Assembly (NCBI GenBank): GCA_020832305.1
Contig: JAFIEV010000017.1
Location: forward strand, 1 to 64,000
Length of the DNA stretch: 64,000 bases
Direction of reading: 5' to 3'
From: Cyclobacteriaceae bacterium
GTDB taxonomy: Bacteria > Bacteroidota > Bacteroidia > Cytophagales > Cyclobacteriaceae
Shown here piece after piece: positions 1 through 64,000 of this stretch. The notes below the pieces were generated by a model, which was not told the DNA's origin, did no database searches, and saw nothing but the letters and a program-made list of their open reading frames with translations. Position 1 is the stretch's first letter. Every line of letters begins with the position of its first letter. A program made the translations under genes and the position numbers.

Positions 1-227
1 TGGATGCCAGACTTGCCTTTCATAATGATGCAGAGCGGAATAAGATTTGGTCATCACGCGGCATTCCCTGGGAATTGAAACTTCAAATCGAATGTCTGTG
101 CCGTGGAGAATCAGCGAAACTTGAGCGCCTTATAAAAAGCAAGAAATCGAAAAAGTTTATAGACCGTTTGGTGAACGATGAAGCCTACAGACAAGACTTT
201 TTGCAAAAGAATGCCGGACAAGACTGA
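1..227 (+). CDS. GIY-YIG nuclease family protein, C-terminal part
   Basis: The window opens inside a gene. Reading from base 3 gives 74 residues and a TGA stop at 225-227. The visible part contains GIPWELKLQIECLCRGESAK, then a KSKKSKKFIDRLV tail. This matches the C-terminal half of the small (about 80-100 residue) single-domain GIY-YIG proteins common in Bacteroidota, where the conserved Glu lies in the ESAKLERLIK-like helix. The GIY and YIG strands would lie upstream of the window. The family includes structure- or site-specific DNA endonucleases; the role of these short chromosomal copies is not established. A tRNA-like sequence follows directly and in the same frame (see 228-325). Assignment is from pattern recognition of the C-terminal half only. 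Confidence 0.75.
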   Translation, partial: DARLAFHNDAERNKIWSSRGIPWELKLQIECLCRGESAKLERLIKSKKSKKFIDRLVNDEAYRQDFLQKNAGQD

Positions 228-325
228 CAGACGGGGTATTATTAGCAGTCGGTTAGAGCATCTGATCCCGATCGGTTCCAGAACCGATCGGGAAGGGTCG
301 CTGGTTCTTGCCCTCAGACAAAAGT
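228..325 (+). pseudogene. tRNA-like remnant with palindrome in place of the anticodon arm
   Basis: Bases 240-266 read like a tRNA D-arm and 5' anticodon strand (TTAGCAGTCGGTTAGAGCA then TCTGAT). Bases 295-312 read like a variable/T-arm (GGGTCGCTGGTTC). The anticodon arm itself is replaced by a perfect palindrome (267-292). No paired acceptor stem can be found and the D-arm lacks two bases of a normal tRNA, so this is not a functional tRNA. Translated in the frame of the upstream nuclease, it reads QSVRASD ... GRVAGS after two in-frame stops. I recall such tails on annotated GIY-YIG proteins from other genomes. It is therefore probably part of the same mobile or recombination-prone unit. Confidence 0.55.
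267..292. repeat. Perfect 12-bp inverted repeat with 2-base loop
   Basis: Left arm CCCGATCGGTTC at 267-278 and right arm GAACCGATCGGG at 281-292 are exact reverse complements around a CA spacer. It starts 40 bases after the GIY-YIG stop. It could fold as a strong RNA hairpin, but no T-run follows, so a simple intrinsic terminator is unlikely. As DNA it could be a cruciform or a nuclease recognition site. Confidence 0.85.
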
Positions 326-364
326 ATTTCACTAAATACATAATTTTTTAGGGCAAGAAGTTTA

Positions 365-402
365 TTCCGAAGCAGTCAGGCGCAGCCGTACTGTCTTCGG
401 AA
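365..402. repeat. Second hairpin-forming sequence
   Basis: TTCCGAAG at 365-372 pairs with CTTCGGAA at 395-402. CAGT at 373-376 pairs with ACTG at 390-393, leaving one bulged T, and GGC/GCC pairs closer to the loop. No T-run follows on either strand. With the palindrome at 267-292 this makes two strong hairpins in 140 bases behind the GIY-YIG gene, resembling the palindromic units of REP-like elements. No further copy was noticed in the window. Confidence 0.6.
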
Positions 403-614
403 AGCCCAGCCAAAAATTCTTTACAGTAAAAGATTTCTAGCATGATTGCATAGGAGGCATTAGTTATGCCTGGTCCATTACAACTTTATATAAAGTTGCT
501 CCATTTCTCAAAAACCTAACCAAAAAAGTCACAGATTAATGATGATATCTATTTATGATGTCATCTTAGCGTAATAATGAAATGAATTTAGATTGATGTA
601 TATTAACCCCCCCC
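403..614. other. Gene-free stretch
   Basis: No ORF with convincing coding character, no RNA gene and no clear terminator was found here. The right end carries a C8 run shortly before the stop of the minus-strand small ORF at 615-866. The stretch looks like non-coding sequence between the GIY-YIG remnant region and that ORF. Confidence 0.5.
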
Positions 615-866
615 TCACAATACCCTTGTTTCGGAATACAAATCGTATGCAGCAACAAGCAGTTGATTCTCCGGCGATTGGCCATAGCGGGCGTGCCGCT
701 GTATATCGCTTATCTTTTCTGTGTACAAAGGCAAGTATCGGGTATCCAATTCATCCCAAATAATCATAAGATAAGTGTAGGGAATCCTGCTTTCGCGGCC
801 TTTTTCAAGCCATTCTTCAAAAAGAGATTCATCCAGGGCTTGGGGGAAATCTGGTCCGTCAAACAT
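615..866 (-). CDS. Small conserved hypothetical protein (83 aa)
   Basis: An 83-residue acidic protein starts MFDGPDFPQALDESLFEEWL and ends AAYDLYSETRVL. It is rich in aromatic and charged residues and has no signal peptide or membrane segment, so it should be a compact soluble protein. I recall very similar short proteins (D-G-P-x-F-P, F-x-x-W-L-E-K-G-R, L-V-A-A-Y-D-L-Y-S-E) in other Bacteroidota, with no known function. The ATG at 866 starts directly with that conserved block. An overlapping plus-strand ORF (663-881) lacks such character. The gene stands alone, flanked by non-coding sequence. Confidence 0.7.
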   Translation of the reverse strand: MFDGPDFPQALDESLFEEWLEKGRESRIPYTYLMIIWDELDTRYLPLYTEKISDIQRHARYGQSPENQLLVAAYDLYSETRVL

Positions 867-1080
867 GAAATAATATTTTAGAAAAGTTCCAAAGATAAAA
901 CAACATCCGGGGCAACTGTTGAAAAAATCAAAAAACTATGTAAAAAAGCAGGTTGTATAAACCCATTTTATGTACCTGCCTGCCCCATAATTTAGATTCT
1001 GTTTAAATTTTAAATTTAAATAGTATGCATGCATACATTTTTCTGCTTTTTAGGTTATTTTTATGATCGCAAACGGCAAT

Positions 1081-1113
1081 AAAAAACCCTGCTCAATTGC
1101 TTGAACAGGGTTT
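1081..1113 (-). terminator. Intrinsic terminator of tRNA-Phe
   Basis: On the minus strand a 13-bp stem (one G-T pair) has arms at 1101-1113 and 1084-1096 and a 4-base loop. It is followed by a short T-run. It begins 7 bases after the tRNA 3' end, as expected for a single-tRNA transcription unit. Confidence 0.85.
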
Positions 1114-1119
1114 GATTTG

Positions 1120-1192
1120 TGGTGATGAGTGGGCTCGAACCACCGACTCACGGATTTTCAGTCCGATGCTCTACCACCTGAGCTACATCACC
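1120..1192 (-). tRNA. tRNA-Phe (GAA)
   Basis: A 73-base cloverleaf on the minus strand. The acceptor stem GGTGATG pairs with CATCACC and A is the discriminator base. The D-arm contains AGCTCAGGTGGTAGAGC, the anticodon loop CTGAAAA gives GAA (phenylalanine), and the T-loop is GGTTCGAGCCC. CCA is not encoded. It is flanked by its own promoter (1207-1236) and terminator (1081-1113), so it is a complete single-gene unit. Confidence 0.97.
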
Positions 1193-1206
1193 GCCTTAAA
1201 GTGGTG

Positions 1207-1236
1207 CAAAGGTAGTAATTTGCTTTACTATCGCAA
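1207..1236 (-). promoter_or_regulatory. Bacteroidota-type promoter for tRNA-Phe
   Basis: On the minus strand, TTG (1234-1236) is separated by exactly 19 bases from TACCTTTG (1207-1214). This matches the Bacteroidota sigma factor consensus TTG-N19-TAnnTTTG. Transcription would start near 1200, a few bases before the tRNA 5' end at 1192. Confidence 0.85.
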
Positions 1237-1276
1237 AAATAAATAGTGAAAAATTAATCGCTTAAAGAAAAACAAT

Positions 1277-2638
1277 ATGGATTTTTCTCCGCTCGCACAA
1301 ATAGTGTTTTTACTCGCTGTCGCGGTGACCGCCTGGTTGATGACCAAACGAATATTGAGAATAAGATCAAACATATTATTGGGTCATGGTGTAAACCACC
1401 AGCGCAGTACAAGCGAAAGCTGGAAAAACGTAATTCTGATCGCCTTTGGACAAAAAAAAATGTTTAAAAAGGTCATCCCGGCTTTGTTACACCTCACTGT
1501 TTACCTGGGATTCATTATAATCAATATTGAAGGCTTAGAAATATTTCTGGATGGCCTTACTGGCACGCACCGTGTTATAGCCAGGTTATTTGAAGATTGG
1601 CAAATGACCGCATTTTACACGCTTACACTGAATATGTTTGAATTTCTCTGTGTGATGGTAATCCTGGCCTCTGTTTTTTTCCTGGTCCGCCGGAATATTC
1701 TAAAGGTTAAGCGATTCGAAGGAAGAGAAATGACTTCCTGGCCGGTACTTGATGCCAATCTGATTTTGATTTTTGAAATTTTGCTGATGTTCTCCATTCT
1801 TTCCATGAATGCCGCAGATCAAATTCTTCAGGAGAGAGATTATCCGGGTTTTCCCAAAACCGGGACATTGATCTTTAGTGAAATATTTGCAGCACCCTTT
1901 TATAGAAACTTAGGTACCGAGACCTTGTACTTTATCGAACGTTTTGCCTGGTGGTTTCATATACTTGGAATTTTTGCTTTTGCCATTTACGTAACTTATT
2001 CGAAGCATTTGCATACCGTATTAGCGTTTCCAAATACATACTTTTCAAAACAGGAGCCTAAAGGTCATTTGACCAATATGCCGGAGGTAACCCGCGAGGT
2101 AAAGTCTATGCTGGGAATTCAGGAGAATGGAAATGATGCGACCCCACAGGAAATCAGCAGGCTTGGCGCCAAAGATGTTACTGATCTGAGTTGGTGGAAT
2201 ATCATGAATGCGTATACCTGTACCGAGTGTGGCAGATGCACTTCTGCATGTCCGGCAAATATTACCGGTAAAAAACTGTCTCCCAGAAAGATTATGATGG
2301 ATGTGCGGGACAGGGCTGAGACCCTGGGTCAGTTTAAGGCCGCTAACAATGGAAAGGTGGAAGATGGCAAGTCTTTACTGGATGATTATATCACCCGGGA
2401 GGAATTCAATGCCTGTACAACCTGTAACGCTTGTACGGAAGCTTGTCCGGTTAATATAGATCCATTGGATATCATTATGCAGATGCGCCGATACCTTGCC
2501 ATGGAGGAATCTGGTAGTCCTGCTTCCTGGAATGCAATGTACTCAAATATAGAAACCAGCTTTTCACCCTGGAAGTTCTCTCCAGCCGACCGCTTTAATT
2601 GGGCAGATGAATTGCAAAAAGAAGCTGATAATAATTAA
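1277..2638 (+). CDS. Membrane-bound 4Fe-4S dicluster oxidoreductase subunit (HdrE/HdrC- or EMO-like)
   Basis: A 453-residue protein with an N-terminal membrane part (about residues 5-25, 65-90, 115-140, 160-178 and 215-240). Membrane histidines such as ALLHLTVYLGF and WWFHILGIF could bind heme. A cytoplasmic domain then carries two [4Fe-4S] motifs, CTECGRCTSACP from residue 315 and CTTCNACTEACP from residue 380. The arrangement is that of NarI-like/HdrE plus HdrC and of the membrane ETF:menaquinone oxidoreductases (EMO). The CCG domain that would complete the enzyme is the next gene, 21 bases downstream, so the two probably form one quinone-linked complex. The electron donor is inferred; an acyl-CoA dehydrogenase lies elsewhere in the window (30283). 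Confidence 0.85.
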   Translation: MDFSPLAQIVFLLAVAVTAWLMTKRILRIRSNILLGHGVNHQRSTSESWKNVILIAFGQKKMFKKVIPALLHLTVYLGFIIINIEGLEIFLDGLTGTHRVIARLFEDWQMTAFYTLTLNMFEFLCVMVILASVFFLVRRNILKVKRFEGREMTSWPVLDANLILIFEILLMFSILSMNAADQILQERDYPGFPKTGTLIFSEIFAAPFYRNLGTETLYFIERFAWWFHILGIFAFAIYVTYSKHLHTVLAFPNTYFSKQEPKGHLTNMPEVTREVKSMLGIQENGNDATPQEISRLGAKDVTDLSWWNIMNAYTCTECGRCTSACPANITGKKLSPRKIMMDVRDRAETLGQFKAANNGKVEDGKSLLDDYITREEFNACTTCNACTEACPVNIDPLDIIMQMRRYLAMEESGSPASWNAMYSNIETSFSPWKFSPADRFNWADELQKEADNN

Positions 2639-2659
2639 TAACCTGAGAAAAATTTAACG

Positions 2660-3454
2660 ATGAATAGCAATATCGAAATTCCTGTAATGGCCGATCTTTT
2701 TCAAAAAGGCGAGGAGGCTGATGTCTTATTGTGGATAGGTTGTGCAGGATCATACGACGACAGATACAAAAAGGTCACCAAAACCTTTGTTAAACTCCTG
2801 CACCATTGTAAAGTGAAATTTGCAGTGCTGGGCCCTGAAGAAAGCTGCACAGGTGATCCGGCCAGACGGGCGGGTAATGAGTTTCTCTTTCAGATGCAGG
2901 CAATGGCCAATATTCAGGTGTTAAACGGATATAATGTAAAAAAAATAGTAACTGCCTGCCCGCATTGTTTTAATACCATAAAAAATGAATACCCCGAATT
3001 GGGAGGTAACTATGAAGTATACCATCATACTCAATTCATCGAAATGCTTGTAAAGGAAGGCAAACTGGACATTGCACCTATTGATGGTGTACAAGATTTC
3101 AGCATCACCTATCACGATTCCTGCTATCTGGGAAGGGCCAATGATGAGTATGAGGCGCCGAGGAATCTCTTGAAAATGCTTACCAGTGATTTGCGGGAGA
3201 TGGAAAGAAACCGCTCTAATGGCTTATGCTGTGGTGCCGGAGGTGCTCAAATGTTTAAAGAACCCGAACATGGTCGCAAGGATATTAATATTGAGAGAAC
3301 AGAGGAGGCTTTGCGTACGGGCGCTAACATCATAGCTTCTGCTTGTCCTTTTTGTATGACCATGATGAGCGATGGTGTAAAAAATAAGGAAAAAGAATCT
3401 GAAGTAGAGGTGCTTGACATCGTAGAGCTTATAGCCAAAGGCAAAAAACTGTAG
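2660..3454 (+). CDS. CCG-domain (Fe-S)-binding protein, HdrB/HdrD-like
   Basis: A 264-residue soluble protein with two cysteine-rich (CCG) repeats. The first has WIGCAG, SCTGDPARR and CPHC at about residue 100. The second has DSCYLG, CCGAGG at 190-195 and CPFC near residue 233. CCG domains hold the non-cubane or atypical Fe-S centres of heterodisulfide reductase, GlpC and LutA. The first repeat has SCTGD where the second has CCGAG, a pattern I associate with this bacterial subfamily. It follows the membrane dicluster gene closely on the same strand and should be its catalytic or electron-entry partner. The physiological substrate cannot be read from sequence. Confidence 0.85.
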   Translation: MNSNIEIPVMADLFQKGEEADVLLWIGCAGSYDDRYKKVTKTFVKLLHHCKVKFAVLGPEESCTGDPARRAGNEFLFQMQAMANIQVLNGYNVKKIVTACPHCFNTIKNEYPELGGNYEVYHHTQFIEMLVKEGKLDIAPIDGVQDFSITYHDSCYLGRANDEYEAPRNLLKMLTSDLREMERNRSNGLCCGAGGAQMFKEPEHGRKDINIERTEEALRTGANIIASACPFCMTMMSDGVKNKEKESEVEVLDIVELIAKGKKL

Positions 3455-3486
3455 GACATCGATTGGTAGTAGAAAATTAAAATAAA

Positions 3487-3981
3487 ATGGAATGGGTCGA
3501 TAAATATGGCAATTTATTTTCGTTAATAGGATTAATAATAACCTTTTTCACCCTTATAGGAGTGGTTTGGAATAAACGTCTTTTGATTAGGTTGAATCGG
3601 AAAAACTTCAAATTGAATAGATTACCAGAAAATTTGGCTGACTTAATGAAGATTAGCGAAAATATTTCAGACTACATAGCTGATTTTGAAAACAACAAAA
3701 AAAATGTTAAATATGAACTGAGTAAAATTCAACCAATCCTTAAATCTTTAAGTAAGTCATTGGAAAACAATGAAACAGATAATATGTTAAAGCTAAAAGA
3801 TAGCTTGAAAGACATCGACAACTGGACATTTGAAAGTTCTGAAAAAAAATGGTTTAATATTTTTTCGAAACAGAATCAATTAATGACCGAAATTATGATT
3901 ACGGAAATATATATTAAACTTAATAGATTGATAACAGACATAGAAAATATAGGTAAGGACAATAATAAAAGTTTATTTTAG
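3487..3981 (+). CDS. Membrane-anchored coiled-coil hypothetical protein
   Basis: A 164-residue protein I do not recognise. Residues about 10-30 form one strongly hydrophobic segment (LFSLIGLIITFFTLIGVVW), followed by a basic stretch. The rest is a long Lys/Glu/Asn-rich helical region compatible with coiled coil on the cytoplasmic side. The ATG at 3487 is preceded by an A-rich leader. The next gene starts one base after its stop, so the two are probably translated together. Base composition is more AT-rich than the redox genes before it, consistent with an accessory insertion. Function unknown. Confidence 0.6.
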   Translation: MEWVDKYGNLFSLIGLIITFFTLIGVVWNKRLLIRLNRKNFKLNRLPENLADLMKISENISDYIADFENNKKNVKYELSKIQPILKSLSKSLENNETDNMLKLKDSLKDIDNWTFESSEKKWFNIFSKQNQLMTEIMITEIYIKLNRLITDIENIGKDNNKSLF

Positions 3982-3982
3982 T

Positions 3983-4354
3983 ATGGAATTCGATTCAACC
4001 CGGGAAGAGAGGTTTGTTGCTAAGCTGATTCAAGATACCAAAAAAAAGGTGATTGAATGGAAAGATGAACCAAATGATAGACTTAATTTACCTAATAGTG
4101 AAAGACCCATCAGCAAAGTTTATACAGCTGATATAAATGGCACAAAGGTAAGAATATACGAATATGAAATAAAATTCTACAAGGATGAAAGTAATTGGGA
4201 ATGGGTAGAACGAATTCGATTGGAATTGTTTGATAATGATGGAGCATCTTTATTTCAATTTCCATATGACTATTCATTATACAAACTTTTCAATGCAGTA
4301 AGAAAAGCAAATGCAAGCGTAGATGATTTTATGAAAGCGTTTTTGAATGAATAA
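3983..4354 (+). CDS. Hypothetical protein (123 aa), partner of the preceding gene
   Basis: A 123-residue soluble protein of mixed charge starting MEFDSTREERFVAKLIQDT. Its middle (KVRIYEYEIKFYKDESNWEW) looks like beta strands, and it ends in an amphipathic helix (SVDDFMKAFLNE). There is no signal peptide or membrane segment. It begins one base after the stop of the membrane-anchored coiled-coil gene, indicating a two-gene unit. I do not recognise the family. A small effector or sensor bound to its membrane partner is only a guess from the arrangement. A 124-base gap without recognisable elements separates it from the convergent phosphodiesterase gene. Confidence 0.6.
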   Translation: MEFDSTREERFVAKLIQDTKKKVIEWKDEPNDRLNLPNSERPISKVYTADINGTKVRIYEYEIKFYKDESNWEWVERIRLELFDNDGASLFQFPYDYSLYKLFNAVRKANASVDDFMKAFLNE

Positions 4355-4478
4355 ATCTTCATCAGATCCTTTTCATTTTGACTGATTTTAAACCATGCCC
4401 GACCTCATTCAGGTGCATATTCACCAACAAGCTTTGAAGCCCTTATGATATCGATAACTTCAATATCAAAGGAGGACA

Positions 4479-5333
4479 TTATTGCCCATAAAAGGATTCT
4501 ATAGCTCTTTTCAATGCGCCAATATGGTCGGTCTGGATAAGGTCTACCCCCATACGCATAACTTGGTGGTATTCTTCTTCACTGAGCTCTTGATGAGGTG
4601 CATCGGTAAATACTTTAATCCCTTTTTTCCTGAGCTGGCGGATCAAATTTTCGTTTAATGCAGTCCAGGAAACATCGAAAGCATAGGGGGAAAACATGTT
4701 TATCTTTTCAGTGGCATCGGAGGCTTTGCGCAAGGACGGCATAATCCTTACCCCTGGGGCATATTTTTTCAATTCCATCAAATATTCGTCGCTGCCATAA
4801 AAGACACAATCGTCAAGAAGTTCAAATTCTCTTATAGAATCAACAAGCTGTTGCGGATTGGCATCTTTACAGTCGACATACAAACCTACCTGATACCCGC
4901 CAGAATCGTAGTGCAATAGAATTGCTTCACACAAGTCCCTGAGACTTGGTATTTTTTCATCTGCAAATGATGCATTAAACCATGCGCCGGCAGATAAAGA
5001 TTTTATTTCTTTAAATGAAATTTCATTTACCTTTCCTCTACCATTGGTTGTTCGTGCAATATCTGCATCATGCATGATAATGAGGTGCCCGTCTATTGTA
5101 GTTCTTACATCAAACTCAATGAAGTCAACTTTCAAAGCAATGGCCTTGCGAAAGGCTGCAAGGGTATTTTCCGGAGCAAAAGCATTGGCACCGCGGTGTG
5201 CGGCCACCATTACTTTTTTGTGCTGTTCTGTCGATTGGCCGATCTCATAAAAAGTTTGCGCCTCAAGTCTGAAAGACAGGAGCGGGGCAACTGCAAGCAT
5301 TACCCCTAAGAAAGATGTTTTCCAGCACTGCAC
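4479..5333 (-). CDS. Secreted glycerophosphodiester phosphodiesterase family protein
   Basis: A 284-residue GDPD-family TIM barrel that hydrolyses glycerophosphodiesters to an alcohol and glycerol-3-phosphate. A signal peptide (MQCWKTSFLG ... LEAQ, about 25 residues) sends it to the periplasm or beyond. Catalytic and metal residues are visible: AHRGAN with H46, PENT with E55, EFDVR with E73 and D75, and MHD with H88. The C-terminal GVDLIQTDHIGAL is the usual closing motif. It lies 54 bases downstream of the PAP-like phosphatase on the same strand, so the pair may release phosphate from phospholipid-derived diesters. Lipid turnover is an alternative role. Confidence 0.9.
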   Translation of the reverse strand: MQCWKTSFLGVMLAVAPLLSFRLEAQTFYEIGQSTEQHKKVMVAAHRGANAFAPENTLAAFRKAIALKVDFIEFDVRTTIDGHLIIMHDADIARTTNGRGKVNEISFKEIKSLSAGAWFNASFADEKIPSLRDLCEAILLHYDSGGYQVGLYVDCKDANPQQLVDSIREFELLDDCVFYGSDEYLMELKKYAPGVRIMPSLRKASDATEKINMFSPYAFDVSWTALNENLIRQLRKKGIKVFTDAPHQELSEEEYHQVMRMGVDLIQTDHIGALKRAIESFYGQ

Positions 5334-5387
5334 TTATGAAAAGTTATCAGATGACTGCTTTTAAAAAACAAGCATACGTAGTTAGTT

Positions 5388-7178
5388 TTACTTGGAAAGA
5401 CTAAAGCGATCCCTCACCTTACCTTCCATGTCATAACAAACATATTCCATTTTTTTACCATCAATTTTTACGTGCTGATAAATATGGGATGCGGCAAACT
5501 GCACTTCAGCATAATCTGGCTTTTGAGCATCTTCATTTTTGCCACTGGCGCCAATGCTGATCAGATATCTTGTTCCTTTAGCAGGTTCCTGTACAACTTC
5601 ACGGTTTACCATTGGCTTTGAACGAAGGTAATAGTGGTAGTGCCCGCTCATTACAAAGTCAACTTCAAATTCATCAAAAACCGGTACCCAGGCATCTATA
5701 ATACGTTCGTAATTTGAAACTGCATTAAAAGGCGGGAAATGGAAAACGGCAAATTTCCAGTCAGCACTAGTAGCAGCAAGTTGTTCGCGAATCCAGGATG
5801 TTTGAGCATCAACCGGTGAAGTGGCATCTATCATTAAAAAAAGTGCATTCTGATGCTGTATGGCATAGGTCATTTCAGGGACAACACCAGCCGGCCCATT
5901 TTCAGGCAGGCTGAACATTTCTTTGTACATCCAGGCTCCCAAGCCATCCTGATTATCGTGATTACCCGGTACCGGCATTAAAGCACGGGAGGCAAATACA
6001 TTACCGGAAAACTTAAACAACTCATCCCAGTCATCGCGATGCAGCCCTGTATTTACGAGATCTCCTGCAATAATGTAGAAATCGTTATCCGGGTGTCTTG
6101 CATCTGCTTTTTGAATGAGCTCACCCCATTTTTCATTATTGTGCACATCTCCAAACCAGATAAATGAAAATTCCGATACGGGTTTGGGCATGGTTTTAAA
6201 GCTGTTCACGTCGGTAAAACCACCATTGGAACTTCCAGCTATGTACTGATAATCTGTCGAGGGCTCAAGACCTCTGAGTTTTGCTGTATGCCTGTATATA
6301 TAGCGATCGTTCTGCAACATTCGGTCTTCCATACGAAATGGTTCAGCAGTCAAAGTAGTGGTATCGCTATTTCCTTGTTTCCAGTATTTTATTACTGAAT
6401 TCGCTATATTTTCAGAAGTTCGCCATTGTATATCTACTGAATTAGAAGGATCAGCACTCCATGTCAGTATTAGCTGATCGGGCAGATCCCCAGATGGCCA
6501 TGCAGTGATTCTAAAAGCATCTACAATATGGGCTTCACGGGCGCGGCCCCGAATGGTTGTAAACATTTTAGAACCTTTCAATGACTCCGGCACTTCAGTT
6601 AACACCAGCTCCGTCCAATCGTGATAGGTAAATACGCCTTCATCCATATCAACGATCAATTGCCTTGCAGGGTGTTGCACATTTATATTGGGTGAAGCAT
6701 CATTTCCCAAAGGCTGAACACTTACGAAATATACCGGCCGATGCCGGTCAAATCCGTTAATGCCCAATCCAATTTTACCTGCTTTAAAGTCTTTCTGCCA
6801 AACCTCGTATGTCGAATGGCTGTTTTTGACTGTAAGGCTGGTTTTCGTAAATCCGCTTTCGGGAAGCCAGAAAGGCACTACTTTTTGATCACTGTCGCGC
6901 ATGATTGAGACTTTTACAGGAACATCTACATCAAATTTGTAGTGGGAGTTAGAAAGGATATGCTTTTCTTCAGGGCTCAGGAATTGCATTACAAAATTAT
7001 GACCAATGGTATCCAACTGGCTCTTATTATAATTGCTGTACAGTCGTGTGACTAAATCATCCATTACGTCTTTTACACTACCATCCGGCAAAGTTTTTTC
7101 AGAGCATCCGGCGAAAATAAAAGTTAGTGCCAATGCGATTAATATCCTGCCAGAATGAGTCACTTGATTTCTTTCCAT
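5388..7178 (-). CDS. PAP-like metallophosphoesterase lipoprotein with fibronectin-type domain
   Basis: A 596-residue predicted lipoprotein (lipobox FAGC, C25). An N-terminal beta-rich region precedes a purple-acid-phosphatase N-terminal (FnIII-like) domain around residues 235-330 (DQLILTW ... VDIQWRT). The calcineurin-like phosphoesterase domain follows. Its five metal blocks are present: GDVH (D344), GDLVN, GNHD (near residue 406), FHFPPF and GHYHYYL. The Tyr of the true PAP motif GDxxY is missing (GDLVN), so a tyrosinate-Fe(III) centre is not expected. It would hydrolyse phosphate esters at the cell surface. It is the first gene of a likely operon with the phosphodiesterase at 4479-5333. 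Confidence 0.85.
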   Translation of the reverse strand: MERNQVTHSGRILIALALTFIFAGCSEKTLPDGSVKDVMDDLVTRLYSNYNKSQLDTIGHNFVMQFLSPEEKHILSNSHYKFDVDVPVKVSIMRDSDQKVVPFWLPESGFTKTSLTVKNSHSTYEVWQKDFKAGKIGLGINGFDRHRPVYFVSVQPLGNDASPNINVQHPARQLIVDMDEGVFTYHDWTELVLTEVPESLKGSKMFTTIRGRAREAHIVDAFRITAWPSGDLPDQLILTWSADPSNSVDIQWRTSENIANSVIKYWKQGNSDTTTLTAEPFRMEDRMLQNDRYIYRHTAKLRGLEPSTDYQYIAGSSNGGFTDVNSFKTMPKPVSEFSFIWFGDVHNNEKWGELIQKADARHPDNDFYIIAGDLVNTGLHRDDWDELFKFSGNVFASRALMPVPGNHDNQDGLGAWMYKEMFSLPENGPAGVVPEMTYAIQHQNALFLMIDATSPVDAQTSWIREQLAATSADWKFAVFHFPPFNAVSNYERIIDAWVPVFDEFEVDFVMSGHYHYYLRSKPMVNREVVQEPAKGTRYLISIGASGKNEDAQKPDYAEVQFAASHIYQHVKIDGKKMEYVCYDMEGKVRDRFSLSK

Positions 7179-7388
7179 AAACTTTAAAACATTAGGTTAT
7201 TTGATGCCATCGAAAAGCTAAGTCTGCTTAACACTGCTGTTTTTTCGATTTTTGTAAAAAAAGACATTCTATCTAGTAATTACCCATTCGAAAGGGTATA
7301 AGGCTATTCAATAAAGAAGATTAGTGTTGATGAAAGGGGATTTGATTGTGCAATGCAACAAAATGATATTGCATTCTAAAGGGATCAG

Positions 7389-7420
7389 AAAAAAACCCTT
7401 AGTACCTGTATACTAAGGGG
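7389..7420 (-). terminator. Intrinsic terminator of arsM
   Basis: On the minus strand CCCTTAGTA (7411-7419) pairs with TACTAAGGG (7396-7404) around a 6-base loop and is followed by a run of seven T (7389-7395). It lies about 40 bases after the arsM stop. The rest of the 283-base gap to the phosphatase gene shows no other clear element. Confidence 0.85.
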
Positions 7421-7461
7421 CTGAGATTTTTCATGTATGTAGAATAAGGCAGTTATCATAA

Positions 7462-8337
7462 TCAGCAACAGCCTGACCGGATTTCTGCATTAAAGGACAC
7501 ATTTGATTTCGTGGAAATATTGAGCGGTTCAGCTGGTTTTTCACCGTAAACCGAAATGCTGTAGATGCCGGTATTACCAGATTTAAATGCTGAAATTTCA
7601 TCTTCATTCAAATATTTCCTCAACAGGTCATCCGGAATTTCAATGGTTTTTTCTTTTTGCAGGCTAATATTCACAAACCCTGCATCCTGGATCAATTGCA
7701 GGTAGTCTTCTCGCTGGATGGCTCCTGCTATACAGCCGGCATACATTTCCGCATCCTTTTTCAGAGCAGCAGGTAAATTTCCTTTCATTACGATATCCGA
7801 TATACTAAAGTGCCCACCTGGTTTCAACACCCTGTATATTTCTTTCATAACCTTTGGTTTATCCGGTATTAGATTCAAAACACAGTTGCTTACCACAACG
7901 TTGGCTGTATTATCATTTACAGGCATATTGTCAATATCTCCTTCCCTGAATTCCACATTGTTATAACCCAGCTTTTCGGCATTGATTCTGGCCCTCCGAA
8001 TCATTTCAGGTGTAAAATCAATTCCAATTACCTTTCCTTCCAGTCCTGTTTCATGCCTTGCAACGAAGCAATCGTTTCCTGCGCCAGATCCCAGGTCAAT
8101 TACGGTATCACCTTTGGATATTTTGGCAAATTGGGTGGGCAAACCACATCCAAGTCCCAGGTCTGCATCCGGCTGATAACCCTCAATTCCAGTGTAATCA
8201 TCCATCATAATATTGTATACCTTGTTTTCCGGAGTTGTACTTCCGCAGCAGGCCGAACTTTTTGATGCTTTTTCCTGATCAGCAATTTTTGCATATCGAT
8301 CTCTCACGATCTGCTTTAATCTTATCTCTTCAGTCAT
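7462..8337 (-). CDS. arsM: Arsenite methyltransferase
   Basis: A 291-residue SAM-dependent methyltransferase. It has the SAM loop DLGSGAGND (81-89) and the three cysteines that bind As(III) in ArsM: GLGCGLPT (C64), SNCVLNL (C152) and AGCIAGA (C202). There is also an ACCGST motif near residue 30 and a CC C-terminus, both typical of the family. It methylates arsenite to volatile or excretable forms. I place the start at the ATG at 8337 rather than 60 bases upstream, because the longer frame would read through the ArsR-type palindrome at 8357-8380. No arsR or arsenite pump gene is nearby, so the regulator must act in trans. A terminator follows at 7389-7420. Confidence 0.92.
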   Translation of the reverse strand: MTEEIRLKQIVRDRYAKIADQEKASKSSACCGSTTPENKVYNIMMDDYTGIEGYQPDADLGLGCGLPTQFAKISKGDTVIDLGSGAGNDCFVARHETGLEGKVIGIDFTPEMIRRARINAEKLGYNNVEFREGDIDNMPVNDNTANVVVSNCVLNLIPDKPKVMKEIYRVLKPGGHFSISDIVMKGNLPAALKKDAEMYAGCIAGAIQREDYLQLIQDAGFVNISLQKEKTIEIPDDLLRKYLNEDEISAFKSGNTGIYSISVYGEKPAEPLNISTKSNVSFNAEIRSGCC

Positions 8338-8356
8338 AGGTTTATTATTAAAAGTA

Positions 8357-8380
8357 GTATATCGCAATATTACGATATAC
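8357..8380 (-). promoter_or_regulatory. ArsR/SmtB-type operator upstream of arsM
   Basis: GTATATCGCAAT/ATTACGATATAC is a 24-base inverted repeat with a single mismatch, centred 32 bases upstream of the arsM ATG. The ATCG-N-AATATT-N-CGAT core is the form of operator bound by ArsR-family repressors, which release DNA on binding As(III). Its position between yicC and arsM fits repression of the arsM promoter. Assignment to ArsR is inferred from the palindrome and the gene it controls. Confidence 0.75.
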
Positions 8381-8422
8381 CTCTCTAAGAACGGCAATGT
8401 TTCAAAGAAGTTTCAATAAATA

Positions 8423-9301
8423 CTAAAGGATATTTAGAACCTGTTCTTTTATTTTTTCAAGTTCATCTTTCATGTTTACCACCAGTCTTTGTATTTGTGC
8501 ATGGTAGGCTTTTGCACCTATGGTATTGATTTCACGTCCGATTTCCTGTGCTATAAAATTGAGTTTTTTGCCATTGGAATCAGGTGAATGCAGGGTTTCT
8601 TTAAAATAGGAAAGATGACTTTGTAAGCGCACTTTTTCCTCACTGATATCGAGTTTTTCGATATAATAAATTAGTTCCTGTTCGAAGCGATTTGGATCTG
8701 ATTCTATTTTAGCCGGCAGTTCTTCCAGGGATTTGTGCAATTTTTCTCTTAGCAGTACAATGCGTTGAGGATCTAGTTCTGTTACTTCATTTAAAAGAGA
8801 TTCTATGCTATTTGTATACTCTAAAAGTTTTTCTTCCAATTGGCTGCCTTCCTGACTTCGGTATTGGTCGCATTTTTCGAGTGCTTCAAGAAAAACAGAC
8901 TTTACCAGTTTCCATTCTTCATCTGCTACTTCTTCAAGAGGATTATGAACTATCACCTCCGGAAATCCAAGTGCAATTTTAAAAACTTCAGAAGGGTCAG
9001 CCTCATTCTTTTTTGCCAGGATGTTTAACTGTTTATAATACTGTTCAAAAAGTTCTTCATTAATTTTAACCTGACCCTGATTGCCGGCAAGTCTTACGAG
9101 TTCTATGGTAGTATTTACTTTTCCACGTTCCAGTTTCTCGCTTAAAAGGTTTCTGATTTCGTTTTCTTTATCAGTAAGTGTTTTTGGCAGCCTGAAAGTA
9201 GTGTCCAGAAATTTAGAATTCAAGGTTTTAACTTCTGCGGAAATGGTAATACTATCATTCTCATACCTGGCCTGGCCATAACCTGTCATTGACTTTATCA
9301 T
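8423..9301 (-). CDS. YicC family endoribonuclease
   Basis: A 292-residue protein with the YicC N-terminal signature MIKSMTGYGQARYE and LNSKFLD. The C-terminal DUF1732 domain follows (FEQELIYYIEKLDISEE, then IAQEIGREINTIGAKA). E. coli YicC has been described as an endoribonuclease involved in small-RNA turnover; that function is transferred by homology. Length is normal. It lies two bases after the pdxJ stop on the same strand, so the two are co-transcribed, while arsM downstream has its own operator. Confidence 0.92.
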   Translation of the reverse strand: MIKSMTGYGQARYENDSITISAEVKTLNSKFLDTTFRLPKTLTDKENEIRNLLSEKLERGKVNTTIELVRLAGNQGQVKINEELFEQYYKQLNILAKKNEADPSEVFKIALGFPEVIVHNPLEEVADEEWKLVKSVFLEALEKCDQYRSQEGSQLEEKLLEYTNSIESLLNEVTELDPQRIVLLREKLHKSLEELPAKIESDPNRFEQELIYYIEKLDISEEKVRLQSHLSYFKETLHSPDSNGKKLNFIAQEIGREINTIGAKAYHAQIQRLVVNMKDELEKIKEQVLNIL

Positions 9302-9303
9302 AA

Positions 9304-10020
9304 TTATTTTAAAAGTTGGCGTTTATAGATTTGGATGGTATTTTCGAGTCCAAGGTACAAGGCATCACAGATCAGAGCATGACCGATTGAAACTTCATCG
9401 AGAAATGGTATTTTTTCGTTGAGATATTTTAGGTTGTGCAGGTCGAGATCATGTCCGGCATTCAGGCCAAGGCCGGCTGATTTTGCTGCAAGAGCTGCCT
9501 CGACATATAATTTCACTGCTTTTTCTTTGTCTTCAAAGTAATTGGCGGCATAAGGTTCGGTATACAATTCGATGCGGTCAGCTCCTGTTTCGGCTGCTGC
9601 TTCCACCATAGATACAGAAGGATCTACAAATATGGACACTCTTGCTCCGTACGACTTCAATTCAGCCACAATGTCTTTGAGCAGATCTTTATTTTTCCGG
9701 GTATCCCATCCGGCATTACTGGTGATGGCATCTGGTGGATCAGGGACTAAGGTTGCCTGTGCGGGATTAACGGCTCTGATGATTTCCATATAACGTTTAT
9801 CGGGAAAGCCTTCGATATTAAATTCTGTTGTTACCACTTCGGCCAGGTCAAATACATCTGATTTTTTAATATGCCTTTCATCAGGCCTGGGATGCACAGT
9901 GATGCCATCGGCACCAAATCGTTCACAATCCCTGGCAATCTGAACTACATCGGGATTATTGCCACCCCTTGCATTTCTCAAAGTAGCTATCTTGTTTATA
10001 TTTACACTCAACTTCGTCAT
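9304..10020 (-). CDS. pdxJ: Pyridoxine 5'-phosphate synthase
   Basis: A 238-residue TIM barrel that condenses 1-deoxyxylulose-5-phosphate with aminoacetone phosphate to pyridoxine 5'-phosphate, the last ring-forming step of DXP-dependent vitamin B6 synthesis. Visible motifs are [17 protein letters not shown] at the N-terminus, [10 protein letters not shown] (active-site His and Arg), ELYTEPYA and [11 protein letters not shown]. Length is standard. It is the first gene of the pdxJ-yicC unit and is transcribed divergently from yqeY, with only 46 bases between start codons. No other B6 gene is in the window. Confidence 0.96.
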
Positions 10021-10036
10021 ACAGCGTATTTTTTGC

Positions 10037-10044
10037 TAACTTTG
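10037..10044 (+). promoter_or_regulatory. -7 element before yqeY
   Basis: TAACTTTG matches the Bacteroidota -7 consensus TAnnTTTG and lies 22 bases upstream of the yqeY ATG. No good TTG is seen at the usual distance upstream, so only half of the promoter is supported. Confidence 0.5.
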
Positions 10045-10066
10045 CGGCAAGTTAATCATTAAAGTC

Positions 10067-10522
10067 ATGAGTTTAAAGCAAACCATTGAAGAGGATTTAA
10101 AGAATGCCATGAAAGCCAAGGACAAGGATGCCCTTCGTGCGCTGAGAGCGGTTAAATCATTGATACTACTTGCCGAAACAGAAAAGGGAGGAAGTGAAAC
10201 CCTCACCGAAGACACAGAAATTAAACTATTACAAAAGGCTGTAAAGCAAAGAAATGACAGCATTGCCATCTTCAGGGAGCAAGGTAGAAATGATCTGGCT
10301 GATGCAGAGCAGGTAGAGGTTGATATTATCAGCAGATATCTTCCCAAGGCCTTAAGCCCTGAGGAGCTTGAGACTGAAATCAAAAATATCATTGAGCAAG
10401 TACAGGCTGTGAGCATTAAAGACATGGGAAAAGTGATGGGGGCTGCTTCAGCTTCGCTCGGAGGAAAGGCCGATGGCAAAAGCATTTCAGAAGTTGTAAA
10501 GCGATTACTAAATCAGGCATAG
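10067..10522 (+). CDS. GatB/YqeY domain-containing protein
   Basis: A 151-residue protein of the YqeY family, homologous to the tail domain of the amidotransferase subunit GatB that contacts tRNA. Family features are MSLKQTIEEDLKNAMKAKDKD, ALRAVKSLI, YLPKALSPEELE, the MGKVMGAAS helix turn and the GGKADGKSISEVVK end. It lacks the GatB catalytic part; its own function is not settled. It is the first gene of a dense plus-strand run, with cvpA 10 bases after its stop. A long antisense ORF (10036-10485) is only a shadow. Confidence 0.93.
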   Translation: MSLKQTIEEDLKNAMKAKDKDALRALRAVKSLILLAETEKGGSETLTEDTEIKLLQKAVKQRNDSIAIFREQGRNDLADAEQVEVDIISRYLPKALSPEELETEIKNIIEQVQAVSIKDMGKVMGAASASLGGKADGKSISEVVKRLLNQA

Positions 10523-10532
10523 TCTCTTCATT

Positions 10533-11066
10533 ATGAGTTCCCTGGATATAATCATATTGGTTTTAATGGTTATAGGTTTGGCCAATGGCTTCAGGTCGGG
10601 GCTCATTTTGGAAATTTCCGGACTCTTTGGCTTGATTTTGGCTGTAATTCTTGGCATTAAATGGATTAAACCTGTTATGGGTTTCATTTCGGGCATATTC
10701 ACAGATGCAGGTACTTTCTTGCCTTTAATATCATTTATGATAATTTTTGTGGCTGTGTTAATGGTAACCGGTATAATTGGAAAATTCATTAAAAAGGCTA
10801 TAAAATTTACCCCATTGAGTTTTGTTGATAATTTGGGTGGGGCGTTGCTGGGGGTTTTCAAAATGGCATTATCGATTAGCATTTTTCTCTGGATATTTGG
10901 GTTTCTGAATATAAGCTTGCCAGAAGGATGGATTTCGGGTTCACGCCTGTATGGTGGGGTATCTGTTATTGCTCCGGTATGTGGAAATGTTTTAATTTCA
11001 ATATTTCCAGGATTAAAGGAAGCGATGTCATATGTTCAGGAGTGGATAGAATTTACCCGGCCTTGA
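10533..11066 (+). CDS. CvpA family membrane protein
   Basis: A 177-residue integral membrane protein with four hydrophobic segments (about residues 3-21, 26-48, 63-86 and 100-125). The CvpA pattern starts SLDIIILVLMVIGLANGFRSG, with a conserved Gly-rich first loop and NLGGALLGVFKMALSISIFLW. CvpA was named for colicin V production in E. coli and is a conserved inner-membrane protein of uncertain biochemical role. Its TGA overlaps the TTG start of pabA, which indicates translational coupling. Confidence 0.9.
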   Translation: MSSLDIIILVLMVIGLANGFRSGLILEISGLFGLILAVILGIKWIKPVMGFISGIFTDAGTFLPLISFMIIFVAVLMVTGIIGKFIKKAIKFTPLSFVDNLGGALLGVFKMALSISIFLWIFGFLNISLPEGWISGSRLYGGVSVIAPVCGNVLISIFPGLKEAMSYVQEWIEFTRP

Positions 11067-11635
11067 TCTTAATTTTTGATAATTTTGATTCTTTTACCTA
11101 TAATCTTGTCGATTATTTCAGGCAGGGAGGGGCTTCAGTTGAAGTGTTAACAAATGATTTAGCGCCAGAATCAATAGATATCAATCGGTATAAAGGCATT
11201 GTGATATCGCCTGGCCCCGGAACTCCGGAAAATGCAGGCTACACCATGGCGTTAATTGAAAAAAGCGCAGGTAAAATACCAATTTTAGGAATATGCCTGG
11301 GACACCAGGCCATTGGTAGTTTTTACGGAGCAAAAATAAAACCGGCAATTAGGCCTGTACATGGTAAAATAAGCAGAATTCATTGTTTGTCTGAAGGGGT
11401 TTTCAGAGGATTGCCGGATCATATGAACGTAGTCAGGTATCACTCATTGGTCTGCACGCAAGTCCCTGATTGTCTGCAAATCACTGCTGAGACAGATGAG
11501 GGTGAAGTAATGGCTTTTCGTCATAAATTACAGGATTTGGAAGGTTTGCAGTTTCATCCGGAGGCTCTCTTAACAGAACATGGCTTACAGATGTTGTATA
11601 ATTGGATGAATTGTTATAAAATGCAAGGTGGATAA
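11063..11635 (+). CDS. Anthranilate/aminodeoxychorismate synthase glutamine amidotransferase component
   Basis: A 190-residue class I glutamine amidotransferase. The TTG at 11063-11065 is chosen as start because it yields MILIFDNFDSFTYNL, the family N-terminus. No ATG fits, and the frame further upstream runs only inside cvpA. The nucleophile is in GICLGHQAIG (C78); His and Glu lie in FHPEALLTEHG. It supplies ammonia for PabB or TrpE, but neither partner is in the window, so pabA and trpG cannot be separated. Start and stop codons overlap with cvpA (TTGA). Confidence 0.9.
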   Translation: MILIFDNFDSFTYNLVDYFRQGGASVEVLTNDLAPESIDINRYKGIVISPGPGTPENAGYTMALIEKSAGKIPILGICLGHQAIGSFYGAKIKPAIRPVHGKISRIHCLSEGVFRGLPDHMNVVRYHSLVCTQVPDCLQITAETDEGEVMAFRHKLQDLEGLQFHPEALLTEHGLQMLYNWMNCYKMQGG

Positions 11636-11685
11636 TAGAAATTATTTGATTTACTTTGTAATAAGGCAAAAAATGCGAATGAATA

Positions 11686-12453
11686 ATGAACTATGCAATA
11701 AAGAGTATATCGGAGTTCGATTACATTGAGGAAGGAAGTGGTGAAACCATAGTTCTTCTTCACGGTCTCTTTGGAGCCTTAAGTAATTTTGAACATGTTA
11801 TTGACCGCTTCAAAGACCGGTATAAAATTGTAATACCCTTGTTGCCCATATACACCATATCTTTAAAAAGGGCCAGTCTGGAAGGTTTGCTTCAATACTT
11901 TGAAGATTTCCTTGCTGTAAAAAAAATAAATCGATTTTCCATCATAGGAAACTCGTTGGGAGGGCACCTTGCATTGATATATGCTTTAAAGCACCAGAGC
12001 AATATTCAAAGTCTGATTCTTACAGCCAGCTCGGGTTTATTTGAAAACTCTATGGGCAGCTCATTTCCAAGAAGGGGATCTTATGATTATGTGAAGAACC
12101 GGGTTCAATACACTTTCTACGATCCGGCAACAGCAAAAGAAGATTACATTCAAAATGTATTTGAAATTACTACCAGTATTCCCAAGTGTTTGAGAATTGT
12201 CTCCTTTGCCAAATCGGCCCAGCGTCAAAATCTGGCAGATGATTTACCAAAACTCAAAGTACCTGTTTTATTAGTTTGGGGTTTGAATGATACCATTACT
12301 CCCCCCTTTGTTGCTTATGAATTTAATCGCTTGCTGACTAATTCAACATTGCGCTTTATTGACAAATGCTGCCATGCTCCTATGATGGAGCGACCCGAAG
12401 AATTTAATGAAATTGTTGAAGAATTTTTAATGCACGAAACAGTAAAAGCATGA
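11686..12453 (+). CDS. Alpha/beta-fold hydrolase
   Basis: A 255-residue alpha/beta hydrolase with the oxyanion motif LLHGLFG and nucleophile elbow GNSLGG (S90). The acid is in WGLNDTITPP (about residue 206) and the catalytic His in CHAPMMERPEEF (about residue 234). There is no signal peptide. Substrate cannot be predicted; similarity is to the broad family with haloperoxidases and MhpC-like esterases. The TGA overlaps the ATG of the CBS protein (ATGA), so both are translated together, upstream of nadK. Confidence 0.9.
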   Translation: MNYAIKSISEFDYIEEGSGETIVLLHGLFGALSNFEHVIDRFKDRYKIVIPLLPIYTISLKRASLEGLLQYFEDFLAVKKINRFSIIGNSLGGHLALIYALKHQSNIQSLILTASSGLFENSMGSSFPRRGSYDYVKNRVQYTFYDPATAKEDYIQNVFEITTSIPKCLRIVSFAKSAQRQNLADDLPKLKVPVLLVWGLNDTITPPFVAYEFNRLLTNSTLRFIDKCCHAPMMERPEEFNEIVEEFLMHETVKA

Positions 12454-13115
12454 TAGCGCAGGAACTAATAAATCAAATGATTCCAGCTCTTAAGCCATCA
12501 GATACGGCTGAGAAAGCCATTTTGTGGATGGAAGAGCTCAAGATAAATCAGCTTCCTGTAGTTGATAAAAAAGTCTTTAAAGGCCTTGTCAATGAAAATA
12601 TGTTATTGGATTCCAACAATCTTGATGCAGTCCTTTCACAATTTCAACTTCAACATGATAATTGTTACGTATTAAATACCCAGCATTTTTTTGATATCCT
12701 CAAGACAGCTTATGATAATAATTCAGACCTGGTTGCGGTATTAGATGGTAATAAAGAATACTTAGGAGTTACAACCTATGGCGATACTTTCAAAGCTTTT
12801 TCTGGAACAGCAGCCATTCAAAGCCAGGGCAGTATTTTAGTACTCTCCATGAGATATATCGATTATAGTTTGAGTGAGATTAGTCGTATCATTGAAACCA
12901 ATGATGCAAAGATCATGAGTTGCTTTATGAGCCCAAATCCTGATGATGGCAGCAAGGTTTATATTACTTTAAAGATTAATACTACTGATTTGAGTACCAT
13001 ATCAGTTATACTTGAAAGAAGCGGATACCAGCTGATTGCCAAATTTCATGAGGATGAAAACAATTTGAAAAACCTTGAAAGAATAGATAATCTTCTTAGA
13101 TTTATCAATATTTAG
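12450..13115 (+). CDS. CBS domain-containing protein
   Basis: A 221-residue protein with a CBS pair in the first 135 residues (MIPALKPSDTAEKAILWM ... QLPVVDKK; second half LVAVLDGNKEYLGVTT). It then has an ACT-like C-terminal part (MRYIDYSLSEISRIIETNDAKI). CBS pairs bind adenine nucleotides and act as regulatory modules. The protein sits between a hydrolase and NAD kinase, overlapping the former by four bases. An energy- or nucleotide-sensing role linked to NadK is suggested only by position. Confidence 0.88.
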   Translation: MIAQELINQMIPALKPSDTAEKAILWMEELKINQLPVVDKKVFKGLVNENMLLDSNNLDAVLSQFQLQHDNCYVLNTQHFFDILKTAYDNNSDLVAVLDGNKEYLGVTTYGDTFKAFSGTAAIQSQGSILVLSMRYIDYSLSEISRIIETNDAKIMSCFMSPNPDDGSKVYITLKINTTDLSTISVILERSGYQLIAKFHEDENNLKNLERIDNLLRFINI

Positions 13116-13148
13116 TCGCAAAATCCTTATTTCAAATCATTTTTTAAT

Positions 13149-14039
13149 ATGAGTAATGCTGAAGGATGGATAGCGGTACATGGCAATTTTTCAAAAAAAG
13201 AAATTTTACCTTTCCTTGATGAGCTTTTGCAGGTGCTAAGGTCAAGAAATGTAAAAATTCTTATCTCAGACAAATTCCACAAAAAACTCAGGTTATTCGA
13301 CTTTGATTTAAGCGATACAGGCATTTTTAGTGATTCAGCAGGTCTTTCGGGTGCAAAAGCCTTTTTAAGTATAGGAGGTGACGGTACTTTTCTTGAATCC
13401 GTAAAATACGTTGGCAGAAGTGAAGTTCCGATTCTTGGTATCAACACCGGCAGATTGGGTTTTTTGGCTTACACACCAAAGGAGCATATGCAAAAAGCCA
13501 TAGACAGCATTCTCAATCGGGAATTTACGGTTGAAGACAGATTACTCGTAGAAGTAGTTTCAGATGAGGATGTTTTTGATGGTCTGAATTTCGGGTTAAA
13601 TGAATTTACAATTTTAAAACAAGATACCTCTTCAATGATTACGGTAAAAGCGTATCTTGATGGGGAATTTTTGAATGCATATTGGGCTGATGGTCTCATA
13701 ATTGCAACGCCCACAGGGTCCACTGGTTATTCATTAAGTTGCGGAGGACCGGTGGTTTTGCCCTTCTCACAAAATTTTATCATTACTCCTGTAAGCCCAC
13801 ATAATCTGAGCATTCGTCCCCTGGTAGTTCCTGCCAAAAGTAGTATTGAACTCGAAGTGGAAGCCAGAACCAATTTTTTTCTGGTTTCTATCGATTCAAG
13901 ATCCAATATTGTTCCTGTTAATAAAAAATTCACTATAAAAAGGTGCGGTTTCGATGCCCATTTGATAAAATTTGAACAACATAGTTTTTTTGATACACTA
14001 AGAATGAAATTAAACTGGGGCTATGATATTCGTAACTAA
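13149..14039 (+). CDS. nadK: NAD kinase
   Basis: A 296-residue cytosolic NAD kinase that phosphorylates NAD to NADP. The phosphate-binding motif GGDGT is at residues 76-80, followed by LGINTGRLGFLA, GLNEFTI (family NE motif), TPTGSTGYSLSCGGP and a C-terminal beta region with SIDSR. Length and motif order are standard. It follows the CBS gene by 33 bases and precedes the DUF6089 beta-barrel gene, a gene order I recall from other Bacteroidota genomes around bamA. Confidence 0.96.
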   Translation: MSNAEGWIAVHGNFSKKEILPFLDELLQVLRSRNVKILISDKFHKKLRLFDFDLSDTGIFSDSAGLSGAKAFLSIGGDGTFLESVKYVGRSEVPILGINTGRLGFLAYTPKEHMQKAIDSILNREFTVEDRLLVEVVSDEDVFDGLNFGLNEFTILKQDTSSMITVKAYLDGEFLNAYWADGLIIATPTGSTGYSLSCGGPVVLPFSQNFIITPVSPHNLSIRPLVVPAKSSIELEVEARTNFFLVSIDSRSNIVPVNKKFTIKRCGFDAHLIKFEQHSFFDTLRMKLNWGYDIRN

Positions 14040-14166
14040 AGCATATTTTATGTGCATTCCATACTTAGATTGAATATTATTGCGTTATTTGCAGGCAAAG
14101 AATAATCTGTAAAAGCTAATTTCATGTAAATAAATAGCTAAGTACAATTTTCATATCTTATAATTG

Positions 14167-14850
14167 ATGAAGAAAATACTGTTTTCATGTTGCATAGCTT
14201 TTTTGTTCATGGGTCAGGTTACCCTGGCCCAGCGGAATGAAATTGGTCTTGGGCTTGGGGCAATGTGGTATACTGGAGACCTTGCAAGGTATCCGCAGTT
14301 AGCCAATTCAATGCCAGGACTAACAGTATATTACAGACAAAATTTTAACCCATATCTGTCTTTAAGGGTTTCAGCTTTGATTGGTGGTTTGAAAGGAAGT
14401 GATACATACCCCATTGATGCATTTGCCGAAGAAAGGGCATACGCATTCAATATTTTAATAACAGAACTTTCAGCAATAGGTGAATTTAATTTTTTAGATA
14501 TACGAAATAAACACTCTCTTATAAAATGGACACCATACTTAATGGGTGGTGTAGGGGTGATGGCCATGTTTGGTCATGCAGAAGCAACAGATAATTTCAG
14601 TCCGGTACAACCGGTGATTCCATTTGGCCTTGGCTTAAAATTTGCACTTTCTCAACAATTTACTTTGGATATAACCTATGGATTCAGAAAAACGTTTTTC
14701 GATCATCTTGATAATATCTCTTCAAGCGGAGATTTTTCAGTGAAAGATTATCAATATGGAAACCGCTTTGACAAAGATATGTATCAGTTTTTTGGTATAA
14801 GTCTGGGGTATATATTCTACAAAATTCCTTGTCCTTATGATTTTTATTGA
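14167..14850 (+). CDS. DUF6089 family outer-membrane beta-barrel protein
   Basis: A 227-residue exported protein with a signal peptide (MKKILFSCCIAFLFMGQVTLA) and an amphipathic beta-strand pattern ending in aromatic FGISLGYIFY, typical of an eight-strand outer-membrane barrel. GLGAMWYTGDL and YYRQNFNPYLSLR are the conserved N-terminal blocks of DUF6089. I start at the ATG at 14167, one codon after a TTG in the same frame, because it gives the normal MKK signal start. It lies upstream of uppS and bamA. Function unknown, possibly in envelope assembly. Confidence 0.85.
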   Translation: MKKILFSCCIAFLFMGQVTLAQRNEIGLGLGAMWYTGDLARYPQLANSMPGLTVYYRQNFNPYLSLRVSALIGGLKGSDTYPIDAFAEERAYAFNILITELSAIGEFNFLDIRNKHSLIKWTPYLMGGVGVMAMFGHAEATDNFSPVQPVIPFGLGLKFALSQQFTLDITYGFRKTFFDHLDNISSSGDFSVKDYQYGNRFDKDMYQFFGISLGYIFYKIPCPYDFY

Positions 14851-14932
14851 ATTGCCTGCCTTAAAATCTTTAAAAATTAGAAAAAAGTGCACAACTTTGC
14901 ACTGATCAAGTAATGCTTCTAAAATCCTGATA

Positions 14933-15670
14933 ATGAATCTTTCTATAGATAAGGAGAATCTCCCTAAACATATTGCAATAATTATGGACGGGAACGGACG
15001 CTGGGCGAAAAAGCAGGGTGCCAGACGCATCTTTGGTCATAAAAATGCCATACAGGCCGTCAGGGAATCTTCAGAAATATGTGCGGAACTTGGAATAAAA
15101 TACCTTACTTTGTATGCGTTTTCCACTGAAAACTGGAAACGGCCTCAGGCAGAGGTTTTTGGCTTGATGGAACTATTAGTTTCTACCATTCAGTCAGAAA
15201 CCCAAACTCTTATTAAGAATAATATCAGGTTGGAAGCTATTGGAGATATTGAGGCGCTTCCAGTAAAATGCCAGAAAGAATTACAAGACAGCATAAATAA
15301 AACATGTAAAAATGATGGCCTTACCCTGATTTTGGCGTTGAGTTACAGTGGTCGTTGGGAAATAGTGGAAGCAGTTAAAAAAGTGTTAAAAGATGTTAAA
15401 AGCGGTTTGCTATCAGAGGATAACATTAGTATGGAACTGTTTTCAAATTATCTTTGTACGAAAGGAATCCCGGATCCCGAGCTACTGATTCGCACAAGTG
15501 GCGAAATGAGAATAAGCAATTTCCTGTTATGGCAAATTGCATATACTGAATTGTATATAACAGACGTCTTGTGGCCGGACTTCCGTAAAGAGCACCTGAA
15601 AGAAGCAATTGCATCATATCAAAAAAGAGAAAGAAGATTTGGAAAGGTTACTGAAAAAGAGCAGGTATAA
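14933..15670 (+). CDS. uppS: Isoprenyl transferase (di-trans,poly-cis-decaprenylcistransferase family)
   Basis: A 245-residue cis-prenyltransferase making the C55 carrier lipid undecaprenyl diphosphate for peptidoglycan and O-antigen. Motifs are HIAIIMDGNGRWAKKQG with catalytic D19, GHKNA, TLYAFSTENWKRP, and ELLIRTSGEMRISNFLLWQ with AYTELYI. Length is standard. Its last codons overlap the probable start of bamA in another frame. The leader at 14886-14903 contains a small inverted repeat (AGTGCA/TGCACT). Confidence 0.95.
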   Translation: MNLSIDKENLPKHIAIIMDGNGRWAKKQGARRIFGHKNAIQAVRESSEICAELGIKYLTLYAFSTENWKRPQAEVFGLMELLVSTIQSETQTLIKNNIRLEAIGDIEALPVKCQKELQDSINKTCKNDGLTLILALSYSGRWEIVEAVKKVLKDVKSGLLSEDNISMELFSNYLCTKGIPDPELLIRTSGEMRISNFLLWQIAYTELYITDVLWPDFRKEHLKEAIASYQKRERRFGKVTEKEQV

Positions 15671-18377
15671 AAAGTTAAAGCTGTTTCTACCGCTTTTGAT
15701 CTTGATGCTGTTCAGCATAGAATTTACGGTATTTGCGCAAGTTAGGCTTGGGCAAAGAGCAAGACAACCCGAGCAGAAAATTGATTTGAGCTATGCCGAC
15801 CCAAAGGAATATGAGATAGCAGAGATCAAAATCCGTGGTCTGGAGACTTTAAATCAAAACGCTATTATATCTCTGTCTGGCCTCAAAGTAGGTGACAAGA
15901 TAAGAATACCTGGAGATGCCATAAGCACTGCTATAAGAAAATTGTGGAAAAATGGCATCATTGGAGATGTTTCAATTTATATTACTAAAATTGAAGAAGA
16001 CAAAGCCTGGCTTACCATGGAGCTAGCAGAAAGACCAAGGCTCACCAGGATTCAATTTGAAGGGCTCAATAAAACACAGCAAAGTGATCTCAATGATAAA
16101 CTCAAGCTTATCAAGGGGAAAGTGCTTTCTGATCCGGTAGTAAAAAATGCTGAACTTACTGTAAGAAATTATTTTATCGACAAGGGATATCTCAATGCCG
16201 ATGTAAAAATCATAAAGGAAAAAGATACCCTGGTCGCCAATGGCATGAAAATCACCATAGATGTTGATAGAAAATCCAAAGTAAAAATTAACGATATCAC
16301 CATCATTGGAAATCAAGCCTTCACAGAAGCCAAACTCAGGTCTAAAATGAAAAAGACCAATGAGAAACTTAGATTTACCGCCCCGGAGGAACTTATTTAC
16401 AGCGCCCTACATCTTACCCCCAGAAAAGTAATTGATTTTTTTAGCAATTCTTATGAAGTAGACAAAGATCAGATAACCAATTTTCTAAGTGATCGAATAA
16501 ATGTGAATTTTTTTAAGACCTCAAAGTTTATCCGAACAGAATATAAAGAAGACAAAGAAAAACTTATCAATTGGTATAATTCTAAAGGATACCGGGATGC
16601 TCTTATAATCTCTGATTCAATATATTCTGCAGGAACCAATGAAATAAATATCGATATACGCATTGAAGAAGGACACAGATATTATTTCAGGGATATCATC
16701 TGGACAGGAAACTATGTGTATACCGATGAGCAGCTCCAATCGGTTCTGGGGATTAATAAGGGAGATATCTATGATATGGAATTGGTAAATAAAAGACTGA
16801 ACTTTAACCCGCAGGGAGAGGATATCAGCTCTTTGTATATGGACCATGGTTATCTATTTTATCGTCTCGACCCAGTAGAAGTAAGAATTGATCATGACTC
16901 TATTGATGTTGAGATGCGTATTTACGAAGGTGAACAAGCAAAAATCAGTAATGTAATTGTAAAAGGGAATGACCGAACCAACGACCATGTTATCCGGAGA
17001 GAAATCAGAACATTACCAGGCCAGTATTTCAGCCGAACTGATTTGATACGTACACAGCGAGAATTATCACAGATGGGATACTTCGACCCCGAAAAAATTG
17101 GTATTCAACCCATTCCCAACCCTAATGCAGGAACCGTAGACATTGAATATACACTGGTGGAAAGGCCAAGTGACCAGATAGAATTGTCTGGTGGCTGGGG
17201 TGGCTTCTTTGGTTTTGTAGGTACAGTTGGTTTGGTTTTCAACAATTTCTCTGTTAAAAACATACCAAAATTTGACAACTGGCGCCCTTTACCGGTTGGA
17301 GATGGCCAGCGCTTACAATTGCGTGTGCAAGCAAACGGCCGGCAATTTCAGAATTATTCTTTTACATTTACAGAGCCTTGGTTGGGTGGAAAAAAACCAA
17401 ATTCTTTAACCGTAGGGTATAACCGATCGGTGCAGGATAATCGCTTCTTTAATCAGATGTTTGGTGGAGGAGCATTTTTTGGCGGAGGTGGTGCTCTTAA
17501 ACTTACCAACGTAAGTCTTGGCCTGGGACGACGACTCAGATGGCCTGATGACTTTTTTACCCTTTCCAATTCTTTAGGATTTACTTTGTACGAATTGGAA
17601 GAATACGAAATGTTCGCGCGAACACTTGGTTTTAGTACAGGAACGGCAAGAACTTTTGCATTGACCACAACTCTTGCCAGAAATAGTATAGATCAACCTA
17701 TGTTTCCAAGAGCGGGATCTCAAATATCCTTATCTGTTATGCTAACGCCTCCTTATTCATTGTTTAATAATATTGATTATGAAACGGCACCCAGACGGGT
17801 ACAATTTGAATGGGTAGAGTACCACAAATGGATGTTTGATGCCAGCTTTTTCCAAAAAGTAGTTGGTAATCTGGTTTTCCATGCCAGGGCGCATATGGGT
17901 TTCCTCGATACATATTCAAGAAAAGCTCCGGTTGGACCTTTTGATAGATTTATGGTTGGAGGTGATGGATTGGCAGGTCAGGGTATGTTCTTACTTGGAT
18001 ATGATATAATTGGCCTCCGAGGCTATGAAAATAATGCCGTAACGCCACCTAACTGGGGTTTTGGAGGAGGAGATGACCGCACCAATGGAGGAACTATTTA
18101 CAATAAATATGTTTTTGAAATGCGTTATCCTGTTTCCCTTAATCCTTCTGCAACTATTTTCCTTCTCACATTTGCAGAAGCTGGAAACAACTGGTGGAAT
18201 GCTAAGGAATACAATCCCTTTAAATTATACAGGGCCTCAGGATTTGGAGCAAGAATTTTTATGCCTGCTTTCGGTTTATTGGGAATCGACTGGGGATATG
18301 GCTTCGACACTTTGCCAGGTCGTACTGAAAGAAGTGGCGCCCAGTTCCATTTTTCTATTGGTCAACAAATCAGATAA
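15639..18377 (+). CDS. bamA: Outer membrane protein assembly factor BamA
   Basis: An about 912-residue Omp85 protein that inserts beta-barrel proteins into the outer membrane. It has a signal peptide (KKLKLFLPLLILMLF ... FAQ) and five POTRA repeats to about residue 480 (ISGLKVGDKI, IKGRVLSD-like blocks, VKGNDRTNDHVIRREIR). The 16-strand barrel includes the Omp85 motif VGGDGLAGQG/IGLRGYENN and ends HFSIGQQIR. No ATG lies before the signal peptide. TTG codons at 15609 and 15639 are possible starts; I choose 15639 because it sits closest to the basic n-region. Either start overlaps uppS, suggesting translational coupling. Two Skp-like chaperone genes follow. Confidence 0.94.
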   Translation: MERLLKKSRYKKLKLFLPLLILMLFSIEFTVFAQVRLGQRARQPEQKIDLSYADPKEYEIAEIKIRGLETLNQNAIISLSGLKVGDKIRIPGDAISTAIRKLWKNGIIGDVSIYITKIEEDKAWLTMELAERPRLTRIQFEGLNKTQQSDLNDKLKLIKGKVLSDPVVKNAELTVRNYFIDKGYLNADVKIIKEKDTLVANGMKITIDVDRKSKVKINDITIIGNQAFTEAKLRSKMKKTNEKLRFTAPEELIYSALHLTPRKVIDFFSNSYEVDKDQITNFLSDRINVNFFKTSKFIRTEYKEDKEKLINWYNSKGYRDALIISDSIYSAGTNEINIDIRIEEGHRYYFRDIIWTGNYVYTDEQLQSVLGINKGDIYDMELVNKRLNFNPQGEDISSLYMDHGYLFYRLDPVEVRIDHDSIDVEMRIYEGEQAKISNVIVKGNDRTNDHVIRREIRTLPGQYFSRTDLIRTQRELSQMGYFDPEKIGIQPIPNPNAGTVDIEYTLVERPSDQIELSGGWGGFFGFVGTVGLVFNNFSVKNIPKFDNWRPLPVGDGQRLQLRVQANGRQFQNYSFTFTEPWLGGKKPNSLTVGYNRSVQDNRFFNQMFGGGAFFGGGGALKLTNVSLGLGRRLRWPDDFFTLSNSLGFTLYELEEYEMFARTLGFSTGTARTFALTTTLARNSIDQPMFPRAGSQISLSVMLTPPYSLFNNIDYETAPRRVQFEWVEYHKWMFDASFFQKVVGNLVFHARAHMGFLDTYSRKAPVGPFDRFMVGGDGLAGQGMFLLGYDIIGLRGYENNAVTPPNWGFGGGDDRTNGGTIYNKYVFEMRYPVSLNPSATIFLLTFAEAGNNWWNAKEYNPFKLYRASGFGARIFMPAFGLLGIDWGYGFDTLPGRTERSGAQFHFSIGQQIR

Positions 18378-18457
18378 AAATAGTCGATGGAGCTTTTTGT
18401 GTACTTAATCGCAGTTTTCAACGTTGCATATATCCGAAATAAGCAATGTATTTTCTA

Positions 18458-18982
18458 ATGAAGAAATTATTTTTACTTTTGCCCTTAGTTTTCTGGGTTT
18501 CTGGTATATCTTTTGCACAGAAATTTGGGTATGTGAATACAGATTACATTTTAGGCAAAATGCCTGAGTATCAGAAGGCGCAATCTGAAATTCAAACGTT
18601 GGCAACAGCATGGCAAGAGGAAATTCAGCAGATGTATAAAAGCATAGAAGCTAATTATGCTAACCTGAAAGCTGAAGAGGTACTACTTACCAGGGAAATG
18701 AAAGAAGAAAGGGTAGCTGAGATTCGAAAAAAAGAGGAAGAAGTAAAAGAATACCATAATAAGGTATTTGGTGTTGGCGGCCTTTATTTTCTCAAGAAAA
18801 AAGAACTGGTTAAGCCTGTGCAGGAAAAAGTCTTTGAGGCTGTTGACAAAGTGGCAAGAGCCAACAGATTGGCAATGGTGTTTGATAAAGCCGGTGATTT
18901 AGTGATGATTTATACCGATCCGGTGCATGATTACACAGATTTTGTACTCGAAGAACTGGGGATTATTGAAAAAGTAAAATAA
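18458..18982 (+). CDS. OmpH/Skp family periplasmic chaperone (first copy)
   Basis: A 174-residue exported protein with signal peptide MKKLFLLLPLVFWVSGISFA. A Skp-like core follows: KFGYVNTDYILGKMPEYQKA, a long charged coiled-coil arm (residues about 40-110, rich in K, E and Q), and a returning strand (AMVFDKAGDLVMIYTDP). Skp trimers hold unfolded outer-membrane proteins on their way to BamA. It directly follows bamA and precedes a paralogue. An in-frame ATG four codons upstream (18446) is possible, but the chosen start gives the normal signal peptide. Confidence 0.9.
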   Translation: MKKLFLLLPLVFWVSGISFAQKFGYVNTDYILGKMPEYQKAQSEIQTLATAWQEEIQQMYKSIEANYANLKAEEVLLTREMKEERVAEIRKKEEEVKEYHNKVFGVGGLYFLKKKELVKPVQEKVFEAVDKVARANRLAMVFDKAGDLVMIYTDPVHDYTDFVLEELGIIEKVK

Positions 18983-19009
18983 TTGACTGAAAGAATAAAT
19001 TGTAAAACG

Positions 19010-19549
19010 ATGAAAATCAAGTTGTATTTAGTAATTGCATTTGCATTTGCAGCGATGCAGACCGTATCGGCCCAAAGCAATGTAAAAATAGGGTATACCA
19101 ATGTCGAGTATATTCTTAGCTATCTGCCCGAATCGAGGCAAATAGAAGCCGATATTCAGGATTTTGAGAAACAGTTGTCAAGTCAGCTGGAAAATAAAAT
19201 CGCTGAATTCCAGGAAAAAGCCAAAAATTTTCAGGAAAATGCTCAGAACATGATTCCGGAAGTTCGTATGGACCGCCAACAGGAATTGCAAAATATGCAG
19301 CAATCCATAGAAAAATTTCAACGGGACGCGCAAACTTCCATGCAACGGAAACAAATGGAACTTCTGCAACCTGCGTATGACAAAATTCAAAAGGCCATCG
19401 ATGAAGTAGCAAAAGAAAATGGTTATACCCATATTCTCAGCTCTGATCAAGGAGGCGTATTTGTTATACTTTATGCAAGAGAAGAAGATAATATTTCTGA
19501 CCTTGTATTTAGAAAGCTGGGTGTAGAACCCCCAAAGGATGATGAATAA
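19010..19549 (+). CDS. OmpH/Skp family periplasmic chaperone (second copy)
   Basis: A 179-residue Skp-like protein with signal peptide MKIKLYLVIAFAFAAMQTVSA, then VKIGYTNVEYILSYLPESRQ, a Gln/Glu-rich coiled coil (EFQEKAKNFQENAQNM ... MQRKQMELLQ) and the closing strands YTHILSSDQGGVFVILY. It is a diverged paralogue of the preceding gene, 27 bases downstream, so the two may form homo- or heterotrimers. I use the ATG at 19010, because the TTG nine codons earlier would precede a normal signal peptide with unrelated residues. A terminator follows at 19581. Confidence 0.9.
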   Translation: MKIKLYLVIAFAFAAMQTVSAQSNVKIGYTNVEYILSYLPESRQIEADIQDFEKQLSSQLENKIAEFQEKAKNFQENAQNMIPEVRMDRQQELQNMQQSIEKFQRDAQTSMQRKQMELLQPAYDKIQKAIDEVAKENGYTHILSSDQGGVFVILYAREEDNISDLVFRKLGVEPPKDDE

Positions 19550-19580
19550 TTACTAATTTAATATTCATAAAATATTTCTG

Positions 19581-19610
19581 AGACCTCTGCAAAAACAGAG
19601 GTCTTTGTGC
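19581..19610 (+). terminator. Intrinsic terminator after the bamA-skp run
   Basis: AGACCTCTG (19581-19589) pairs perfectly with CAGAGGTCT (19596-19604) around a 6-base loop, followed by a T-rich tail. It closes the plus-strand run, 31 bases after the second skp-like gene. Confidence 0.85.
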
Positions 19611-19646
19611 TTATATTTTGATTTTTCTAAAGTTTAGACCCAATCA

Positions 19647-20576
19647 ATGCTTACCTGCCCCCCAATTTTAAAAGCCGGAGACCATATTGCAATTATTGCA
19701 CCTGCCAGCAGAATAGAGAAAAGCTATATTGACGCAGCTGAGAAGGTTTTTAAATCATGGGAATTGAATGTAATTACTGGTAAACATCTGTTTGATAGTC
19801 ACTTTAAATTTGCTGGTAAAGATCCGGATCGTTTATCCGATATACAGGCTATGCTCAATAGTTCTGATGTAAAAGCAATCATTTGCGCAAGAGGTGGATA
19901 TGGATTTAACCGGGTAATGGATCAGATTGATTATACAGCCTTTAACGCTAGCCCAAAATGGATTATTGGATTTAGTGATATAACCGCATGGCATTGTCAG
20001 TTAAGCAATTTGGGTTTTCAAAGCATACATGCCATTATGCCTTCCTATTTCGAAAAGAAAAAGGTTGATATTGGTCTGGAATCCTTAAGGAATACACTTT
20101 TTGGCCGAGCTCAGGATATTGTTGTTTCTGCCCACATGGAAAATCGCTTCGGAAGCGTTAATGGAATTATCACCGGTGGTAACCTTGCGTTATTATGTAG
20201 CATGATCGGTACCAATAGTGATATAAATACGAATGGAAAAATTTTATTTCTCGAAGATGTTGGTGAAACACTCTACAATATTGATCGTATGATGATTCAT
20301 CTTAAACGGGCAGGAAAGCTTGATCATCTTTTGGCATGTATTATTGGAAAATTTACCGAATCTAAAGAGACACCTGAAGAGTTTGGTAATGATGAGATTT
20401 CCATTATAAAAGAGCACTTTAAATCTTATGAATATCCTTTGTGTTTTGATTTTCCAGCCGGACATATACCAAACAGTTTTGCGCTGCCTTTTGGCCGGAA
20501 TGTTAAACTACAAATTAGTTCAGAACTTGTGCAATTGAATATCCCAGGAGATGGCCATTCTCAGGGATCATCGTAA
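19647..20576 (+). CDS. LD-carboxypeptidase (peptidase S66 family)
   Basis: A 309-residue S66 serine peptidase that removes the terminal D-Ala from peptidoglycan tetrapeptides during recycling. Motifs are IAIIAPASR at the N-terminus, the nucleophile loop IIGFSDITAWH (Ser), ICARGGYG, the Glu region LFLEDVGE, and the His region PAGHIPNSFALPFG. No signal peptide is present, consistent with a cytosolic LdcA. MccF-type immunity proteins share the fold, but no microcin context is seen. It begins a new unit after the terminator at 19581. Confidence 0.9.
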   Translation: MLTCPPILKAGDHIAIIAPASRIEKSYIDAAEKVFKSWELNVITGKHLFDSHFKFAGKDPDRLSDIQAMLNSSDVKAIICARGGYGFNRVMDQIDYTAFNASPKWIIGFSDITAWHCQLSNLGFQSIHAIMPSYFEKKKVDIGLESLRNTLFGRAQDIVVSAHMENRFGSVNGIITGGNLALLCSMIGTNSDINTNGKILFLEDVGETLYNIDRMMIHLKRAGKLDHLLACIIGKFTESKETPEEFGNDEISIIKEHFKSYEYPLCFDFPAGHIPNSFALPFGRNVKLQISSELVQLNIPGDGHSQGSS

Positions 20577-20611
20577 CTTGCGTCACTATAAATACAAATT
20601 GCATAAAAAAA

Positions 20612-21220
20612 ATGGTAGCCAAGGCAGAATTTATAAAAAGCAGTGTTAATGTTGATCAATGCCCTTCCCATGATAAACCAGAATATGCCTTTATAGGACG
20701 GTCTAACGTGGGAAAATCATCATTGATTAATATGATTACAGCCAGAAAAAATTTGGCTAAAACTTCTTCAAAACCAGGTAAAACTCAACTTATAAATCAT
20801 TTTTGCATAGATGACGCCTGGTACCTTGTTGACTTACCTGGTTATGGCTGGTCAAAAGTCAGTAAAAAGACAAGGGCAACATGGGGACCTATGATAGAAA
20901 AGTATTTACTGGAAAGAAAAAATCTGGCATGCCTTTTTGTATTGCTGGATACAAGATTAGAACCTCAAAGTATTGATTACGATTTTATTGAATGGCTGGG
21001 GGAGAAACAAATACCTTTTGCTTTGATATTTACCAAAGCAGATAAGCAATCTGCAAATCAAAATGCCAAAATACTCGCTGTTCATAAAAGACAATTAAAG
21101 CTTGTGTGGGAGTATCTTCCTGAAATTTTCATTTCTTCGTCTGTTGATCATAGGGGAAGATCTGAAGTCCTGGAATATATTTCAAGCATAAACCAGGATT
21201 GGTCAAACGATAAGTATTGA
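20612..21220 (+). CDS. engB: Ribosome biogenesis GTP-binding protein YihA/YsxC
   Basis: A 202-residue TRAFAC GTPase required for 50S subunit assembly. G1 is GRSNVGKSS, the switch region has TSSKPGKTQLINHF, G3 is DLPGYG, G4 is TKAD and G5 is ISSS. Length is standard. The ATG at 20612 gives the usual AEFIKSSVNV start. It lies 35 bases after the LD-carboxypeptidase gene and may share its transcript. A separate -7 box before the next gene ends the unit. Confidence 0.95.
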   Translation: MVAKAEFIKSSVNVDQCPSHDKPEYAFIGRSNVGKSSLINMITARKNLAKTSSKPGKTQLINHFCIDDAWYLVDLPGYGWSKVSKKTRATWGPMIEKYLLERKNLACLFVLLDTRLEPQSIDYDFIEWLGEKQIPFALIFTKADKQSANQNAKILAVHKRQLKLVWEYLPEIFISSSVDHRGRSEVLEYISSINQDWSNDKY

Positions 21221-21253
21221 TAAAAACTCTTTTTTTTATAGATCATAAAAAGG

Positions 21254-21261
21254 TAATTTTG
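21254..21261 (+). promoter_or_regulatory. -7 element before the DUF5606 gene
   Basis: TAATTTTG matches the TAnnTTTG consensus 24 bases before the ATG at 21286. A matching -33 TTG at the standard distance is not seen, so this is a partial promoter match. Confidence 0.45.
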
Positions 21262-21285
21262 CGCCAAAATTAAAACCATTTGTAC

Positions 21286-21735
21286 ATGGAATTAAAGGAT
21301 ATTGCAGCCGTTGCTGGCAAGGGAGGGTTGTATAAAATTGTTAAACCCACCAGAAGCGGCCTTATTCTCGAGCAGTTAGGTGATCCAAAACAACGCCTGG
21401 TGACCGGGCCCAATCACAGAGTTTCTGTATTGCATGAAATCTCTCTTTATACTACTGGTGTTGAAGAAACGCTTCCACTCAAAGATGTATTTTCAATAAT
21501 TAATAAAGAGTTCGGTGATGACCCTGGCCTAGAAGGCAAGGCCGATAAGGAGGAACTTATGTCTTTTATCAAGCATATTGCACCAAATTACGATCCTGAA
21601 AAGGTGTACCCTTCAGATGTGAAAAAGATTGTTACATGGTATAAGCTCATTACTGCGCATTGTCCTGAAGTCTTGAAAGATAACAGTGATGAAGCAACTG
21701 CTGAGGGCAGCCCAAAACCTGATCAAACAGCCTAA
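21286..21735 (+). CDS. DUF5606 domain-containing protein
   Basis: A 149-residue soluble protein beginning MELKDIAAVAGKGGLYKIVK. This signature belongs to a Bacteroidota-specific family (DUF5606) in which a small beta-barrel-like N-terminal domain (about residues 1-60) is followed by a helical part with PEKVYPSDVKKIVTWY. The tail is acidic and low in complexity (EATAEGSPKPDQTA). No catalytic residues can be proposed. I use the ATG at 21286 rather than the TTG two codons earlier. The permease gene begins at the base after its stop. Confidence 0.88.
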   Translation: MELKDIAAVAGKGGLYKIVKPTRSGLILEQLGDPKQRLVTGPNHRVSVLHEISLYTTGVEETLPLKDVFSIINKEFGDDPGLEGKADKEELMSFIKHIAPNYDPEKVYPSDVKKIVTWYKLITAHCPEVLKDNSDEATAEGSPKPDQTA

Positions 21736-22563
21736 ATGGAAAAACTGGTTGTAGATGCCGATAAACAGAAATATGCACTGAACCTGCATGAATTAATACG
21801 CTATCGTGATCTCTTCTGGGTCCTGGCATATCGCGATCTCAGGGTGAGATATGCACAGACTTTTTTAGGACTATTTTGGGCTTTTGTACAACCTGCCGCG
21901 ACGCTGCTAATATTTACAATTGTTTTCGGTAAAGCAGTAAAAGTAGATACCGGGGGTGTACCTTATCCTGTTTTTGCAATATGCGGAATGGCTGGATGGA
22001 CCTACTTTGCCTTTGTGCTGAATCAATCTGGTAACTCTATTATTGGCGCACAGGAAATGATTAAGAAAATCTATTTTCCTAGGTTGGTAATTCCACTTTC
22101 CAAGGCGGTAGTGGGCTTCGTAGACTTTACGATCGCGATGCTTTTTCTGGCTATATTATTTATCATATACGGCATAATTCCGTCGGGAAATATCGTATTC
22201 ATGCCTGTTTTTATTTTACTCACCCTGATATCTTCCCTGGCGGTGGGTATTTGGCTCAGTGCACTTACCATTCGTTACCGTGATTTTCAGCATGTTGTGC
22301 CATTTCTTGTACAATTTGGTCTTTATGCCACGCCAATTGCATATCCTGCCTCCACCATAGTAGATAATCTGCCATCCTGGGGCAGTATTATGTATTACAT
22401 GAATCCTATGGCCGGAATAGTGGAAGGTTTCAGATGGTCTATTCTGGGAGGTGATCCCCCATCTGTTTATGCCTGGATTTCTTTTTCTTTAACCTTTCTG
22501 TTGTTTATCAGCGGCCTGTTTTATTTCAAACGGGTAGAACGTATTATGGCTGATATCGTATGA
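21736..22563 (+). CDS. ABC-2 type polysaccharide/polyol-phosphate export permease (Wzm-like)
   Basis: A 275-residue inner-membrane protein with six hydrophobic segments. It has the conserved ABC2 exporter blocks FWVLAYRDLRVRYAQTFLG and LFWAFVQPAATLLIF, a central IYFPRLVIPLSK cytosolic loop, and VPFLVQFGLYATPIAYP with MNPMAGIVEGFRW. Such permeases export O-antigen, teichoic-acid or other glycan chains together with an ATPase (Wzt). Here no ATPase gene follows; glmS lies convergently on the other strand, so Wzt must be encoded elsewhere. Start abuts the DUF5606 stop. Confidence 0.92.
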   Translation: MEKLVVDADKQKYALNLHELIRYRDLFWVLAYRDLRVRYAQTFLGLFWAFVQPAATLLIFTIVFGKAVKVDTGGVPYPVFAICGMAGWTYFAFVLNQSGNSIIGAQEMIKKIYFPRLVIPLSKAVVGFVDFTIAMLFLAILFIIYGIIPSGNIVFMPVFILLTLISSLAVGIWLSALTIRYRDFQHVVPFLVQFGLYATPIAYPASTIVDNLPSWGSIMYYMNPMAGIVEGFRWSILGGDPPSVYAWISFSLTFLLFISGLFYFKRVERIMADIV

Positions 22564-22606
22564 AGAATTATTCATAAACTACCAATCAATCTGATACTTT
22601 TTTCTA

Positions 22607-24445
22607 TTATTCAACAGTAACTGATTTAGCCAAATTTCTCGGTTGGTCCACATTACATCCCCTCATTACGGCGATGTGATATGCCATAAGTTGAAGTGGG
22701 ATTACCGATAGCAGGGGAGTGAGAGATTCATGGGTTGCAGGAATTTCTAAAAGATGATCAGTTAGTGAAGTCAGCTGCCGGTCACCTTCGGTGACTACTG
22801 CAATGATTTCTCCTTTTCTTGCCTTAACTTCCTGTATATTGGATATGATTTTTTCATATGAACTGTCTTTGGTAGCAATAAAAACTACAGGCATCTGTTC
22901 ATCGATGAGCGCAATAGGGCCATGCTTCATCTCAGCAGCTGGATATCCTTCTGCATGAATATAAGATATTTCTTTTAGTTTAAGTGCACCTTCAAGGGCA
23001 ACCGGATAATTGAAGCCTCTTCCCAGGTATAAAAAATTTCTCGCAAATTTAAAAATGGAACTAATGTATTTGATCTGTGCATCCAGTTGCAGTGCTTTTT
23101 CGATTTTGGCAGGGATGCTTTCCAATTCTGTCATTATGGTTTTCAGAGCATCCTCTTTTATGGTCTCTTTTTTCTGCGCGATTTCCAGAGCCACAAGAAA
23201 AAGTACGGTAAGCTGGGCAGTAAAGGCTTTGGTACTTGCCACGCCAATTTCAGGTCCGGCGTGTAGGTAACACCCCGCAGTCGAATTTCTTGCGATGGAA
23301 GAGCCTACCACATTGCAAATGCCCAGAACCAGGGCGCCTTTATCACGTGCAATTTCCATTGCAGCAAGAGTGTCTGCCGTTTCACCAGATTGAGAAATGG
23401 CAATTACAACATCGTTTTTTCTAATGATTGGATTTCGGTAACGAAATTCTGAGGCATATTCCACTTCTACCGGGATACGGCAATATTCCTCAAAAAAATA
23501 TTCTGCGACCAATGCCGAGTGCCAGGAAGTACCACAACCCAGGAATATAATTCTGTCAGCTTGCGCAAGTTTATCTATGTAGTCTCTTAAACCACCAAGT
23601 ACGATCTTTCCCGAATGGGATTGAATCCGTCCTCTCATGGCATTGTGAACGGAAAGAGGCTGCTCAAATATTTCTTTGAGCATAAAATGTTCAAAACCAC
23701 CTTTTTCTATGGCTTCAAGTTCCAATTCAATTTGTTGCACCAAAGGACTGAGAGGGATATTGCTACTATCTTTAATGTGTAAACCATTTGAATTGATGGT
23801 AGCGATTTCAAAATCATTCAGAAATACTACTTTCTGTGTATACTCGACAATAGGGGTGGCATCAGAAGCCAAAAAATATTCTCCATCACCAATTCCAATT
23901 ACCAGTGGGCTCCCTTTTCTGGCAGCTATGAGTGTATCGGGCTCATCTTGTGACATTACCACCAGTGCATAAGCACCTACAATATGGCTAAGTGCCATTC
24001 GGGTAGCTGTTTCAATATCACATTGCTGCTGTTGATATATATGGTCAATTAAATGAACAAAAACTTCGGAATCTGTTTCACTCCGAAATTTATAACCTTT
24101 GTTTTGCAATTCTTTTCTTAGGGCTTCATAGTTCTCTATAATGCCATTGTGAATGATTGATATGGTTTGTGCCGTATTGGTATGGGGGTGGGCATTGGTG
24201 TCATTAGGAGAGCCATGCGTAGCCCATCGGGTATGGCCCATGGCAATACCCGATTGCAGATTACTGTTTTTTACATAGCTTTCTAATTCGAGTACCCGTC
24301 CTTTCTTTTTATGTATGGTCAGGAGATTATTTTCTATGCAGGCCAATCCGGCACTATCATAACCTCGGTACTCCAGACGCTTTAGTCCTTTAATAATGAT
24401 TTCAACGGCATTTTTTTTGCCGCTATATGCAATGATTCCACACAT
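22607..24445 (-). CDS. glmS: Glutamine--fructose-6-phosphate aminotransferase (isomerizing)
   Basis: A 612-residue enzyme making glucosamine-6-phosphate from fructose-6-phosphate and glutamine, the entry step to UDP-GlcNAc. The N-terminal Ntn glutaminase domain starts with MCGIIAYSG (catalytic Cys2) and has GHTRWATHG and HNGIIENY. Two SIS domains follow, with GCGTSWHSALVAEYF, AISQSGETADTLAA and the C-terminal DQPRNLAKSVTVE. Length is canonical. It stands between the convergent Wzm permease and the DUF4270 gene. No glmS ribozyme or riboswitch is recognisable upstream. Confidence 0.97.
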   Translation of the reverse strand: MCGIIAYSGKKNAVEIIIKGLKRLEYRGYDSAGLACIENNLLTIHKKKGRVLELESYVKNSNLQSGIAMGHTRWATHGSPNDTNAHPHTNTAQTISIIHNGIIENYEALRKELQNKGYKFRSETDSEVFVHLIDHIYQQQQCDIETATRMALSHIVGAYALVVMSQDEPDTLIAARKGSPLVIGIGDGEYFLASDATPIVEYTQKVVFLNDFEIATINSNGLHIKDSSNIPLSPLVQQIELELEAIEKGGFEHFMLKEIFEQPLSVHNAMRGRIQSHSGKIVLGGLRDYIDKLAQADRIIFLGCGTSWHSALVAEYFFEEYCRIPVEVEYASEFRYRNPIIRKNDVVIAISQSGETADTLAAMEIARDKGALVLGICNVVGSSIARNSTAGCYLHAGPEIGVASTKAFTAQLTVLFLVALEIAQKKETIKEDALKTIMTELESIPAKIEKALQLDAQIKYISSIFKFARNFLYLGRGFNYPVALEGALKLKEISYIHAEGYPAAEMKHGPIALIDEQMPVVFIATKDSSYEKIISNIQEVKARKGEIIAVVTEGDRQLTSLTDHLLEIPATHESLTPLLSVIPLQLMAYHIAVMRGCNVDQPRNLAKSVTVE

Positions 24446-24488
24446 GGGTTGTTTGGTTAAGGGATGATGAAAAAACGATCGATGTGTA

Positions 24489-25853
24489 TTATCGCAAAGT
24501 TGTATAGTATATTTTAACTTTTACATTTTCTTTTTTAGCTGTAAACTGGTTGAAAGAATTTCCGTAATCAGCCGGTACCAGCAACCACTTAGTTGGCTGA
24601 TTGCCTCTTGTTATCAGATTTTGAATATACTCGCTAAGTGCCACCGGTGAGGTTTGGTTGCCCTGTATATTTACAACCTGATATCTTCCTGGTAAGGGTA
24701 GATTTTCATCAGCTTCCTCGGGCCTTGGGCTTAAGCTGAATTGCATTCTGTAACTAAATACATTACGGGCCATATATGCGCTTTCCTGAGAAAGTCTTCT
24801 CATATCAAAGGGAGGTTGAAGACTGTAGACAAAAAGCGATGCAGGTGGCCTTAGGAACCGGGTAGATGAATCGGCAATAATCTCAAAAGAAGCATTATTG
24901 ATGACTTTGCGTGGTATTGTATCAAAGTAGTCAAGGACCGGTTGAAAATCAATCTGGGTTAAAACGCCGGTACCTGCCTTTACATATGCTTTTTCACTGG
25001 GATAGAATTGATTTTCTTCTGCCAGAAATTCCAGGTCAGAACCACTAAAATCTCTTTCTATATTATAAAGTATATTGAAAAACAGAAAGTCATACCTGGC
25101 AGTATCTGTTGCTGTTCTGTAAAACATTGATAGAAAGGAAGTAAAAACAGGGCCATCATATCTGATATTAATGTCAAAGAAGGTGCTGTTGTTTTCACCG
25201 GGAATAACCGCAAGACCCGGAAAAAAATCCGGAAATTTATCAGGTATTATAAATGCTCCGGTGCTGTCATTTTTTGCTTCCTCTATAAAACGATCAGTAA
25301 TGCTTTTGTCGATAGGAAAACGAATTTCAAATCGCCTTGCAGTGTCAAACCTTGCTACATTGGGTATAAAGCTGTACTCACCCAGCGGTGTTGGATTATA
25401 AGCCAGTTTCTCATTGCTGACATAAATTCTGCCTGGTTCAAATGATTCTGTAATTTCATGAACAGAAAGATGTTGTAGCAGATTTGTGCCACTTCCGTAG
25501 ATGCGATCAACTGATAAATTTAATACAAGGCTATCCACCACCATACCTTCCCTAAAGCGGAAAAGGCTGTCTCTAGGATAAATCCTGGTAAAGTTTTTCA
25601 CCCGGGTTTTTCCAAAAGATTCGTTTTCCAATTGTGCAATTGGAAAATAATTGCTGAAAAATGAAGTATCCCTTACAATGAAAGGTTCTGCTTTAGTGAC
25701 AGAAAGTTCTAGTGGGATTTCAATATAGGATGGTCTGATGTTGGTGTTATTTGGATCGATGCCTATTCCTATTTCTCCTGGTTCTTCACACGCAAATAAA
25801 AAAAAGAGGGTTGCTACGGTAAGCAACCCCAAAATGCTATCCCGCAAGTTCAT
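24489..25853 (-). CDS. DUF4270 family lipoprotein
   Basis: A 454-residue exported lipoprotein. From the ATG at 25853 the signal is MNLRDSILGLLTVATLFFLF followed by the lipobox Cys (LFAC). The mature protein has DUF4270 features: an N-terminal GEIGIGIDPN, a region around VVDSLVLNLSVDR and the C-terminal KVKIYYTTL. The family is confined to Bacteroidota and its function is unknown; surface exposure is likely. The longer frame from 25898 would add a charged stretch before the signal peptide and is rejected. The gene overlaps the stop of the GlgA-like gene by 17 bases, and a terminator-like hairpin lies inside its first codons (25794-25829). Confidence 0.85.
   Translation of the reverse strand: MNLRDSILGLLTVATLFFLFACEEPGEIGIGIDPNNTNIRPSYIEIPLELSVTKAEPFIVRDTSFFSNYFPIAQLENESFGKTRVKNFTRIYPRDSLFRFREGMVVDSLVLNLSVDRIYGSGTNLLQHLSVHEITESFEPGRIYVSNEKLAYNPTPLGEYSFIPNVARFDTARRFEIRFPIDKSITDRFIEEAKNDSTGAFIIPDKFPDFFPGLAVIPGENNSTFFDINIRYDGPVFTSFLSMFYRTATDTARYDFLFFNILYNIERDFSGSDLEFLAEENQFYPSEKAYVKAGTGVLTQIDFQPVLDYFDTIPRKVINNASFEIIADSSTRFLRPPASLFVYSLQPPFDMRRLSQESAYMARNVFSYRMQFSLSPRPEEADENLPLPGRYQVVNIQGNQTSPVALSEYIQNLITRGNQPTKWLLVPADYGNSFNQFTAKKENVKVKIYYTTLR
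25794..25829 (-). terminator. Terminator-like hairpin inside the DUF4270 signal-peptide codons
   Basis: On the minus strand GGGTTGCT (25829-25822) and AGCAACCC (25815-25808) form a perfect 8-bp stem with loop TACCGT, followed by TC and a run of eight T. The hairpin begins seven bases after the stop codon of the GlgA-like gene, where its terminator would be expected. It covers codons 9-15 of the DUF4270 gene, and the T-run encodes Phe and Leu of the lipoprotein signal. It may act as an attenuator. Confidence 0.7.
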
Positions 25854-26655
25854 TATACAAGTTATAATACGATTCTTCGCAGTTTTCGTCTTTTTCAATG
25901 TCTATGATATTAACTTTTTCGTTATCAGACAGCTCATTAAAGAGGGTATTCAAACCATTTTTAAACACTGTTTCAGATTTGATAACAGCATCGGCATATT
26001 GAATTCCCGTTTTGATGAACCCGACAAAATCTCCACTTTCAAGTGGCGCAAGCATGCTGTCTTCAATGTCCATCATTTTGACCTTATTGAGCAAATCGTT
26101 TCCAAATTTATGTGAAAACTTGCTATCATAAACGGTGAAAACGGTCTTTGTATTTTTAAAAATGGGATCTTTTTTGTAAGTTGTTTTTAAATACATAGGA
26201 ATCAGACTGGTCATCCAGTCGTTACAATGTACAATGTCGGGCGCCCAACCGAGTTTTCTTACAGTTTCAATAACTCCTTTGCAAAAGAAAATGGCCCGTT
26301 CATCATTGTCCTCATAAAATTTATTTTCTTTATCGTGGAAAACAAACTTTCTATGGAAATAGTCTTCATTGTCTATAAAATAGACCTGTAACTTGGCATT
26401 TGGAATCGAAGCAACCTTTATGATTAACGGTTTTTCTTCGTCGCCCACTGAAATATTGATACCCGATAACCTGACTACCTCATGAAGCCGGTTTTTTCTT
26501 TCGTTGATTAATCCGAATCTGGGTACCAGAATACGGATTTCCATACCACGTTCCTGCATTGCCTGGGGCAACCTTCTCACCAGATCCGCTACCTGCGAAG
26601 TCTGTAGAAAAGGATTGATTTCACTCGCTACATAAAGTATTCGAAGTTTTGACAT
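25837..26655 (-). CDS. Short GlgA-like protein (glycosyltransferase family 5 N-terminal domain only)
   Basis: A 272-residue protein resembling the N-terminal Rossmann domain of glycogen/starch synthase: ILYVASEINPFLQTSQVADL, GMEIRILVPRFG, DIVHCNDWMTSLIPMYL and KTVFTVYD. Full glycogen synthases are about 470 residues and have a C-terminal GT-B half, which is absent here. The ADP-glucose motif KTGGL reads QTSQV, and the TxHN motif reads TVYD. Glycogen synthase activity is therefore doubtful despite the usual automatic annotation. It is divergent from panC and is followed by the DUF4270 gene with a 17-base overlap. A structural or regulatory role is possible. Confidence 0.82.
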   Translation of the reverse strand: MSKLRILYVASEINPFLQTSQVADLVRRLPQAMQERGMEIRILVPRFGLINERKNRLHEVVRLSGINISVGDEEKPLIIKVASIPNAKLQVYFIDNEDYFHRKFVFHDKENKFYEDNDERAIFFCKGVIETVRKLGWAPDIVHCNDWMTSLIPMYLKTTYKKDPIFKNTKTVFTVYDSKFSHKFGNDLLNKVKMMDIEDSMLAPLESGDFVGFIKTGIQYADAVIKSETVFKNGLNTLFNELSDNEKVNIIDIEKDENCEESYYNLYNELAG

Positions 26656-26744
26656 AATTGTGCTAGGTTAATAATACTTTATTAATCAGAATACAAAATT
26701 ATAAAAAAAATGGTGTAATTCCATACGTTTTCAATTTATAATTG

Positions 26745-26752
26745 TAGTTTTG
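26745..26752 (+). promoter_or_regulatory. -7 element before panC
   Basis: TAGTTTTG fits TAnnTTTG and lies 26 bases before the panC TTG start, in the 123-base divergent region. No TTG at about 19 bases upstream was found, so support is partial. Confidence 0.45.
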
Positions 26753-26778
26753 CGCCATTTTAATAAATCCGGAGAGCT

Positions 26779-27624
26779 TTGGAAGTATTTCGAGAGATTC
26801 CTGCCTTGAGGCATAAACTTAAGGAAATCAGGAAAAAAGATGCAGCAATTGGTTTTGTTCCTACCATGGGAGCACTTCATAAAGGTCACCTGAGTTTAAT
26901 TTCTCAATCGGTTGAGGAAAATGATTTTACCATTTGCTCAATTTTTGTCAACCCCGTTCAATTTAACAATATTGAAGATTTAAAACATTATCCAAGACCG
27001 CATTCATTAGATATTGAAATGCTCGGTAATTATGGTTGTGACCTTGTCTTTTACCCTGATGAAAATGTGATGTATCCAGCTGAACCACAAATTGTCTTTA
27101 ATTTTGGTGAGCTTGAAAATACGATGGAAGGAAAATACAGACCGGGTCACTTCAGTGGCGTCGGACTGGTGGTTGCCAAGCTCTTCAATATTACCATGCC
27201 CGATGCTGCTTATTTTGGCAAAAAAGATTTGCAACAGTTCGCTGTAATTCAGTCATTGGTAAAAGAGCTAAACTTTGACATTCATTTAAGATGTTGCGAT
27301 ACCATTAGGGAACATGATGGACTAGCCATGTCATCGCGCAATGTAAGGCTTAGTGATGCTGACAGGCAGGCTGCGCCCAAATTATACGAGGTATTATGTC
27401 TGGGTAAAGAAATGCTTCAAAAAGGGGTGGCACCATCACTTGCTCAGATGAAAATGACAGAATTCCTTAAAAAGAATGGTAACTTTGTATTGGAGTACAT
27501 TGAAATTGTCGATTCAGAAAATTTGAAGACAGTAACGGATTGTAAAAATCACAGTACAATATCAATTTGTGTGGCGGCATGGTTAGGAAATGTTCGATTG
27601 ATAGATAACATTACGGTTTTTTAG
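26779..27624 (+). CDS. panC: Pantoate--beta-alanine ligase
   Basis: A 281-residue ATP-dependent ligase joining pantoate and beta-alanine to pantothenate. Motifs are FVPTMGALHKGHLSLI with the ATP-binding HxGH, IFVNPVQFNNIEDL, YRPGHFSGVGLVVAKLFN, YFGKKDLQQFAVI and the KMSKS-like MSSRNVRLS. The start is a TTG at 26779 preceded by GGAG; no ATG fits the conserved N-terminus. panD follows 25 bases downstream, supplying the beta-alanine. panB is not in the window. Confidence 0.95.
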   Translation: MEVFREIPALRHKLKEIRKKDAAIGFVPTMGALHKGHLSLISQSVEENDFTICSIFVNPVQFNNIEDLKHYPRPHSLDIEMLGNYGCDLVFYPDENVMYPAEPQIVFNFGELENTMEGKYRPGHFSGVGLVVAKLFNITMPDAAYFGKKDLQQFAVIQSLVKELNFDIHLRCCDTIREHDGLAMSSRNVRLSDADRQAAPKLYEVLCLGKEMLQKGVAPSLAQMKMTEFLKKNGNFVLEYIEIVDSENLKTVTDCKNHSTISICVAAWLGNVRLIDNITVF

Positions 27625-27632
27625 TAACTTTG
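27625..27632 (+). promoter_or_regulatory. Possible -7 element between panC and panD
   Basis: TAACTTTG fits TAnnTTTG directly after the panC stop and 17 bases before the panD ATG. A TTG lies at 27598-27600, 24 bases upstream, which is longer than usual. It may give panD and the genes behind it extra transcription. Confidence 0.4.
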
Positions 27633-27649
27633 TAGCAGCTTAGGAAATC

Positions 27650-28000
27650 ATGATTATTGAAGTATTAAAATCAAAAATTCATAGGGTTAAGATTACGCAG
27701 GCAGAGCTTCACTATGTGGGAAGCATTACAGTGGATGAAGATTTGATGGATGCCGCAGATATCATTGAAAATGAAAAAGTGCAGGTGGTGAACATCAATA
27801 ACGGCGAAAGACTTGAGACCTATGTCATAAAGGGCAGAAGAGGTAGTGGAGAGATTTGCCTAAATGGACCTGCTGCCAGAAAAGCCCAGGTTGGGGATAT
27901 CGTAATATTGATTTCTTATGCTCATATGCCAATTGAAGAGGCAAAAAAATATCAGCCCAAAATAATATTCCCTGACAAAAACAACAAAAACATTGAGTAA
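27650..28000 (+). CDS. panD: Aspartate 1-decarboxylase
   Basis: A 116-residue pyruvoyl-dependent enzyme that makes beta-alanine from aspartate. The self-cleavage site is Gly24-Ser25 in YVGSITVD; Ser25 becomes the pyruvoyl group. Other family blocks are [26 protein letters not shown] and [17 protein letters not shown]-like. Length matches the proenzyme. It lies between panC and a membrane protein gene that overlaps its last eight bases. Confidence 0.97.
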
Positions 28001-29018
28001 GCCATTGATTAAATTAGCTTTACCTGTTTTGCAGTACGTGGTAACGCTTGGTATCGCCGCATTTTTATTGTGGTTTGTATACAAAGATCTCGATTTTAAA
28101 GACATGTTATCGAGATTTTCTGAAGTAAATTACTTTTGGGTCATTTTGTCGATGGTTCTGGCAACTGTCAGTAACTACATTCGGGCTTACCGTTGGAATT
28201 TAATGCTCGAACCCCTCGGCTATGATCTAAAAGTACCTAGAACATTTCTTGCTGTCCTCACCGGATATTTTGCAAACCTGCTTGTACCGAGAATGGGAGA
28301 GGTTAGTAAATGTGGTGTGCTGAAAAAAACAGATAATGTTTCTATGACTAACTCCATTGGAAGTGTTGTAGCCGAAAGAGCCATTGATGTTTTGACATTG
28401 CTGGTGATTGTGGCGCTGACTTTTTTTCTGGAATTCGATAAGCTAAGTGGTTTTATGCTAAGCTATTTTGAAGGTGATCTCGATGGCTTTGACAAAAGTA
28501 TTGCAAAGCTCATTTTGTTTGGTGGGGTTTTTGTTTTTATTGCAGCAGGATTTTTTGTGCTTTTGAGAATTTTCAGGGATCGAATCAAAAGACATCCATT
28601 GTTTATAAAAGTTAGAAATTTGATTAGGTCATTGCTCGATGGAATGCTGAGCATCAGAAAAATAAAACATAAGAGTTTATTCTGGTTATCAACTGTAACT
28701 ATTTGGGTGCTTTACTATTTTATGTCTTATGTTGTATTTTTCAGCATAGCAGAGACGTCCCACCTGGGATTTCTTGCTGGCCTTTCCGTACTCTTGATGG
28801 GTGGTATAGCTATGGCAACCCCTGTGCAAGGTGGTATAGGGCCCTATCATCTGCTGGTAAGTGGTGTTTTAATTTTATATGGAGTCACTGATGCTGATGG
28901 CAAGTTTTTCGCGTTTCTATTGCATACCTCACAATTTGTATTGTTGTTGGTAACTGGTGGAATCGGCTTTGTTATCAGTATGTTTATACCAAAGAGAAAC
29001 GCATATGTTAACCGTTGA
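27993..29018 (+). CDS. Lysylphosphatidylglycerol synthase transmembrane-domain (YbhN/AglD-like) family protein
   Basis: A 341-residue polytopic membrane protein with about eight hydrophobic segments. It has the UPF0104/LPG_synthase_TM signatures [40 protein letters not shown] and [15 protein letters not shown]. Relatives include the flippase half of MprF and AglD; lipid or polyprenol-linked substrate movement is plausible but unproven here. The TTG start at 27993 lies inside the end of panD (eight-base overlap). The heptose adenylyltransferase gene overlaps its 3' end by 14 bases. Confidence 0.88.
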
Positions 29019-29487
29019 AAAAATAGTTACACCTGAGGAATGCCTGGCCAAGGTCAGACAGTGGCAATCAGAAGGAGATAAAGTGGTATTTACCAATGGT
29101 TGTTTTGATATCATTCACCTTGGGCATGTAGATTACCTTGAGAAAGCCAGACAAAGAGGTGATAAACTGGTAGTTGGAATAAACAGTGATGAATCTGTAA
29201 AAAGATTAAAGGGAGAAGGAAGACCAGTAATACCTGAAAACTCCAGATTACGGCTTATAGCGGCCTTTGCTTTTGTTGATGCTGTGGTATGTTTCAGAGA
29301 AGATACGCCAGAACCTATTATTGAAAGTTTATTGCCCGACATTCTGGTTAAAGGAAGTGATTACACAATAAGCAACATTGTTGGTGCATCTATCGTATTG
29401 CAAAATGGTGGAAAAGTTGAAACCATAGAATTAACCTATGGATTTTCAACAAGCAGTATTATTCAGAAAATTAAAACTCAAAATTAA
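29005..29487 (+). CDS. rfaE2: D-glycero-beta-D-manno-heptose 1-phosphate adenylyltransferase
   Basis: A 160-residue nucleotidyltransferase with TNGCFDIIHLGHVDYL (HxGH motif), LVVGINSDESVKRLKG, FVDAVVCFREDTP and the C-terminal GFSTSSIIQKI. It corresponds to the separate C-terminal domain of HldE, which activates heptose-1-phosphate with ATP for LPS core or S-layer glycans. The ATG at 29005 removes 16 residues that would only duplicate the preceding gene in another frame. No rfaE1 kinase is in the window. Confidence 0.9.
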   Translation: MLTVEKIVTPEECLAKVRQWQSEGDKVVFTNGCFDIIHLGHVDYLEKARQRGDKLVVGINSDESVKRLKGEGRPVIPENSRLRLIAAFAFVDAVVCFREDTPEPIIESLLPDILVKGSDYTISNIVGASIVLQNGGKVETIELTYGFSTSSIIQKIKTQN

Positions 29488-29488
29488 T

Positions 29489-30181
29489 ATGTATTTTGTA
29501 ATTATTATCTTGTTCATGGTTCTAAGCTTTGCCGTGAGCCAAAGGCTTAAAAGCAAGTTTAGAAAATATTCGCAGATCAGATTAGCTTCTGGAATGAGCG
29601 GCGCCGAAGTAGCGCAGAAAATGCTTAAGGATAACAAATTGTACGATGTGCAGGTGACATGTGTGCCTGGTGAACTCACCGATCACTACAACCCAATGAA
29701 CCGAACGGTGAATCTCAGCGAGGAAGTATATTATGGTAGAAGCGCCGCCTCTGCTGCAGTTGCAGCCCATGAATGTGGCCATGCAGTTCAACATGCAACT
29801 GCCTACAGTTGGCTCGAACTCAGAAGTAAATTGGTACCACTCCAGGCTATAAGCGGTAAAATTATTAATATAATAGTCTTTGCCAGTATTTTTGGAGGGG
29901 CGTTCCTTTTTCAAACCTTTCCATATGACGTTGTTTTGTTGACCATTATCGGAGCTTATTTTATTGTTACTTCATTTTCACTGGTTACATTACCCGTCGA
30001 GTTTGATGCTAGTAACCGTGCCCTGCAGTGGATATCGAGCACCGGAGTAACCAACTCACAAGAGCAGGGAATGGCCAAAGATGCTTTGAAATGGGCTGCC
30101 ATGACCTATGTAGTAGCAGCTTTAAGTGCCCTGGTAACGCTTTTGTATTATATTATGATCTTTCTGGGAAGAAGAGACTAA
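29489..30181 (+). CDS. Zinc metallopeptidase, YugP family
   Basis: A 230-residue membrane protein: an N-terminal segment (MYFVIIILFMVLSFAVS), the zinc site AAHECGHAVQHA (HExxH), then three further hydrophobic segments (about residues 120-140, 147-170 and 205-225). LPVEFDASNRAL includes the downstream conserved Glu/Asp region of this family. It is a presumed inner-membrane protease of unknown substrate. The start at 29489 begins with the membrane segment; a longer frame runs into the rfaE2 gene. The rfaE2 stop is directly adjacent. A strong terminator follows. Confidence 0.9.
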   Translation: MYFVIIILFMVLSFAVSQRLKSKFRKYSQIRLASGMSGAEVAQKMLKDNKLYDVQVTCVPGELTDHYNPMNRTVNLSEEVYYGRSAASAAVAAHECGHAVQHATAYSWLELRSKLVPLQAISGKIINIIVFASIFGGAFLFQTFPYDVVLLTIIGAYFIVTSFSLVTLPVEFDASNRALQWISSTGVTNSQEQGMAKDALKWAAMTYVVAALSALVTLLYYIMIFLGRRD

Positions 30182-30210
30182 ATATTTAAAACCATTTGTA
30201 TAAATTTAAA

Positions 30211-30259
30211 CTGGATTTATCTGGCTGCTTTTCGCTCAGATAAATCCAGTTTTTATTTT
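30211..30259 (+). terminator. Intrinsic terminator after the panC-metallopeptidase run
   Basis: CTGGATTTATCTG (30211-30223) and CAGATAAATCCAG (30237-30249) form a perfect 13-bp stem with a 13-base loop and a following T-rich tail. It separates the run 26779-30181 from the acyl-CoA dehydrogenase gene. Confidence 0.9.
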
Positions 30260-30282
30260 GTACAAAACCAATATTTATATCG

Positions 30283-31428
30283 ATGGACTTTCATTATTCA
30301 GAAGAACACATGGCAGTAAGGGATGCTGCCAGAGATTTTGCACAAACCGAATTACTCCCTGGTGTAATAGAAAGAGATGAGCAGGAATTATTTCCTTATG
30401 AGCAAGTTAAGAAGATGGCAGCGCTTGGTTTTATGGGAATGATGACTTCTGAAAAATATGGTGGAAGTGGTATGGATACCCTTTCTTACGTGATTGCATT
30501 AGAGGAAATAGCCAAAATAGATGCTTCTGCTGCCGTAATTATGTCTGTGAATAATTCACTTGTTTGTTGGGGGCTTGAAAAATATGGCACAGAAGAGCAA
30601 AAGGAAAAATATCTGACCCCACTGGCCAAAGGAGAGCTACTGGGAGCTTTTTGTCTTTCTGAGCCTGAAGCTGGTTCTGATGCAACTTCTCAGCATACAA
30701 CTGCTGTAGATTATGGTGATTACTACTTGCTTAATGGCACTAAAAACTGGATAACCAATGGAGGTATGGCTGATATATACCTGGTTATGGCACAAACAGA
30801 TCCTGAAAAAAGGCACAAGGGTATAAACACTTTTATCGTCGAAAAAGGCCAGGAGGGTTTTGTGGTTGGTAAAAAAGAAAGAAAGATGGGTATTCGTTCT
30901 TCTGACACGCATTCTCTGATGTTTTCAGATGTTAAAGTACCTAAAGACAGAAGGATCGGTGAAAATGGTTTTGGCTTTAAATTTGCTATGTCAACACTGG
31001 ATGGAGGAAGAATCGGCATTGCTGCTCAGGCATTAGGCATTGCTTCAGGTGCCTGGGAGTTGGCGATGAAATATGCCCAGGAGCGAAAGTCATTCGGTAA
31101 AGTTATTGGGGAACACCAGGGAATACAATTTAAACTTTCTGAAATGGCAACTGAGATTGAATGTGCCAGATTGCTTTGCTACAAGTCTGCATGGCTAAAA
31201 GATCAGGGCTCAGATTATACCAAGGCGGCGGCAATGGCGAAGCTTTTCGCTTCAGAAGTGGCTTTAAATGTAAGTAATGAAGCCGTGCAAATTCATGGCG
31301 GTTATGGCTATGTAAAAGAATACCATGTAGAAAGACTAATGAGAGACTCAAAAATCACTCAGATTTACGAAGGAACCTCTGAAATACAGAAAATAGTAAT
31401 TTATAGAGAATTACTCAGGAGGATATAA
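30283..31428 (+). CDS. Acyl-CoA dehydrogenase (short/medium-chain type)
   Basis: A 381-residue flavoprotein that oxidises acyl-CoA to enoyl-CoA and passes electrons to ETF. Motifs are the N-terminal helical domain MDFHYSEEHMAVRDAARDF, FCLSEPEAGSDA and TKNWITNGG (FAD/substrate domain), ERKSFGKVIGEHQGIQFKL, and the catalytic base region RDSKITQIYEGTSEIQK. Length is standard. It stands alone behind a terminator. The EMO-like redox genes at 1277-3454 could be the quinone end of the same electron path, but that is inference. Confidence 0.95.
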   Translation: MDFHYSEEHMAVRDAARDFAQTELLPGVIERDEQELFPYEQVKKMAALGFMGMMTSEKYGGSGMDTLSYVIALEEIAKIDASAAVIMSVNNSLVCWGLEKYGTEEQKEKYLTPLAKGELLGAFCLSEPEAGSDATSQHTTAVDYGDYYLLNGTKNWITNGGMADIYLVMAQTDPEKRHKGINTFIVEKGQEGFVVGKKERKMGIRSSDTHSLMFSDVKVPKDRRIGENGFGFKFAMSTLDGGRIGIAAQALGIASGAWELAMKYAQERKSFGKVIGEHQGIQFKLSEMATEIECARLLCYKSAWLKDQGSDYTKAAAMAKLFASEVALNVSNEAVQIHGGYGYVKEYHVERLMRDSKITQIYEGTSEIQKIVIYRELLRRI

Positions 31429-31505
31429 TGATCTGACCTGCTTATAATACAAAAAGCAATCATAAATAATTGTACTAATTAAATATAATATTATAGATAA
31501 TATGA

Positions 31506-31513
31506 TAATTTTG
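31506..31513 (+). promoter_or_regulatory. Possible -7 element before the AraC-type gene
   Basis: TAATTTTG matches TAnnTTTG in an AT-rich 153-base gap, leaving an about 60-base leader before the ATG at 31582. No -33 TTG is seen at the usual spacing. Confidence 0.35.
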
Positions 31514-31581
31514 CTATATTTACAGGAGTATATAAAATGATAGATTATTTTTCTTGTTTTCAAATTTTGCATATTTCATAG

Positions 31582-32505
31582 ATGGAAGATTATAACAAAA
31601 TTATTGAGTCTCTTGCAGTTCATTTTAAGAAGGCAAGAAACATTAAAATTCTACAGCCCATTACGATAGAGAATTACTACGATGTGGAAAATACCATTAT
31701 CATGGTAAACGAAGGGGAACTGCGCTATGGAAAAGAGAAGAACCTGGTACAAAAAGGTGAAATACTCTTTATCCCAGGGGGAAAAAACGTTTCTATTACC
31801 TATGGTTTAGGCCCATCTATAAGCCTTTCCAACGATGATTTCATCTCAAAGAGAGAACTCTACTTCAAAAGCCTGCCATGGCATGAAATAGGATCTGAAA
31901 AGGATGAGAATTTTAGTTATATATCTTTTGATGCTAAGGTATTTGACTCGGTTAACTTCTTTTCTTCACTTGATATACCGCCTTTCATAATTACCGACAA
32001 TTACAAAATTAAACATGCGTTTCAATCCATTCTTGAGGAATCTAGCAATAATATTGCAGGACATGAACGCGTGATTAAACTTTTTACCGATATAATGGTG
32101 GTTGAAGCGATTAGATTTATTCTTAATAATCGCTTGTTTGTTGAGCAATTGGCTACCAATAGCACCTATTTTAAAGATCCAAGGTTAATAGATATTTTTG
32201 CATATATCAAGGAAAATCTTGAAGGCGACCTTTCGAATAAGAAGCTTGCCAGCGTTGCTAATGTATCTGAAGATTATGTTGGGCAGTATTTTAAAATGCT
32301 GACTGGTATAAATCCACAGGATTACATAGAATACCAGCGGATGGAAAAAGCTGTAAACTTACTGAGAACCTCCAAAAAGAGTATACGAGAAATAGGTCGG
32401 GATGTAGGCTATAAGGATACAGCATATTTTTGCCGTCGCTTTAAAATGATGTTTGGCATACCCGCAGGTAAAATGCGTCGCCGTGAATCATTGATGAATA
32501 TTTGA
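31582..32505 (+). CDS. AraC family transcriptional regulator
   Basis: A 307-residue regulator. The N-terminal part (about residues 20-110) resembles a cupin sensor (IMVNEGELRYG, EILFIPGGKNVSI). The C-terminal AraC domain has two helix-turn-helix units: SNKKLASVANVSEDYVGQYF with LTGINPQDYIEYQRM, and SIREIGRDVGYKDTAYFCRR. The ligand is unknown. Its last 18 bases overlap tail-to-tail with the convergent GGGP synthase gene. Confidence 0.9.
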   Translation: MEDYNKIIESLAVHFKKARNIKILQPITIENYYDVENTIIMVNEGELRYGKEKNLVQKGEILFIPGGKNVSITYGLGPSISLSNDDFISKRELYFKSLPWHEIGSEKDENFSYISFDAKVFDSVNFFSSLDIPPFIITDNYKIKHAFQSILEESSNNIAGHERVIKLFTDIMVVEAIRFILNNRLFVEQLATNSTYFKDPRLIDIFAYIKENLEGDLSNKKLASVANVSEDYVGQYFKMLTGINPQDYIEYQRMEKAVNLLRTSKKSIREIGRDVGYKDTAYFCRRFKMMFGIPAGKMRRRESLMNI

Positions 32506-33264
32506 TATTTTACTATTAAAAACCTGGTATACTTCACTCAGTTCCCTGAGAAATGCCGGGTTTTTTTCCATGACTGTACCAATAACAAGTGTATCAGCAC
32601 CCGCTTTCAAGGCATTATAGGCCATTTCAACAGTTTTTATTCCGCCACCTACCCATAAAGGCACTTCGGTGTGAGCCTTTACCGAGGCAATAAATTCAGC
32701 AGGTACAGGTAATTTTGCTCCACTCCCCGCGTCAAGGTATATGATTTGCAGGCCCAGCATTTCTCCTGCCATAGCTGTACAAACCCCTATTTCTGGTTTG
32801 TGAGCAGGTATAGGCATGGTATTGCTTATGTATTGAACAGTAGTAGAACCACCAGATTCTACCAATATATAGGCAGTCGGAATTATTTCTATGTTGGCTT
32901 GTTTCAACAAAGGGGCTGCAACTACATGCTCTCCGATTAAAAACTGGGCATTTCCGCCGGAGATTAGTGATAATAGCAAAATAGCATCTGCATATTGGCT
33001 TACGTGAAAGTTACTACCCGGAAAAATTACTATGGGAATATCTGTCAGTTTTTTAATGGCAAGAATGGTTTTTTCAAGGCTTCCATTTGCCAACAGACTA
33101 CCCCCGCAAAGAATAACATCGACCGGAAAGTCATTGCAATTGTTTATGAAATTGTTAAAAAGAGTCGGATCACTTATTTTATCAGGATCAATAAGTACAG
33201 CAAGTGATTTTTTACCCGAAAGCTGATGGTTAATTTGTAAATTCAGTATTTTCCCTGTCTTCAT
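32488..33264 (-). CDS. Geranylgeranylglyceryl phosphate synthase family protein
   Basis: A 258-residue TIM-barrel prenyltransferase of the GGGPS/PcrB family, which attaches a polyprenyl chain to glycerol-1-phosphate. Motifs are LAVLIDPDK, VILCGGSLL, IVIFPGSNFHVS, YLDAGSGAKLPVP and the phosphate-binding WVGGGIKT. It is the enzyme class that starts archaeal lipids; bacterial relatives occur in Bacteroidota, where the product's role is unclear. The ATG at 33264 follows a good AAGGAG; a TTG six codons earlier is less likely. It overlaps the upstream gene by 35 bases and the AraC gene tail-to-tail. Confidence 0.88.
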   Translation of the reverse strand: MKTGKILNLQINHQLSGKKSLAVLIDPDKISDPTLFNNFINNCNDFPVDVILCGGSLLANGSLEKTILAIKKLTDIPIVIFPGSNFHVSQYADAILLLSLISGGNAQFLIGEHVVAAPLLKQANIEIIPTAYILVESGGSTTVQYISNTMPIPAHKPEIGVCTAMAGEMLGLQIIYLDAGSGAKLPVPAEFIASVKAHTEVPLWVGGGIKTVEMAYNALKAGADTLVIGTVMEKNPAFLRELSEVYQVFNSKISNIHQ

Positions 33265-33634
33265 CTTCTCCTTGTTGTTCAAGGTAATTCATGAGTTTGT
33301 TTCTGGCAATCATAAGTAAAAATAACGCAATATTATATAGAAACTGCTCATAAATTTTCAGTTTAACTTTGCTGGCAGCAGTGAGCATTAGACCTTTGTT
33401 CGGCTCAATATCGGTGAAAGAATGTTCTGAACTGGATTTGCCTGAAAATATTTTTTTTACAGTATATAAGGATAAGACTAAAACACCCCCTATAATTGCA
33501 GCGGTTTTCAGAAAATTACCTGTTTTTTCCTTAGAACTTTGAAATTCACTAAACAGCTTTCTTCTGGCATCTTTCGCTTCTGCCTGTAAAAATTTTCTCT
33601 TCAATCTGAGATTATCATAACTGGTCGTCTTCAT
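33230..33634 (-). CDS. Hypothetical membrane protein of the holin-like operon
   Basis: A 134-residue protein with one clear hydrophobic segment (TAAIIGGVLVLSLYTV) and a second weaker one (FLYNIALFLLMIARN), a basic N-terminal helix and an acidic end. I do not recognise the family. The ATG at 33634 lies inside the acidic-repeat codons of the upstream holin-like gene (20-base overlap), and its own end overlaps the GGGPS start. All three are thus tightly coupled on the minus strand. Similar small membrane proteins accompany YtxH/holin-X genes in envelope stress operons; this role is inferred. Confidence 0.65.
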   Translation of the reverse strand: MKTTSYDNLRLKRKFLQAEAKDARRKLFSEFQSSKEKTGNFLKTAAIIGGVLVLSLYTVKKIFSGKSSSEHSFTDIEPNKGLMLTAASKVKLKIYEQFLYNIALFLLMIARNKLMNYLEQQGEDEDRENTEFTN

Positions 33635-34013
33635 TTTCGTCTTCGTTTTCGTCTTCTTCTTCAATAGCACGCTTGAAAAAAAGACCATAAATTACTTCAC
33701 TAATTAGCGTGTCTTTAGATATATACGTAATAATACCTATAACAAGGTAAACACCAGCAATTATTAAAAATCCATAAAAGCGGCTACCAAGCCATTCGTT
33801 TAAAAAAAAGCCAAGTGCAAGGCTGAAGAAAAAGGCGAAAAAGAACGCAAATGACAAAGTAAATACCGCAGTGATAAGTGATGTGAATATCTTGGTGATT
33901 TGCTCTTTAAGTTGCAGCTTGAGAAGTTCACTTTTGGTATCAAGATATTTTGTAAGTGCCTCTATCAGTCTATCAAGATTTAATAATTCGGTCAGTCTGA
34001 TCTTATCTTTCAA
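33615..34013 (-). CDS. Phage holin family (Holin-X, superfamily III) protein
   Basis: A 132-residue membrane protein with an amphipathic N-terminal helix (RLIEALTKYLDTKSELLKLQLKEQ), two long hydrophobic segments (about residues 45-73 and 80-100), and a repetitive acidic tail (EEEDENEDENEDDQL). This is the usual layout of chromosomal Holin-X/DUF1469 proteins, which are not phage lysis genes and are often linked to stress-related small membrane proteins. There is no other phage gene nearby. The downstream gene starts inside its acidic tail codons. Confidence 0.8.
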   Translation of the reverse strand: MKDKIRLTELLNLDRLIEALTKYLDTKSELLKLQLKEQITKIFTSLITAVFTLSFAFFFAFFFSLALGFFLNEWLGSRFYGFLIIAGVYLVIGIITYISKDTLISEVIYGLFFKRAIEEEDENEDENEDDQL

Positions 34014-34177
34014 AATAATTACGGTTTATCTTATACGAAAATAAGAATTTTATTGCCAGTAAAGAAACGTGTATGTCAATTTAAACGATATTTTGACTAA
34101 CTGGGTGCATAACATTACAAATGATTTTATAAAACCATAAAAATTAACACTATACTTCCTTCACACCTGATATTGTA

Positions 34178-35293
34178 TTATGTGCTTAAAAGTATTAATA
34201 GAAAGGGTAGCAGGAAGAAACAAAGAACCAGGTAGATAAATCCGACCATTAAATTTTTTTCTGTGACTTTACCCAGTTTTACAGCCAGCCGCATGGGTAT
34301 CCGTCTGAGAGGTTTTATTGGGAGAAAAATTGCCATGCCCAGCATATTAAAAATAAAATGTGCTATGGCTATGCTAACAGCAGCCTCATTTTTAAAAAGG
34401 GCAGCAATCAATGCGGTAATGGTAGTTCCAATATTAGCACCTATAATAAATGGGAATACTCTTTTAAAACGTGCCTGCCCGCCTGCAACTACCGGCACTA
34501 CTAAGGAGGTGGTTATGGAGCTCGATTGTACAGCTGCAGTAACTATACCTCCCCAAAAGAATGATTTATAAGAATTTTTAAATATATAATGCGAAAACCA
34601 CTCCTTTTCATTACCTATCATTTGTTTTAACATAAGCCTCGAAAGCCATCGTATGGAAAGAATAATTAACAAAATAGAAATGATAAGTATTATAAAACTA
34701 TTATCAATGGCCTTCAAGATCCATTCACTAAATGGCATTTTATCGATTAAAGACATGGTAATCTCCGGAGAAACTATCACTTCCTTTTTAGTCAGGGTTA
34801 GGATTTCCGCCAAAAAAGAAGCTGATTTACTCAAAAGCTGATAGTAATATTCCAACGGAAATACAATGCAAGTTGCCATGATGTTGAAAAAATCATGGGA
34901 GGTGGCCACGGTGAGGGCTTTTCTGAATTTTTTTCTATGTGCTATGTAACTTATTGCAACAATATTTGAAGTAAGGGTTGTTCCAATATTTGCCCCCAAA
35001 ATCATAGGTACTGCATGGCTGAGCTCAAGAGAACCTGAAGCCACCATTGCCACAATCATTGAAGTTGAAGTAGAACTGCTTTGTAGTATTGCAGTACTAA
35101 CCAATCCAATAAATAGACTGATAAAAGGATTTGTAGCTATGCTTAAGATGTTTTGTACGGTATCCTTACCTATTACTGAAAGGGAACTGATTAACAGATC
35201 AACTGACAACAAAAAGACAAAAACCGCCAAAACCATCATAAGACTGATTTTGGCATATCTTAATGAGCTACCCCCAAATTTTGAAGAATTCAT
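34178..35293 (-). CDS. Na/Pi cotransporter family protein
   Basis: A 371-residue polytopic transporter with the two inverted QSSS repeats that mark the Na+/phosphate cotransporter (NptA/PF02690) family: ILQSSSTSTSMIVAM near residue 70 and AVQSSSITTSLVVPV near residue 255. Each is followed by GANIGTTLTS or GANIGTTITA. It lacks the C-terminal PhoU-like domain of longer bacterial members, so about 370 residues is the short form. The ATG at 35293 is preferred to a TTG 11 codons upstream. It is divergent from a PiT-like gene, which suggests a phosphate theme. Confidence 0.9.
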   Translation of the reverse strand: MNSSKFGGSSLRYAKISLMMVLAVFVFLLSVDLLISSLSVIGKDTVQNILSIATNPFISLFIGLVSTAILQSSSTSTSMIVAMVASGSLELSHAVPMILGANIGTTLTSNIVAISYIAHRKKFRKALTVATSHDFFNIMATCIVFPLEYYYQLLSKSASFLAEILTLTKKEVIVSPEITMSLIDKMPFSEWILKAIDNSFIILIISILLIILSIRWLSRLMLKQMIGNEKEWFSHYIFKNSYKSFFWGGIVTAAVQSSSITTSLVVPVVAGGQARFKRVFPFIIGANIGTTITALIAALFKNEAAVSIAIAHFIFNMLGMAIFLPIKPLRRIPMRLAVKLGKVTEKNLMVGFIYLVLCFFLLPFLLILLST

Positions 35294-35597
35294 TAAGTAT
35301 ACTTTAGTTTTAAGAAAATAGTACAAGAGAATCGCAGGTTCAGATTTTTATGCATGCAAATTTAATATGACAATCAGGTTTTCTTTTCAAAACCTTGTAA
35401 AGCATTTGTTAATTATTCTGATGGAAAAAGCCATGGAATGATGGTAAATATTCAATATTTATGCAACGATTCAGGGAACTTATCTAGAACCGTCACTTTT
35501 AAGGGATTCTTTTGTATTCACTTAACAATTTGTTAATATTGATATAACCAAACAATTTTTAGTTTTGTAGTCTGAAATTTTTACTCAAAATCATCAA
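35294..35597. other. Divergent intergenic region between two phosphate transporter genes
   Basis: This 304-base AT-rich region must hold the promoters of both divergent transporter genes. Only the plus-strand promoter at 35539-35567 is clear. No Pho-box-like direct repeat was recognised, though the Bacteroidota Pho box is not known to me. Confidence 0.5.
35539..35567 (+). promoter_or_regulatory. Promoter of the PiT-like gene
   Basis: TTG at 35539-35541 and TAGTTTTG at 35560-35567 are separated by 18 bases, matching the Bacteroidota TTG-N19-TAnnTTTG promoter. The transcript would start about 25 bases before the ATG at 35598. Confidence 0.7.
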
Positions 35598-36728
35598 ATG
35601 GCTAAAAAGGGAAAAGAGTCTATCAGTTCTTCCGCAATGGCCAAAATTGTATACCAGCTCTTTGATATAGGTAGTCGGGAGCGTGTTTTTATAATTTTGG
35701 TAGCCTTTCTGAGTCTTTTATGTTATTTTATATATCCATACCCCCACATAGCAATGTGGGTTGGTTTCATGCTGGCTGGATATGCAGCCATTGCCAATGA
35801 TAGTATTCAGACTATCGGAACCTTTATCGCCTCAAATAAAGATAAGAAATGGTATTACCTGTGGCTTTTTATGGGAGTGATATATCTGGTGACGGTCTTT
35901 GTCAGCTGGCAAATTTTTGATGGGGATGTAAGCTATCAGAGATTACAATCAAAGGGATTTGATCAGGCTCCTACCAGTTTTACTTTTTTGCAATTGGCAG
36001 CTCCGCTGGTTCTACTCATACTTACCAGAATGCGAATGCCTGTTTCGACTACATTTCTACTGTTAAATGTATTTTCTACAGAGGCAAGCGCTATTGTCGG
36101 GGTTATATGGAAAAGTTTGTCAGGTTACCTGCTGGCATTTTCTGTTGCGCTTATCATCTGGTTTGTAATACACCGCTATTTTTCTTATTTCTTTAAGGGG
36201 AAACCTTCGAAGTATTGGGTGGTAATACAATGGATTACAAGTGGATTGCTTTGGTCTGTTTGGGTGCAACAGGATGCTGCCAATATTGCTATTTTCCTCC
36301 CAAGAAATTTAAATACTACAGAATTTGTATTTTTTGCTTCCTTTATATTTTTTGGTCTGGGTCTGTTGTTTTATCTGAAAGGGGATAAAATACAAGGAAT
36401 TGTTGATGAAAAAACTGGTGTCAGAGATGTTAGGGCAGCTACCATCGTAGATTTTGTGTATTGTATACTTTTGTATTACAAATTGTTTGAGAGCAAGCTT
36501 CCCATGAGCACAACTTGGTTATTTATCGGCTTGCTTGGCGGCAGAGAGCTTGCCATAAGTATTACCAGAAAACAACAGCAGAAAAGGATCAAATCCACCA
36601 AAAGAGCAGTTAAGTTGTTTAGCCGCGACCTTGCTTATGCACTTATCGGATTATTTGTGTCGCTCATTTTAGCACTTTCAGTAAATGATCAGGTCAGAGA
36701 TGAAGTATATAGGTACCTTTTTCACTAA
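35598..36728 (+). CDS. PiT-like inorganic phosphate transporter family protein
   Basis: A 376-residue membrane protein with about ten hydrophobic segments. The two PiT signature loops are recognisable in diverged form: AAIANDSIQTIGTFIAS near residue 65 (family GANDxANxxGT) and QQDAANIAIFLPR near residue 230. Each half also has the STT motif (MPVSTTFLLLN, LPMSTTWLFIGL). PiT proteins are H+- or Na+-driven phosphate carriers. The first Gly of each GAND motif is missing, so this belongs to a divergent subgroup whose substrate could differ. It is divergent from the Na/Pi cotransporter and convergent with the M20 gene, two bases apart. Confidence 0.78.
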   Translation: MAKKGKESISSSAMAKIVYQLFDIGSRERVFIILVAFLSLLCYFIYPYPHIAMWVGFMLAGYAAIANDSIQTIGTFIASNKDKKWYYLWLFMGVIYLVTVFVSWQIFDGDVSYQRLQSKGFDQAPTSFTFLQLAAPLVLLILTRMRMPVSTTFLLLNVFSTEASAIVGVIWKSLSGYLLAFSVALIIWFVIHRYFSYFFKGKPSKYWVVIQWITSGLLWSVWVQQDAANIAIFLPRNLNTTEFVFFASFIFFGLGLLFYLKGDKIQGIVDEKTGVRDVRAATIVDFVYCILLYYKLFESKLPMSTTWLFIGLLGGRELAISITRKQQQKRIKSTKRAVKLFSRDLAYALIGLFVSLILALSVNDQVRDEVYRYLFH

Positions 36729-36730
36729 AA

Positions 36731-37918
36731 TCAGGATAATTCCTTAATGGCAAACCAGGCCATGAGACCAGCGCCTATTTCCAGGGCTTTTTCATCGACA
36801 TCAAATTTTGACGTATGTACGCCAGCGGTAATACCTTTTTCTTCATTACGCGTACCCAGTCTGTAGAAGCAGGCAGCCGTTTGTTGCGTATAAAACGCAA
36901 AATCTTCTGCTGCCATCCACATATCAAGATTGTGTACTTTTTCTTGACCAAGATATTCTATTGCCGCTAATTTTATGCGACGTGTAAGCTCAACATCATT
37001 TTTGAGAAAGGGATAGCCTTTAACAATATTGAAATCAACACTTCCCCCCATTCCTTCGGCAATAGCTGTTGCCATTTTTTTCATTTTTTGGTGTGCTTCT
37101 GCTCTCCAGGTTTCATTCATAGTTCTGAAGGTGCCTTCTATATACACCTTGTCTGGAATTACATTGGTGGCTCCGAGTGCCTCCAGCTTTCCAAAGGAGA
37201 GCACAGTTGGTAATTTTGGATCACATGCCCTGCTAACAATCTGCTGAAGAGCCGTGATCATATGGGCTGTAATAAGTACAGGATCTATGTTGTGATCAGG
37301 CATGGCTGCATGCCCACCTTTACCAAACACAGTAACGTATAATTCGTCTGCACTTGCCATATAAAGGCCCTCCCTGAACCCAACTTCACCTACAGGAATC
37401 AAAGGCATCACGTGTTGCCCTAATATGCAACCGGGTTTGGGATTTTCCAGAACACCCTCCTTAATCATAAGGGAGGCTCCTCCGGGTGTTTTTTCTTCTC
37501 CGGGTTGAAAAATGAGTTTTACAGTACCTTCAAATGATTGTTTTAGTTCAAGTAATATAGCAGCAGTACCCAACAGCGACGCCGTATGAACATCGTGACC
37601 GCAGGCATGCATACAACCCGGGTTTTTTGACTTATATGGCACTTCATTTTCTTCATAAATAGGAAGAGCATCTATATCAGCTCTTAAGGCTACCACGCCT
37701 GATTCAGGGTTATTTCCCCTGATAATCCCAACAGTACCTGTTTCTGCCATTGGTATTATCTCATCAAGCCCTATTTCGCTTAGCGCATTTCTTATAAAAG
37801 ATGCTGTATGATACTCTTCAAATGAAAGTTCAGGTTGGCTGTGCAGATGTCTTCGGTATTTAATAATCTTACTGGCATTTCGGGATGCCAGTGATTGTAT
37901 AAGCTCTGGTTTAATCAT
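36731..37918 (-). CDS. M20 family amidohydrolase (N-acyl amino acid / hippurate hydrolase type)
   Basis: A 395-residue metallo-hydrolase of the M20D group. Zn ligands are in MHACGHDVHTASLLG, GEEKTPGGASLM carries the catalytic Glu and a ligand, GQHVMP holds a His ligand, and a His-rich dimerisation loop is at GKGGHAAMPDHNIDPV. The C-terminal AAEDFAFY block is typical. No signal peptide, so it is cytosolic. It cleaves N-acyl amino acids or peptidyl amides; the exact substrate is open. Only two bases separate its stop from the convergent PiT-like gene, and three bases separate its start from the SPOR gene. Confidence 0.93.
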   Translation of the reverse strand: MIKPELIQSLASRNASKIIKYRRHLHSQPELSFEEYHTASFIRNALSEIGLDEIIPMAETGTVGIIRGNNPESGVVALRADIDALPIYEENEVPYKSKNPGCMHACGHDVHTASLLGTAAILLELKQSFEGTVKLIFQPGEEKTPGGASLMIKEGVLENPKPGCILGQHVMPLIPVGEVGFREGLYMASADELYVTVFGKGGHAAMPDHNIDPVLITAHMITALQQIVSRACDPKLPTVLSFGKLEALGATNVIPDKVYIEGTFRTMNETWRAEAHQKMKKMATAIAEGMGGSVDFNIVKGYPFLKNDVELTRRIKLAAIEYLGQEKVHNLDMWMAAEDFAFYTQQTAACFYRLGTRNEEKGITAGVHTSKFDVDEKALEIGAGLMAWFAIKELS

Positions 37919-37921
37919 AGT

Positions 37922-38443
37922 CTAATGAATGATCAATCTTTCTGGAACAAGTAGAGCACCTGGAAATTCCTTTTTTAATGCGGTCAAATGTTGATTAGCT
38001 TCTATTCGGTCGATATAATTACCAACCTTTACCCTGTAAAACGGCGAAGTATAAACTAGTTGAGGGTTGGAATCAGGCATTAATTGATACACCTTTTGCC
38101 TTGCCTGATTTCCTTCTTCCCTTTTGGTTCCTGAATAAACCTGAATAGTAAAAACCTCGAGAATTTTTTCAGAAGGCCCAGATGCCAGGGTATCCAGAAA
38201 ATAATTAATTCGTCGTGTTATATCATTTCTTGGAGGCACATATCTGATTAGCTGTTCTTCTGATTCCTCCTGCAAGTTTGTATCAAATGATGGCAGTGTA
38301 GGCCTGAAATCAGACAGATCTTCAGAATATTCAGTTACTTTGGCAGTTTTTGAAGCCCTAGGTACACATCCCAGGGTAAACAGGAAAGCAATAATTATCA
38401 GACCACTTATCCTGAAATGCCTGCATTCAGATATTCTTGGCAT
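37922..38443 (-). CDS. SPOR domain-containing lipoprotein
   Basis: A 173-residue lipoprotein: signal peptide MPRISECRHFRISGLIIIAF with lipobox LFTLGC, an unstructured acidic linker, and a C-terminal SPOR domain (about residues 95-170: FTIQVYSGTKREEGNQARQK ... YRVKVGNYIDRIEANQHLTA). SPOR domains bind denuded septal peptidoglycan, pointing to cell division or wall remodelling. I use the ATG at 38443, because a longer frame would place 19 non-signal residues ahead of the lipobox signal. It lies 46 bases downstream of secA on the same strand. Confidence 0.85.
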   Translation of the reverse strand: MPRISECRHFRISGLIIIAFLFTLGCVPRASKTAKVTEYSEDLSDFRPTLPSFDTNLQEESEEQLIRYVPPRNDITRRINYFLDTLASGPSEKILEVFTIQVYSGTKREEGNQARQKVYQLMPDSNPQLVYTSPFYRVKVGNYIDRIEANQHLTALKKEFPGALLVPERLIIH

Positions 38444-38489
38444 ATAAATATTTTTATACGGACTAACAATTGACTCGCCCATTGTTTGA

Positions 38490-41400
38490 TTAATTATCAA
38501 TTAATACGCACCTATTGTTGATCACATCGTCTTCAACGGTTTTGTATTTAACATCCTTTTTGACCGTTCCATCTGGATATTGAACTGTTACTCTGTCGTT
38601 TCTGCCAACAACCTTAGCAGACTTCACCGGCATTTGTTTTTCAACCGGGGGTCTGTTTCTGGTTTCAGTTCCTGCTCCCTGTCCGCCACTGAGCAAAGAC
38701 CTTGACTCTTCTTTTGACTCCTTCAAACGAGACCTGGCTTCTTTGCGATTTCTGGCAGCTTCCTGAACTTCGTCTGATTTTTGAACGGGTAAATCAGCCT
38801 TACAAAGGAAGCTAATGGTATCTTCATTTATTTTGGTAATGAGTTTTTTAAACAAACCAAAAGCTTCAAATTTATAGATGAGTAAAGGGTCTTTCTGTTC
38901 ATAAACGGCATTTTGAACAGACTGCTTTAAATCGTCCATTTCCCTGAGGTGTTCTTTCCAGATATGGTCTATAATAGCTAATGTAGCCATTTTTTCCAGA
39001 GAAAGAATCAATTCAGCACAATGGTTTTCGATATTTTTTTTGAGGTTGGTTGCAACACCAATTTGTTTTTTTCCATCAGTAAAAGGAACAAGCACATCTA
39101 TAATTGTAGCACCTTTAGATTTTTCTATATCCTGGAAAATCGGGAATGCTCTATCGGCTATACGTTTATTTTTACTTTTGTAATTCCCGTATGCAGTAAA
39201 ATAAAGCTCTTGAGTGAGGGTATTTTCCGGAGTCTTTAAAAAAGTGTCTTTATCGGTTTTATAGTCAAAACCCAATGTACTAATAATATTGAGCTTAAAT
39301 CCATCAAAATCTTCACTTTGTTTAGCAACAGTGGCAATTTCTTCGCATGTATCATACATCATATTTGAGATGTCGAGTTGAAGACGTTCACCAGAAAGTG
39401 CATTTCTCCTTCTTTTATAGATAACTTCCCTTTGAGAGTTCATAACGTTATCATATTCCAGAAGTCTTTTTCTTATAGAAAAGTTATTTTCTTCAACTTT
39501 TTTCTGTGCTCTTTCTATCGATTTGGTAATCATAGAGTGTTGAATAACCTCACCTTCCTGCAAGCCCATACGATCCATAAGTTTGGCAATACGGTCTGAG
39601 CCAAATAATCGCATTAGATTGTCTTCCAATGATACAAAAAACTGTGAAGCACCAGGGTCACCCTGTCTGCCAGACCGGCCTCTTAACTGTCTGTCAACCC
39701 TACGCGATTCATGCCTTTCTGTACCAATAATTGCAAGTCCACCGGCCTGTTTTGATTCAGGACTAAGCTTGATGTCTGTACCTCTACCTGCCATGTTAGT
39801 GGCAATGGTAATGGTTCCGGGTTTACCGGCTTCAGCAACAACCTCTGCTTCTCTTTGATGCTGCTTGGCATTGAGAACCTGGTGTTTGAGTTTTCTAAGT
39901 TGAAGCATCCGGCTTAGCAGTTCGGAAATTTCAACAGAGGTTGTACCCACCAAAACAGGTCTTCCGGCTTCAGTAAGTTCAACAATTTCATCAACCACAG
40001 CATTAAATTTTTCACGCATGGTTTTAAAAACCTTGTCTTCCCGGTCGTCTCTTGTAATCGGACGGTTTGTAGGGATTACCACGACATCAAGTTTATAGAT
40101 CTCCCAAAATTCTCCGGCTTCAGTTTCAGCTGTACCTGTCATACCTGCCAGTTTGTGGTACATTCTGAAATAGTTTTGCAAGGTTATGGTTGCATAGGTC
40201 TGGGTAGCATCTTCTACCTTTACATTTTCTTTTGCCTCAATGGCCTGATGTAAGCCGTCGGAATACCGACGTCCTTCCATTACCCTACCGGTTTGTTCAT
40301 CGACAATTTTAACTTTTCCATCAACTATAATATACTCAGTGTCTCTTTCAAACAGGCAGTAGGCTTTTAACAGTTGATTGACGGTGTGAATCCTTTCAGA
40401 TTTTACTGTGTAATCTGTAATGATCTCTTCTTTCTTTTTAAGTTTATCTTCGTCACTGAGCGATGTGTCATTTTCAAGGGCTGCCAATTCCAGGCCTATA
40501 TCAGGCATAATGAAGAATTTATCATCTTCACCCTCGGCTGTTATAAGATCTATGCCTTTTTCGGTAAGTTCAATACTGTTATTTTTCTCTTCTATGGTAA
40601 AATAAAGTGGCTCATCGGCTTCTGGCATATATTTTTGATTTTCTGCCAGATAGTAGGATTCGGTTTTTTGAAGAATATTTTTGATCCCGGTTTCACTTAA
40701 GTATTTGATGAGAGGCTTGTATTTTGGCAGTCCGCGAAAGGCTCTGAACAAAGCCAAACCGCCTTCCCCTTCCTTACCTTCTTTGAGAAACTTTTTTGCA
40801 TCGATCAGATATTGAGATACAATTTTTCGTTGAGCTTCAACAAGTTTATGAACCCTCGGTTTGATGTCGTAGAATTGGTGTTCATCACCTCTTGGAACAG
40901 GACCTGAGATAATTAATGGGGTTCTGGCATCGTCAATAAGAACTGAGTCAACTTCATCCACCATGGCATAATGGTGTTTTCTTTGTACCAGTTCATCCAT
41001 TTCGCGAGTCATATTATCTCTCAGGTAATCAAAGCCAAACTCGTTATTGGTGCCATAGGTGATATCGGCATTGTAGGCTTTTTTTCGATTTTCAGAATTA
41101 GGTTGATGCTTATCTATACAATCAACGGTAAGTCCGTGAAACTGATAAATAGGTCCCATCCATTCTGAGTCTCTTCTTGCCAGATAGTCATTGACGGTAA
41201 CGATATGTACACCTCTGCCAGCTAGTGCATTGAGAAATGCCGGTAGTGTTGCAACCAGGGTTTTACCTTCGCCGGTAGCCATTTCTGCGATTTTACCCTG
41301 ATGTAAAACAACACCTCCTATGAGCTGTACATCATAATGCAGCATGTCCCAGGTAATTTTGTTTCCGGCAGCCATCCATGAATTTTGCCAGCGTGCAACT

Positions 41401-41861
41401 TCACCTTCAATAACAATGTTTGAAAATTGGGCAGCAAGCTGCCTGTCAAGCATAGTTGCCTTTACTTCAATAAATTCGTTCTCCTTAAACCTCCTGGCCG
41501 TTTCCTTTACTATGGCAAAAGCCCTTGGAAGTATGTCCATAAGAACTTTTTCCAACTCGTCATTGCGGCTTTCTTCAATTTTATCGATCTGGTTAAATAA
41601 CTCTTCCTTTTCAAAAAGATCAATGTCAGGACTGTCATTTACTTTTTGATGTAATCTCTCCAACTCATCATCGATAGATTTAAGGTAATTCTTTATTTCT
41701 TCCCTAAGCTCATGGGTCTTGGCGCGGAGATCATCATTACTTATGTTTTGGAGCTTTTTATATTCTTCGTTCGTTTGAGTAACGTATGGCAAAATTACTT
41801 TTACATCGCGTTGCGACTTGGTGCCAAATACATTTGCTACTACTTTGGTTAAGAAACTCAT
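38490..41861 (-). CDS. secA: Preprotein translocase subunit SecA
   Basis: A 1123-residue SecA ATPase that drives proteins through SecYEG. Walker A is MATGEGKTLVATL, the DEAD-like box is DEVDSVLIDDARTPLIISGP, the second helicase domain has GTTSVEISELLSRML and TNMAGRGTDIKL, and the scaffold/wing part has ERAQKKVEENNF and HLREMDDLKQSV. It is about 220 residues longer than E. coli SecA because of insertions (for example around residues 335-460), as is usual in Bacteroidota. The C-terminal SecB/zinc-binding Cys motif is absent. I use the ATG at 41861, since the GTG two codons earlier adds only MK. Confidence 0.97.
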   Translation of the reverse strand: MSFLTKVVANVFGTKSQRDVKVILPYVTQTNEEYKKLQNISNDDLRAKTHELREEIKNYLKSIDDELERLHQKVNDSPDIDLFEKEELFNQIDKIEESRNDELEKVLMDILPRAFAIVKETARRFKENEFIEVKATMLDRQLAAQFSNIVIEGEVARWQNSWMAAGNKITWDMLHYDVQLIGGVVLHQGKIAEMATGEGKTLVATLPAFLNALAGRGVHIVTVNDYLARRDSEWMGPIYQFHGLTVDCIDKHQPNSENRKKAYNADITYGTNNEFGFDYLRDNMTREMDELVQRKHHYAMVDEVDSVLIDDARTPLIISGPVPRGDEHQFYDIKPRVHKLVEAQRKIVSQYLIDAKKFLKEGKEGEGGLALFRAFRGLPKYKPLIKYLSETGIKNILQKTESYYLAENQKYMPEADEPLYFTIEEKNNSIELTEKGIDLITAEGEDDKFFIMPDIGLELAALENDTSLSDEDKLKKKEEIITDYTVKSERIHTVNQLLKAYCLFERDTEYIIVDGKVKIVDEQTGRVMEGRRYSDGLHQAIEAKENVKVEDATQTYATITLQNYFRMYHKLAGMTGTAETEAGEFWEIYKLDVVVIPTNRPITRDDREDKVFKTMREKFNAVVDEIVELTEAGRPVLVGTTSVEISELLSRMLQLRKLKHQVLNAKQHQREAEVVAEAGKPGTITIATNMAGRGTDIKLSPESKQAGGLAIIGTERHESRRVDRQLRGRSGRQGDPGASQFFVSLEDNLMRLFGSDRIAKLMDRMGLQEGEVIQHSMITKSIERAQKKVEENNFSIRKRLLEYDNVMNSQREVIYKRRRNALSGERLQLDISNMMYDTCEEIATVAKQSEDFDGFKLNIISTLGFDYKTDKDTFLKTPENTLTQELYFTAYGNYKSKNKRIADRAFPIFQDIEKSKGATIIDVLVPFTDGKKQIGVATNLKKNIENHCAELILSLEKMATLAIIDHIWKEHLREMDDLKQSVQNAVYEQKDPLLIYKFEAFGLFKKLITKINEDTISFLCKADLPVQKSDEVQEAARNRKEARSRLKESKEESRSLLSGGQGAGTETRNRPPVEKQMPVKSAKVVGRNDRVTVQYPDGTVKKDVKYKTVEDDVINNRCVLIDN

Positions 41862-41885
41862 CTTCACTATAAATTAATGGAACCC

Positions 41886-41893
41886 CAAAGTTA
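41886..41893 (-). promoter_or_regulatory. -7 element before secA
   Basis: On the minus strand TAACTTTG fits TAnnTTTG 24 bases upstream of the secA ATG. No TTG occurs at the expected -33 distance, so this is a half match. Confidence 0.5.
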
Positions 41894-42030
41894 AAGCCTT
41901 TTTTAGTAAATTGATATTAATAAATTTAAATCCTCACCTTATCTGAGATGTTTTTAAAAATTTAACAGTGGGGCAGAGTTTAAACAAAATAATTAAGGAA
42001 AAGTACCCATGCTTTTGAAAGAAATGAATT

Positions 42031-42063
42031 AAAAAAAAGAGGCTAAATTTAAATTTAGCCTCT
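42031..42063 (-). terminator. Intrinsic terminator of the T9SS-linked operon
   Basis: A perfect 26-base palindrome (arms 42038-42050 and 42051-42063, AGAGGCTAAATTT and its complement) is followed on the minus strand by a T-run (42031-42038). It lies 30 bases after the stop of the OmpA-family gene and closes the three-gene unit 42094-49779. Confidence 0.85.
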
Positions 42064-42093
42064 ATATATTGTCTTGTTTTTTTTCCGGTTGCT

Positions 42094-44184
42094 TTATAAA
42101 GCTGGTATTCCATTATCAAAATCTTTTAGCTCGAATTCAACGCGACGATTGAGAATTCGGCCTGCATCTGTTTCATTTGAAGCGGTAGGCTGTAATTCGC
42201 CATAACCCGCAGAGAATAGTCTGTCTTTTTCAACCCCTTTTCCCTGGATATATCTCACAACAGACGCTGCTCTCTTTTCTGAAAGTCGCTGATTGTAAGG
42301 AATAGAACCCATACTGCATGTATGTCCGTTGATTTCAATCCTGATGTCATCGTTATCGAGCAGCAATTCCGATATTTTATCAAGCTCAGGGTACGATACC
42401 GGTCGAATTACGTCACTGTCAAAATCAAATTGAATATTTTTTAAAACAATAGGTTCATTTTTAATAATGGGATCTAAATAAATGTCTTTGACTATTTCAG
42501 CACTTTCTGTGTAGTGGCTTAGGAACAGACTATCTTCTTTAGGGTAAAAACCCCTTGATTTGGCTATAAGCCTGAAGTCCATATTTTGAGGAACCCTTAC
42601 TTTGTATTCTCCTGTGGCAGGGTCACTGTAAACCAATTCAATTTTGTCATCACTGTCCAGAAAGTTTTCAAATTCTATATCAGCACCAATTTTTTCACCG
42701 GTTTTCGAATTATATACAGTGCCTTTTACGATCAAAACAATTTTTGGCCCAACATATTCATAAGGAGAAGTCAGCAATGGTTTTTGGTAATATGGCAACT
42801 TTACCCTATAAATGTCTGTATCGTCCTGGTTTCCCCTCGAAAAATAAGCATATTCATCGTTTTCAGTAAAGTTGAAAAATATATCATCTTCTTTTGAGTT
42901 AAATGAAGCCCCTAAATTTTCAGGTTCTGACCAGTTTGTCCATGTGTCGTCTAAACGTCTGGAAAGAAAAATATCGTATCCACCATAGCCACTGAAACCT
43001 TTTGACGAGAAAAACAGTGTTTTTCCATCCATGGAAAGGAATGGTGCAGCTTCTTCATCCGCTGAATTTACAGATGGCCCAAGATTTTTCGGCTGTGACC
43101 AGGTACCATCTTCCAGTTGAAAACTAACATAAAGGTCTCGGTCGCCATATGAATCTTCTCTCTCTACTGACATCAGCATGGTCTTATTGTCGTCTGTCAG
43201 AAAGTAATTGGCCTTAGGTGAATAATTATACCCGTCACGTATTTTAAGATTTATAGGCTTAGTCCAGCTCCCGTCGGGTTGTTTGGTACTCATAGAAACA
43301 CCATCCATCATTCGGCGTTTGCTGTAGTAAGCATTCCCCAGCAATACTATCATAGAATTTCCATCTGAAGATATAGAGCTTATAAAGTTAGGACCTTTAT
43401 TATTCAAAGGAGGGCCGATATTTTTAGCCGTTTCCCATGGACTATCTACAGAGTCACGATGAGAATACCATATGTCCTCATCGTCTTTTACTCCTCCAAC
43501 ATTATCAGGATGATTTCTTCGGCTGAAGTAAAGGGTTTTTCCATCGGGACTGATCAGAGGCCGCAATTCTTTATATTCGGTGTTAATCTCAGGACCAAGG
43601 GCAACAGGAAGATAGTCATTATTAACATCATCAGTCACATTTATTTCAACAGTTATTGGATCCATACTACTTGAAATACCTACAGCGTCGATTCCAAAAT
43701 ATCCTGGTAATATGCCACCATCAATTACTATTTTCAAAGCTGAAACTTTGTAAGGCGTTGGATCCATGAAAAACCGAAACAATCTCCCTTCAATAGGCAG
43801 GAAAGTTGGAATGAACTCATTTAGCAGATATTCATTGCCCGATTCATCATAAGCATATATATATTTTATGGCGCCGGGATTATTCGTTTCTGCAATGGCA
43901 ATTTGCCTAATGGAGGCAGCATCGTCAAAGCCCACTTTTATAAATTCTTCTGTATTTTTTTTACGTGGAGTCCAGGCATTAGGGCTTAATCCCAGATTGG
44001 GTAATACATTTGGTTTCCCAAGAATTTGTTGCGCGGAATATTGTCTTCTTCCAAATTCAGAAGAATAATCAAGAACTGAACTAGCCCATTGAACATCCTG
44101 GGCAATTACGCTTACTGATATAAGTAAGACGAATAGGGTTAAAGCCCTTTTGATAAGCGTATGTAGTTGTTTAATATTTTTCAT
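42094..44184 (-). CDS. OmpA family protein with PD40 (WD40-like) propeller repeats
   Basis: A 696-residue envelope protein: signal peptide (MKNIKQLHTLIKRALTLFVL ... IAQ), an N-terminal beta region, about five PD40 beta-propeller repeats (residues about 195-480, e.g. PFLSMDGKTLFFSSKGFSG), a carboxypeptidase-regulatory-like domain (about 485-570), and a C-terminal OmpA domain (about 575-690) that binds peptidoglycan. In the OmpA domain the Asp that normally contacts diaminopimelate is Cys623 (GHTCSMGS), while the partner Arg638 remains. The gene follows PorP/SprF by 78 bases; such trios are linked to T9SS cargo attachment. Confidence 0.9.
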   Translation of the reverse strand: MKNIKQLHTLIKRALTLFVLLISVSVIAQDVQWASSVLDYSSEFGRRQYSAQQILGKPNVLPNLGLSPNAWTPRKKNTEEFIKVGFDDAASIRQIAIAETNNPGAIKYIYAYDESGNEYLLNEFIPTFLPIEGRLFRFFMDPTPYKVSALKIVIDGGILPGYFGIDAVGISSSMDPITVEINVTDDVNNDYLPVALGPEINTEYKELRPLISPDGKTLYFSRRNHPDNVGGVKDDEDIWYSHRDSVDSPWETAKNIGPPLNNKGPNFISSISSDGNSMIVLLGNAYYSKRRMMDGVSMSTKQPDGSWTKPINLKIRDGYNYSPKANYFLTDDNKTMLMSVEREDSYGDRDLYVSFQLEDGTWSQPKNLGPSVNSADEEAAPFLSMDGKTLFFSSKGFSGYGGYDIFLSRRLDDTWTNWSEPENLGASFNSKEDDIFFNFTENDEYAYFSRGNQDDTDIYRVKLPYYQKPLLTSPYEYVGPKIVLIVKGTVYNSKTGEKIGADIEFENFLDSDDKIELVYSDPATGEYKVRVPQNMDFRLIAKSRGFYPKEDSLFLSHYTESAEIVKDIYLDPIIKNEPIVLKNIQFDFDSDVIRPVSYPELDKISELLLDNDDIRIEINGHTCSMGSIPYNQRLSEKRAASVVRYIQGKGVEKDRLFSAGYGELQPTASNETDAGRILNRRVEFELKDFDNGIPAL

Positions 44185-44262
44185 AAGCCCGGCGACTAAA
44201 TTTCAATGCAGTATGTAAATTTTATAAAACTAATCAAAACTTTGAGTTATTATTTTATGATA

Positions 44263-45306
44263 TTAGTAACGTACTTTCGGAGGAGCGGGAGTATAAAACC
44301 TGTATCCCATTGATATTTCATAAGATCCGGGTCCCCGGTTGTTATATCTCAGAGACGTAACGTTCCAGTCATAGCTAAATCCAACCTGAAAATTGTTAGT
44401 TACAAACTCAAGACTCGCAATGAAAGAATCATCAATACGGTGCCATGCGCCAATCCTTGTAAGCATATTGGTTAGTGCACCTGATGCTTCATATGGTAAC
44501 ATATAAGACAGGAAAGCACCAATATTTGTTTGGTTTACACCATCCTGAAACATGCTGAGCACATTTGCTGAAATACTTGCTTTTTCGCTAAGATAAAATA
44601 CGGAGCCACCATGTAACTTATATAGAACCGGTAATCTGCTACTTATTCCGTCAAGGACTGATTCATCCGGAGTATTTAAGTGGGCTGCAGCAAATCCTGC
44701 ATACACAGATCTGATTATTTTGTCGTTGGATGCAGGATAATATCGATAAAAAGCACCGGCAGTTAAATCCAAAAACAAACTATTATCCAACTGATCAATA
44801 TCTGAAGGTACAATAGTATTGTCGAAGCCTATAAAAGGGTTGTACTGCTCGCCCCAGCGCAAGTTGTTTTTGTCTATACGTTTTTGAATAAAACCAGCCT
44901 GAAGAGCAAAAGTCAAACGGCTGGTATACGTTTCACTCAATTGCAGATTATAGGCAAAAGATGCATTTCCACCGTAAGTTTTCAGATTTCTGGATTCACC
45001 ACTCATATCTCCGTAAAATGAGACACCAAAGCCTCCAATATGTCCGGCAGGTCTTCGGTGTTTATCTTTATAATAGGGAACCATAAGAGAAGCCTGATGT
45101 GTAGTATATGGAAACTCAAGACTTCTCCACTGCGATCGATGTGCAAAATTAAGATATATATCTTCTTCTTCACCAACCAAAGCAGGGTTGAGGTAAACAG
45201 CTGAATTATAGAACTGCGAAAATACCGGGTCCTGTGCCTTGAGATTCAAAGATATTAATCCTGTCAGGCATATCAGAAACAGCTGATTGATAAAAACGGT
45301 TTTCAT
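44263..45306 (-). CDS. PorP/SprF family type IX secretion system membrane protein
   Basis: A 347-residue outer-membrane protein with signal peptide (MKTVFINQLFLICLTGLISL ... KAQ) and the family start DPVFSQFYNSAVYLNPALVG, then an amphipathic beta barrel with GGFGVSFYGDMSG and the closing block SYEISMGYRFYTPAPPKVRY. PorP/SprF proteins accompany type B T9SS cargos and are needed for their secretion or anchoring; SprF acts on the adhesin SprB. It sits between a 1465-residue type B cargo and an OmpA-family protein on one strand. Confidence 0.93.
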   Translation of the reverse strand: MKTVFINQLFLICLTGLISLNLKAQDPVFSQFYNSAVYLNPALVGEEEDIYLNFAHRSQWRSLEFPYTTHQASLMVPYYKDKHRRPAGHIGGFGVSFYGDMSGESRNLKTYGGNASFAYNLQLSETYTSRLTFALQAGFIQKRIDKNNLRWGEQYNPFIGFDNTIVPSDIDQLDNSLFLDLTAGAFYRYYPASNDKIIRSVYAGFAAAHLNTPDESVLDGISSRLPVLYKLHGGSVFYLSEKASISANVLSMFQDGVNQTNIGAFLSYMLPYEASGALTNMLTRIGAWHRIDDSFIASLEFVTNNFQVGFSYDWNVTSLRYNNRGPGSYEISMGYRFYTPAPPKVRY

Positions 45307-45381
45307 TTTATTTTTTAATTTTCAAACCTTTTCTTTTTGTAAGCAACCCATTGGGCTTTAGTGCAATATCATTACTTTAGT

Positions 45382-48300
45382 TTATTTGACCAAAGTTACA
45401 GTGCCAGCAATTTCAAAGTCATCACCTCCAGAGAACTTTCCCTTGACAATCCATGAAAATACATTTAAGGCTTTTTCATCGCCGGCATTGACAGCTCTGC
45501 CATCCCAGCCATTGAGATTGGCCTCAGCAAAACTGCTGGTTTGATACATAATTTTTCCCCAACGGTTTACAATGGTAAATGAAAAATCATTTTCATCAAT
45601 ATTTTCTCCGTAAACTTTTAAGGTTCTGTTTTCAGGGTTTGATGAATACGGGCTAAATGCATTAGGTATGTATAACTGATCTATTATGAATACCTCAATT
45701 TCAACACTTGCTTCAGCACTACATCCATCTTCATCCTCAACATTAAGCCTTATTTCATATATTCCTGTATTGTCGTACTGGTGAAAAACCTGGTTTCCAC
45801 TGGCAGTTTTGTCATCTCCGAAATCCCAGATGTAACCTGTCAGATTCAAATTATCGGCTGTAAATGGGTAAGATGTATTAACCAGAATTTTTTCATCAGG
45901 AAGCAAAATATTAACCAGCAGTTCTTCCTTGATCATTACTTCGAAACTAAGTATTTGAGTACCACAAGTATTAGATATTTCTGCACTAATACTTACTAGT
46001 CCTGTCTGTCCTTCAGATGGAAGATATACCATTTCCTGATTATCAAATGATACGATACTGCCTGTACCGGTAGCTGACCAATTAACTTGATCGATAACTC
46101 CGTCAGCAACCAGGCGTATTGTTATTTCATCTCCGAAACAAGTAACATCGGGGCCTTCCAGACGGGCATTGAGATCTTCGAAAAGATTGTTTACCTCAGC
46201 AGTTCCTTCAGCCGGAGCACTGCAATTTAAATCCGATATACTCACCAGGTTAAAAGCTGTGGTCAAACTAGTTTCGAGCAGAAGTTGATTGTCTATGGTG
46301 GTGTATGTTTTTTCCTCACCATTTTCAAGTATAACCAGCGTCCATGGGGCAGTTCCGGTAAAATCTACGGCAACAGTTGCAGTCTCGTCTCCGCAAATAT
46401 CCCCGCCACCGCTTATAATTGCAGTTGGTAGTGGCTTAATGATTACTTCTGCACTGCCTGAAACAGAACCAGTACAGAAAGCATCACTCACTGAAATTAA
46501 AGAGTAGTTACCCGCTTTATCAGTGATAATTTCAACTTCCCCATTCGATGAATTAATGCTGTACTCTTCAACCCCGTCGGTATAGGTTACAGACCAGGGA
46601 GTATTACCACTAAGTGCAATTTTAAGACTGGCTGTTTCACCTTCACATATGCTTTCATTTCCGGAAATAAGTGCAATAGGTGCAGGTTTATTTATAATAT
46701 TAACTCTTTGACCTGCCTCACCTTCACATAAATTATCTCTGAAAGAAAGTATTTGTAAAACACCGGGTTCTGTTACCATTATAACTAAAACGTCATCAGA
46801 AGTACTAAGTTCCGTAACAGTACCATTAAGATCATACTCAATTACAAATGGAGCCTGTCCCGAAAGGTTAATGGAAATTTCGGTTCCATCTTCATTTTCA
46901 CATAATGTTGCTGAATTGGCAATACTTAGTTCCGGAACATCACTGATAATTACTTCGATTTTTTGGTCAAGTGAAACCGTACAGTTTTCATCAGACACTG
47001 ATATTAGTTCAAAATCGCCTCCAGCTATACCATTTGCCATAAAAGTGTCATCTGTGATACCTGAGGCTTCAATTACCTGGGAACCAACTTTATAGGTAAG
47101 TGTCCAGGGCGCAGATCCTTTGAGAATTACCGGCACCTCTATCTCGCTGCCGACGGGGCTACAACCCGCTGAAAAATCTTCGGCAATGGCAGCTGAGGTT
47201 TCATAGAAATTGACAAATGCTTCACCAGATATTTGCGCTGTGCAATTGACATCTCCGGCCGACGCTATTGTATAAATGCCCGCATCCTTTGTCTTGAAAA
47301 TAAATGTGTTATCATCGGTAGTTATTACTTCACCTGAAACCCCATTTTTTGCAATCACAAAACTCCATGGACCAGTACCTGAAAAGTTCAATTCAAGTTC
47401 TGCTTCCTCTCCAGGGCAGATTTGCTGATCTGAGGTAATCAGGGAAGCTGTTGGGGTATCAAAAAGTTCAAGAATGAATTTTTGGCCAGCAGAACCTTCA
47501 CAGTTTGCATCTTCAAGAAAGATTAGCTCAAATTCTCCTGCATCTGTCAATATAATTGTTCCTTGATTGCTATTGAATGTAGTATCAGATTCCACACCAT
47601 TGAAAGTATATTTTAAATAGAAGGGCGCCTTGCCGGAAAAATTTAAAGGCAAAGAATAATTCCCATCAATTTCACAAATTAAATCAGATTCATTTTCGAA
47701 CGGAAGCAATTCAGGGGCATCGAAAGACTCTATAAAGAATACTTGTTCGAGCTGTGTTGTACAAGCTACATCACTCACTTGAATAAGTGAAATGGTTTGC
47801 CCGACATTGGCACTAATGATAAATATATTACTTTCTATAGCTGATTGGGTGAATTCGTTATCATCGATTTTATAAACGAGCTCCCAGTTACCAGCTCCGG
47901 TTAGTAGTATGGGGACATCAACAGGTGTGCCTTCGTCTTCACAGCCAACTTTAAAATTCGCATCAACTTCAGCTGATGTTGCCGGACTAACAGTTGCTTC
48001 ACCGCTAACTGTTCCCTCACAAAATGCATCACTGATACTTAATAGTGTAAATGTGCCTTTTTGAGTAGGATTTAGAGTTACCATGTTTTCACTGGTAGTT
48101 AGTGTTGTTTCTTCTTCACCATTTCGGGCATACACAAGTGTAAAAGGAGCAGTCCCTGATAATGAAATTTCAATAAATGCGGTTTCATCTTCACATATTA
48201 CTGAATTTCCAGAAATTGCAGCAGATGGTGCACTTTTAAGTATAATTTCTGATGTTTGACCGCCGGCACCAATGCAAAAGGCATCTGAAAATGATGTAAT

Positions 48301-49779
48301 TTCAAAAATCCCGGCTTCATTGAACTCTAATATCAGTTGATTTTCATTTACGGTAGTATCATTGCTTATGCCATTGAAAGTATATCCAATAGTAAAAGGT
48401 GCATTACCTTCAAAAGATATAGGCAGGAAGGCGTTTAAAATGGGTTCGCAAATAAAGACTTCCGATTCCAGGTTTAATTTGGGAGCACTAAATTGGTCAA
48501 TCAGAATTTCCTGATCGAGATCCACTAGACACACTTCATCCTGAATACTCAGGAGTTTAATGAGATTACCTGTAGAAGCCTGGATGTTGTAAACCGGCAA
48601 TTCAATATTTTGGATTATTGTGGGTTCCAGATCATCTATCTGGTAAGTGAGCGTCCATGGCCCGATGCCAGAAAAGTTTACCGGTACTTCAATTTCATCG
48701 AACTCAGTATCACAATCAATTTTGAAAGACGAATCAAACGAGGCAAATGTTCCAACCAGTTGTACATTGGCACCACCATTAATAATACCTGCTCCAAAAC
48801 GGTTTCTTACAGAAGTGAGGACTATTTCACCCTTCATGCTGGTTTCAAAACTAAATAAAGGCGTATCTATTCCTTTAATTTCTTCTACATCAGTGCCATT
48901 TGAATATATAATTTCATAAGGGCCTGGTCCTTTAAACTCGATGGTCAATTCGGCCATGTCGTTGGGAGAACACAGTGTCGTATCACCTGCAAGCAAGGCT
49001 CTTGGCAGCTCAGGAACCATCACAGTATCCAGAGCATTGGGCTCAGCAGTCACATAAAATACAAGGTCGTTAAAGTCCTGATCACCCCCGGGTCTTCTAT
49101 TATCTTCCATACCTACTATCAAGGCATTTTCTTCCGCAAAGCCTAAAAGCACCGTATGTTGCCTGAATCCTACAGGACTAAATGTATTAAATCTTTTATC
49201 CGTAAATATAAGGTGTTTATCGGGGCAAACCGTTCCTGTTGCCTCATTCCATCCTTCGGCAACCAAAAAATAGCCTAAACCGGTCTGAGGCCCGAATCGC
49301 CCCAGTGATACCTTGTCTCCGGGGAAAATGGCATTTCCCTGTTGAATTTTAGGAAAGATGATTATTAAAGAATCAATTTCTTCAATACTTTGAGGAGGGT
49401 TTTGAACGTCAAATGTGTAGAATCCCAGACTATTAATCCAACCTGCGCTCTGCAGTACAAAAGTCAGAAAAACTTCGGCAGAGTCTGTCAATATGGTGTT
49501 GAATTGAAGATCTTCTGACAAAAGTTCAGGTCGGTTGGCTGGAAGGCTTACACCCTCTGGAATCACATTCATAATGTAATCCTTGATGCTGTCGGTAATA
49601 ATATTTTGGCCAATAATGTTGAGAGGACGTCCGTTGGTGTCAAAATCACTTAAATATCTGATTTTTTCATTGATTAGAACGTTACCGCCTTCACATTGAC
49701 CAAAAATGTCTGCCTGGGAAAGCAATACTAAAAACAAGCTCAATATTGCTGTAAAAATTTTTTTGCTGATGTTTTTCAT
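45382..49779 (-). CDS. Large T9SS type B cargo with DUF4114, repeated Ig-like modules and PKD domain
   Basis: A 1465-residue secreted protein. The signal peptide (MKNISKKIFTAILSLFLVLL) is followed by a DUF4114 domain (about 30-248, ending GGDQDFNDLVFYV), then eleven modules of about 85 residues (about 257-1200), each with a Cys near both ends. They are arranged as three A-B-C triplets plus two A modules. One different Ig-like module, a PKD domain (WDFGDDKTASGNQVFHQYD) and a gliding-motility-type C-terminal domain (IPNAFSPYSSNPENRTLKVY ... NRWG ... NGWDGR) follow. That C-terminal domain directs T9SS export. The ATG at 49779 is preferred because the promoter at 49824-49854 lies downstream of the earlier in-frame start. 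It probably acts as a surface adhesin. Confidence 0.93.
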   Translation of the reverse strand: MKNISKKIFTAILSLFLVLLSQADIFGQCEGGNVLINEKIRYLSDFDTNGRPLNIIGQNIITDSIKDYIMNVIPEGVSLPANRPELLSEDLQFNTILTDSAEVFLTFVLQSAGWINSLGFYTFDVQNPPQSIEEIDSLIIIFPKIQQGNAIFPGDKVSLGRFGPQTGLGYFLVAEGWNEATGTVCPDKHLIFTDKRFNTFSPVGFRQHTVLLGFAEENALIVGMEDNRRPGGDQDFNDLVFYVTAEPNALDTVMVPELPRALLAGDTTLCSPNDMAELTIEFKGPGPYEIIYSNGTDVEEIKGIDTPLFSFETSMKGEIVLTSVRNRFGAGIINGGANVQLVGTFASFDSSFKIDCDTEFDEIEVPVNFSGIGPWTLTYQIDDLEPTIIQNIELPVYNIQASTGNLIKLLSIQDEVCLVDLDQEILIDQFSAPKLNLESEVFICEPILNAFLPISFEGNAPFTIGYTFNGISNDTTVNENQLILEFNEAGIFEITSFSDAFCIGAGGQTSEIILKSAPSAAISGNSVICEDETAFIEISLSGTAPFTLVYARNGEEETTLTTSENMVTLNPTQKGTFTLLSISDAFCEGTVSGEATVSPATSAEVDANFKVGCEDEGTPVDVPILLTGAGNWELVYKIDDNEFTQSAIESNIFIISANVGQTISLIQVSDVACTTQLEQVFFIESFDAPELLPFENESDLICEIDGNYSLPLNFSGKAPFYLKYTFNGVESDTTFNSNQGTIILTDAGEFELIFLEDANCEGSAGQKFILELFDTPTASLITSDQQICPGEEAELELNFSGTGPWSFVIAKNGVSGEVITTDDNTFIFKTKDAGIYTIASAGDVNCTAQISGEAFVNFYETSAAIAEDFSAGCSPVGSEIEVPVILKGSAPWTLTYKVGSQVIEASGITDDTFMANGIAGGDFELISVSDENCTVSLDQKIEVIISDVPELSIANSATLCENEDGTEISINLSGQAPFVIEYDLNGTVTELSTSDDVLVIMVTEPGVLQILSFRDNLCEGEAGQRVNIINKPAPIALISGNESICEGETASLKIALSGNTPWSVTYTDGVEEYSINSSNGEVEIITDKAGNYSLISVSDAFCTGSVSGSAEVIIKPLPTAIISGGGDICGDETATVAVDFTGTAPWTLVILENGEEKTYTTIDNQLLLETSLTTAFNLVSISDLNCSAPAEGTAEVNNLFEDLNARLEGPDVTCFGDEITIRLVADGVIDQVNWSATGTGSIVSFDNQEMVYLPSEGQTGLVSISAEISNTCGTQILSFEVMIKEELLVNILLPDEKILVNTSYPFTADNLNLTGYIWDFGDDKTASGNQVFHQYDNTGIYEIRLNVEDEDGCSAEASVEIEVFIIDQLYIPNAFSPYSSNPENRTLKVYGENIDENDFSFTIVNRWGKIMYQTSSFAEANLNGWDGRAVNAGDEKALNVFSWIVKGKFSGGDDFEIAGTVTLVK
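46190..49011 (-). repeat. Coding repeat array: (A-B-C)x3 plus A-A modules
   Basis: Within the T9SS cargo, eleven modules of about 255 bases recur. A-type modules start around ICEGETA or similar and end in DAFCEGTVSG-like blocks. B-type have VPVxLxGxAPWTLTYK. C-type have LSGxAPFxIxYxxNG and DxxCEGxAGQ. Like types recur every third module, giving a super-repeat of about 255 residues. The copies have diverged to perhaps 30-45 percent identity by eye, so this is an old duplication. Confidence 0.75.
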
Positions 49780-49823
49780 ACCCGTGAGGTCTGTTGGTAT
49801 ATAGAAACTTTTTTTGGTTGATG

Positions 49824-49854
49824 CAAATGTATATCTTTTAACTGAAAAACACAA
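49824..49854 (-). promoter_or_regulatory. Promoter of the T9SS cargo operon
   Basis: On the minus strand TTG (49852-49854) and TACATTTG (49824-49831) are 20 bases apart, matching TTG-N19-TAnnTTTG. Transcription would start about 38 bases before the ATG at 49779. The promoter therefore rules out the longer reading frame that starts at 49854. Confidence 0.75.
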
Positions 49855-50174
49855 AAAAACATAAAAATATTTATATCCTTAAATTTCTGTGCAAGATTCT
49901 CCATCAATAATCAGCTAAAATTTTATTGGTTATGATTTTTCGCTAACATTTCTACAAATTAGCAAAATTTGTTACATGTTTATTATTAATATCGAAATAA
50001 AGAAAAAAGTAACCCTTTTTGTTTGGAAGTCTGAAAAAAATATGATGATTTATAAATGCCATTGTAGTTTATGTAATGTGCTGGTTGCATCATTCTTTAT
50101 TTTTACATTGATTTCAGTAGTAAATTTGTCTGTTATGTAAGAATGCTTACACAGGTACGAAATGTTGTGAGAAT
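49855..50174. other. Intergenic stretch without genes
   Basis: This 320-base AT-rich region lies between the cargo promoter and the HD-domain gene. I see no ORF of coding quality, no RNA gene and no clear terminator for the HD gene, although T-rich segments are present. Confidence 0.5.
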
Positions 50175-50798
50175 TTATTTATTATGAATCCAGCTTTTTA
50201 TTTTTCTCTTGAGCACGGAGAGATTTTTTATTTTTTTAGGGCGTAAAAATGTTCGTGCATAATCAGTAAAGTAAGTGTGATTGGTAACAAAGTTACAACT
50301 GGTAGATAACCAGTTTTCGGGTTGTACATAGATTTTATGAGCAAGCATTTCTTCCCTGAGTAATTCGGTTTTTTCGAAAAATTTTTCTGTAGCCAGGTGG
50401 TATAAATCTGCATCACACAAAACCTGTTCGAGTAGATTTTTAGGAGACTGTGGTATTTTGGTTGCCAGAATGCAACTATACACATTTTCGATTTTTTGTA
50501 CCGGGAAAGTGGTTTTGTTTAAAAACTCTCTGGCAAGTTCGGCACTTTTCTTTTCGTGGCCTTCCCTGCCATTATAATAGCCTATGTCATGAAACCATGC
50601 GGCTATAATCACTTGCTCGAGTTGGTCATCATTTAGCATACTTCCTCTGCCGATAATTTCAGCTGCTTCTACAACCTCAAGTGTGTGATTGAGATTGTGA
50701 TAGCACATTTTTTCATCCAGTTTATCAGCGAGAAACCTCTTTACATAAGTTTCTGTCATGCTAATCAGATAAGTTTTAAATTTGTCTGCCTCTGCCAT
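50175..50798 (-). CDS. HD domain-containing protein
   Basis: A 207-residue soluble metal-dependent hydrolase of the HD superfamily. H34/H38 lie in YHNLNHTLEV, the HD pair H70-D71 in AAWFHDIGYYNGREGHE, and a third Asp in LCDADLYHL (about residue 128). Many HD proteins hydrolyse nucleotides or cyclic nucleotides, but this subgroup is uncharacterised. It starts 32 bases after the stop of the nucleotide-cyclase gene on the same strand, which makes a link to cyclic-nucleotide turnover attractive but unproven. It carries no PAS, GAF or HD-GYP motif. Confidence 0.88.
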   Translation of the reverse strand: MAEADKFKTYLISMTETYVKRFLADKLDEKMCYHNLNHTLEVVEAAEIIGRGSMLNDDQLEQVIIAAWFHDIGYYNGREGHEKKSAELAREFLNKTTFPVQKIENVYSCILATKIPQSPKNLLEQVLCDADLYHLATEKFFEKTELLREEMLAHKIYVQPENWLSTSCNFVTNHTYFTDYARTFLRPKKIKNLSVLKRKIKSWIHNK

Positions 50799-50829
50799 AC
50801 AAACCTTTATATTTACAATTCTATTTGAT

Positions 50830-51945
50830 TCAAACCATCTCCAACGGATTTGAGAATTCTTTCTTACTCCTTTGCCTTATGGTGAAAAGTTCCTTTTTTT
50901 GACTTTTTCCCTTTAATTTCCTTATCCCGAGCGATTCTATAACATAATTAGCATTACTTTTAATCAGCTCATAAACATCTTCTGAAATTAAAACGTCACA
51001 TTCCAACGTTTTACATTTATCGACTATCCGGGCAGTGGTATTAACTACGTCGCCATGATAGGCGATCTCAACCTTGTATTTACCTACTTCAGAGGTTACC
51101 ACCTCACCACAATGAAATGCTGCCCTGAAATCTGGTACTATTCCAAATCTTTCCATGTAAAATCGTTCTTTCCTCTTTATACGTAATTTCATGGCAAAAT
51201 AGCACCTGATAAAGTTGGCAGTTGTCATATTTTGTTCAATTTTCCAGGTTATTACCACTTCGTCACCTACATGCTGGTAAATCATTCCTTTGTAAAGGTG
51301 TATTATAATGCCGACGTCAAAGAAAAATTCCTGCAATAGTTCACTATACTTGAGAAGGGGTAATGTTTCACCCATACCGGTGCTGTTTTTGACATCAACA
51401 AACATAAATACTCTTTTCTCACTGCGGGGTTTGTGATAATATCCGGTTAGTAACTGCCATAATACATTGCTCCCGAATTTTCGGCTGATAGCACTGTAAA
51501 CAGATAATAATAACAAAAGTATCAAGGCCAATGAGGCAATTTTAGGTAAGGCACTGAATAAAAATATTTTAGTATTGCTATAAAACATTCCCTTTTCATC
51601 ACCAAGTCCAAGCCAGTATGTAATGAAAAAAATAAAAGTATAGTAAGTGATCAGCACCAAAGCAATTTTTAACCCTAGTGTTCCAATAAATGACAGATAA
51701 GAAGGGTTGCGGTAAATACTTCGGGTTTCTGACATATGGATATCCACGATGGCAAAAAGTACTCCGGTTGGCAAACTGTAAATAATAGAACTTAACAACA
51801 CCGGATGTTCAAAACCATAAAGAAGTGCAGCAAAAAGGCCAAAAGACAACACTGTTACGACAATGTAGAACAAACTTTCATACAGCCTGTGCCAGGTTAT
51901 AAAATATCTTTTTGGAAATGAGAAAAAAAGAGGTCTCAGGAACAC
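50830..51945 (-). CDS. Membrane-bound class III adenylate/guanylate cyclase
   Basis: A 371-residue protein with four membrane segments (about residues 24-43, 50-68, 87-112 and 125-150) and a C-terminal class III cyclase domain (about 175-365). Metal-binding Asp residues are D184 in FVDVKNSTG and D228 in HVGDEVVITW. GDVVNTTARIVDKC supplies the Asn/Arg transition-state residues. Purine specificity cannot be decided by eye. The start is a GTG at 51945; no ATG precedes the first membrane segment. A -7 box (TAAATTTG, 51987-51994) lies upstream. The HD-domain gene follows closely. Confidence 0.9.
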   Translation of the reverse strand: MFLRPLFFSFPKRYFITWHRLYESLFYIVVTVLSFGLFAALLYGFEHPVLLSSIIYSLPTGVLFAIVDIHMSETRSIYRNPSYLSFIGTLGLKIALVLITYYTFIFFITYWLGLGDEKGMFYSNTKIFLFSALPKIASLALILLLLLSVYSAISRKFGSNVLWQLLTGYYHKPRSEKRVFMFVDVKNSTGMGETLPLLKYSELLQEFFFDVGIIIHLYKGMIYQHVGDEVVITWKIEQNMTTANFIRCYFAMKLRIKRKERFYMERFGIVPDFRAAFHCGEVVTSEVGKYKVEIAYHGDVVNTTARIVDKCKTLECDVLISEDVYELIKSNANYVIESLGIRKLKGKSQKKELFTIRQRSKKEFSNPLEMV

Positions 51946-52359
51946 TGGTTGTAAAGGGTTTTATTTCATTATGAATTTTACAGATGCAAATTTAGTGAAA
52001 AAGCACATTTTAAAAACAGCACACTTCGGTTGACAACATTATACTGCAAGCAAAGAGCCTTGAAGGCCTGTTCTCAGCGCCTTTTCATTGCAATAAAGTA
52101 AATATCCTGATCATTACAGCTTATATAGTTATAAATAGTCAATATTTTCTATATAATGGTGCTAAAAGTCCTCAATTCAGTATATTTAATATTTTTATAT
52201 TCAGAAAAAATGTTGTTATGCCGTAATTAAAAGTTGACAAAATAAGTGTAACATACTCATTTCTAAGCATTGTTTGCAAAAAACATGCAAACCCATCTGA
52301 CAATTGAACATTTTTATGTTATTTTATATAAAAATTGTGTTTGTATTAAATAAGTATCA
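51946..52359. other. Divergent intergenic region between cyclase and GAF/PAS sensor genes
   Basis: A 414-base AT-rich region without coding ORFs. It holds a minus-strand -7 box (51987-51994, TAAATTTG) for the cyclase gene. It also holds an inverted repeat GTTTGCA-N7-TGCAAAC at 52272-52292, 68 bases before the sensor gene, which could be a regulator site. Confidence 0.55.
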
Positions 52360-54267
52360 ATGAATAGTTTACTGCATAAGTGGATGCAAAATCAGGGAAT
52401 GCGAATTTCACTATATTTCATCCTATTGCTTATTGTTTTCAATTCTGCATTTGTTTTTCTGTTCAGATCAAAAATGGAAGAGTATAAGGCGCTTTCAGAG
52501 GATGTTCTTCAGATTACCAAAGGAGTGGAGCGCCTGAATGCAGATGTGAATTTAGCTGATATGGGCCTCAGGGGCTTTATGTTGCACCCTGTGGAATCAA
52601 TGTATTTTCCTGCCAGAAATGCATTGCAGACTTATCATGAAAACTTAGCCCAAATGAGAAAGACACTTGAACGACTCGGCTTTGATATGAGCATTGCGGC
52701 TACAGCCGAACTGGCACTTAGACAATATATGCTGCTTGTCGAACAAATGCATAAGTTAGTGGAGTCGGGAAAACTCGATGAAGCGCTTGAAATACTATAT
52801 GCCGATCCTGGTTATGAAGCCTGGCAAGTATACCATGTTTATGATCGTGAAGCGAGCCGCTTTGCCACTGAATTAAAGCATAAAGCTGAGCTTACCTATC
52901 GAAATTATCTCAGATGGGCTTTGATTTTACAATTGGGCATATTGGTAATTGCCTTGCCTACACTTATAATTGCGGATATGAGGATTTCAAAAAACCGAAG
53001 GCACAGAAACCAAATTTATCGTGAAATCGAGGACAGCAACCGGAAATATGTCTTTAATCCATCTCAAGAAAACAAAGAAAAAACAGAAAATGAGATCGTT
53101 GAGGATCTGATTCATAATCTAAAGGAAGCAGCAGGATTTATTCAAAAAATATCATCGGGCAATTACCAGGCACAATGGAATGGATATGACCAAAGCAATG
53201 CAAACTTTAATCAATCAAATCTGGCCGGCGAACTTATAAAAATGAGAGACAATATGAAATCTCAAAAGCTGCAGGATGACAGACGTATTTGGATGAATCA
53301 GGGGCTTTCTGAATTTGGAGAACTGATCCGGAAATATCAGGACGACAGTCAGAAACTTGCAGAATTTGTCATTTCAAAACTGGTCAATCATCTTGGTGCG
53401 AAACAAGGCGGATTTTTTATGGTCAACAATGAAGATGAAAAAAATGTATACCTTCAAATGATGGCCTGTTATGCTTATGAACGTAAAAAACATATGCATA
53501 AGCGCATCGAAATTGGAGAAGGTATGATTGGTCAGTGTTTCCTGGAAGCAGAAACAATTCATCTTACAAAATTGCCGGAAAATTATGTTTATATTAGTTC
53601 GGGTCTGGGAGACAGCCGACCTAAAAGTATTTTGATAATCCCGCTAAAGGCAAATGGCGAAGTACAGGGTATTATAGAGATGGCATCACTCAAAGTTTTT
53701 CAGGACATTGAAATAGAGTTTGCTGAAAAACTGGGTGAATCCCTTGCATCTTCTATTGTAAGTGTAAGAAATAATCAGAAAACCAAAAACCTGCTTTCTA
53801 TATCACAGGAACAGGCAGAGCTTATGCGTGCACAGGAAGAAGAAATGCGACAGAATATGGAAGAACTCCAGGCAACCCAGGAAGAAATGGCCAGAAAAAC
53901 GGCCGAGTCAATTTTTATCGAACAATCTGTTGATAAATCTATGTTAAGGGTTACGCTGCAGACCGATACGAAGATTAAAAATGCAAATACAAGATTCAGG
54001 GAGTCATTTAATATAAGTCCTGGACAATACGACATTATGAAAATTACCGACTTTTTGATGGAAACAGATATCCCGGCTTTCGAGGAACTGTGGAATGACA
54101 TTCTTCAGGGCAATGCGGTAAATAGTGATTTTAACTTCATAGATAATCAAAATCAGCAAAAAAGTTTGTTTCTAAGCTTAAACCCTCAAATTGACAGAAA
54201 CGGAAAAATTAAGCAGGTACTCCTTATAGGACAAGATATAAGCCAGTTCAAGCTTGTAAATGCATGA
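52360..54267 (+). CDS. Membrane sensor with extracytoplasmic, GAF and PAS domains, no output domain
   Basis: A 635-residue protein. Two membrane segments (about 15-36 and 182-204) enclose a helical periplasmic domain of CHASE3/four-helix type (residues 38-180, containing LADMGLRGFMLHP). A juxtamembrane linker with HAMP-like NLKEAAGFIQKISSGNYQ, a GAF domain (about 325-475: GAKQGGFFMVN ... IGEGMIGQCFLE ... IIPLKANGEVQGIIEM), a coiled coil (480-525) and a PAS-like domain to the end follow. No histidine kinase, GGDEF, cyclase or methyl-accepting domain is present. It may pass its signal to a separate partner. Confidence 0.85.
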   Translation: MNSLLHKWMQNQGMRISLYFILLLIVFNSAFVFLFRSKMEEYKALSEDVLQITKGVERLNADVNLADMGLRGFMLHPVESMYFPARNALQTYHENLAQMRKTLERLGFDMSIAATAELALRQYMLLVEQMHKLVESGKLDEALEILYADPGYEAWQVYHVYDREASRFATELKHKAELTYRNYLRWALILQLGILVIALPTLIIADMRISKNRRHRNQIYREIEDSNRKYVFNPSQENKEKTENEIVEDLIHNLKEAAGFIQKISSGNYQAQWNGYDQSNANFNQSNLAGELIKMRDNMKSQKLQDDRRIWMNQGLSEFGELIRKYQDDSQKLAEFVISKLVNHLGAKQGGFFMVNNEDEKNVYLQMMACYAYERKKHMHKRIEIGEGMIGQCFLEAETIHLTKLPENYVYISSGLGDSRPKSILIIPLKANGEVQGIIEMASLKVFQDIEIEFAEKLGESLASSIVSVRNNQKTKNLLSISQEQAELMRAQEEEMRQNMEELQATQEEMARKTAESIFIEQSVDKSMLRVTLQTDTKIKNANTRFRESFNISPGQYDIMKITDFLMETDIPAFEELWNDILQGNAVNSDFNFIDNQNQQKSLFLSLNPQIDRNGKIKQVLLIGQDISQFKLVNA

Positions 54268-54364
54268 TGCTACACCCAATTATTTTTTGTTGTGTATTCT
54301 AGGCCTTTTATATTTGTGGTAGAAAATTTATAAATGAGGTATAAAACTGTAAAGTATCATTTCC

Positions 54365-54946
54365 ATGGTTAATCCGGAGCTCGCAGATAAAATTATCGAA
54401 AAAGTTAAAGAAGGAGATATCATTGACCTTGAAGACCTTGCTTCCTTTATTAAGGATGAAGGAGTAACTTTTGATGGCGAATTGGTAGATCCCGAAGGTG
54501 ACGCATTGTTTACAAGCGAGTTTATGCTTGATATTTCTGTGAATAAAAATTTAGCCAGTGCTTCTATGAGCTTCTTTTTGCTTAAACTCGATGAAAAGAA
54601 GGGCTTAATATATTACAACGATTATAATAACGACGATGGCACTTTTATTATCCATCTTGAAAATTATACATCAAAAGAAGAATTGAAAAAATTTGTATTT
54701 GACTTTTTGCCTGCCCATCCTGAATATTTCCTGGATGAAATTAACGATTTTGCCATGGGTACCATGTTTGGAGAATCTGATGAAAGGAGGTTTGAAAATC
54801 GGTTTGTGGTGGCCAGCGACTGGACTGGTAAAAATAGTCTTGAAGAAGAATGGGACGACGATCTCGATATGGCTGATGATGATTACGACAGCTATAACGA
54901 AAATGAAGATGGCTATGAAGACGATGATGATGATTACAGATATTAA
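54365..54946 (+). CDS. Acidic hypothetical protein (193 aa)
   Basis: A 193-residue soluble, strongly acidic protein. A folded part (about residues 1-150) has alternating strands and helices (FFLLKLDEKKGLIYYNDYNN, FVFDFLPAHPEYFLDEI). The C-terminal about 35 residues are nearly all Asp, Glu, Tyr and Asn (DDDLDMADDDYDSYNENEDG). I do not recognise a characterised family. It is followed by a good terminator and stands alone behind the sensor gene, with a 97-base gap. A polyacidic tail may bind cations or mimic nucleic acid, which is only speculation. Confidence 0.75.
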   Translation: MVNPELADKIIEKVKEGDIIDLEDLASFIKDEGVTFDGELVDPEGDALFTSEFMLDISVNKNLASASMSFFLLKLDEKKGLIYYNDYNNDDGTFIIHLENYTSKEELKKFVFDFLPAHPEYFLDEINDFAMGTMFGESDERRFENRFVVASDWTGKNSLEEEWDDDLDMADDDYDSYNENEDGYEDDDDDYRY

Positions 54947-54951
54947 TAAAT

Positions 54952-54980
54952 AAGCCCGCTAAACAGCGGGCTTATTTAAT
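54952..54980 (+). terminator. Intrinsic terminator after the acidic protein gene
   Basis: AAGCCCGCT (54952-54960) and AGCGGGCTT (54965-54973) form a perfect 9-bp stem with an AAAC loop and a T-rich tail. It may also serve the convergent Dabb gene, since the minus strand is T-rich behind the stem too. Confidence 0.88.
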
Positions 54981-55026
54981 TGCTGACCTGAATCTATGAT
55001 TTTCAGTAGTGAATATCAGTTTTAGT

Positions 55027-55443
55027 CTAGTTTTGAGTCCAATAATCAACTACAAGCACTTTATCGAGGTGGGGTCGCAAAATATCTACAAATGCTTCAT
55101 GATCGGGATGCGGTAAATATTCTGCCCTTCCTTCTTCATCTTTGAAAGTTACCAAAAAGCAATGTGTAAAACCGTCCTCCAAACCTTCTGGACTGTTGTT
55201 TGTGCCCCACTCAAAATCGTAAATTGCCTCAATTTTTGTTGCTAAACCACGAAAAGCATCCTCCACTTTTTTAATATCCTCTGGTGAACTCTCGTCCTTA
55301 AATTTGAAAAGTACTACATGTCTGAGTAGTTTTTCAGGAACCGAACTGACTTCTGTTTGAAGTATAACTTCCTTTTTTTGATTTTGCTGACATCCCAGCA
55401 CCATAAAACCTAATGCCAATAACGCAATAAAATTTTTTTTCAT
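55027..55443 (-). CDS. Dabb family (stress-responsive alpha/beta barrel) lipoprotein
   Basis: A 138-residue protein: signal peptide MKKNFIALLALGFMVLGC with lipobox Cys18, then a dimeric alpha/beta-barrel Dabb domain (LLRHVVLFKFKDESSPEDIK, FEWGTNNSPEGLEDGFTHCF, PHPDHEAFVDILRPHLDKVL). Dabb domains occur in small heme-, polyketide- or stress-related proteins and the ligand is unknown here. Lipid-anchored secreted Dabb proteins occur in Bacteroidota. It is convergent with the acidic protein gene across a terminator. Confidence 0.88.
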   Translation of the reverse strand: MKKNFIALLALGFMVLGCQQNQKKEVILQTEVSSVPEKLLRHVVLFKFKDESSPEDIKKVEDAFRGLATKIEAIYDFEWGTNNSPEGLEDGFTHCFLVTFKDEEGRAEYLPHPDHEAFVDILRPHLDKVLVVDYWTQN

Positions 55444-55652
55444 CTCGATATAAGTTAATTAGTTAATCAACGCAATTCCTGAAGCTGATTATTCATCAGC
55501 TTCAGGATAAAATCAATCAAACTTAATTAAATGCAAATAATCAATATACAATTACCCGAAAAATATTATTTTTATACCAGATGTAGTTCTAATAGTTTGT
55601 TGTCAGAATATCAGGAATACTCGTATTAGTCTCCTTTTTTAAAGTAAACAAC

Positions 55653-56693
55653 ATGAATCGACGAACTTTCCTTTCTTCAGCTTTGTGCTTAAGCACAGGT
55701 ATTTATGGTAAAAACTATATATACGCGCAAAAGGCTCCTGAAATTAAAGGCCTTATTCAAACCGTTAATGGAAGGATCAAAGCCAGTACCCTTGGAAATA
55801 CTTTGCCCCATGAGCACATCATGGTCGATTTTATCGGCGCTTCTGAGGTAAGTCCGCTCAGGTACGATGCACGCGAGGTATATCAACGTGCTCTCCCATT
55901 CCTCAATGAAATAACAGCGAGGGGCTGTAAAGCATTTTTTGACTGTACTCCGGCATTTCTTGGCAGGGATGTAAAAATTTTACAGCAGTTATCTAGAGCA
56001 AGCGGTCTTCATATTATCACCAACACGGGTTTTTACGGAGCCCGTGATAATGCTTTTATACCCTGGAATCTGATGCGAAAAGATTCAAACCAACTAGCTG
56101 CCATGTGGATTAAAGAGGCCCGAAATGGCATTGATGGTACAAATATTTTACCCGGCTTTATCAAAATTGGTGTCGACAAAGGAAGTTTATCCGCTTTTCA
56201 TGCATCTCTTGCCGAAGCAGCAGCACTTACCCACCTTAAAACCGGATTAACCATTGCCTCTCATACAGGACTTGCTGAAGCCGCTTATCAACAGGTAGAA
56301 ATTCTGAAAAAAAATAAAGTCAGACCGGAAGCCTTTATCTGGGTACATGCCCAGGAAGAAAAAGACAACCAGCATCATATAGCCTTGGCTAAACAGGGTG
56401 TTTGGATAGAATTTGATGGTATATCTGAAAAAATTGAATCAATAGAAATGCATATGAAGCATCTTTCAGAAATGAAGTCGGCAAACCTACTGCATAAAGT
56501 ATTAATTTCACAAGACTCAGGCTGGTATAATGTTGGAGAACCCAATGGTGGAAATTTTAAAAATTTCAACGCAATCTACGATATATTTTTACCCGCTATG
56601 CTGAAAAATCAATTTTCGGAAAGTGAAATCGATCTTCTCATGGTTCAAAATCCGGCCAAAGCATTTTCTATAGAAGTTAAAAAAATTAAATAA
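55653..56693 (+). CDS. Tat-exported phosphotriesterase-like amidohydrolase
   Basis: A 346-residue protein of the PTE (phosphotriesterase/PLL) family. The N-terminus MNRRTFLSSALCLS is a twin-arginine signal. The binuclear metal site is visible: HEH in LPHEHIMVD, the carboxylated Lys in GFIKIGVDKG, His in IASHTG and WVHAQE, and Asp in ISQDSGW. Many relatives are lactonases rather than phosphotriesterases, so the substrate is open. It stands alone, with a 222-base gap containing a terminator before the convergent PqaA-like gene. Confidence 0.9.
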   Translation: MNRRTFLSSALCLSTGIYGKNYIYAQKAPEIKGLIQTVNGRIKASTLGNTLPHEHIMVDFIGASEVSPLRYDAREVYQRALPFLNEITARGCKAFFDCTPAFLGRDVKILQQLSRASGLHIITNTGFYGARDNAFIPWNLMRKDSNQLAAMWIKEARNGIDGTNILPGFIKIGVDKGSLSAFHASLAEAAALTHLKTGLTIASHTGLAEAAYQQVEILKKNKVRPEAFIWVHAQEEKDNQHHIALAKQGVWIEFDGISEKIESIEMHMKHLSEMKSANLLHKVLISQDSGWYNVGEPNGGNFKNFNAIYDIFLPAMLKNQFSESEIDLLMVQNPAKAFSIEVKKIK

Positions 56694-56863
56694 CATAAAA
56701 AGCAGATATACCAGTACCCTGTTTCAATGAAGAACTGTGGTTTCAGGTAAAAGATATTTGATAAATTTTTTCGCTGACCCACAGTTGAGCGTTGATTAAA
56801 GCTTTGTTGATGACGGAAGCTCAGATAATTCGTGCCAATTAATCCTCTCTTATCAGAAAATGA

Positions 56864-56898
56864 AAAACAGGCCGCAAGATTTCTGCGGCTTGTTTTTG
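56864..56898. terminator. Bidirectional intrinsic terminator
   Basis: ACAGGCCGCA (56867-56876) pairs with TGCGGCTTGT (56884-56893), with one G-T pair, around a 7-base loop. It is followed on the plus strand by a T-run, and on the minus strand by T-rich sequence. It lies between the convergent phosphotriesterase-like and PqaA-like genes. The 170 bases before it show no gene. Confidence 0.8.
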
Positions 56899-56915
56899 TT
56901 AATTTCCTCACTAAA

Positions 56916-58385
56916 TCAGGGTAATGTGCCTTTTTGCTCAACCGGAACAAATTCATCAAAGGGATATACATCCGGGATCACTTTAACACCTGTTGTAAAC
57001 TTTAAGGGGACATCCCCAGGATAGGTTAGCTCAACGAAACAGGCCTTCCATCCTTTTTCAGGTTCCTCAAGTTTAACAGAATATTTACCGTCTGAGCTGA
57101 TCTCAATACTGCTCGAAACATATCCTGGACCAAAAACATCTATTCTGAAATCACGACTTTCGGGGTTATGCGCCTGCCACAGTTTAATAGAAGCGGGTGG
57201 ATTGGCAGGATCAGTTTCAATGGTAAAGCCTTCATCGTTTACTGACCATGAATACTGCGGTCTTTTTTCTTTATTTAATAATGATTGATAAAACGAGAGA
57301 ATAATTTGGGGAGCATCTGAGTTTTTTAAGCCATGCCCGGCATTAGGCACATAACACAAATGTTTTTCACCGATCAAGTCGTCCCAGTAAAATTGCCAGC
57401 TGTCGGGCAGAAAGAATTCGTCACCTGTGCCATTTAACAAAAGCTTTGGCATAGTGTAAAGATCAATAAAAGAGTAGGGTTCGGTAATGGAAACCAACTT
57501 GTCATACTCTTTAGAGCCTTGCCAATCCATAATGCCTTCATGTACATAGTTTCCCACAAAGGGAGCCCAAAACCCATAGCTCCTCCAATGATGATGAAAG
57601 GAAGGCACCAGGTTGAGAAGGTCTATTACGATGGGAATAATGCCTTCTACTCTATCATCAACCGCCGCGGTAGTCCAGGTAGTCCAGCCTCGTTTGGAGC
57701 CTCCTGCCACCACATATTTTTCAATGGGTTTTTGGTGTTCACTGTTGATTACTTCGCTTACCACATCCATGGCAGATACAGCTGCTTTAGTCATAGGTAA
57801 TCTGGCCAGCCATATGGCATCTTCATCTTTGGCGCCTCCTTCGAGAAACTTCCGCCAGCCGTAAGCGATTAATTCATCTTCAACCCTTTTACCGTAATCA
57901 TCCCCTGCGAAAGTTATAGGCTGAAACGGCACATTGTGCAAATTAGCTACAACAGATTGTGTTGCCAGCGCCATTTGTACACTGGTGCCATCAGCTTTTT
58001 CAGGTAGTCCTTTCTCTTTGTTACCGCCTCCAATCATCAACATAGCCGTCTGGTGTTTTACTTCATCTGGCACAACAAGGGTAACCCAATGCCACCATTC
58101 TGTTTCATCGACAAGGTCTGTAGTTAGCCAGTTTTGAGAAACCATTCTTACTGCATGATAAGTATATCCCTTCTCTTTGCTGGTATACATCAATTCATAT
58201 TTAAATGCAGGGTCTTTGGCGTGGACATAATCATATAAAATAAACCCGGTACCATCTTCCTGAGCAACCTTTTGTGAGGTATCCGTTGAGCAACTAATAA
58301 ATAAGATAAGCAATAACAAACTGCTCAGTGATTTTAACGATAATGTTTTTGTGCCAAATTTTAAATGTAGTGTATTTTTCTCCAT
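56916..58385 (-). CDS. PhoPQ-activated pathogenicity-related (PqaA) family lipoprotein
   Basis: A 489-residue predicted lipoprotein with a signal (SLSSLLLLILFISC, lipobox Cys) and an alpha/beta-hydrolase fold. It carries the PqaA pattern: EWWHWVTLVVPDEV, LMIGGGN, the nucleophile VVAGGSKRGWTTW, LLNGTGDEFFLPDS (acid) and YVPNAGHGL (His). The family was named after Salmonella PqaA. Enzymatic substrate is unknown, although the triad suggests esterase or peptidase activity. I use the ATG at 58385; the frame nine codons longer adds residues before the signal. Its start is divergent from the Cys-rich small protein. Confidence 0.88.
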   Translation of the reverse strand: MEKNTLHLKFGTKTLSLKSLSSLLLLILFISCSTDTSQKVAQEDGTGFILYDYVHAKDPAFKYELMYTSKEKGYTYHAVRMVSQNWLTTDLVDETEWWHWVTLVVPDEVKHQTAMLMIGGGNKEKGLPEKADGTSVQMALATQSVVANLHNVPFQPITFAGDDYGKRVEDELIAYGWRKFLEGGAKDEDAIWLARLPMTKAAVSAMDVVSEVINSEHQKPIEKYVVAGGSKRGWTTWTTAAVDDRVEGIIPIVIDLLNLVPSFHHHWRSYGFWAPFVGNYVHEGIMDWQGSKEYDKLVSITEPYSFIDLYTMPKLLLNGTGDEFFLPDSWQFYWDDLIGEKHLCYVPNAGHGLKNSDAPQIILSFYQSLLNKEKRPQYSWSVNDEGFTIETDPANPPASIKLWQAHNPESRDFRIDVFGPGYVSSSIEISSDGKYSVKLEEPEKGWKACFVELTYPGDVPLKFTTGVKVIPDVYPFDEFVPVEQKGTLP

Positions 58386-58491
58386 AGTCTTTATTTTAAA
58401 AATCCCGATCAATCAATTAGTTTTATTTCATACTTTATTCCTTTCCAAAACTAATTTAAATCGCTTAAAGATAAAATACCGAAAGAATATT

Positions 58492-58499
58492 TACCTTTG
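58492..58499 (+). promoter_or_regulatory. -7 element abutting the start of the small Cys protein gene
   Basis: TACCTTTG fits TAnnTTTG exactly but ends only four bases before the ATG at 58504. Transcription would start at or next to the start codon, implying a leaderless message. No TTG is seen at the -33 position. Confidence 0.45.
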
Positions 58500-58503
58500 T
58501 ATA

Positions 58504-58878
58504 ATGAAGCGATGGGCGCCGATATTACTGCTTTCTGTTATTCTTTTAGGAAGTCTGAAAGATGCCGTAGTGTATGGTACCTTTTTTCTTAACCGCCAGT
58601 ATATAGCATCAAATCTTTGCAAAGAAAGATATATCAGTACTTCGTCCTGCGGTGGGTCCTGTATTTTAATGGAATTAATTGAGCAAAACCATTCAGAAAC
58701 CCCCGAGGCACCAACACGAATTGGTGAAGAACAAATACAATTATTCCAGATACCTTCAAAGAATATCGTTTCTGCGTGTCCATCAGAAACCATAGACTCT
58801 GTCATGCCTGTTCTCAGTAATGATGGATTGATCTTAAATGCCTTCTTACAAGGGGTTTTTCATCCCCCCAAATCCTGA
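58504..58878 (+). CDS. Small membrane-anchored Cys-motif protein next to the TonB receptor
   Basis: A 124-residue protein with one N-terminal membrane segment or signal anchor (PILLLSVILLGSL) followed by FFLNRQYIASNLCKER and a cysteine cluster SSCGGSC (C49, C53; further C39). I recall similar short Bacteroidota proteins of the form YI..NLCEN....M.CNGKCYL beside TonB receptor genes; function is unknown. Three cysteines on the outer face could bind a soft metal. It ends 118 bases before the OprC-like receptor and shares its strand. The ATG at 58504 is used; the longer frame upstream overlaps the divergent PqaA-like gene and has no coding character. Confidence 0.72.
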   Translation: MKRWAPILLLSVILLGSLKDAVVYGTFFLNRQYIASNLCKERYISTSSCGGSCILMELIEQNHSETPEAPTRIGEEQIQLFQIPSKNIVSACPSETIDSVMPVLSNDGLILNAFLQGVFHPPKS

Positions 58879-58996
58879 TTATTTTATTCAATTTCTCAGT
58901 TTTATTTTTTTCACAACGCTGACCTGGTCGTTGAAGATGATGCTTATTGATGCGCACATCATTATTCTCCTGATGGGTTGGGCCAAATTTAATGTT

Positions 58997-61267
58997 ATGA
59001 ATAAATCAATCAATTATATATATATTATCAGCCTTGTCTTGATGCTGCAATGGGTTTGTACTATTTCACATGCCCAAACAAATTTGCATAGGATCCAACT
59101 GAAAGATGCCCTAACAGGGGAATCTGTAGTAGGGGCAGGTTTTACATATGGCGGTAAACATGGAATTTCAGATACCAACGGCTATATAGAAATTAGCTAT
59201 CGTGAGGGAGCCGAGCTACATCTTTCTCATCTGTCTTACGGGCAATGGCATGTAAAAGAAACTGCGGTAAAGCATGCCCTTGAGTTGGGATTTATTCTTT
59301 GGAAAGAAATACCTAAAACCCTTTTACCTGTAACCATAATTTCTATAAGAGAACCGGGAAATAGCACACTAAATATCGATGCTCACGAACGATTGTCGCA
59401 TGATGCGGGTGCAGTACTCAATCAGAATCCCATGTTTTCGAGCATCCGAAAAAGTGCATCGTATGGTTTTGATCCGGTATTCAGAGGGTTTAAATATGAG
59501 CAACTTAATATAGTGATTGACGGTGTTCAAACGGCCATTGCGGCCTGCCCAAACAGAATGGACCCGCCTACAAGTCAGGTAGCTTTGAATATGATGGAAA
59601 ATATACATATTTACAAAGGTCCTCATGCCCTCAGGTACGGCAATTCATTTGGCGCTACAATTAATTTTGTGCCTGTAAGTCCAGGATTTTCTGAAAAACA
59701 GGATTTTTTCGGACGTGCCTCCAGCCTGTATGAAAGTAATGGTAATGTTTTGAAAAATGAACTAAATCTCGGCCTTCGCAACCGCAATTATGAATTCAAT
59801 ATATATGGTGCTTATGCACAAGGATCTGACTACAAAGATGGAGAAGGTGTGAAAATTCCTGCAAACTTTTTACGATACAGCCTGGGCGCATCACTGGCAT
59901 GGAAGCCGGGTCAAAATGATATGTTGCAGCTATCGGTAAACCGAAATATAGCCCAAAACACAGATTTCCCCGCCTTGCCCATGGACCTGATTCGCGATGA
60001 CACCTGGCTTATCAATGCGAAATATGATCTTGAGTTCAAATCCAGACATCTTAAAAAATGGTCAAGTGCAGCCTTTGGTTCATTTGTAGACCACCTGATG
60101 AGTAATGCGCTCCGTGAAATATCTCCTCGGATGGTTAATGCCAAAACGCCTGCTACCACCGAAGCGTTTGGAGGTAGAACAGAATTGAGTTTTGTTTTCA
60201 ATAGTTCAGAAATGTACACTGGTTTAGATACCCGGTCTGAATCAGCCTCTGGCATAAGAGAACGTGAATTTCTTATGGGCCCAAATGCAGGAAATATCCT
60301 CTACGATAATGCCTGGCAGGACTCGAGGATTACAAAAACTGCTGTTTTTAATGAATTTCATCTGTTTTCAGGTAAAACCCGTTGGGTAATGTCAGGTCGT
60401 CTCGAATTAAACCACGCAAGGTTGGCAGACCCTCAGACAGAATACCAGCAGCATAATGAAACGGAAAATATCATGCAGGTCAACCCCTCTGTCAGTACAG
60501 GTGTTTCCAGAGAGCTGAGCCATAATCTGCAAATGGGTTTCTGGCTGGGTCGAAGTCAGCGAAGCGGTAGCCTCACCGAGCGCTTTATCAATTATTTTCC
60601 GGTTGGGCTCGATCCTTACGAAATGCTGGGAAATGCAGACCTGAAGCCTGAAGTCAACCACCAGGCCGATTTGAATATGTCATTTAAAACCGCTAATTCA
60701 TATCTGGAAGTAAATCTATTTGCGGCTTATTTAAATGATTTTATTTTAGGCAGCATCGATCCTGAAATCACGCCTCGCTTTCCTTCCAGTCCGGGTGTAA
60801 GGGTATTTGGCAATTTAGACAGGGCCTTGTTAAGTGGATTTGAGTTTAGCTGGCGACAGACTTTTACCGATTACCTGGAGCAGAATTTAATGTTGGCCTA
60901 CACCTATGGAAAAGATCTGGTACAAAATGAGGCGCTTCCGGAAATTTCCCCTATGGATCTTCGGTACAGACTAACAGCTAAGTTTTTCAACAATAAACTG
61001 GGTATAAGCGGGGCATTCAGGCGTGTAATTGCGCAAAACCGCTATAACCAGAGTTTTGGAGAGCGACGCACCCCCGGCTTTAGTTTACTCGATTTTGACG
61101 CTTTGTATCGATTTAATTCCTGGCTGCGGGCTTCTGCAGGAGTAAATAACATCCTGAATATGCATTATTACGAACACCTCAACCGCTCTTTTGCCGCTCA
61201 ACGGGAAAGACCCATTTTTGCACCAGGGAGAAATGTTTTTGTATCATTGAGCATAGATCTTCGTTGA
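58997..61267 (+). CDS. TonB-dependent receptor, OprC/NosA-like (putative copper receptor)
   Basis: A 756-residue outer-membrane receptor: signal peptide (MNKSINYIYIISLVLMLQWV ... SHA), a carboxypeptidase-like N-terminal domain (about 28-100), a plug (about 125-235, with FDPVFRGFKYEQLNIVIDGV and IYKGPHALRYGNSFGA) and a 22-strand barrel ending RNVFVSLSIDLR. The plug has CPNRMDPPT, giving a CxxxM motif (C184, M188). The barrel has VDHLMSN, an HxM motif (H366, M368), about 182 residues later. This is the ligand set described for the copper receptor OprC. The ATG at 58997 gives the signal peptide; the earlier frame does not. Copper as cargo is inferred. Confidence 0.85.
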   Translation: MNKSINYIYIISLVLMLQWVCTISHAQTNLHRIQLKDALTGESVVGAGFTYGGKHGISDTNGYIEISYREGAELHLSHLSYGQWHVKETAVKHALELGFILWKEIPKTLLPVTIISIREPGNSTLNIDAHERLSHDAGAVLNQNPMFSSIRKSASYGFDPVFRGFKYEQLNIVIDGVQTAIAACPNRMDPPTSQVALNMMENIHIYKGPHALRYGNSFGATINFVPVSPGFSEKQDFFGRASSLYESNGNVLKNELNLGLRNRNYEFNIYGAYAQGSDYKDGEGVKIPANFLRYSLGASLAWKPGQNDMLQLSVNRNIAQNTDFPALPMDLIRDDTWLINAKYDLEFKSRHLKKWSSAAFGSFVDHLMSNALREISPRMVNAKTPATTEAFGGRTELSFVFNSSEMYTGLDTRSESASGIREREFLMGPNAGNILYDNAWQDSRITKTAVFNEFHLFSGKTRWVMSGRLELNHARLADPQTEYQQHNETENIMQVNPSVSTGVSRELSHNLQMGFWLGRSQRSGSLTERFINYFPVGLDPYEMLGNADLKPEVNHQADLNMSFKTANSYLEVNLFAAYLNDFILGSIDPEITPRFPSSPGVRVFGNLDRALLSGFEFSWRQTFTDYLEQNLMLAYTYGKDLVQNEALPEISPMDLRYRLTAKFFNNKLGISGAFRRVIAQNRYNQSFGERRTPGFSLLDFDALYRFNSWLRASAGVNNILNMHYYEHLNRSFAAQRERPIFAPGRNVFVSLSIDLR

Positions 61268-61359
61268 AACAAAATATATTTAACATCGACATCTCGTTTT
61301 GGAAGCCAGAAAATTAATCATTTAATTGCCTCATTACACGGTCTCTTACAATTTGATTC

Positions 61360-62508
61360 ATGGAAATAGTACTGGTTGACAAACCTGAAATATGGGCAAA
61401 CCTTCATCCGATAACACTTACACGCCCGCTAAGTGATATTCGACTTGGTATGTTTACCATCCTGGAAAAATGGCAAAAATGGTTTCCGCAGGCAAACATA
61501 TTACAGCATTCCTGTGAATGGCTTACAAAGAATAAGCTTAACAGATCTGATGTAGTTTTGTACATCGACAGTTCATTGCTGCCCGATGAAGGTTTAGTGA
61601 AAGCCATTGATCAATTGCGATCTGAGGAGGCAATCTATGTCCAAGGTTTACCCATGGTGGCATATGGGGATCTGGAGGAAAGACCATATAGAAGAAGAAT
61701 AGACCTGGAGGGTAACAGAATTCAATATTTATGGGATTTGAAAAAACATCTGCCACTTGCGATTCAAATGGATCTTCAAATATTATGTCTGCCTGCTTTG
61801 CAAGTGCAAACTATTGATGGCTTTACGCACTTTTATAATGCAAAAAATGTTTTTGTCGAAGAAGGCGTTAGAATAAAATCTGCAGTTATAAATGCGGAAA
61901 ACGGTCCTGTTTACATCGGTAAAAATTCTCAAATACATGAATTAGCCGTGATACAGGGACCTTTTTTATGTGGAGAGGGATGCCATATTTATCCGGGAAG
62001 CAGAATAAGGGGAAATGTAGCACTCGGTTCTGGCAGCAATGTCGGTGGTGAGCTTAAAAATGTGCAATTTCAAGGGAATAGTAACAAAATCCACGAGGGT
62101 TACCTCGGTGATGCCTTTATCGGAGAATGGTGTAACCTCGGGTCTGGCACTACCAATTCAAACCTTAAAAATACCCTGGGCAATGTAAAACTCTACAATA
62201 TGCATGCAGGGGAGTTTTTAAACTCAGGCCTGCAAAAACTAGGTGTTTTTATGGGTGATTATGTATGTACCGGTATTCATACCTTAATACCCACCGGAGC
62301 AGTATATGGCACCATGTGCAACATTATCCATCAGGATGGATTTGCGCCAAAATATCTGCCTCCATTTTCCTGGATTTCTGCGGCACAACGCTTTAATCTG
62401 GAAAAAGCCATGCAAACGGCGCGATTGCTAAAGTCGCTAAAATCCGCCAATCTCAGCAAAGAGGAAGCCTTTATTCTAGAAGAAATATATAAATGGGCGA
62501 GTTCTTGA
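61360..62508 (+). CDS. GlmU-like sugar nucleotidyltransferase family protein
   Basis: A 382-residue protein of the Bacteroidota GlmU-related family. The N-terminal part (residues 1-170: VLVDKPEIWANLHPITLTRP, LSDIRLGMFTILEKW) resembles a degenerate nucleotidyltransferase. The C-terminal half is a left-handed beta helix of hexapeptide repeats (VYIGKNSQIHELAVIQGPF ... LGSGTTNSNLKNTLGNVKLY). The usual pyrophosphorylase signature GxGTRM is not seen, so substrate and activity are uncertain. Acyl- or acetyltransfer is an alternative. It stands between the receptor and the aldo/keto reductase, with no shared promoter visible. Confidence 0.85.
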   Translation: MEIVLVDKPEIWANLHPITLTRPLSDIRLGMFTILEKWQKWFPQANILQHSCEWLTKNKLNRSDVVLYIDSSLLPDEGLVKAIDQLRSEEAIYVQGLPMVAYGDLEERPYRRRIDLEGNRIQYLWDLKKHLPLAIQMDLQILCLPALQVQTIDGFTHFYNAKNVFVEEGVRIKSAVINAENGPVYIGKNSQIHELAVIQGPFLCGEGCHIYPGSRIRGNVALGSGSNVGGELKNVQFQGNSNKIHEGYLGDAFIGEWCNLGSGTTNSNLKNTLGNVKLYNMHAGEFLNSGLQKLGVFMGDYVCTGIHTLIPTGAVYGTMCNIIHQDGFAPKYLPPFSWISAAQRFNLEKAMQTARLLKSLKSANLSKEEAFILEEIYKWASS

Positions 62509-62578
62509 AACAATTGTTTATTTTCAAGGGTTAAAATAATATTTTCCCTTTGTTTATAACCTATTAACCTGGAGCAAA

Positions 62579-63787
62579 ATGAATGATCCATCTAAAAAGC
62601 CATTCGACAGAAGACAGTTTTTAAAATTGAGTTCACTGGCAACAGTCGGACTGAGTGCCTTATCTCCTTCCAGATCTCTGGCGCAAACGGGACAAACCGA
62701 TAAAATGCACACTGCTGACCCGAAAAATGAAAACCCGGAATGGCGAAACAGGCAAAGCGGCATGGCTTATCGTAAACTGGGCCGTACTCAGTATATGGTG
62801 TCTGAGGTTGTTTTTGGTGGTGACCCGGTAAGTGCAGAAAATTATAGTCATGTAGAAAAAGCCATTGAGATGGGACTCAATTACCTCGATACAGCTCCGG
62901 CTTATGGCAGGGGTTCTTCAGAGGAGGGATACGGAAAAATCATTAAGGCATCTTCAATGCGCGAAAAAGTATTCGTAAATACAAAAATCAGTGGCTTTAA
63001 TGGTGTGAGAGATCGTCTCTACAGAGAAATATTCAAAGGCTTAACAACCGATAAGCAGGAGCAGTATCAAACCAGAGCCAGAGAGATCAGATCAATACGG
63101 CAAGTTGATAAACCGGGATATTTTTATACCTACTGGCCGGGACAGAGCCGTTCGGTTGAAGGAACTTACCTGAGTAATGCTATGGCCGAAGACTATGCAC
63201 ATAAAGTAGAGGGCAGCCCGGAGTTTAAAAAATTTATTTTAGATTCGATAGAAGGCAGCCTTCGCCGGTTGAATACAGATTATCTCGATCTGGTGATGTG
63301 TCCTCATGGGGCCAACGCACCGGAAGAGGTAAACATACCCGAAATTTTCGAAACATTTGACCAGTTGAAGAAGGAAGGAAAAGTAAGAAATTTGGGTGTT
63401 TCATCGCATAACGATCCTGCAGGAGTTTTGCGGGCTATAATTGATAATGACAGATATGCCGTTGCCATGCTTTCCTATAATATTCTCAATGCCGGCTATC
63501 TCGATGAACCAATTCAAAAAGCTTATCAACAAGATATTGGCATTATTGGTATGAAAGTAGCTATGGCAGTGGAGACACATCATAAAAGCCTGCAACCCTT
63601 GCCGGAGTGGAGAGTGCAGAAACTCGACAGGATTCTTCCTGGAGAAGAAAGGCCTGCTATACGTGCATATCTATGGGCCTTGCAGAATCCCTTAATATCA
63701 GCAGTAATTTCCAATATGTGGAATGATCAACAGGTAGGGGAAAATCTCTCTATTGCAGGTCGAAAAGTAGAAATGTTTGAAGGCTGA
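62579..63787 (+). CDS. Tat-exported aldo/keto reductase
   Basis: A 402-residue AKR TIM-barrel protein with a twin-arginine signal (DRRQFLKLSSLATVGLSAL). The AKR tetrad is visible: Asp and Tyr in NYLDTAPAYGRGSSEEGYG, Lys in VNTKISG, and His in VMCPHG. NLGVSSHNDPAG belongs to the cofactor side. Compared with normal AKRs of about 320 residues it has an extra segment of about 60 residues (about 140-205, Tyr/Arg-rich) after the Lys strand. Periplasmic AKRs of this type are common in Bacteroidota, substrate unknown. Start is the ATG at 62579, preceded by GGAGC. Confidence 0.9.
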   Translation: MNDPSKKPFDRRQFLKLSSLATVGLSALSPSRSLAQTGQTDKMHTADPKNENPEWRNRQSGMAYRKLGRTQYMVSEVVFGGDPVSAENYSHVEKAIEMGLNYLDTAPAYGRGSSEEGYGKIIKASSMREKVFVNTKISGFNGVRDRLYREIFKGLTTDKQEQYQTRAREIRSIRQVDKPGYFYTYWPGQSRSVEGTYLSNAMAEDYAHKVEGSPEFKKFILDSIEGSLRRLNTDYLDLVMCPHGANAPEEVNIPEIFETFDQLKKEGKVRNLGVSSHNDPAGVLRAIIDNDRYAVAMLSYNILNAGYLDEPIQKAYQQDIGIIGMKVAMAVETHHKSLQPLPEWRVQKLDRILPGEERPAIRAYLWALQNPLISAVISNMWNDQQVGENLSIAGRKVEMFEG

Positions 63788-63856
63788 TCACCACTGTGTA
63801 TATTTAAGGCTTCAAAAAAGAAATCCCTTAAGGACTTTACTTAAATTTAATTTATA

Positions 63857-64000
63857 ATGCGCAACAATTCCTCTGCTATACTTTTATGTTTACTTGTTGC
63901 CCTTGCTTGTGTTCCTAAAGAAAAAAAGGGAAATGATTTTAATTTACCGGCAAGAGATACTGATAATGGTGGATTGACACTGCCTGAAGGTTTTGGGGCC
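63857..64000 (+). CDS. Lipoprotein, N-terminal part (possible PQQ/sorbosone dehydrogenase-type protein)
   Basis: The window ends inside this gene; 48 codons are visible. The signal MRNNSSAILLCLLVALAC has a lipobox (ALAC, Cys18). The mature start has NFNLPARDTD-like sequence leading to GGLTLPEGFGA. I recall GGLxLPxGF at the N-terminus of secreted PQQ-dependent sugar dehydrogenase-like proteins in Bacteroidota, but too little is present for certainty. It lies 69 bases after the aldo/keto reductase and may belong to the same oxidoreductase group. Confidence 0.6.
   Translation, partial: MRNNSSAILLCLLVALACVPKEKKGNDFNLPARDTDNGGLTLPEGFGA

Follow-up and report, generated by a model that had tools for sequence, protein, structure and literature searches.

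In Bordetella pertussis the copper-responsive upstream ORF of bfrG/crtA encodes CruR, a DUF2946 (PF11162) protein in which a CXXC motif is followed after 45 residues by RAPP and which is encoded upstream of a TonB receptor; a cruR homologue also lies ahead of oprC in P. aeruginosa, and CruR/DUF2946 genes head copper operons including those of OprC-type receptors, MbnPH and PepSY_TM (PMC9426467). The arrest demonstrated for CruR concerns RAPP, from which FHPP differs, and a survey of RAPP/RGPP leaders, in the part of the text available, places none from Bacteroidota in its copper-factor class (PMC12992588). CutF of Rhodobacter capsulatus, with a CxxxC motif (residues 69–73) and C-terminal prolines (PMC9973294, PMC8456105), activates a copper-detoxification oxidase, and of the CutF-like proteins, for which 29 clusters have been described, many have been listed in Bacteroidota, with TonB-like proteins among their commonest neighbours (PMC9973294). 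Of the receptors, OprC carries a site formed by Cys143 and Met147 together with His323 and Met325, at a spacing of 180 residues (PMC8610252), and G2EC70 of Bizionia argentinensis, an OprC-like receptor with CxxxM and HxM, has been proposed to function in copper uptake (PMC11213822).

Copper uptake and its regulation in Bacteroidota are little known. The locus described here lies on a 64,000-nucleotide stretch of contig JAFIEV010000017.1 from a Cyclobacteriaceae bacterium (GCA_020832305.1), referred to below as the window, and consists of a small gene followed by a gene for a TonB-dependent receptor. It would seem likely that the two form a copper-uptake unit in which the small gene acts in cis as a copper sensor controlling the receptor gene.

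The receptor and its predicted copper site

The receptor gene (58997..61267, + strand) encodes a protein of 756 residues with the Pfam domains Plug and TonB_dep_Rec_b-barrel. The open frame begins farther upstream, at 58838, overlapping the small gene, and the ATG at 58997 is the preferred start because the sequence after it looks, by reading, like a signal peptide. OprC is the best match in the PDB by sequence (E 2e-36) and by fold, and by alignment the receptor is an OprC homologue. With an AlphaFold model built from 7 sequences (mean pLDDT 68.8, the plug being poorly modelled) the top 28 chains in Foldseek were all OprC, with about 20% identity in the alignment. The best NCBIfam model is the copper-receptor equivalog TIGR01778, against which the receptor scores 233 bits, below the cut-off of 472, and for this reason it is named OprC-type rather than an equivalog.

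A preliminary description of this DNA, made from the letters alone, had proposed that the receptor carries the copper ligands of OprC. The alignment places them as predicted: CPNRM of the plug (59546..59560, +), with Cys184 and Met188, falls on CPNRM of OprC with Cys143 and Met147, and HLM of the barrel (60092..60100, +), with His366 and Met368, falls on HIM with His323 and Met325. The cysteine of CxxxM and HxM are 182 residues apart, and the distance of 180 that the description gave for OprC was right (PMC8610252). In 80/80 related receptors all four ligands are kept at a fixed spacing, HxM lying 182 (79 receptors) or 183 (one) residues past the cysteine; these 80 had been kept by a pattern scan whose patterns did not contain HxM. 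The pattern CPNRMDP was found at 33 places, one of which (L194) is a chance match with no receptor; another two (L292 and L293) are receptors of greater distance that have the plug motif and are without HxM at the expected place. Sequence, predicted fold and conservation of the site support the assignment of the receptor as an OprC-type copper importer.

The small gene and its family

The small gene (58504..58878, +; ATG at 58504, stop codon at 58876–58878) encodes 124 residues, which by reading, family comparison and modelling comprise an N-terminal hydrophobic export or anchor segment, a head with the cysteine pattern C-x9-CxGxC, a variable linker and a terminal FHPP followed by KS. Cys39, Cys49 and Cys53, the last two as C49-G-G-S-C53 in an SSCGGSC context, are present as first reported, and the codons from Cys39 to Cys53 (58618..58662, +) would specify a putative Cu(I) site. 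The terminal FHPPKS, absent from the preliminary description, has Pro-Pro at residues 121 and 122, and from its conservation in the family F119-H120-P121-P122 (58858..58869, +), two codons ahead of the stop, is a putative ribosome-arrest motif. No match to the protein was found in Pfam, NCBIfam or the PDB at E 1. The model has a confident helix at residues 4–29 and moderate to low confidence past this membrane helix, which would suit a sensor that is read while nascent.

Relatives were collected with a profile built solely from N-terminal stretches (58 positions, the C-terminus being left out), which has matches in 155 of 392 Bacteroidota genomes. Even with this profile, CxxxC and Pro-Pro within 8 residues of the stop were present in all 80 sampled members, a manual pick from the listed matches, which were the stronger ones (E down to about 1e-11); as background, Pro-Pro occurs in the last 15 residues of 11 of 440 other genes. 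Among 193 distinct members CxxxC is found in every one, and 191 have Pro-Pro among their last 14 residues, as FHPP in 80 and FRPP in 35. A third cysteine lies 6–12 residues upstream of CxxxC in 192/192 members scored, at exactly −10 in 97%. The same layout was seen at 39/39 BLAST places outside the genome itself, one of them with Pro-Pro 24 residues from the stop. Some counts were made on 39 near-relative leaders, a set pre-filtered for the cysteines and Pro-Pro, while those on the BLAST places, the sampled members and the distinct members were made without a Pro-Pro filter. The family is invariant in the three cysteines of its C-x9-CxGxC head and, to the same degree, in a Pro-Pro near the stop, which mostly takes the form F[HR]PP. 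Between them CxxxC and Pro-Pro are spaced by 66.7 ± 1.8 residues in 192 of 193 leaders, a leader with an aberrant end (L261) being excluded from this count, yet included in the linkage count of 72/78 given below. Over the 28 linker positions ahead of the F.PP end (−30 to −3) identity is 10–43%, and below 28% at all except the last.

A second kind of leader, Cys/His-rich with CxC, is found ahead of CPNRM receptors in other lineages and ends in FHPP at a spacing of 52–54 residues (10/10). When profiles of the two kinds were compared, the C-terminal end alone aligned (25 columns, probability 77%).

Membership of the small protein in DUF2946 was considered and failed, the motifs being different and PF11162 giving no match to it at E 1 and being absent among the matches of 39 family members. 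DUF2946 itself is seldom encountered in Bacteroidota, with matches in 5 of 148 genomes, of which 2 exceed the cut-off, and all five proteins end in RAPP or RGPP with a short tail. Of the filters used for CutF-like proteins (PMC9973294), those on size (fewer than 150 residues), Pro-Pro (in the last 15) and a same-strand gene (within 1,000 nt) are passed, with 124 residues, Pro-Pro at 121–122 and a gap of 118 nt, and the CxxxC is there too; for the filter on an N-terminal signal peptide, the modelled helix at residues 4–29 is a candidate. The distance from CxxxC to Pro-Pro, which is not one of those filters, differs, being about 67 residues in the leaders and about 40 in CutF by our own count from Cys73 to the prolines (PMC8456105).

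Promoter box, intergenic gap and gene neighbourhood

Directly ahead of the small gene is TACCTTTG (58492..58499, +), an exact instance of TAnnTTTG, which we take to be the consensus of the Bacteroidota −7 promoter box. With 4 nt between this box and the leader ATG, the transcript may begin at or near the ATG itself. Boxes ending within 20 nt upstream of the leader start number 39 among 149 leaders, where about 2.4 would be expected, and in 27 of the 149 the box ends 4–7 nt ahead of the ATG.

The gap between leader and receptor gene (58879..58996, +; 118 nt) has no visible −7 box, no terminator-like site on the + strand and no significant RNA structure of its own (z +0.63). In 153 related gaps of 40–300 nt (median 107 nt) the −7 box is depleted, with 2 found against 11.2 expected. 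Across loci the gaps show a modest surplus of structure over other co-directional gaps (mean z −2.41 vs −1.54, p 0.003), which are a fairer control than stretches inside genes, since these overstated the signal. The idea that these gaps share an RNA element was considered and dropped: Rfam gave a single match within 56500–61400 of the window, outside the gap and far below the gathering score, and at the gathering score only a DUF805 RNA elsewhere in L157 among ten loci, and the gaps were seen to have neither a hairpin in common nor a long shared word. A Rho/rut signature at the 3′ end of the leader was likewise set aside. The strong excess of C over G there is small after synonymous re-drawing and not significant at third positions, and arises mostly from amino-acid composition.

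Co-occurrence of the two genes, suggested earlier as a check, holds for most receptors, a leader lying at most 900 nt ahead of 72 of the 78 named OprC-type receptors and being absent from that range in the other 6. In a looser test the figures were 72/78 for OprC-type receptors, 6/219 for other genes and 2/75 for the other strand. From the side of the leader, 105 of 119 leader genes are followed, within three genes on the same strand, by a TonB receptor, MbnP, MbnH or an associated protein rich in Cys, His and Met, and two of the remainder have SCO1 downstream. By gene order, then, the leader heads operons of OprC-type and other TonB receptors, MbnP and SCO1, and this order together with the promoter box places it, as predicted from sequence, as the first gene of a copper operon. 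Some neighbours are not copper genes (AraC regulator, SOD, DJ-1), and the next gene is on the opposite strand at 4 of 80 sampled loci.

Possible nascent-chain sensing and comparison with known systems

A linker of variable sequence and constant length, together with an invariant Pro-Pro near the stop, matches the layout of CruR and CutF, and for this reason a nascent-chain sensor is favoured. The small gene would be an upstream leader ORF that is translated first, its nascent chain being guided to the membrane by the N-terminal hydrophobic segment and its three cysteines serving as the sensor of Cu(I). Under copper scarcity the ribosome would pause at the terminal F-H-P-P and the receptor gene would stay expressed, allowing import of copper over the outer membrane through the CxxxM–HxM site. 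Copper on the cysteines would lift the pause, the ribosome would complete the leader and leave, and expression of the receptor would drop, probably because transcription would terminate within the leader or past it, as for CruR, or because the intergenic RNA would change. Against this stand the 6 of 78 receptors with no leader in range, the loci where the next gene is on the other strand, the non-copper neighbours, and a gap in the window without significant RNA structure and with a rut-like sign that is mostly compositional.

The invariant C-x9-CxGxC head behind a membrane segment and the strong linkage to copper-uptake genes could also belong to a membrane-anchored periplasmic copper handler, taking copper from the receptor and passing it inward, and CutF itself was initially taken for a possible chaperone (PMC8456105). 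Such a handler, which the preliminary description had proposed, appears unlikely here and was rejected as the leading explanation. Metal binding is plausible from the invariant cysteines and the copper-gene linkage, but an outer-to-inner delivery route is not supported by a sequence that past the head is poorly conserved save for its fixed length and terminal F[HR]PP, nor by a gene that heads systems with no need of a common carrier (MbnP/MbnH, differing receptor types, SCO1) and that is replaced before CPNRM receptors elsewhere by a leader with another head and the same FHPP end. More doubtful still is a nascent-chain leader coupled to these operons that responds not to copper but, for example, to the status of export or to the redox state of envelope thiols. 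Three cysteines could make disulfides, and Bacteroidota uORFs with a C-terminal proline are known ahead of sec genes (PMC10987492), but copper systems dominate the downstream genes, and the comparable cysteines of CruR and CutF are required for the copper response (PMC9426467, PMC9973294). Least probable is that the receptor carries another metal or a metal complex, the CxxxM–HxM site being inherited. The score below the TIGR01778 cut-off would fit, as would the methionine-rich loop of OprC, SSMMPMPMA, which aligns with SPRMVNAK and retains one Met against four (the single loop examined), but the four ligands at fixed spacing throughout the relatives, OprC as the nearest structure by sequence and fold, and leaders of the copper-operon type ahead of 72/78 receptors all argue for copper.

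With a copper-sensing leader as the preferred reading, we lean towards a broader one, in which Bacteroidota have their own class of nascent-chain copper sensors with a shared F[HR]PP arrest module and at least two metal-sensing heads (C-x9-CxGxC at 67 residues and the Cys/His-rich CxC at 52–54), on mRNAs that start at or near the leader ATG, ahead of OprC-type receptor, MbnP/MbnH and SCO1 operons. If true, one small ORF would mark copper-acquisition operons across much of the phylum, making their substrates predictable, and copper control by ribosome arrest would be extended to Bacteroidota. The differing separation of metal and arrest sites (67, 52–54, 45 and about 40 residues) would then constitute a natural experiment on how the peptidyl-transferase centre feels metal binding.

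Like CruR, the leader is a small protein, has an N-terminal segment (here a candidate export signal) and is encoded just ahead of a TonB-dependent receptor; its cysteine metal motif (putative here) and a stop-proximal Pro-Pro keep a constant separation, and it heads copper operons. Unlike CruR, it has C-x9-CxGxC in place of CXXC, about 67 rather than 45 residues to Pro-Pro, and F[HR]PP in place of RAPP. It differs from CutF in its spacer (67 residues against about 40), in its fixed third cysteine and in downstream genes that are uptake-like. As the spacer is longer than that of either, the mechanism may differ. The receptor shares with OprC/NosA of Proteobacteria the fold, a CxxxM in the plug that aligns, as does an HxM in the barrel, and an upstream leader (the copper leader cruR in the case of oprC, a putative one here; PMC9426467), and is set apart by an identity of about 20%, one reduced methionine loop, a leader of another family and the lack of an adjoining FoxB/PepSY_TM gene in the 64-kb window. 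G2EC70 is likewise a Bacteroidota receptor with CxxxM–HxM, and in the available part of its description no leader ORF is mentioned (PMC11213822). CutF-like proteins have already been listed in Bacteroidota, and beside them the present leader family is, on sequence, a variant set apart by its motif, its spacer and its link to OprC-type receptors.

The receptor and its putative copper site

The receptor gene (58997-61267, + strand, 756 aa) and the small open reading frame upstream of it (58504-58878, + strand, 124 aa) lie where the preliminary description placed them, and every residue it named is correctly positioned in the sequence. Its proposal that C184/M188 of the plug and H366/M368 of the barrel form an OprC-like copper site is supported by alignment to the OprC chains, in which these residues fall exactly on C143/M147 and H323/M325, the reported copper ligands of OprC (PMC8610252). 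By sequence, no solved structure matches the receptor better than OprC (E 2e-36), which also takes all of the top 28 places in a fold search with the receptor model, which has a pLDDT of 68.8 and a poor plug. Within NCBIfam the best match is to the copper receptor family TIGR01778, yet at 233 of 472 bits this is about half of the cut-off.

Named bacterial and archaeal genomes were scanned with an alignment of seven receptors, using patterns that included CPNRMD or the adjoining stretch and excluded HxM. The best 80 of the 282 confirmed stretches were kept; going by their titles these come from Bacteroidota, Chlorobi or Ignavibacteria, and HxM follows the cysteine in all 80, at a distance of 182 residues for 79 receptors and 183 for the remaining one. 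Since a Bacteroidota receptor with the CxxxM-HxM motif, from Bizionia argentinensis, has already been proposed for copper (PMC11213822), the receptor half of the locus is a further member of a known family.

Receptors of a second type, in which C-[TV]-D-[KRG]-M is followed by HxM at 182-183 residues, are seen at other leader loci (L105, L107, L108, L113, L130, L146, L151, L168 and L064) and may be another class of copper receptor. Upstream of them come a leader and a protein of 264-308 aa; in both of the loci tested this protein is YtkA-like, with one match above the cut-off and one below, and its gene separates the leader from the CTDKM-type receptor.

Conserved parts of the leader

The small protein has no match in Pfam, NCBIfam or the PDB at E 1, and a single match within its own genome. 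Against 59 genomes, the protein's own and those of 58 relatives, BLAST yielded 40 places spread over 30 genomes, the protein's own place among them. All 39 of the others combine a C..CxxxC head with a Pro-Pro close to the stop, at most 11 residues away in 38 and 24 in the remaining one. In a 39-member alignment that includes the protein itself only C39, C49, C53, P121 and P122 are invariant, with G51 and L55 nearly so. These members had been preselected by Cys and PP filters, so that the alignment is not an independent test; to remove this bias a profile of 37 rows and 58 columns was built that covers only N-terminal stretches.

This profile finds a match in 155 of 392 Bacteroidota genomes. 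From the matches listed, down to about E 1e-11, 80 places were hand-picked for genus diversity, and every one has CxxxC and a PP no more than 8 residues from the stop. As background, PP occurs in the last 15 residues of 11 out of 440 other genes (100 aa or longer) at the same loci. The 197 sequences searched with the profile (the window, and L031-L066, L097-L176 and L212-L291 from other genomes) hold 193 distinct matching leaders, the profile's own rows counted in. PP lies in the last 14 residues of 191 of these and slightly further up in the other two, with the ending FHPP in 80 and FRPP in 35. CxxxC and PP lie 66.7 +/- 1.8 residues apart (192 leaders, one aberrant case being excluded), and over the 28 positions from -30 to -3 before the F.PP end identity is 10-43%, below 28% at all except the last. 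A nascent-chain sensor would need just such a combination, a constant length and a sequence left largely free; a folded carrier would not. Structure prediction gives a confident helix at the N-terminus (residues 4-29), then a short one behind the cysteines (52-64), beyond which confidence is moderate to low.

A DNA pattern for CPNRMDP had 33 matches among the 392 genomes, each in a different one; one match (L194) was due to chance and was dropped, leaving 32 receptors. A leader of the same family as the window's is found at 20 of these (L161, L177-L193, L205 and L206) and a different, Cys/His-rich leader at 10, in other Bacteroidota lineages (L195-L204; for example 415-831 of L195). All ten of the latter end in [IV]FHPP, with the PP 52-54 residues past the last CxC. 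When profiles of the two kinds are compared, the C-terminal 25 columns around IFHPP alone align (probability 77%) and the heads do not. At two loci, L292 and L293, the receptors, with a CPNRMDPP plug and open frames that run to 661 and 638 codons, are without HxM at the expected distance; L293 has yet another FHPP leader, and at L292 an upstream leader was looked for and none was seen.

Gene order and transcription

Among named OprC-type receptors, 78 have sufficient DNA upstream, and a leader lies within the 900 nt before 72 of them. The six others are L220, L229, L265, L280, L285 and L286, with the leader of L229 about 2.9 kb upstream. A looser test asked for any open reading frame that has at least two Cys and ends in PP. 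It picked up one for 72 of the 78 (for at least one, L251, through a spurious frame), compared with 6 of the 219 other genes examined and 2 of 75 when the opposite strand was used.

Gene order was examined for 119 leaders, the 80 hand-picked places and the 39 filtered relatives, with Pfam names taken from representatives. A TonB receptor, MbnP, MbnH (here a di-haem CCP_MauG protein, so called because it neighbours MbnP) or a Cys/His/Met-rich, probably outer-membrane protein lies within the next three same-strand genes of 105 (68 of the 80 and 37 of the 39). TonB receptors account for 62, of which 30 show the OprC motif and 33 lack it, one locus having both kinds; MbnP is found in 38, MbnH in 35 and the Cys/His/Met-rich protein in 32. 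As the first gene behind the leader MbnP (29 of 119; for example L036 and L098) is second only to TonB receptors, and MbnH and the Cys/His/Met-rich protein often come after it. Genes behind six of the 14 remaining leaders were scanned. SCO1/SenC turned up in two; of the other four, one gave DJ-1 together with an outer-membrane barrel, one an AraC regulator and SOD, one a weak match to Plug, and one no match. The next gene is on the opposite strand in 4 of the 80 sampled loci. Two leader frames stand in tandem ahead of one operon, like stacked sensors, at L051, L054, L115 and L099 (two G304 places).

The Bacteroidota -7 promoter box has the consensus TAnnTTTG. A match lies at 58492-58499 (+ strand), followed by the leader ATG at 58504. 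Upstream of 149 assignable leader starts, 39 boxes have their end no more than 20 nt away where about 2.4 would be expected, and 27 of the leaders have the box end 4-7 nt ahead of the ATG, which suggests that the mRNAs are leaderless or nearly so. The box is depleted in the 153 gaps of 40-300 nt (median 107 nt) between leader and next long gene, with 2 against 11.2 expected. From this enrichment before the leader and depletion behind it, leader and downstream gene are probably on one transcript, which may start at the leader ATG. The gap RNA has modestly more structure than that between other co-directional genes: z averages -2.41 here and -1.54 there (p 0.003) and falls below -2 in 49 of 90 against 35 of 90. 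Folding of the window's own gap, however, gives no significant structure (z +0.63). The leader 3' end has C in excess of G, mostly owed to amino-acid content.

Comparison with CruR and CutF

Copper-sensing leaders as such are already known; CutF-like proteins have been reported in Bacteroidota, and TonB-like proteins are among the commonest neighbours of CutF-like proteins overall (PMC9973294). In a literature search of titles and abstract starts, with most subscription papers outside it, none mentions the F[HR]PP family or a leader of Bacteroidota OprC-type receptors. As far as seen, what appears to be new is the C-x9-CxGxC head with its 67-residue spacer and F[HR]PP end, a pairing with OprC-type receptors that is nearly constant, and a head that is exchanged while the F[HR]PP end is kept.

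CruR is an upstream open reading frame with CXXC, 45 residues and RAPP; at low copper its TonB receptor is expressed, copper binding shuts this off via Rho, and function depends on cysteines, prolines and spacing alike (PMC9426467). Arrest at RAPP was later demonstrated in vitro (PMC12992588). Since the genes headed by the window's leader family look like uptake genes, the same logic would be expected here, with scarce copper leading to ribosome arrest on the leader and expression of the downstream gene. The longer spacer suggests that, with PP in the catalytic centre, the leader cysteines would already be outside the ribosome and perhaps outside the membrane channel. CutF has CxxxC and C-terminal prolines and acts by way of export during translation and a stem-loop in the RNA (PMC9973294). 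DUF2946, a mostly Proteobacterial leader family, is found in 5 of 148 Bacteroidota genomes, where its members end in RAPP or RGPP followed by a short tail. With CruR and CutF the window's protein shares the same parts, in the same order, ahead of the same kind of gene.
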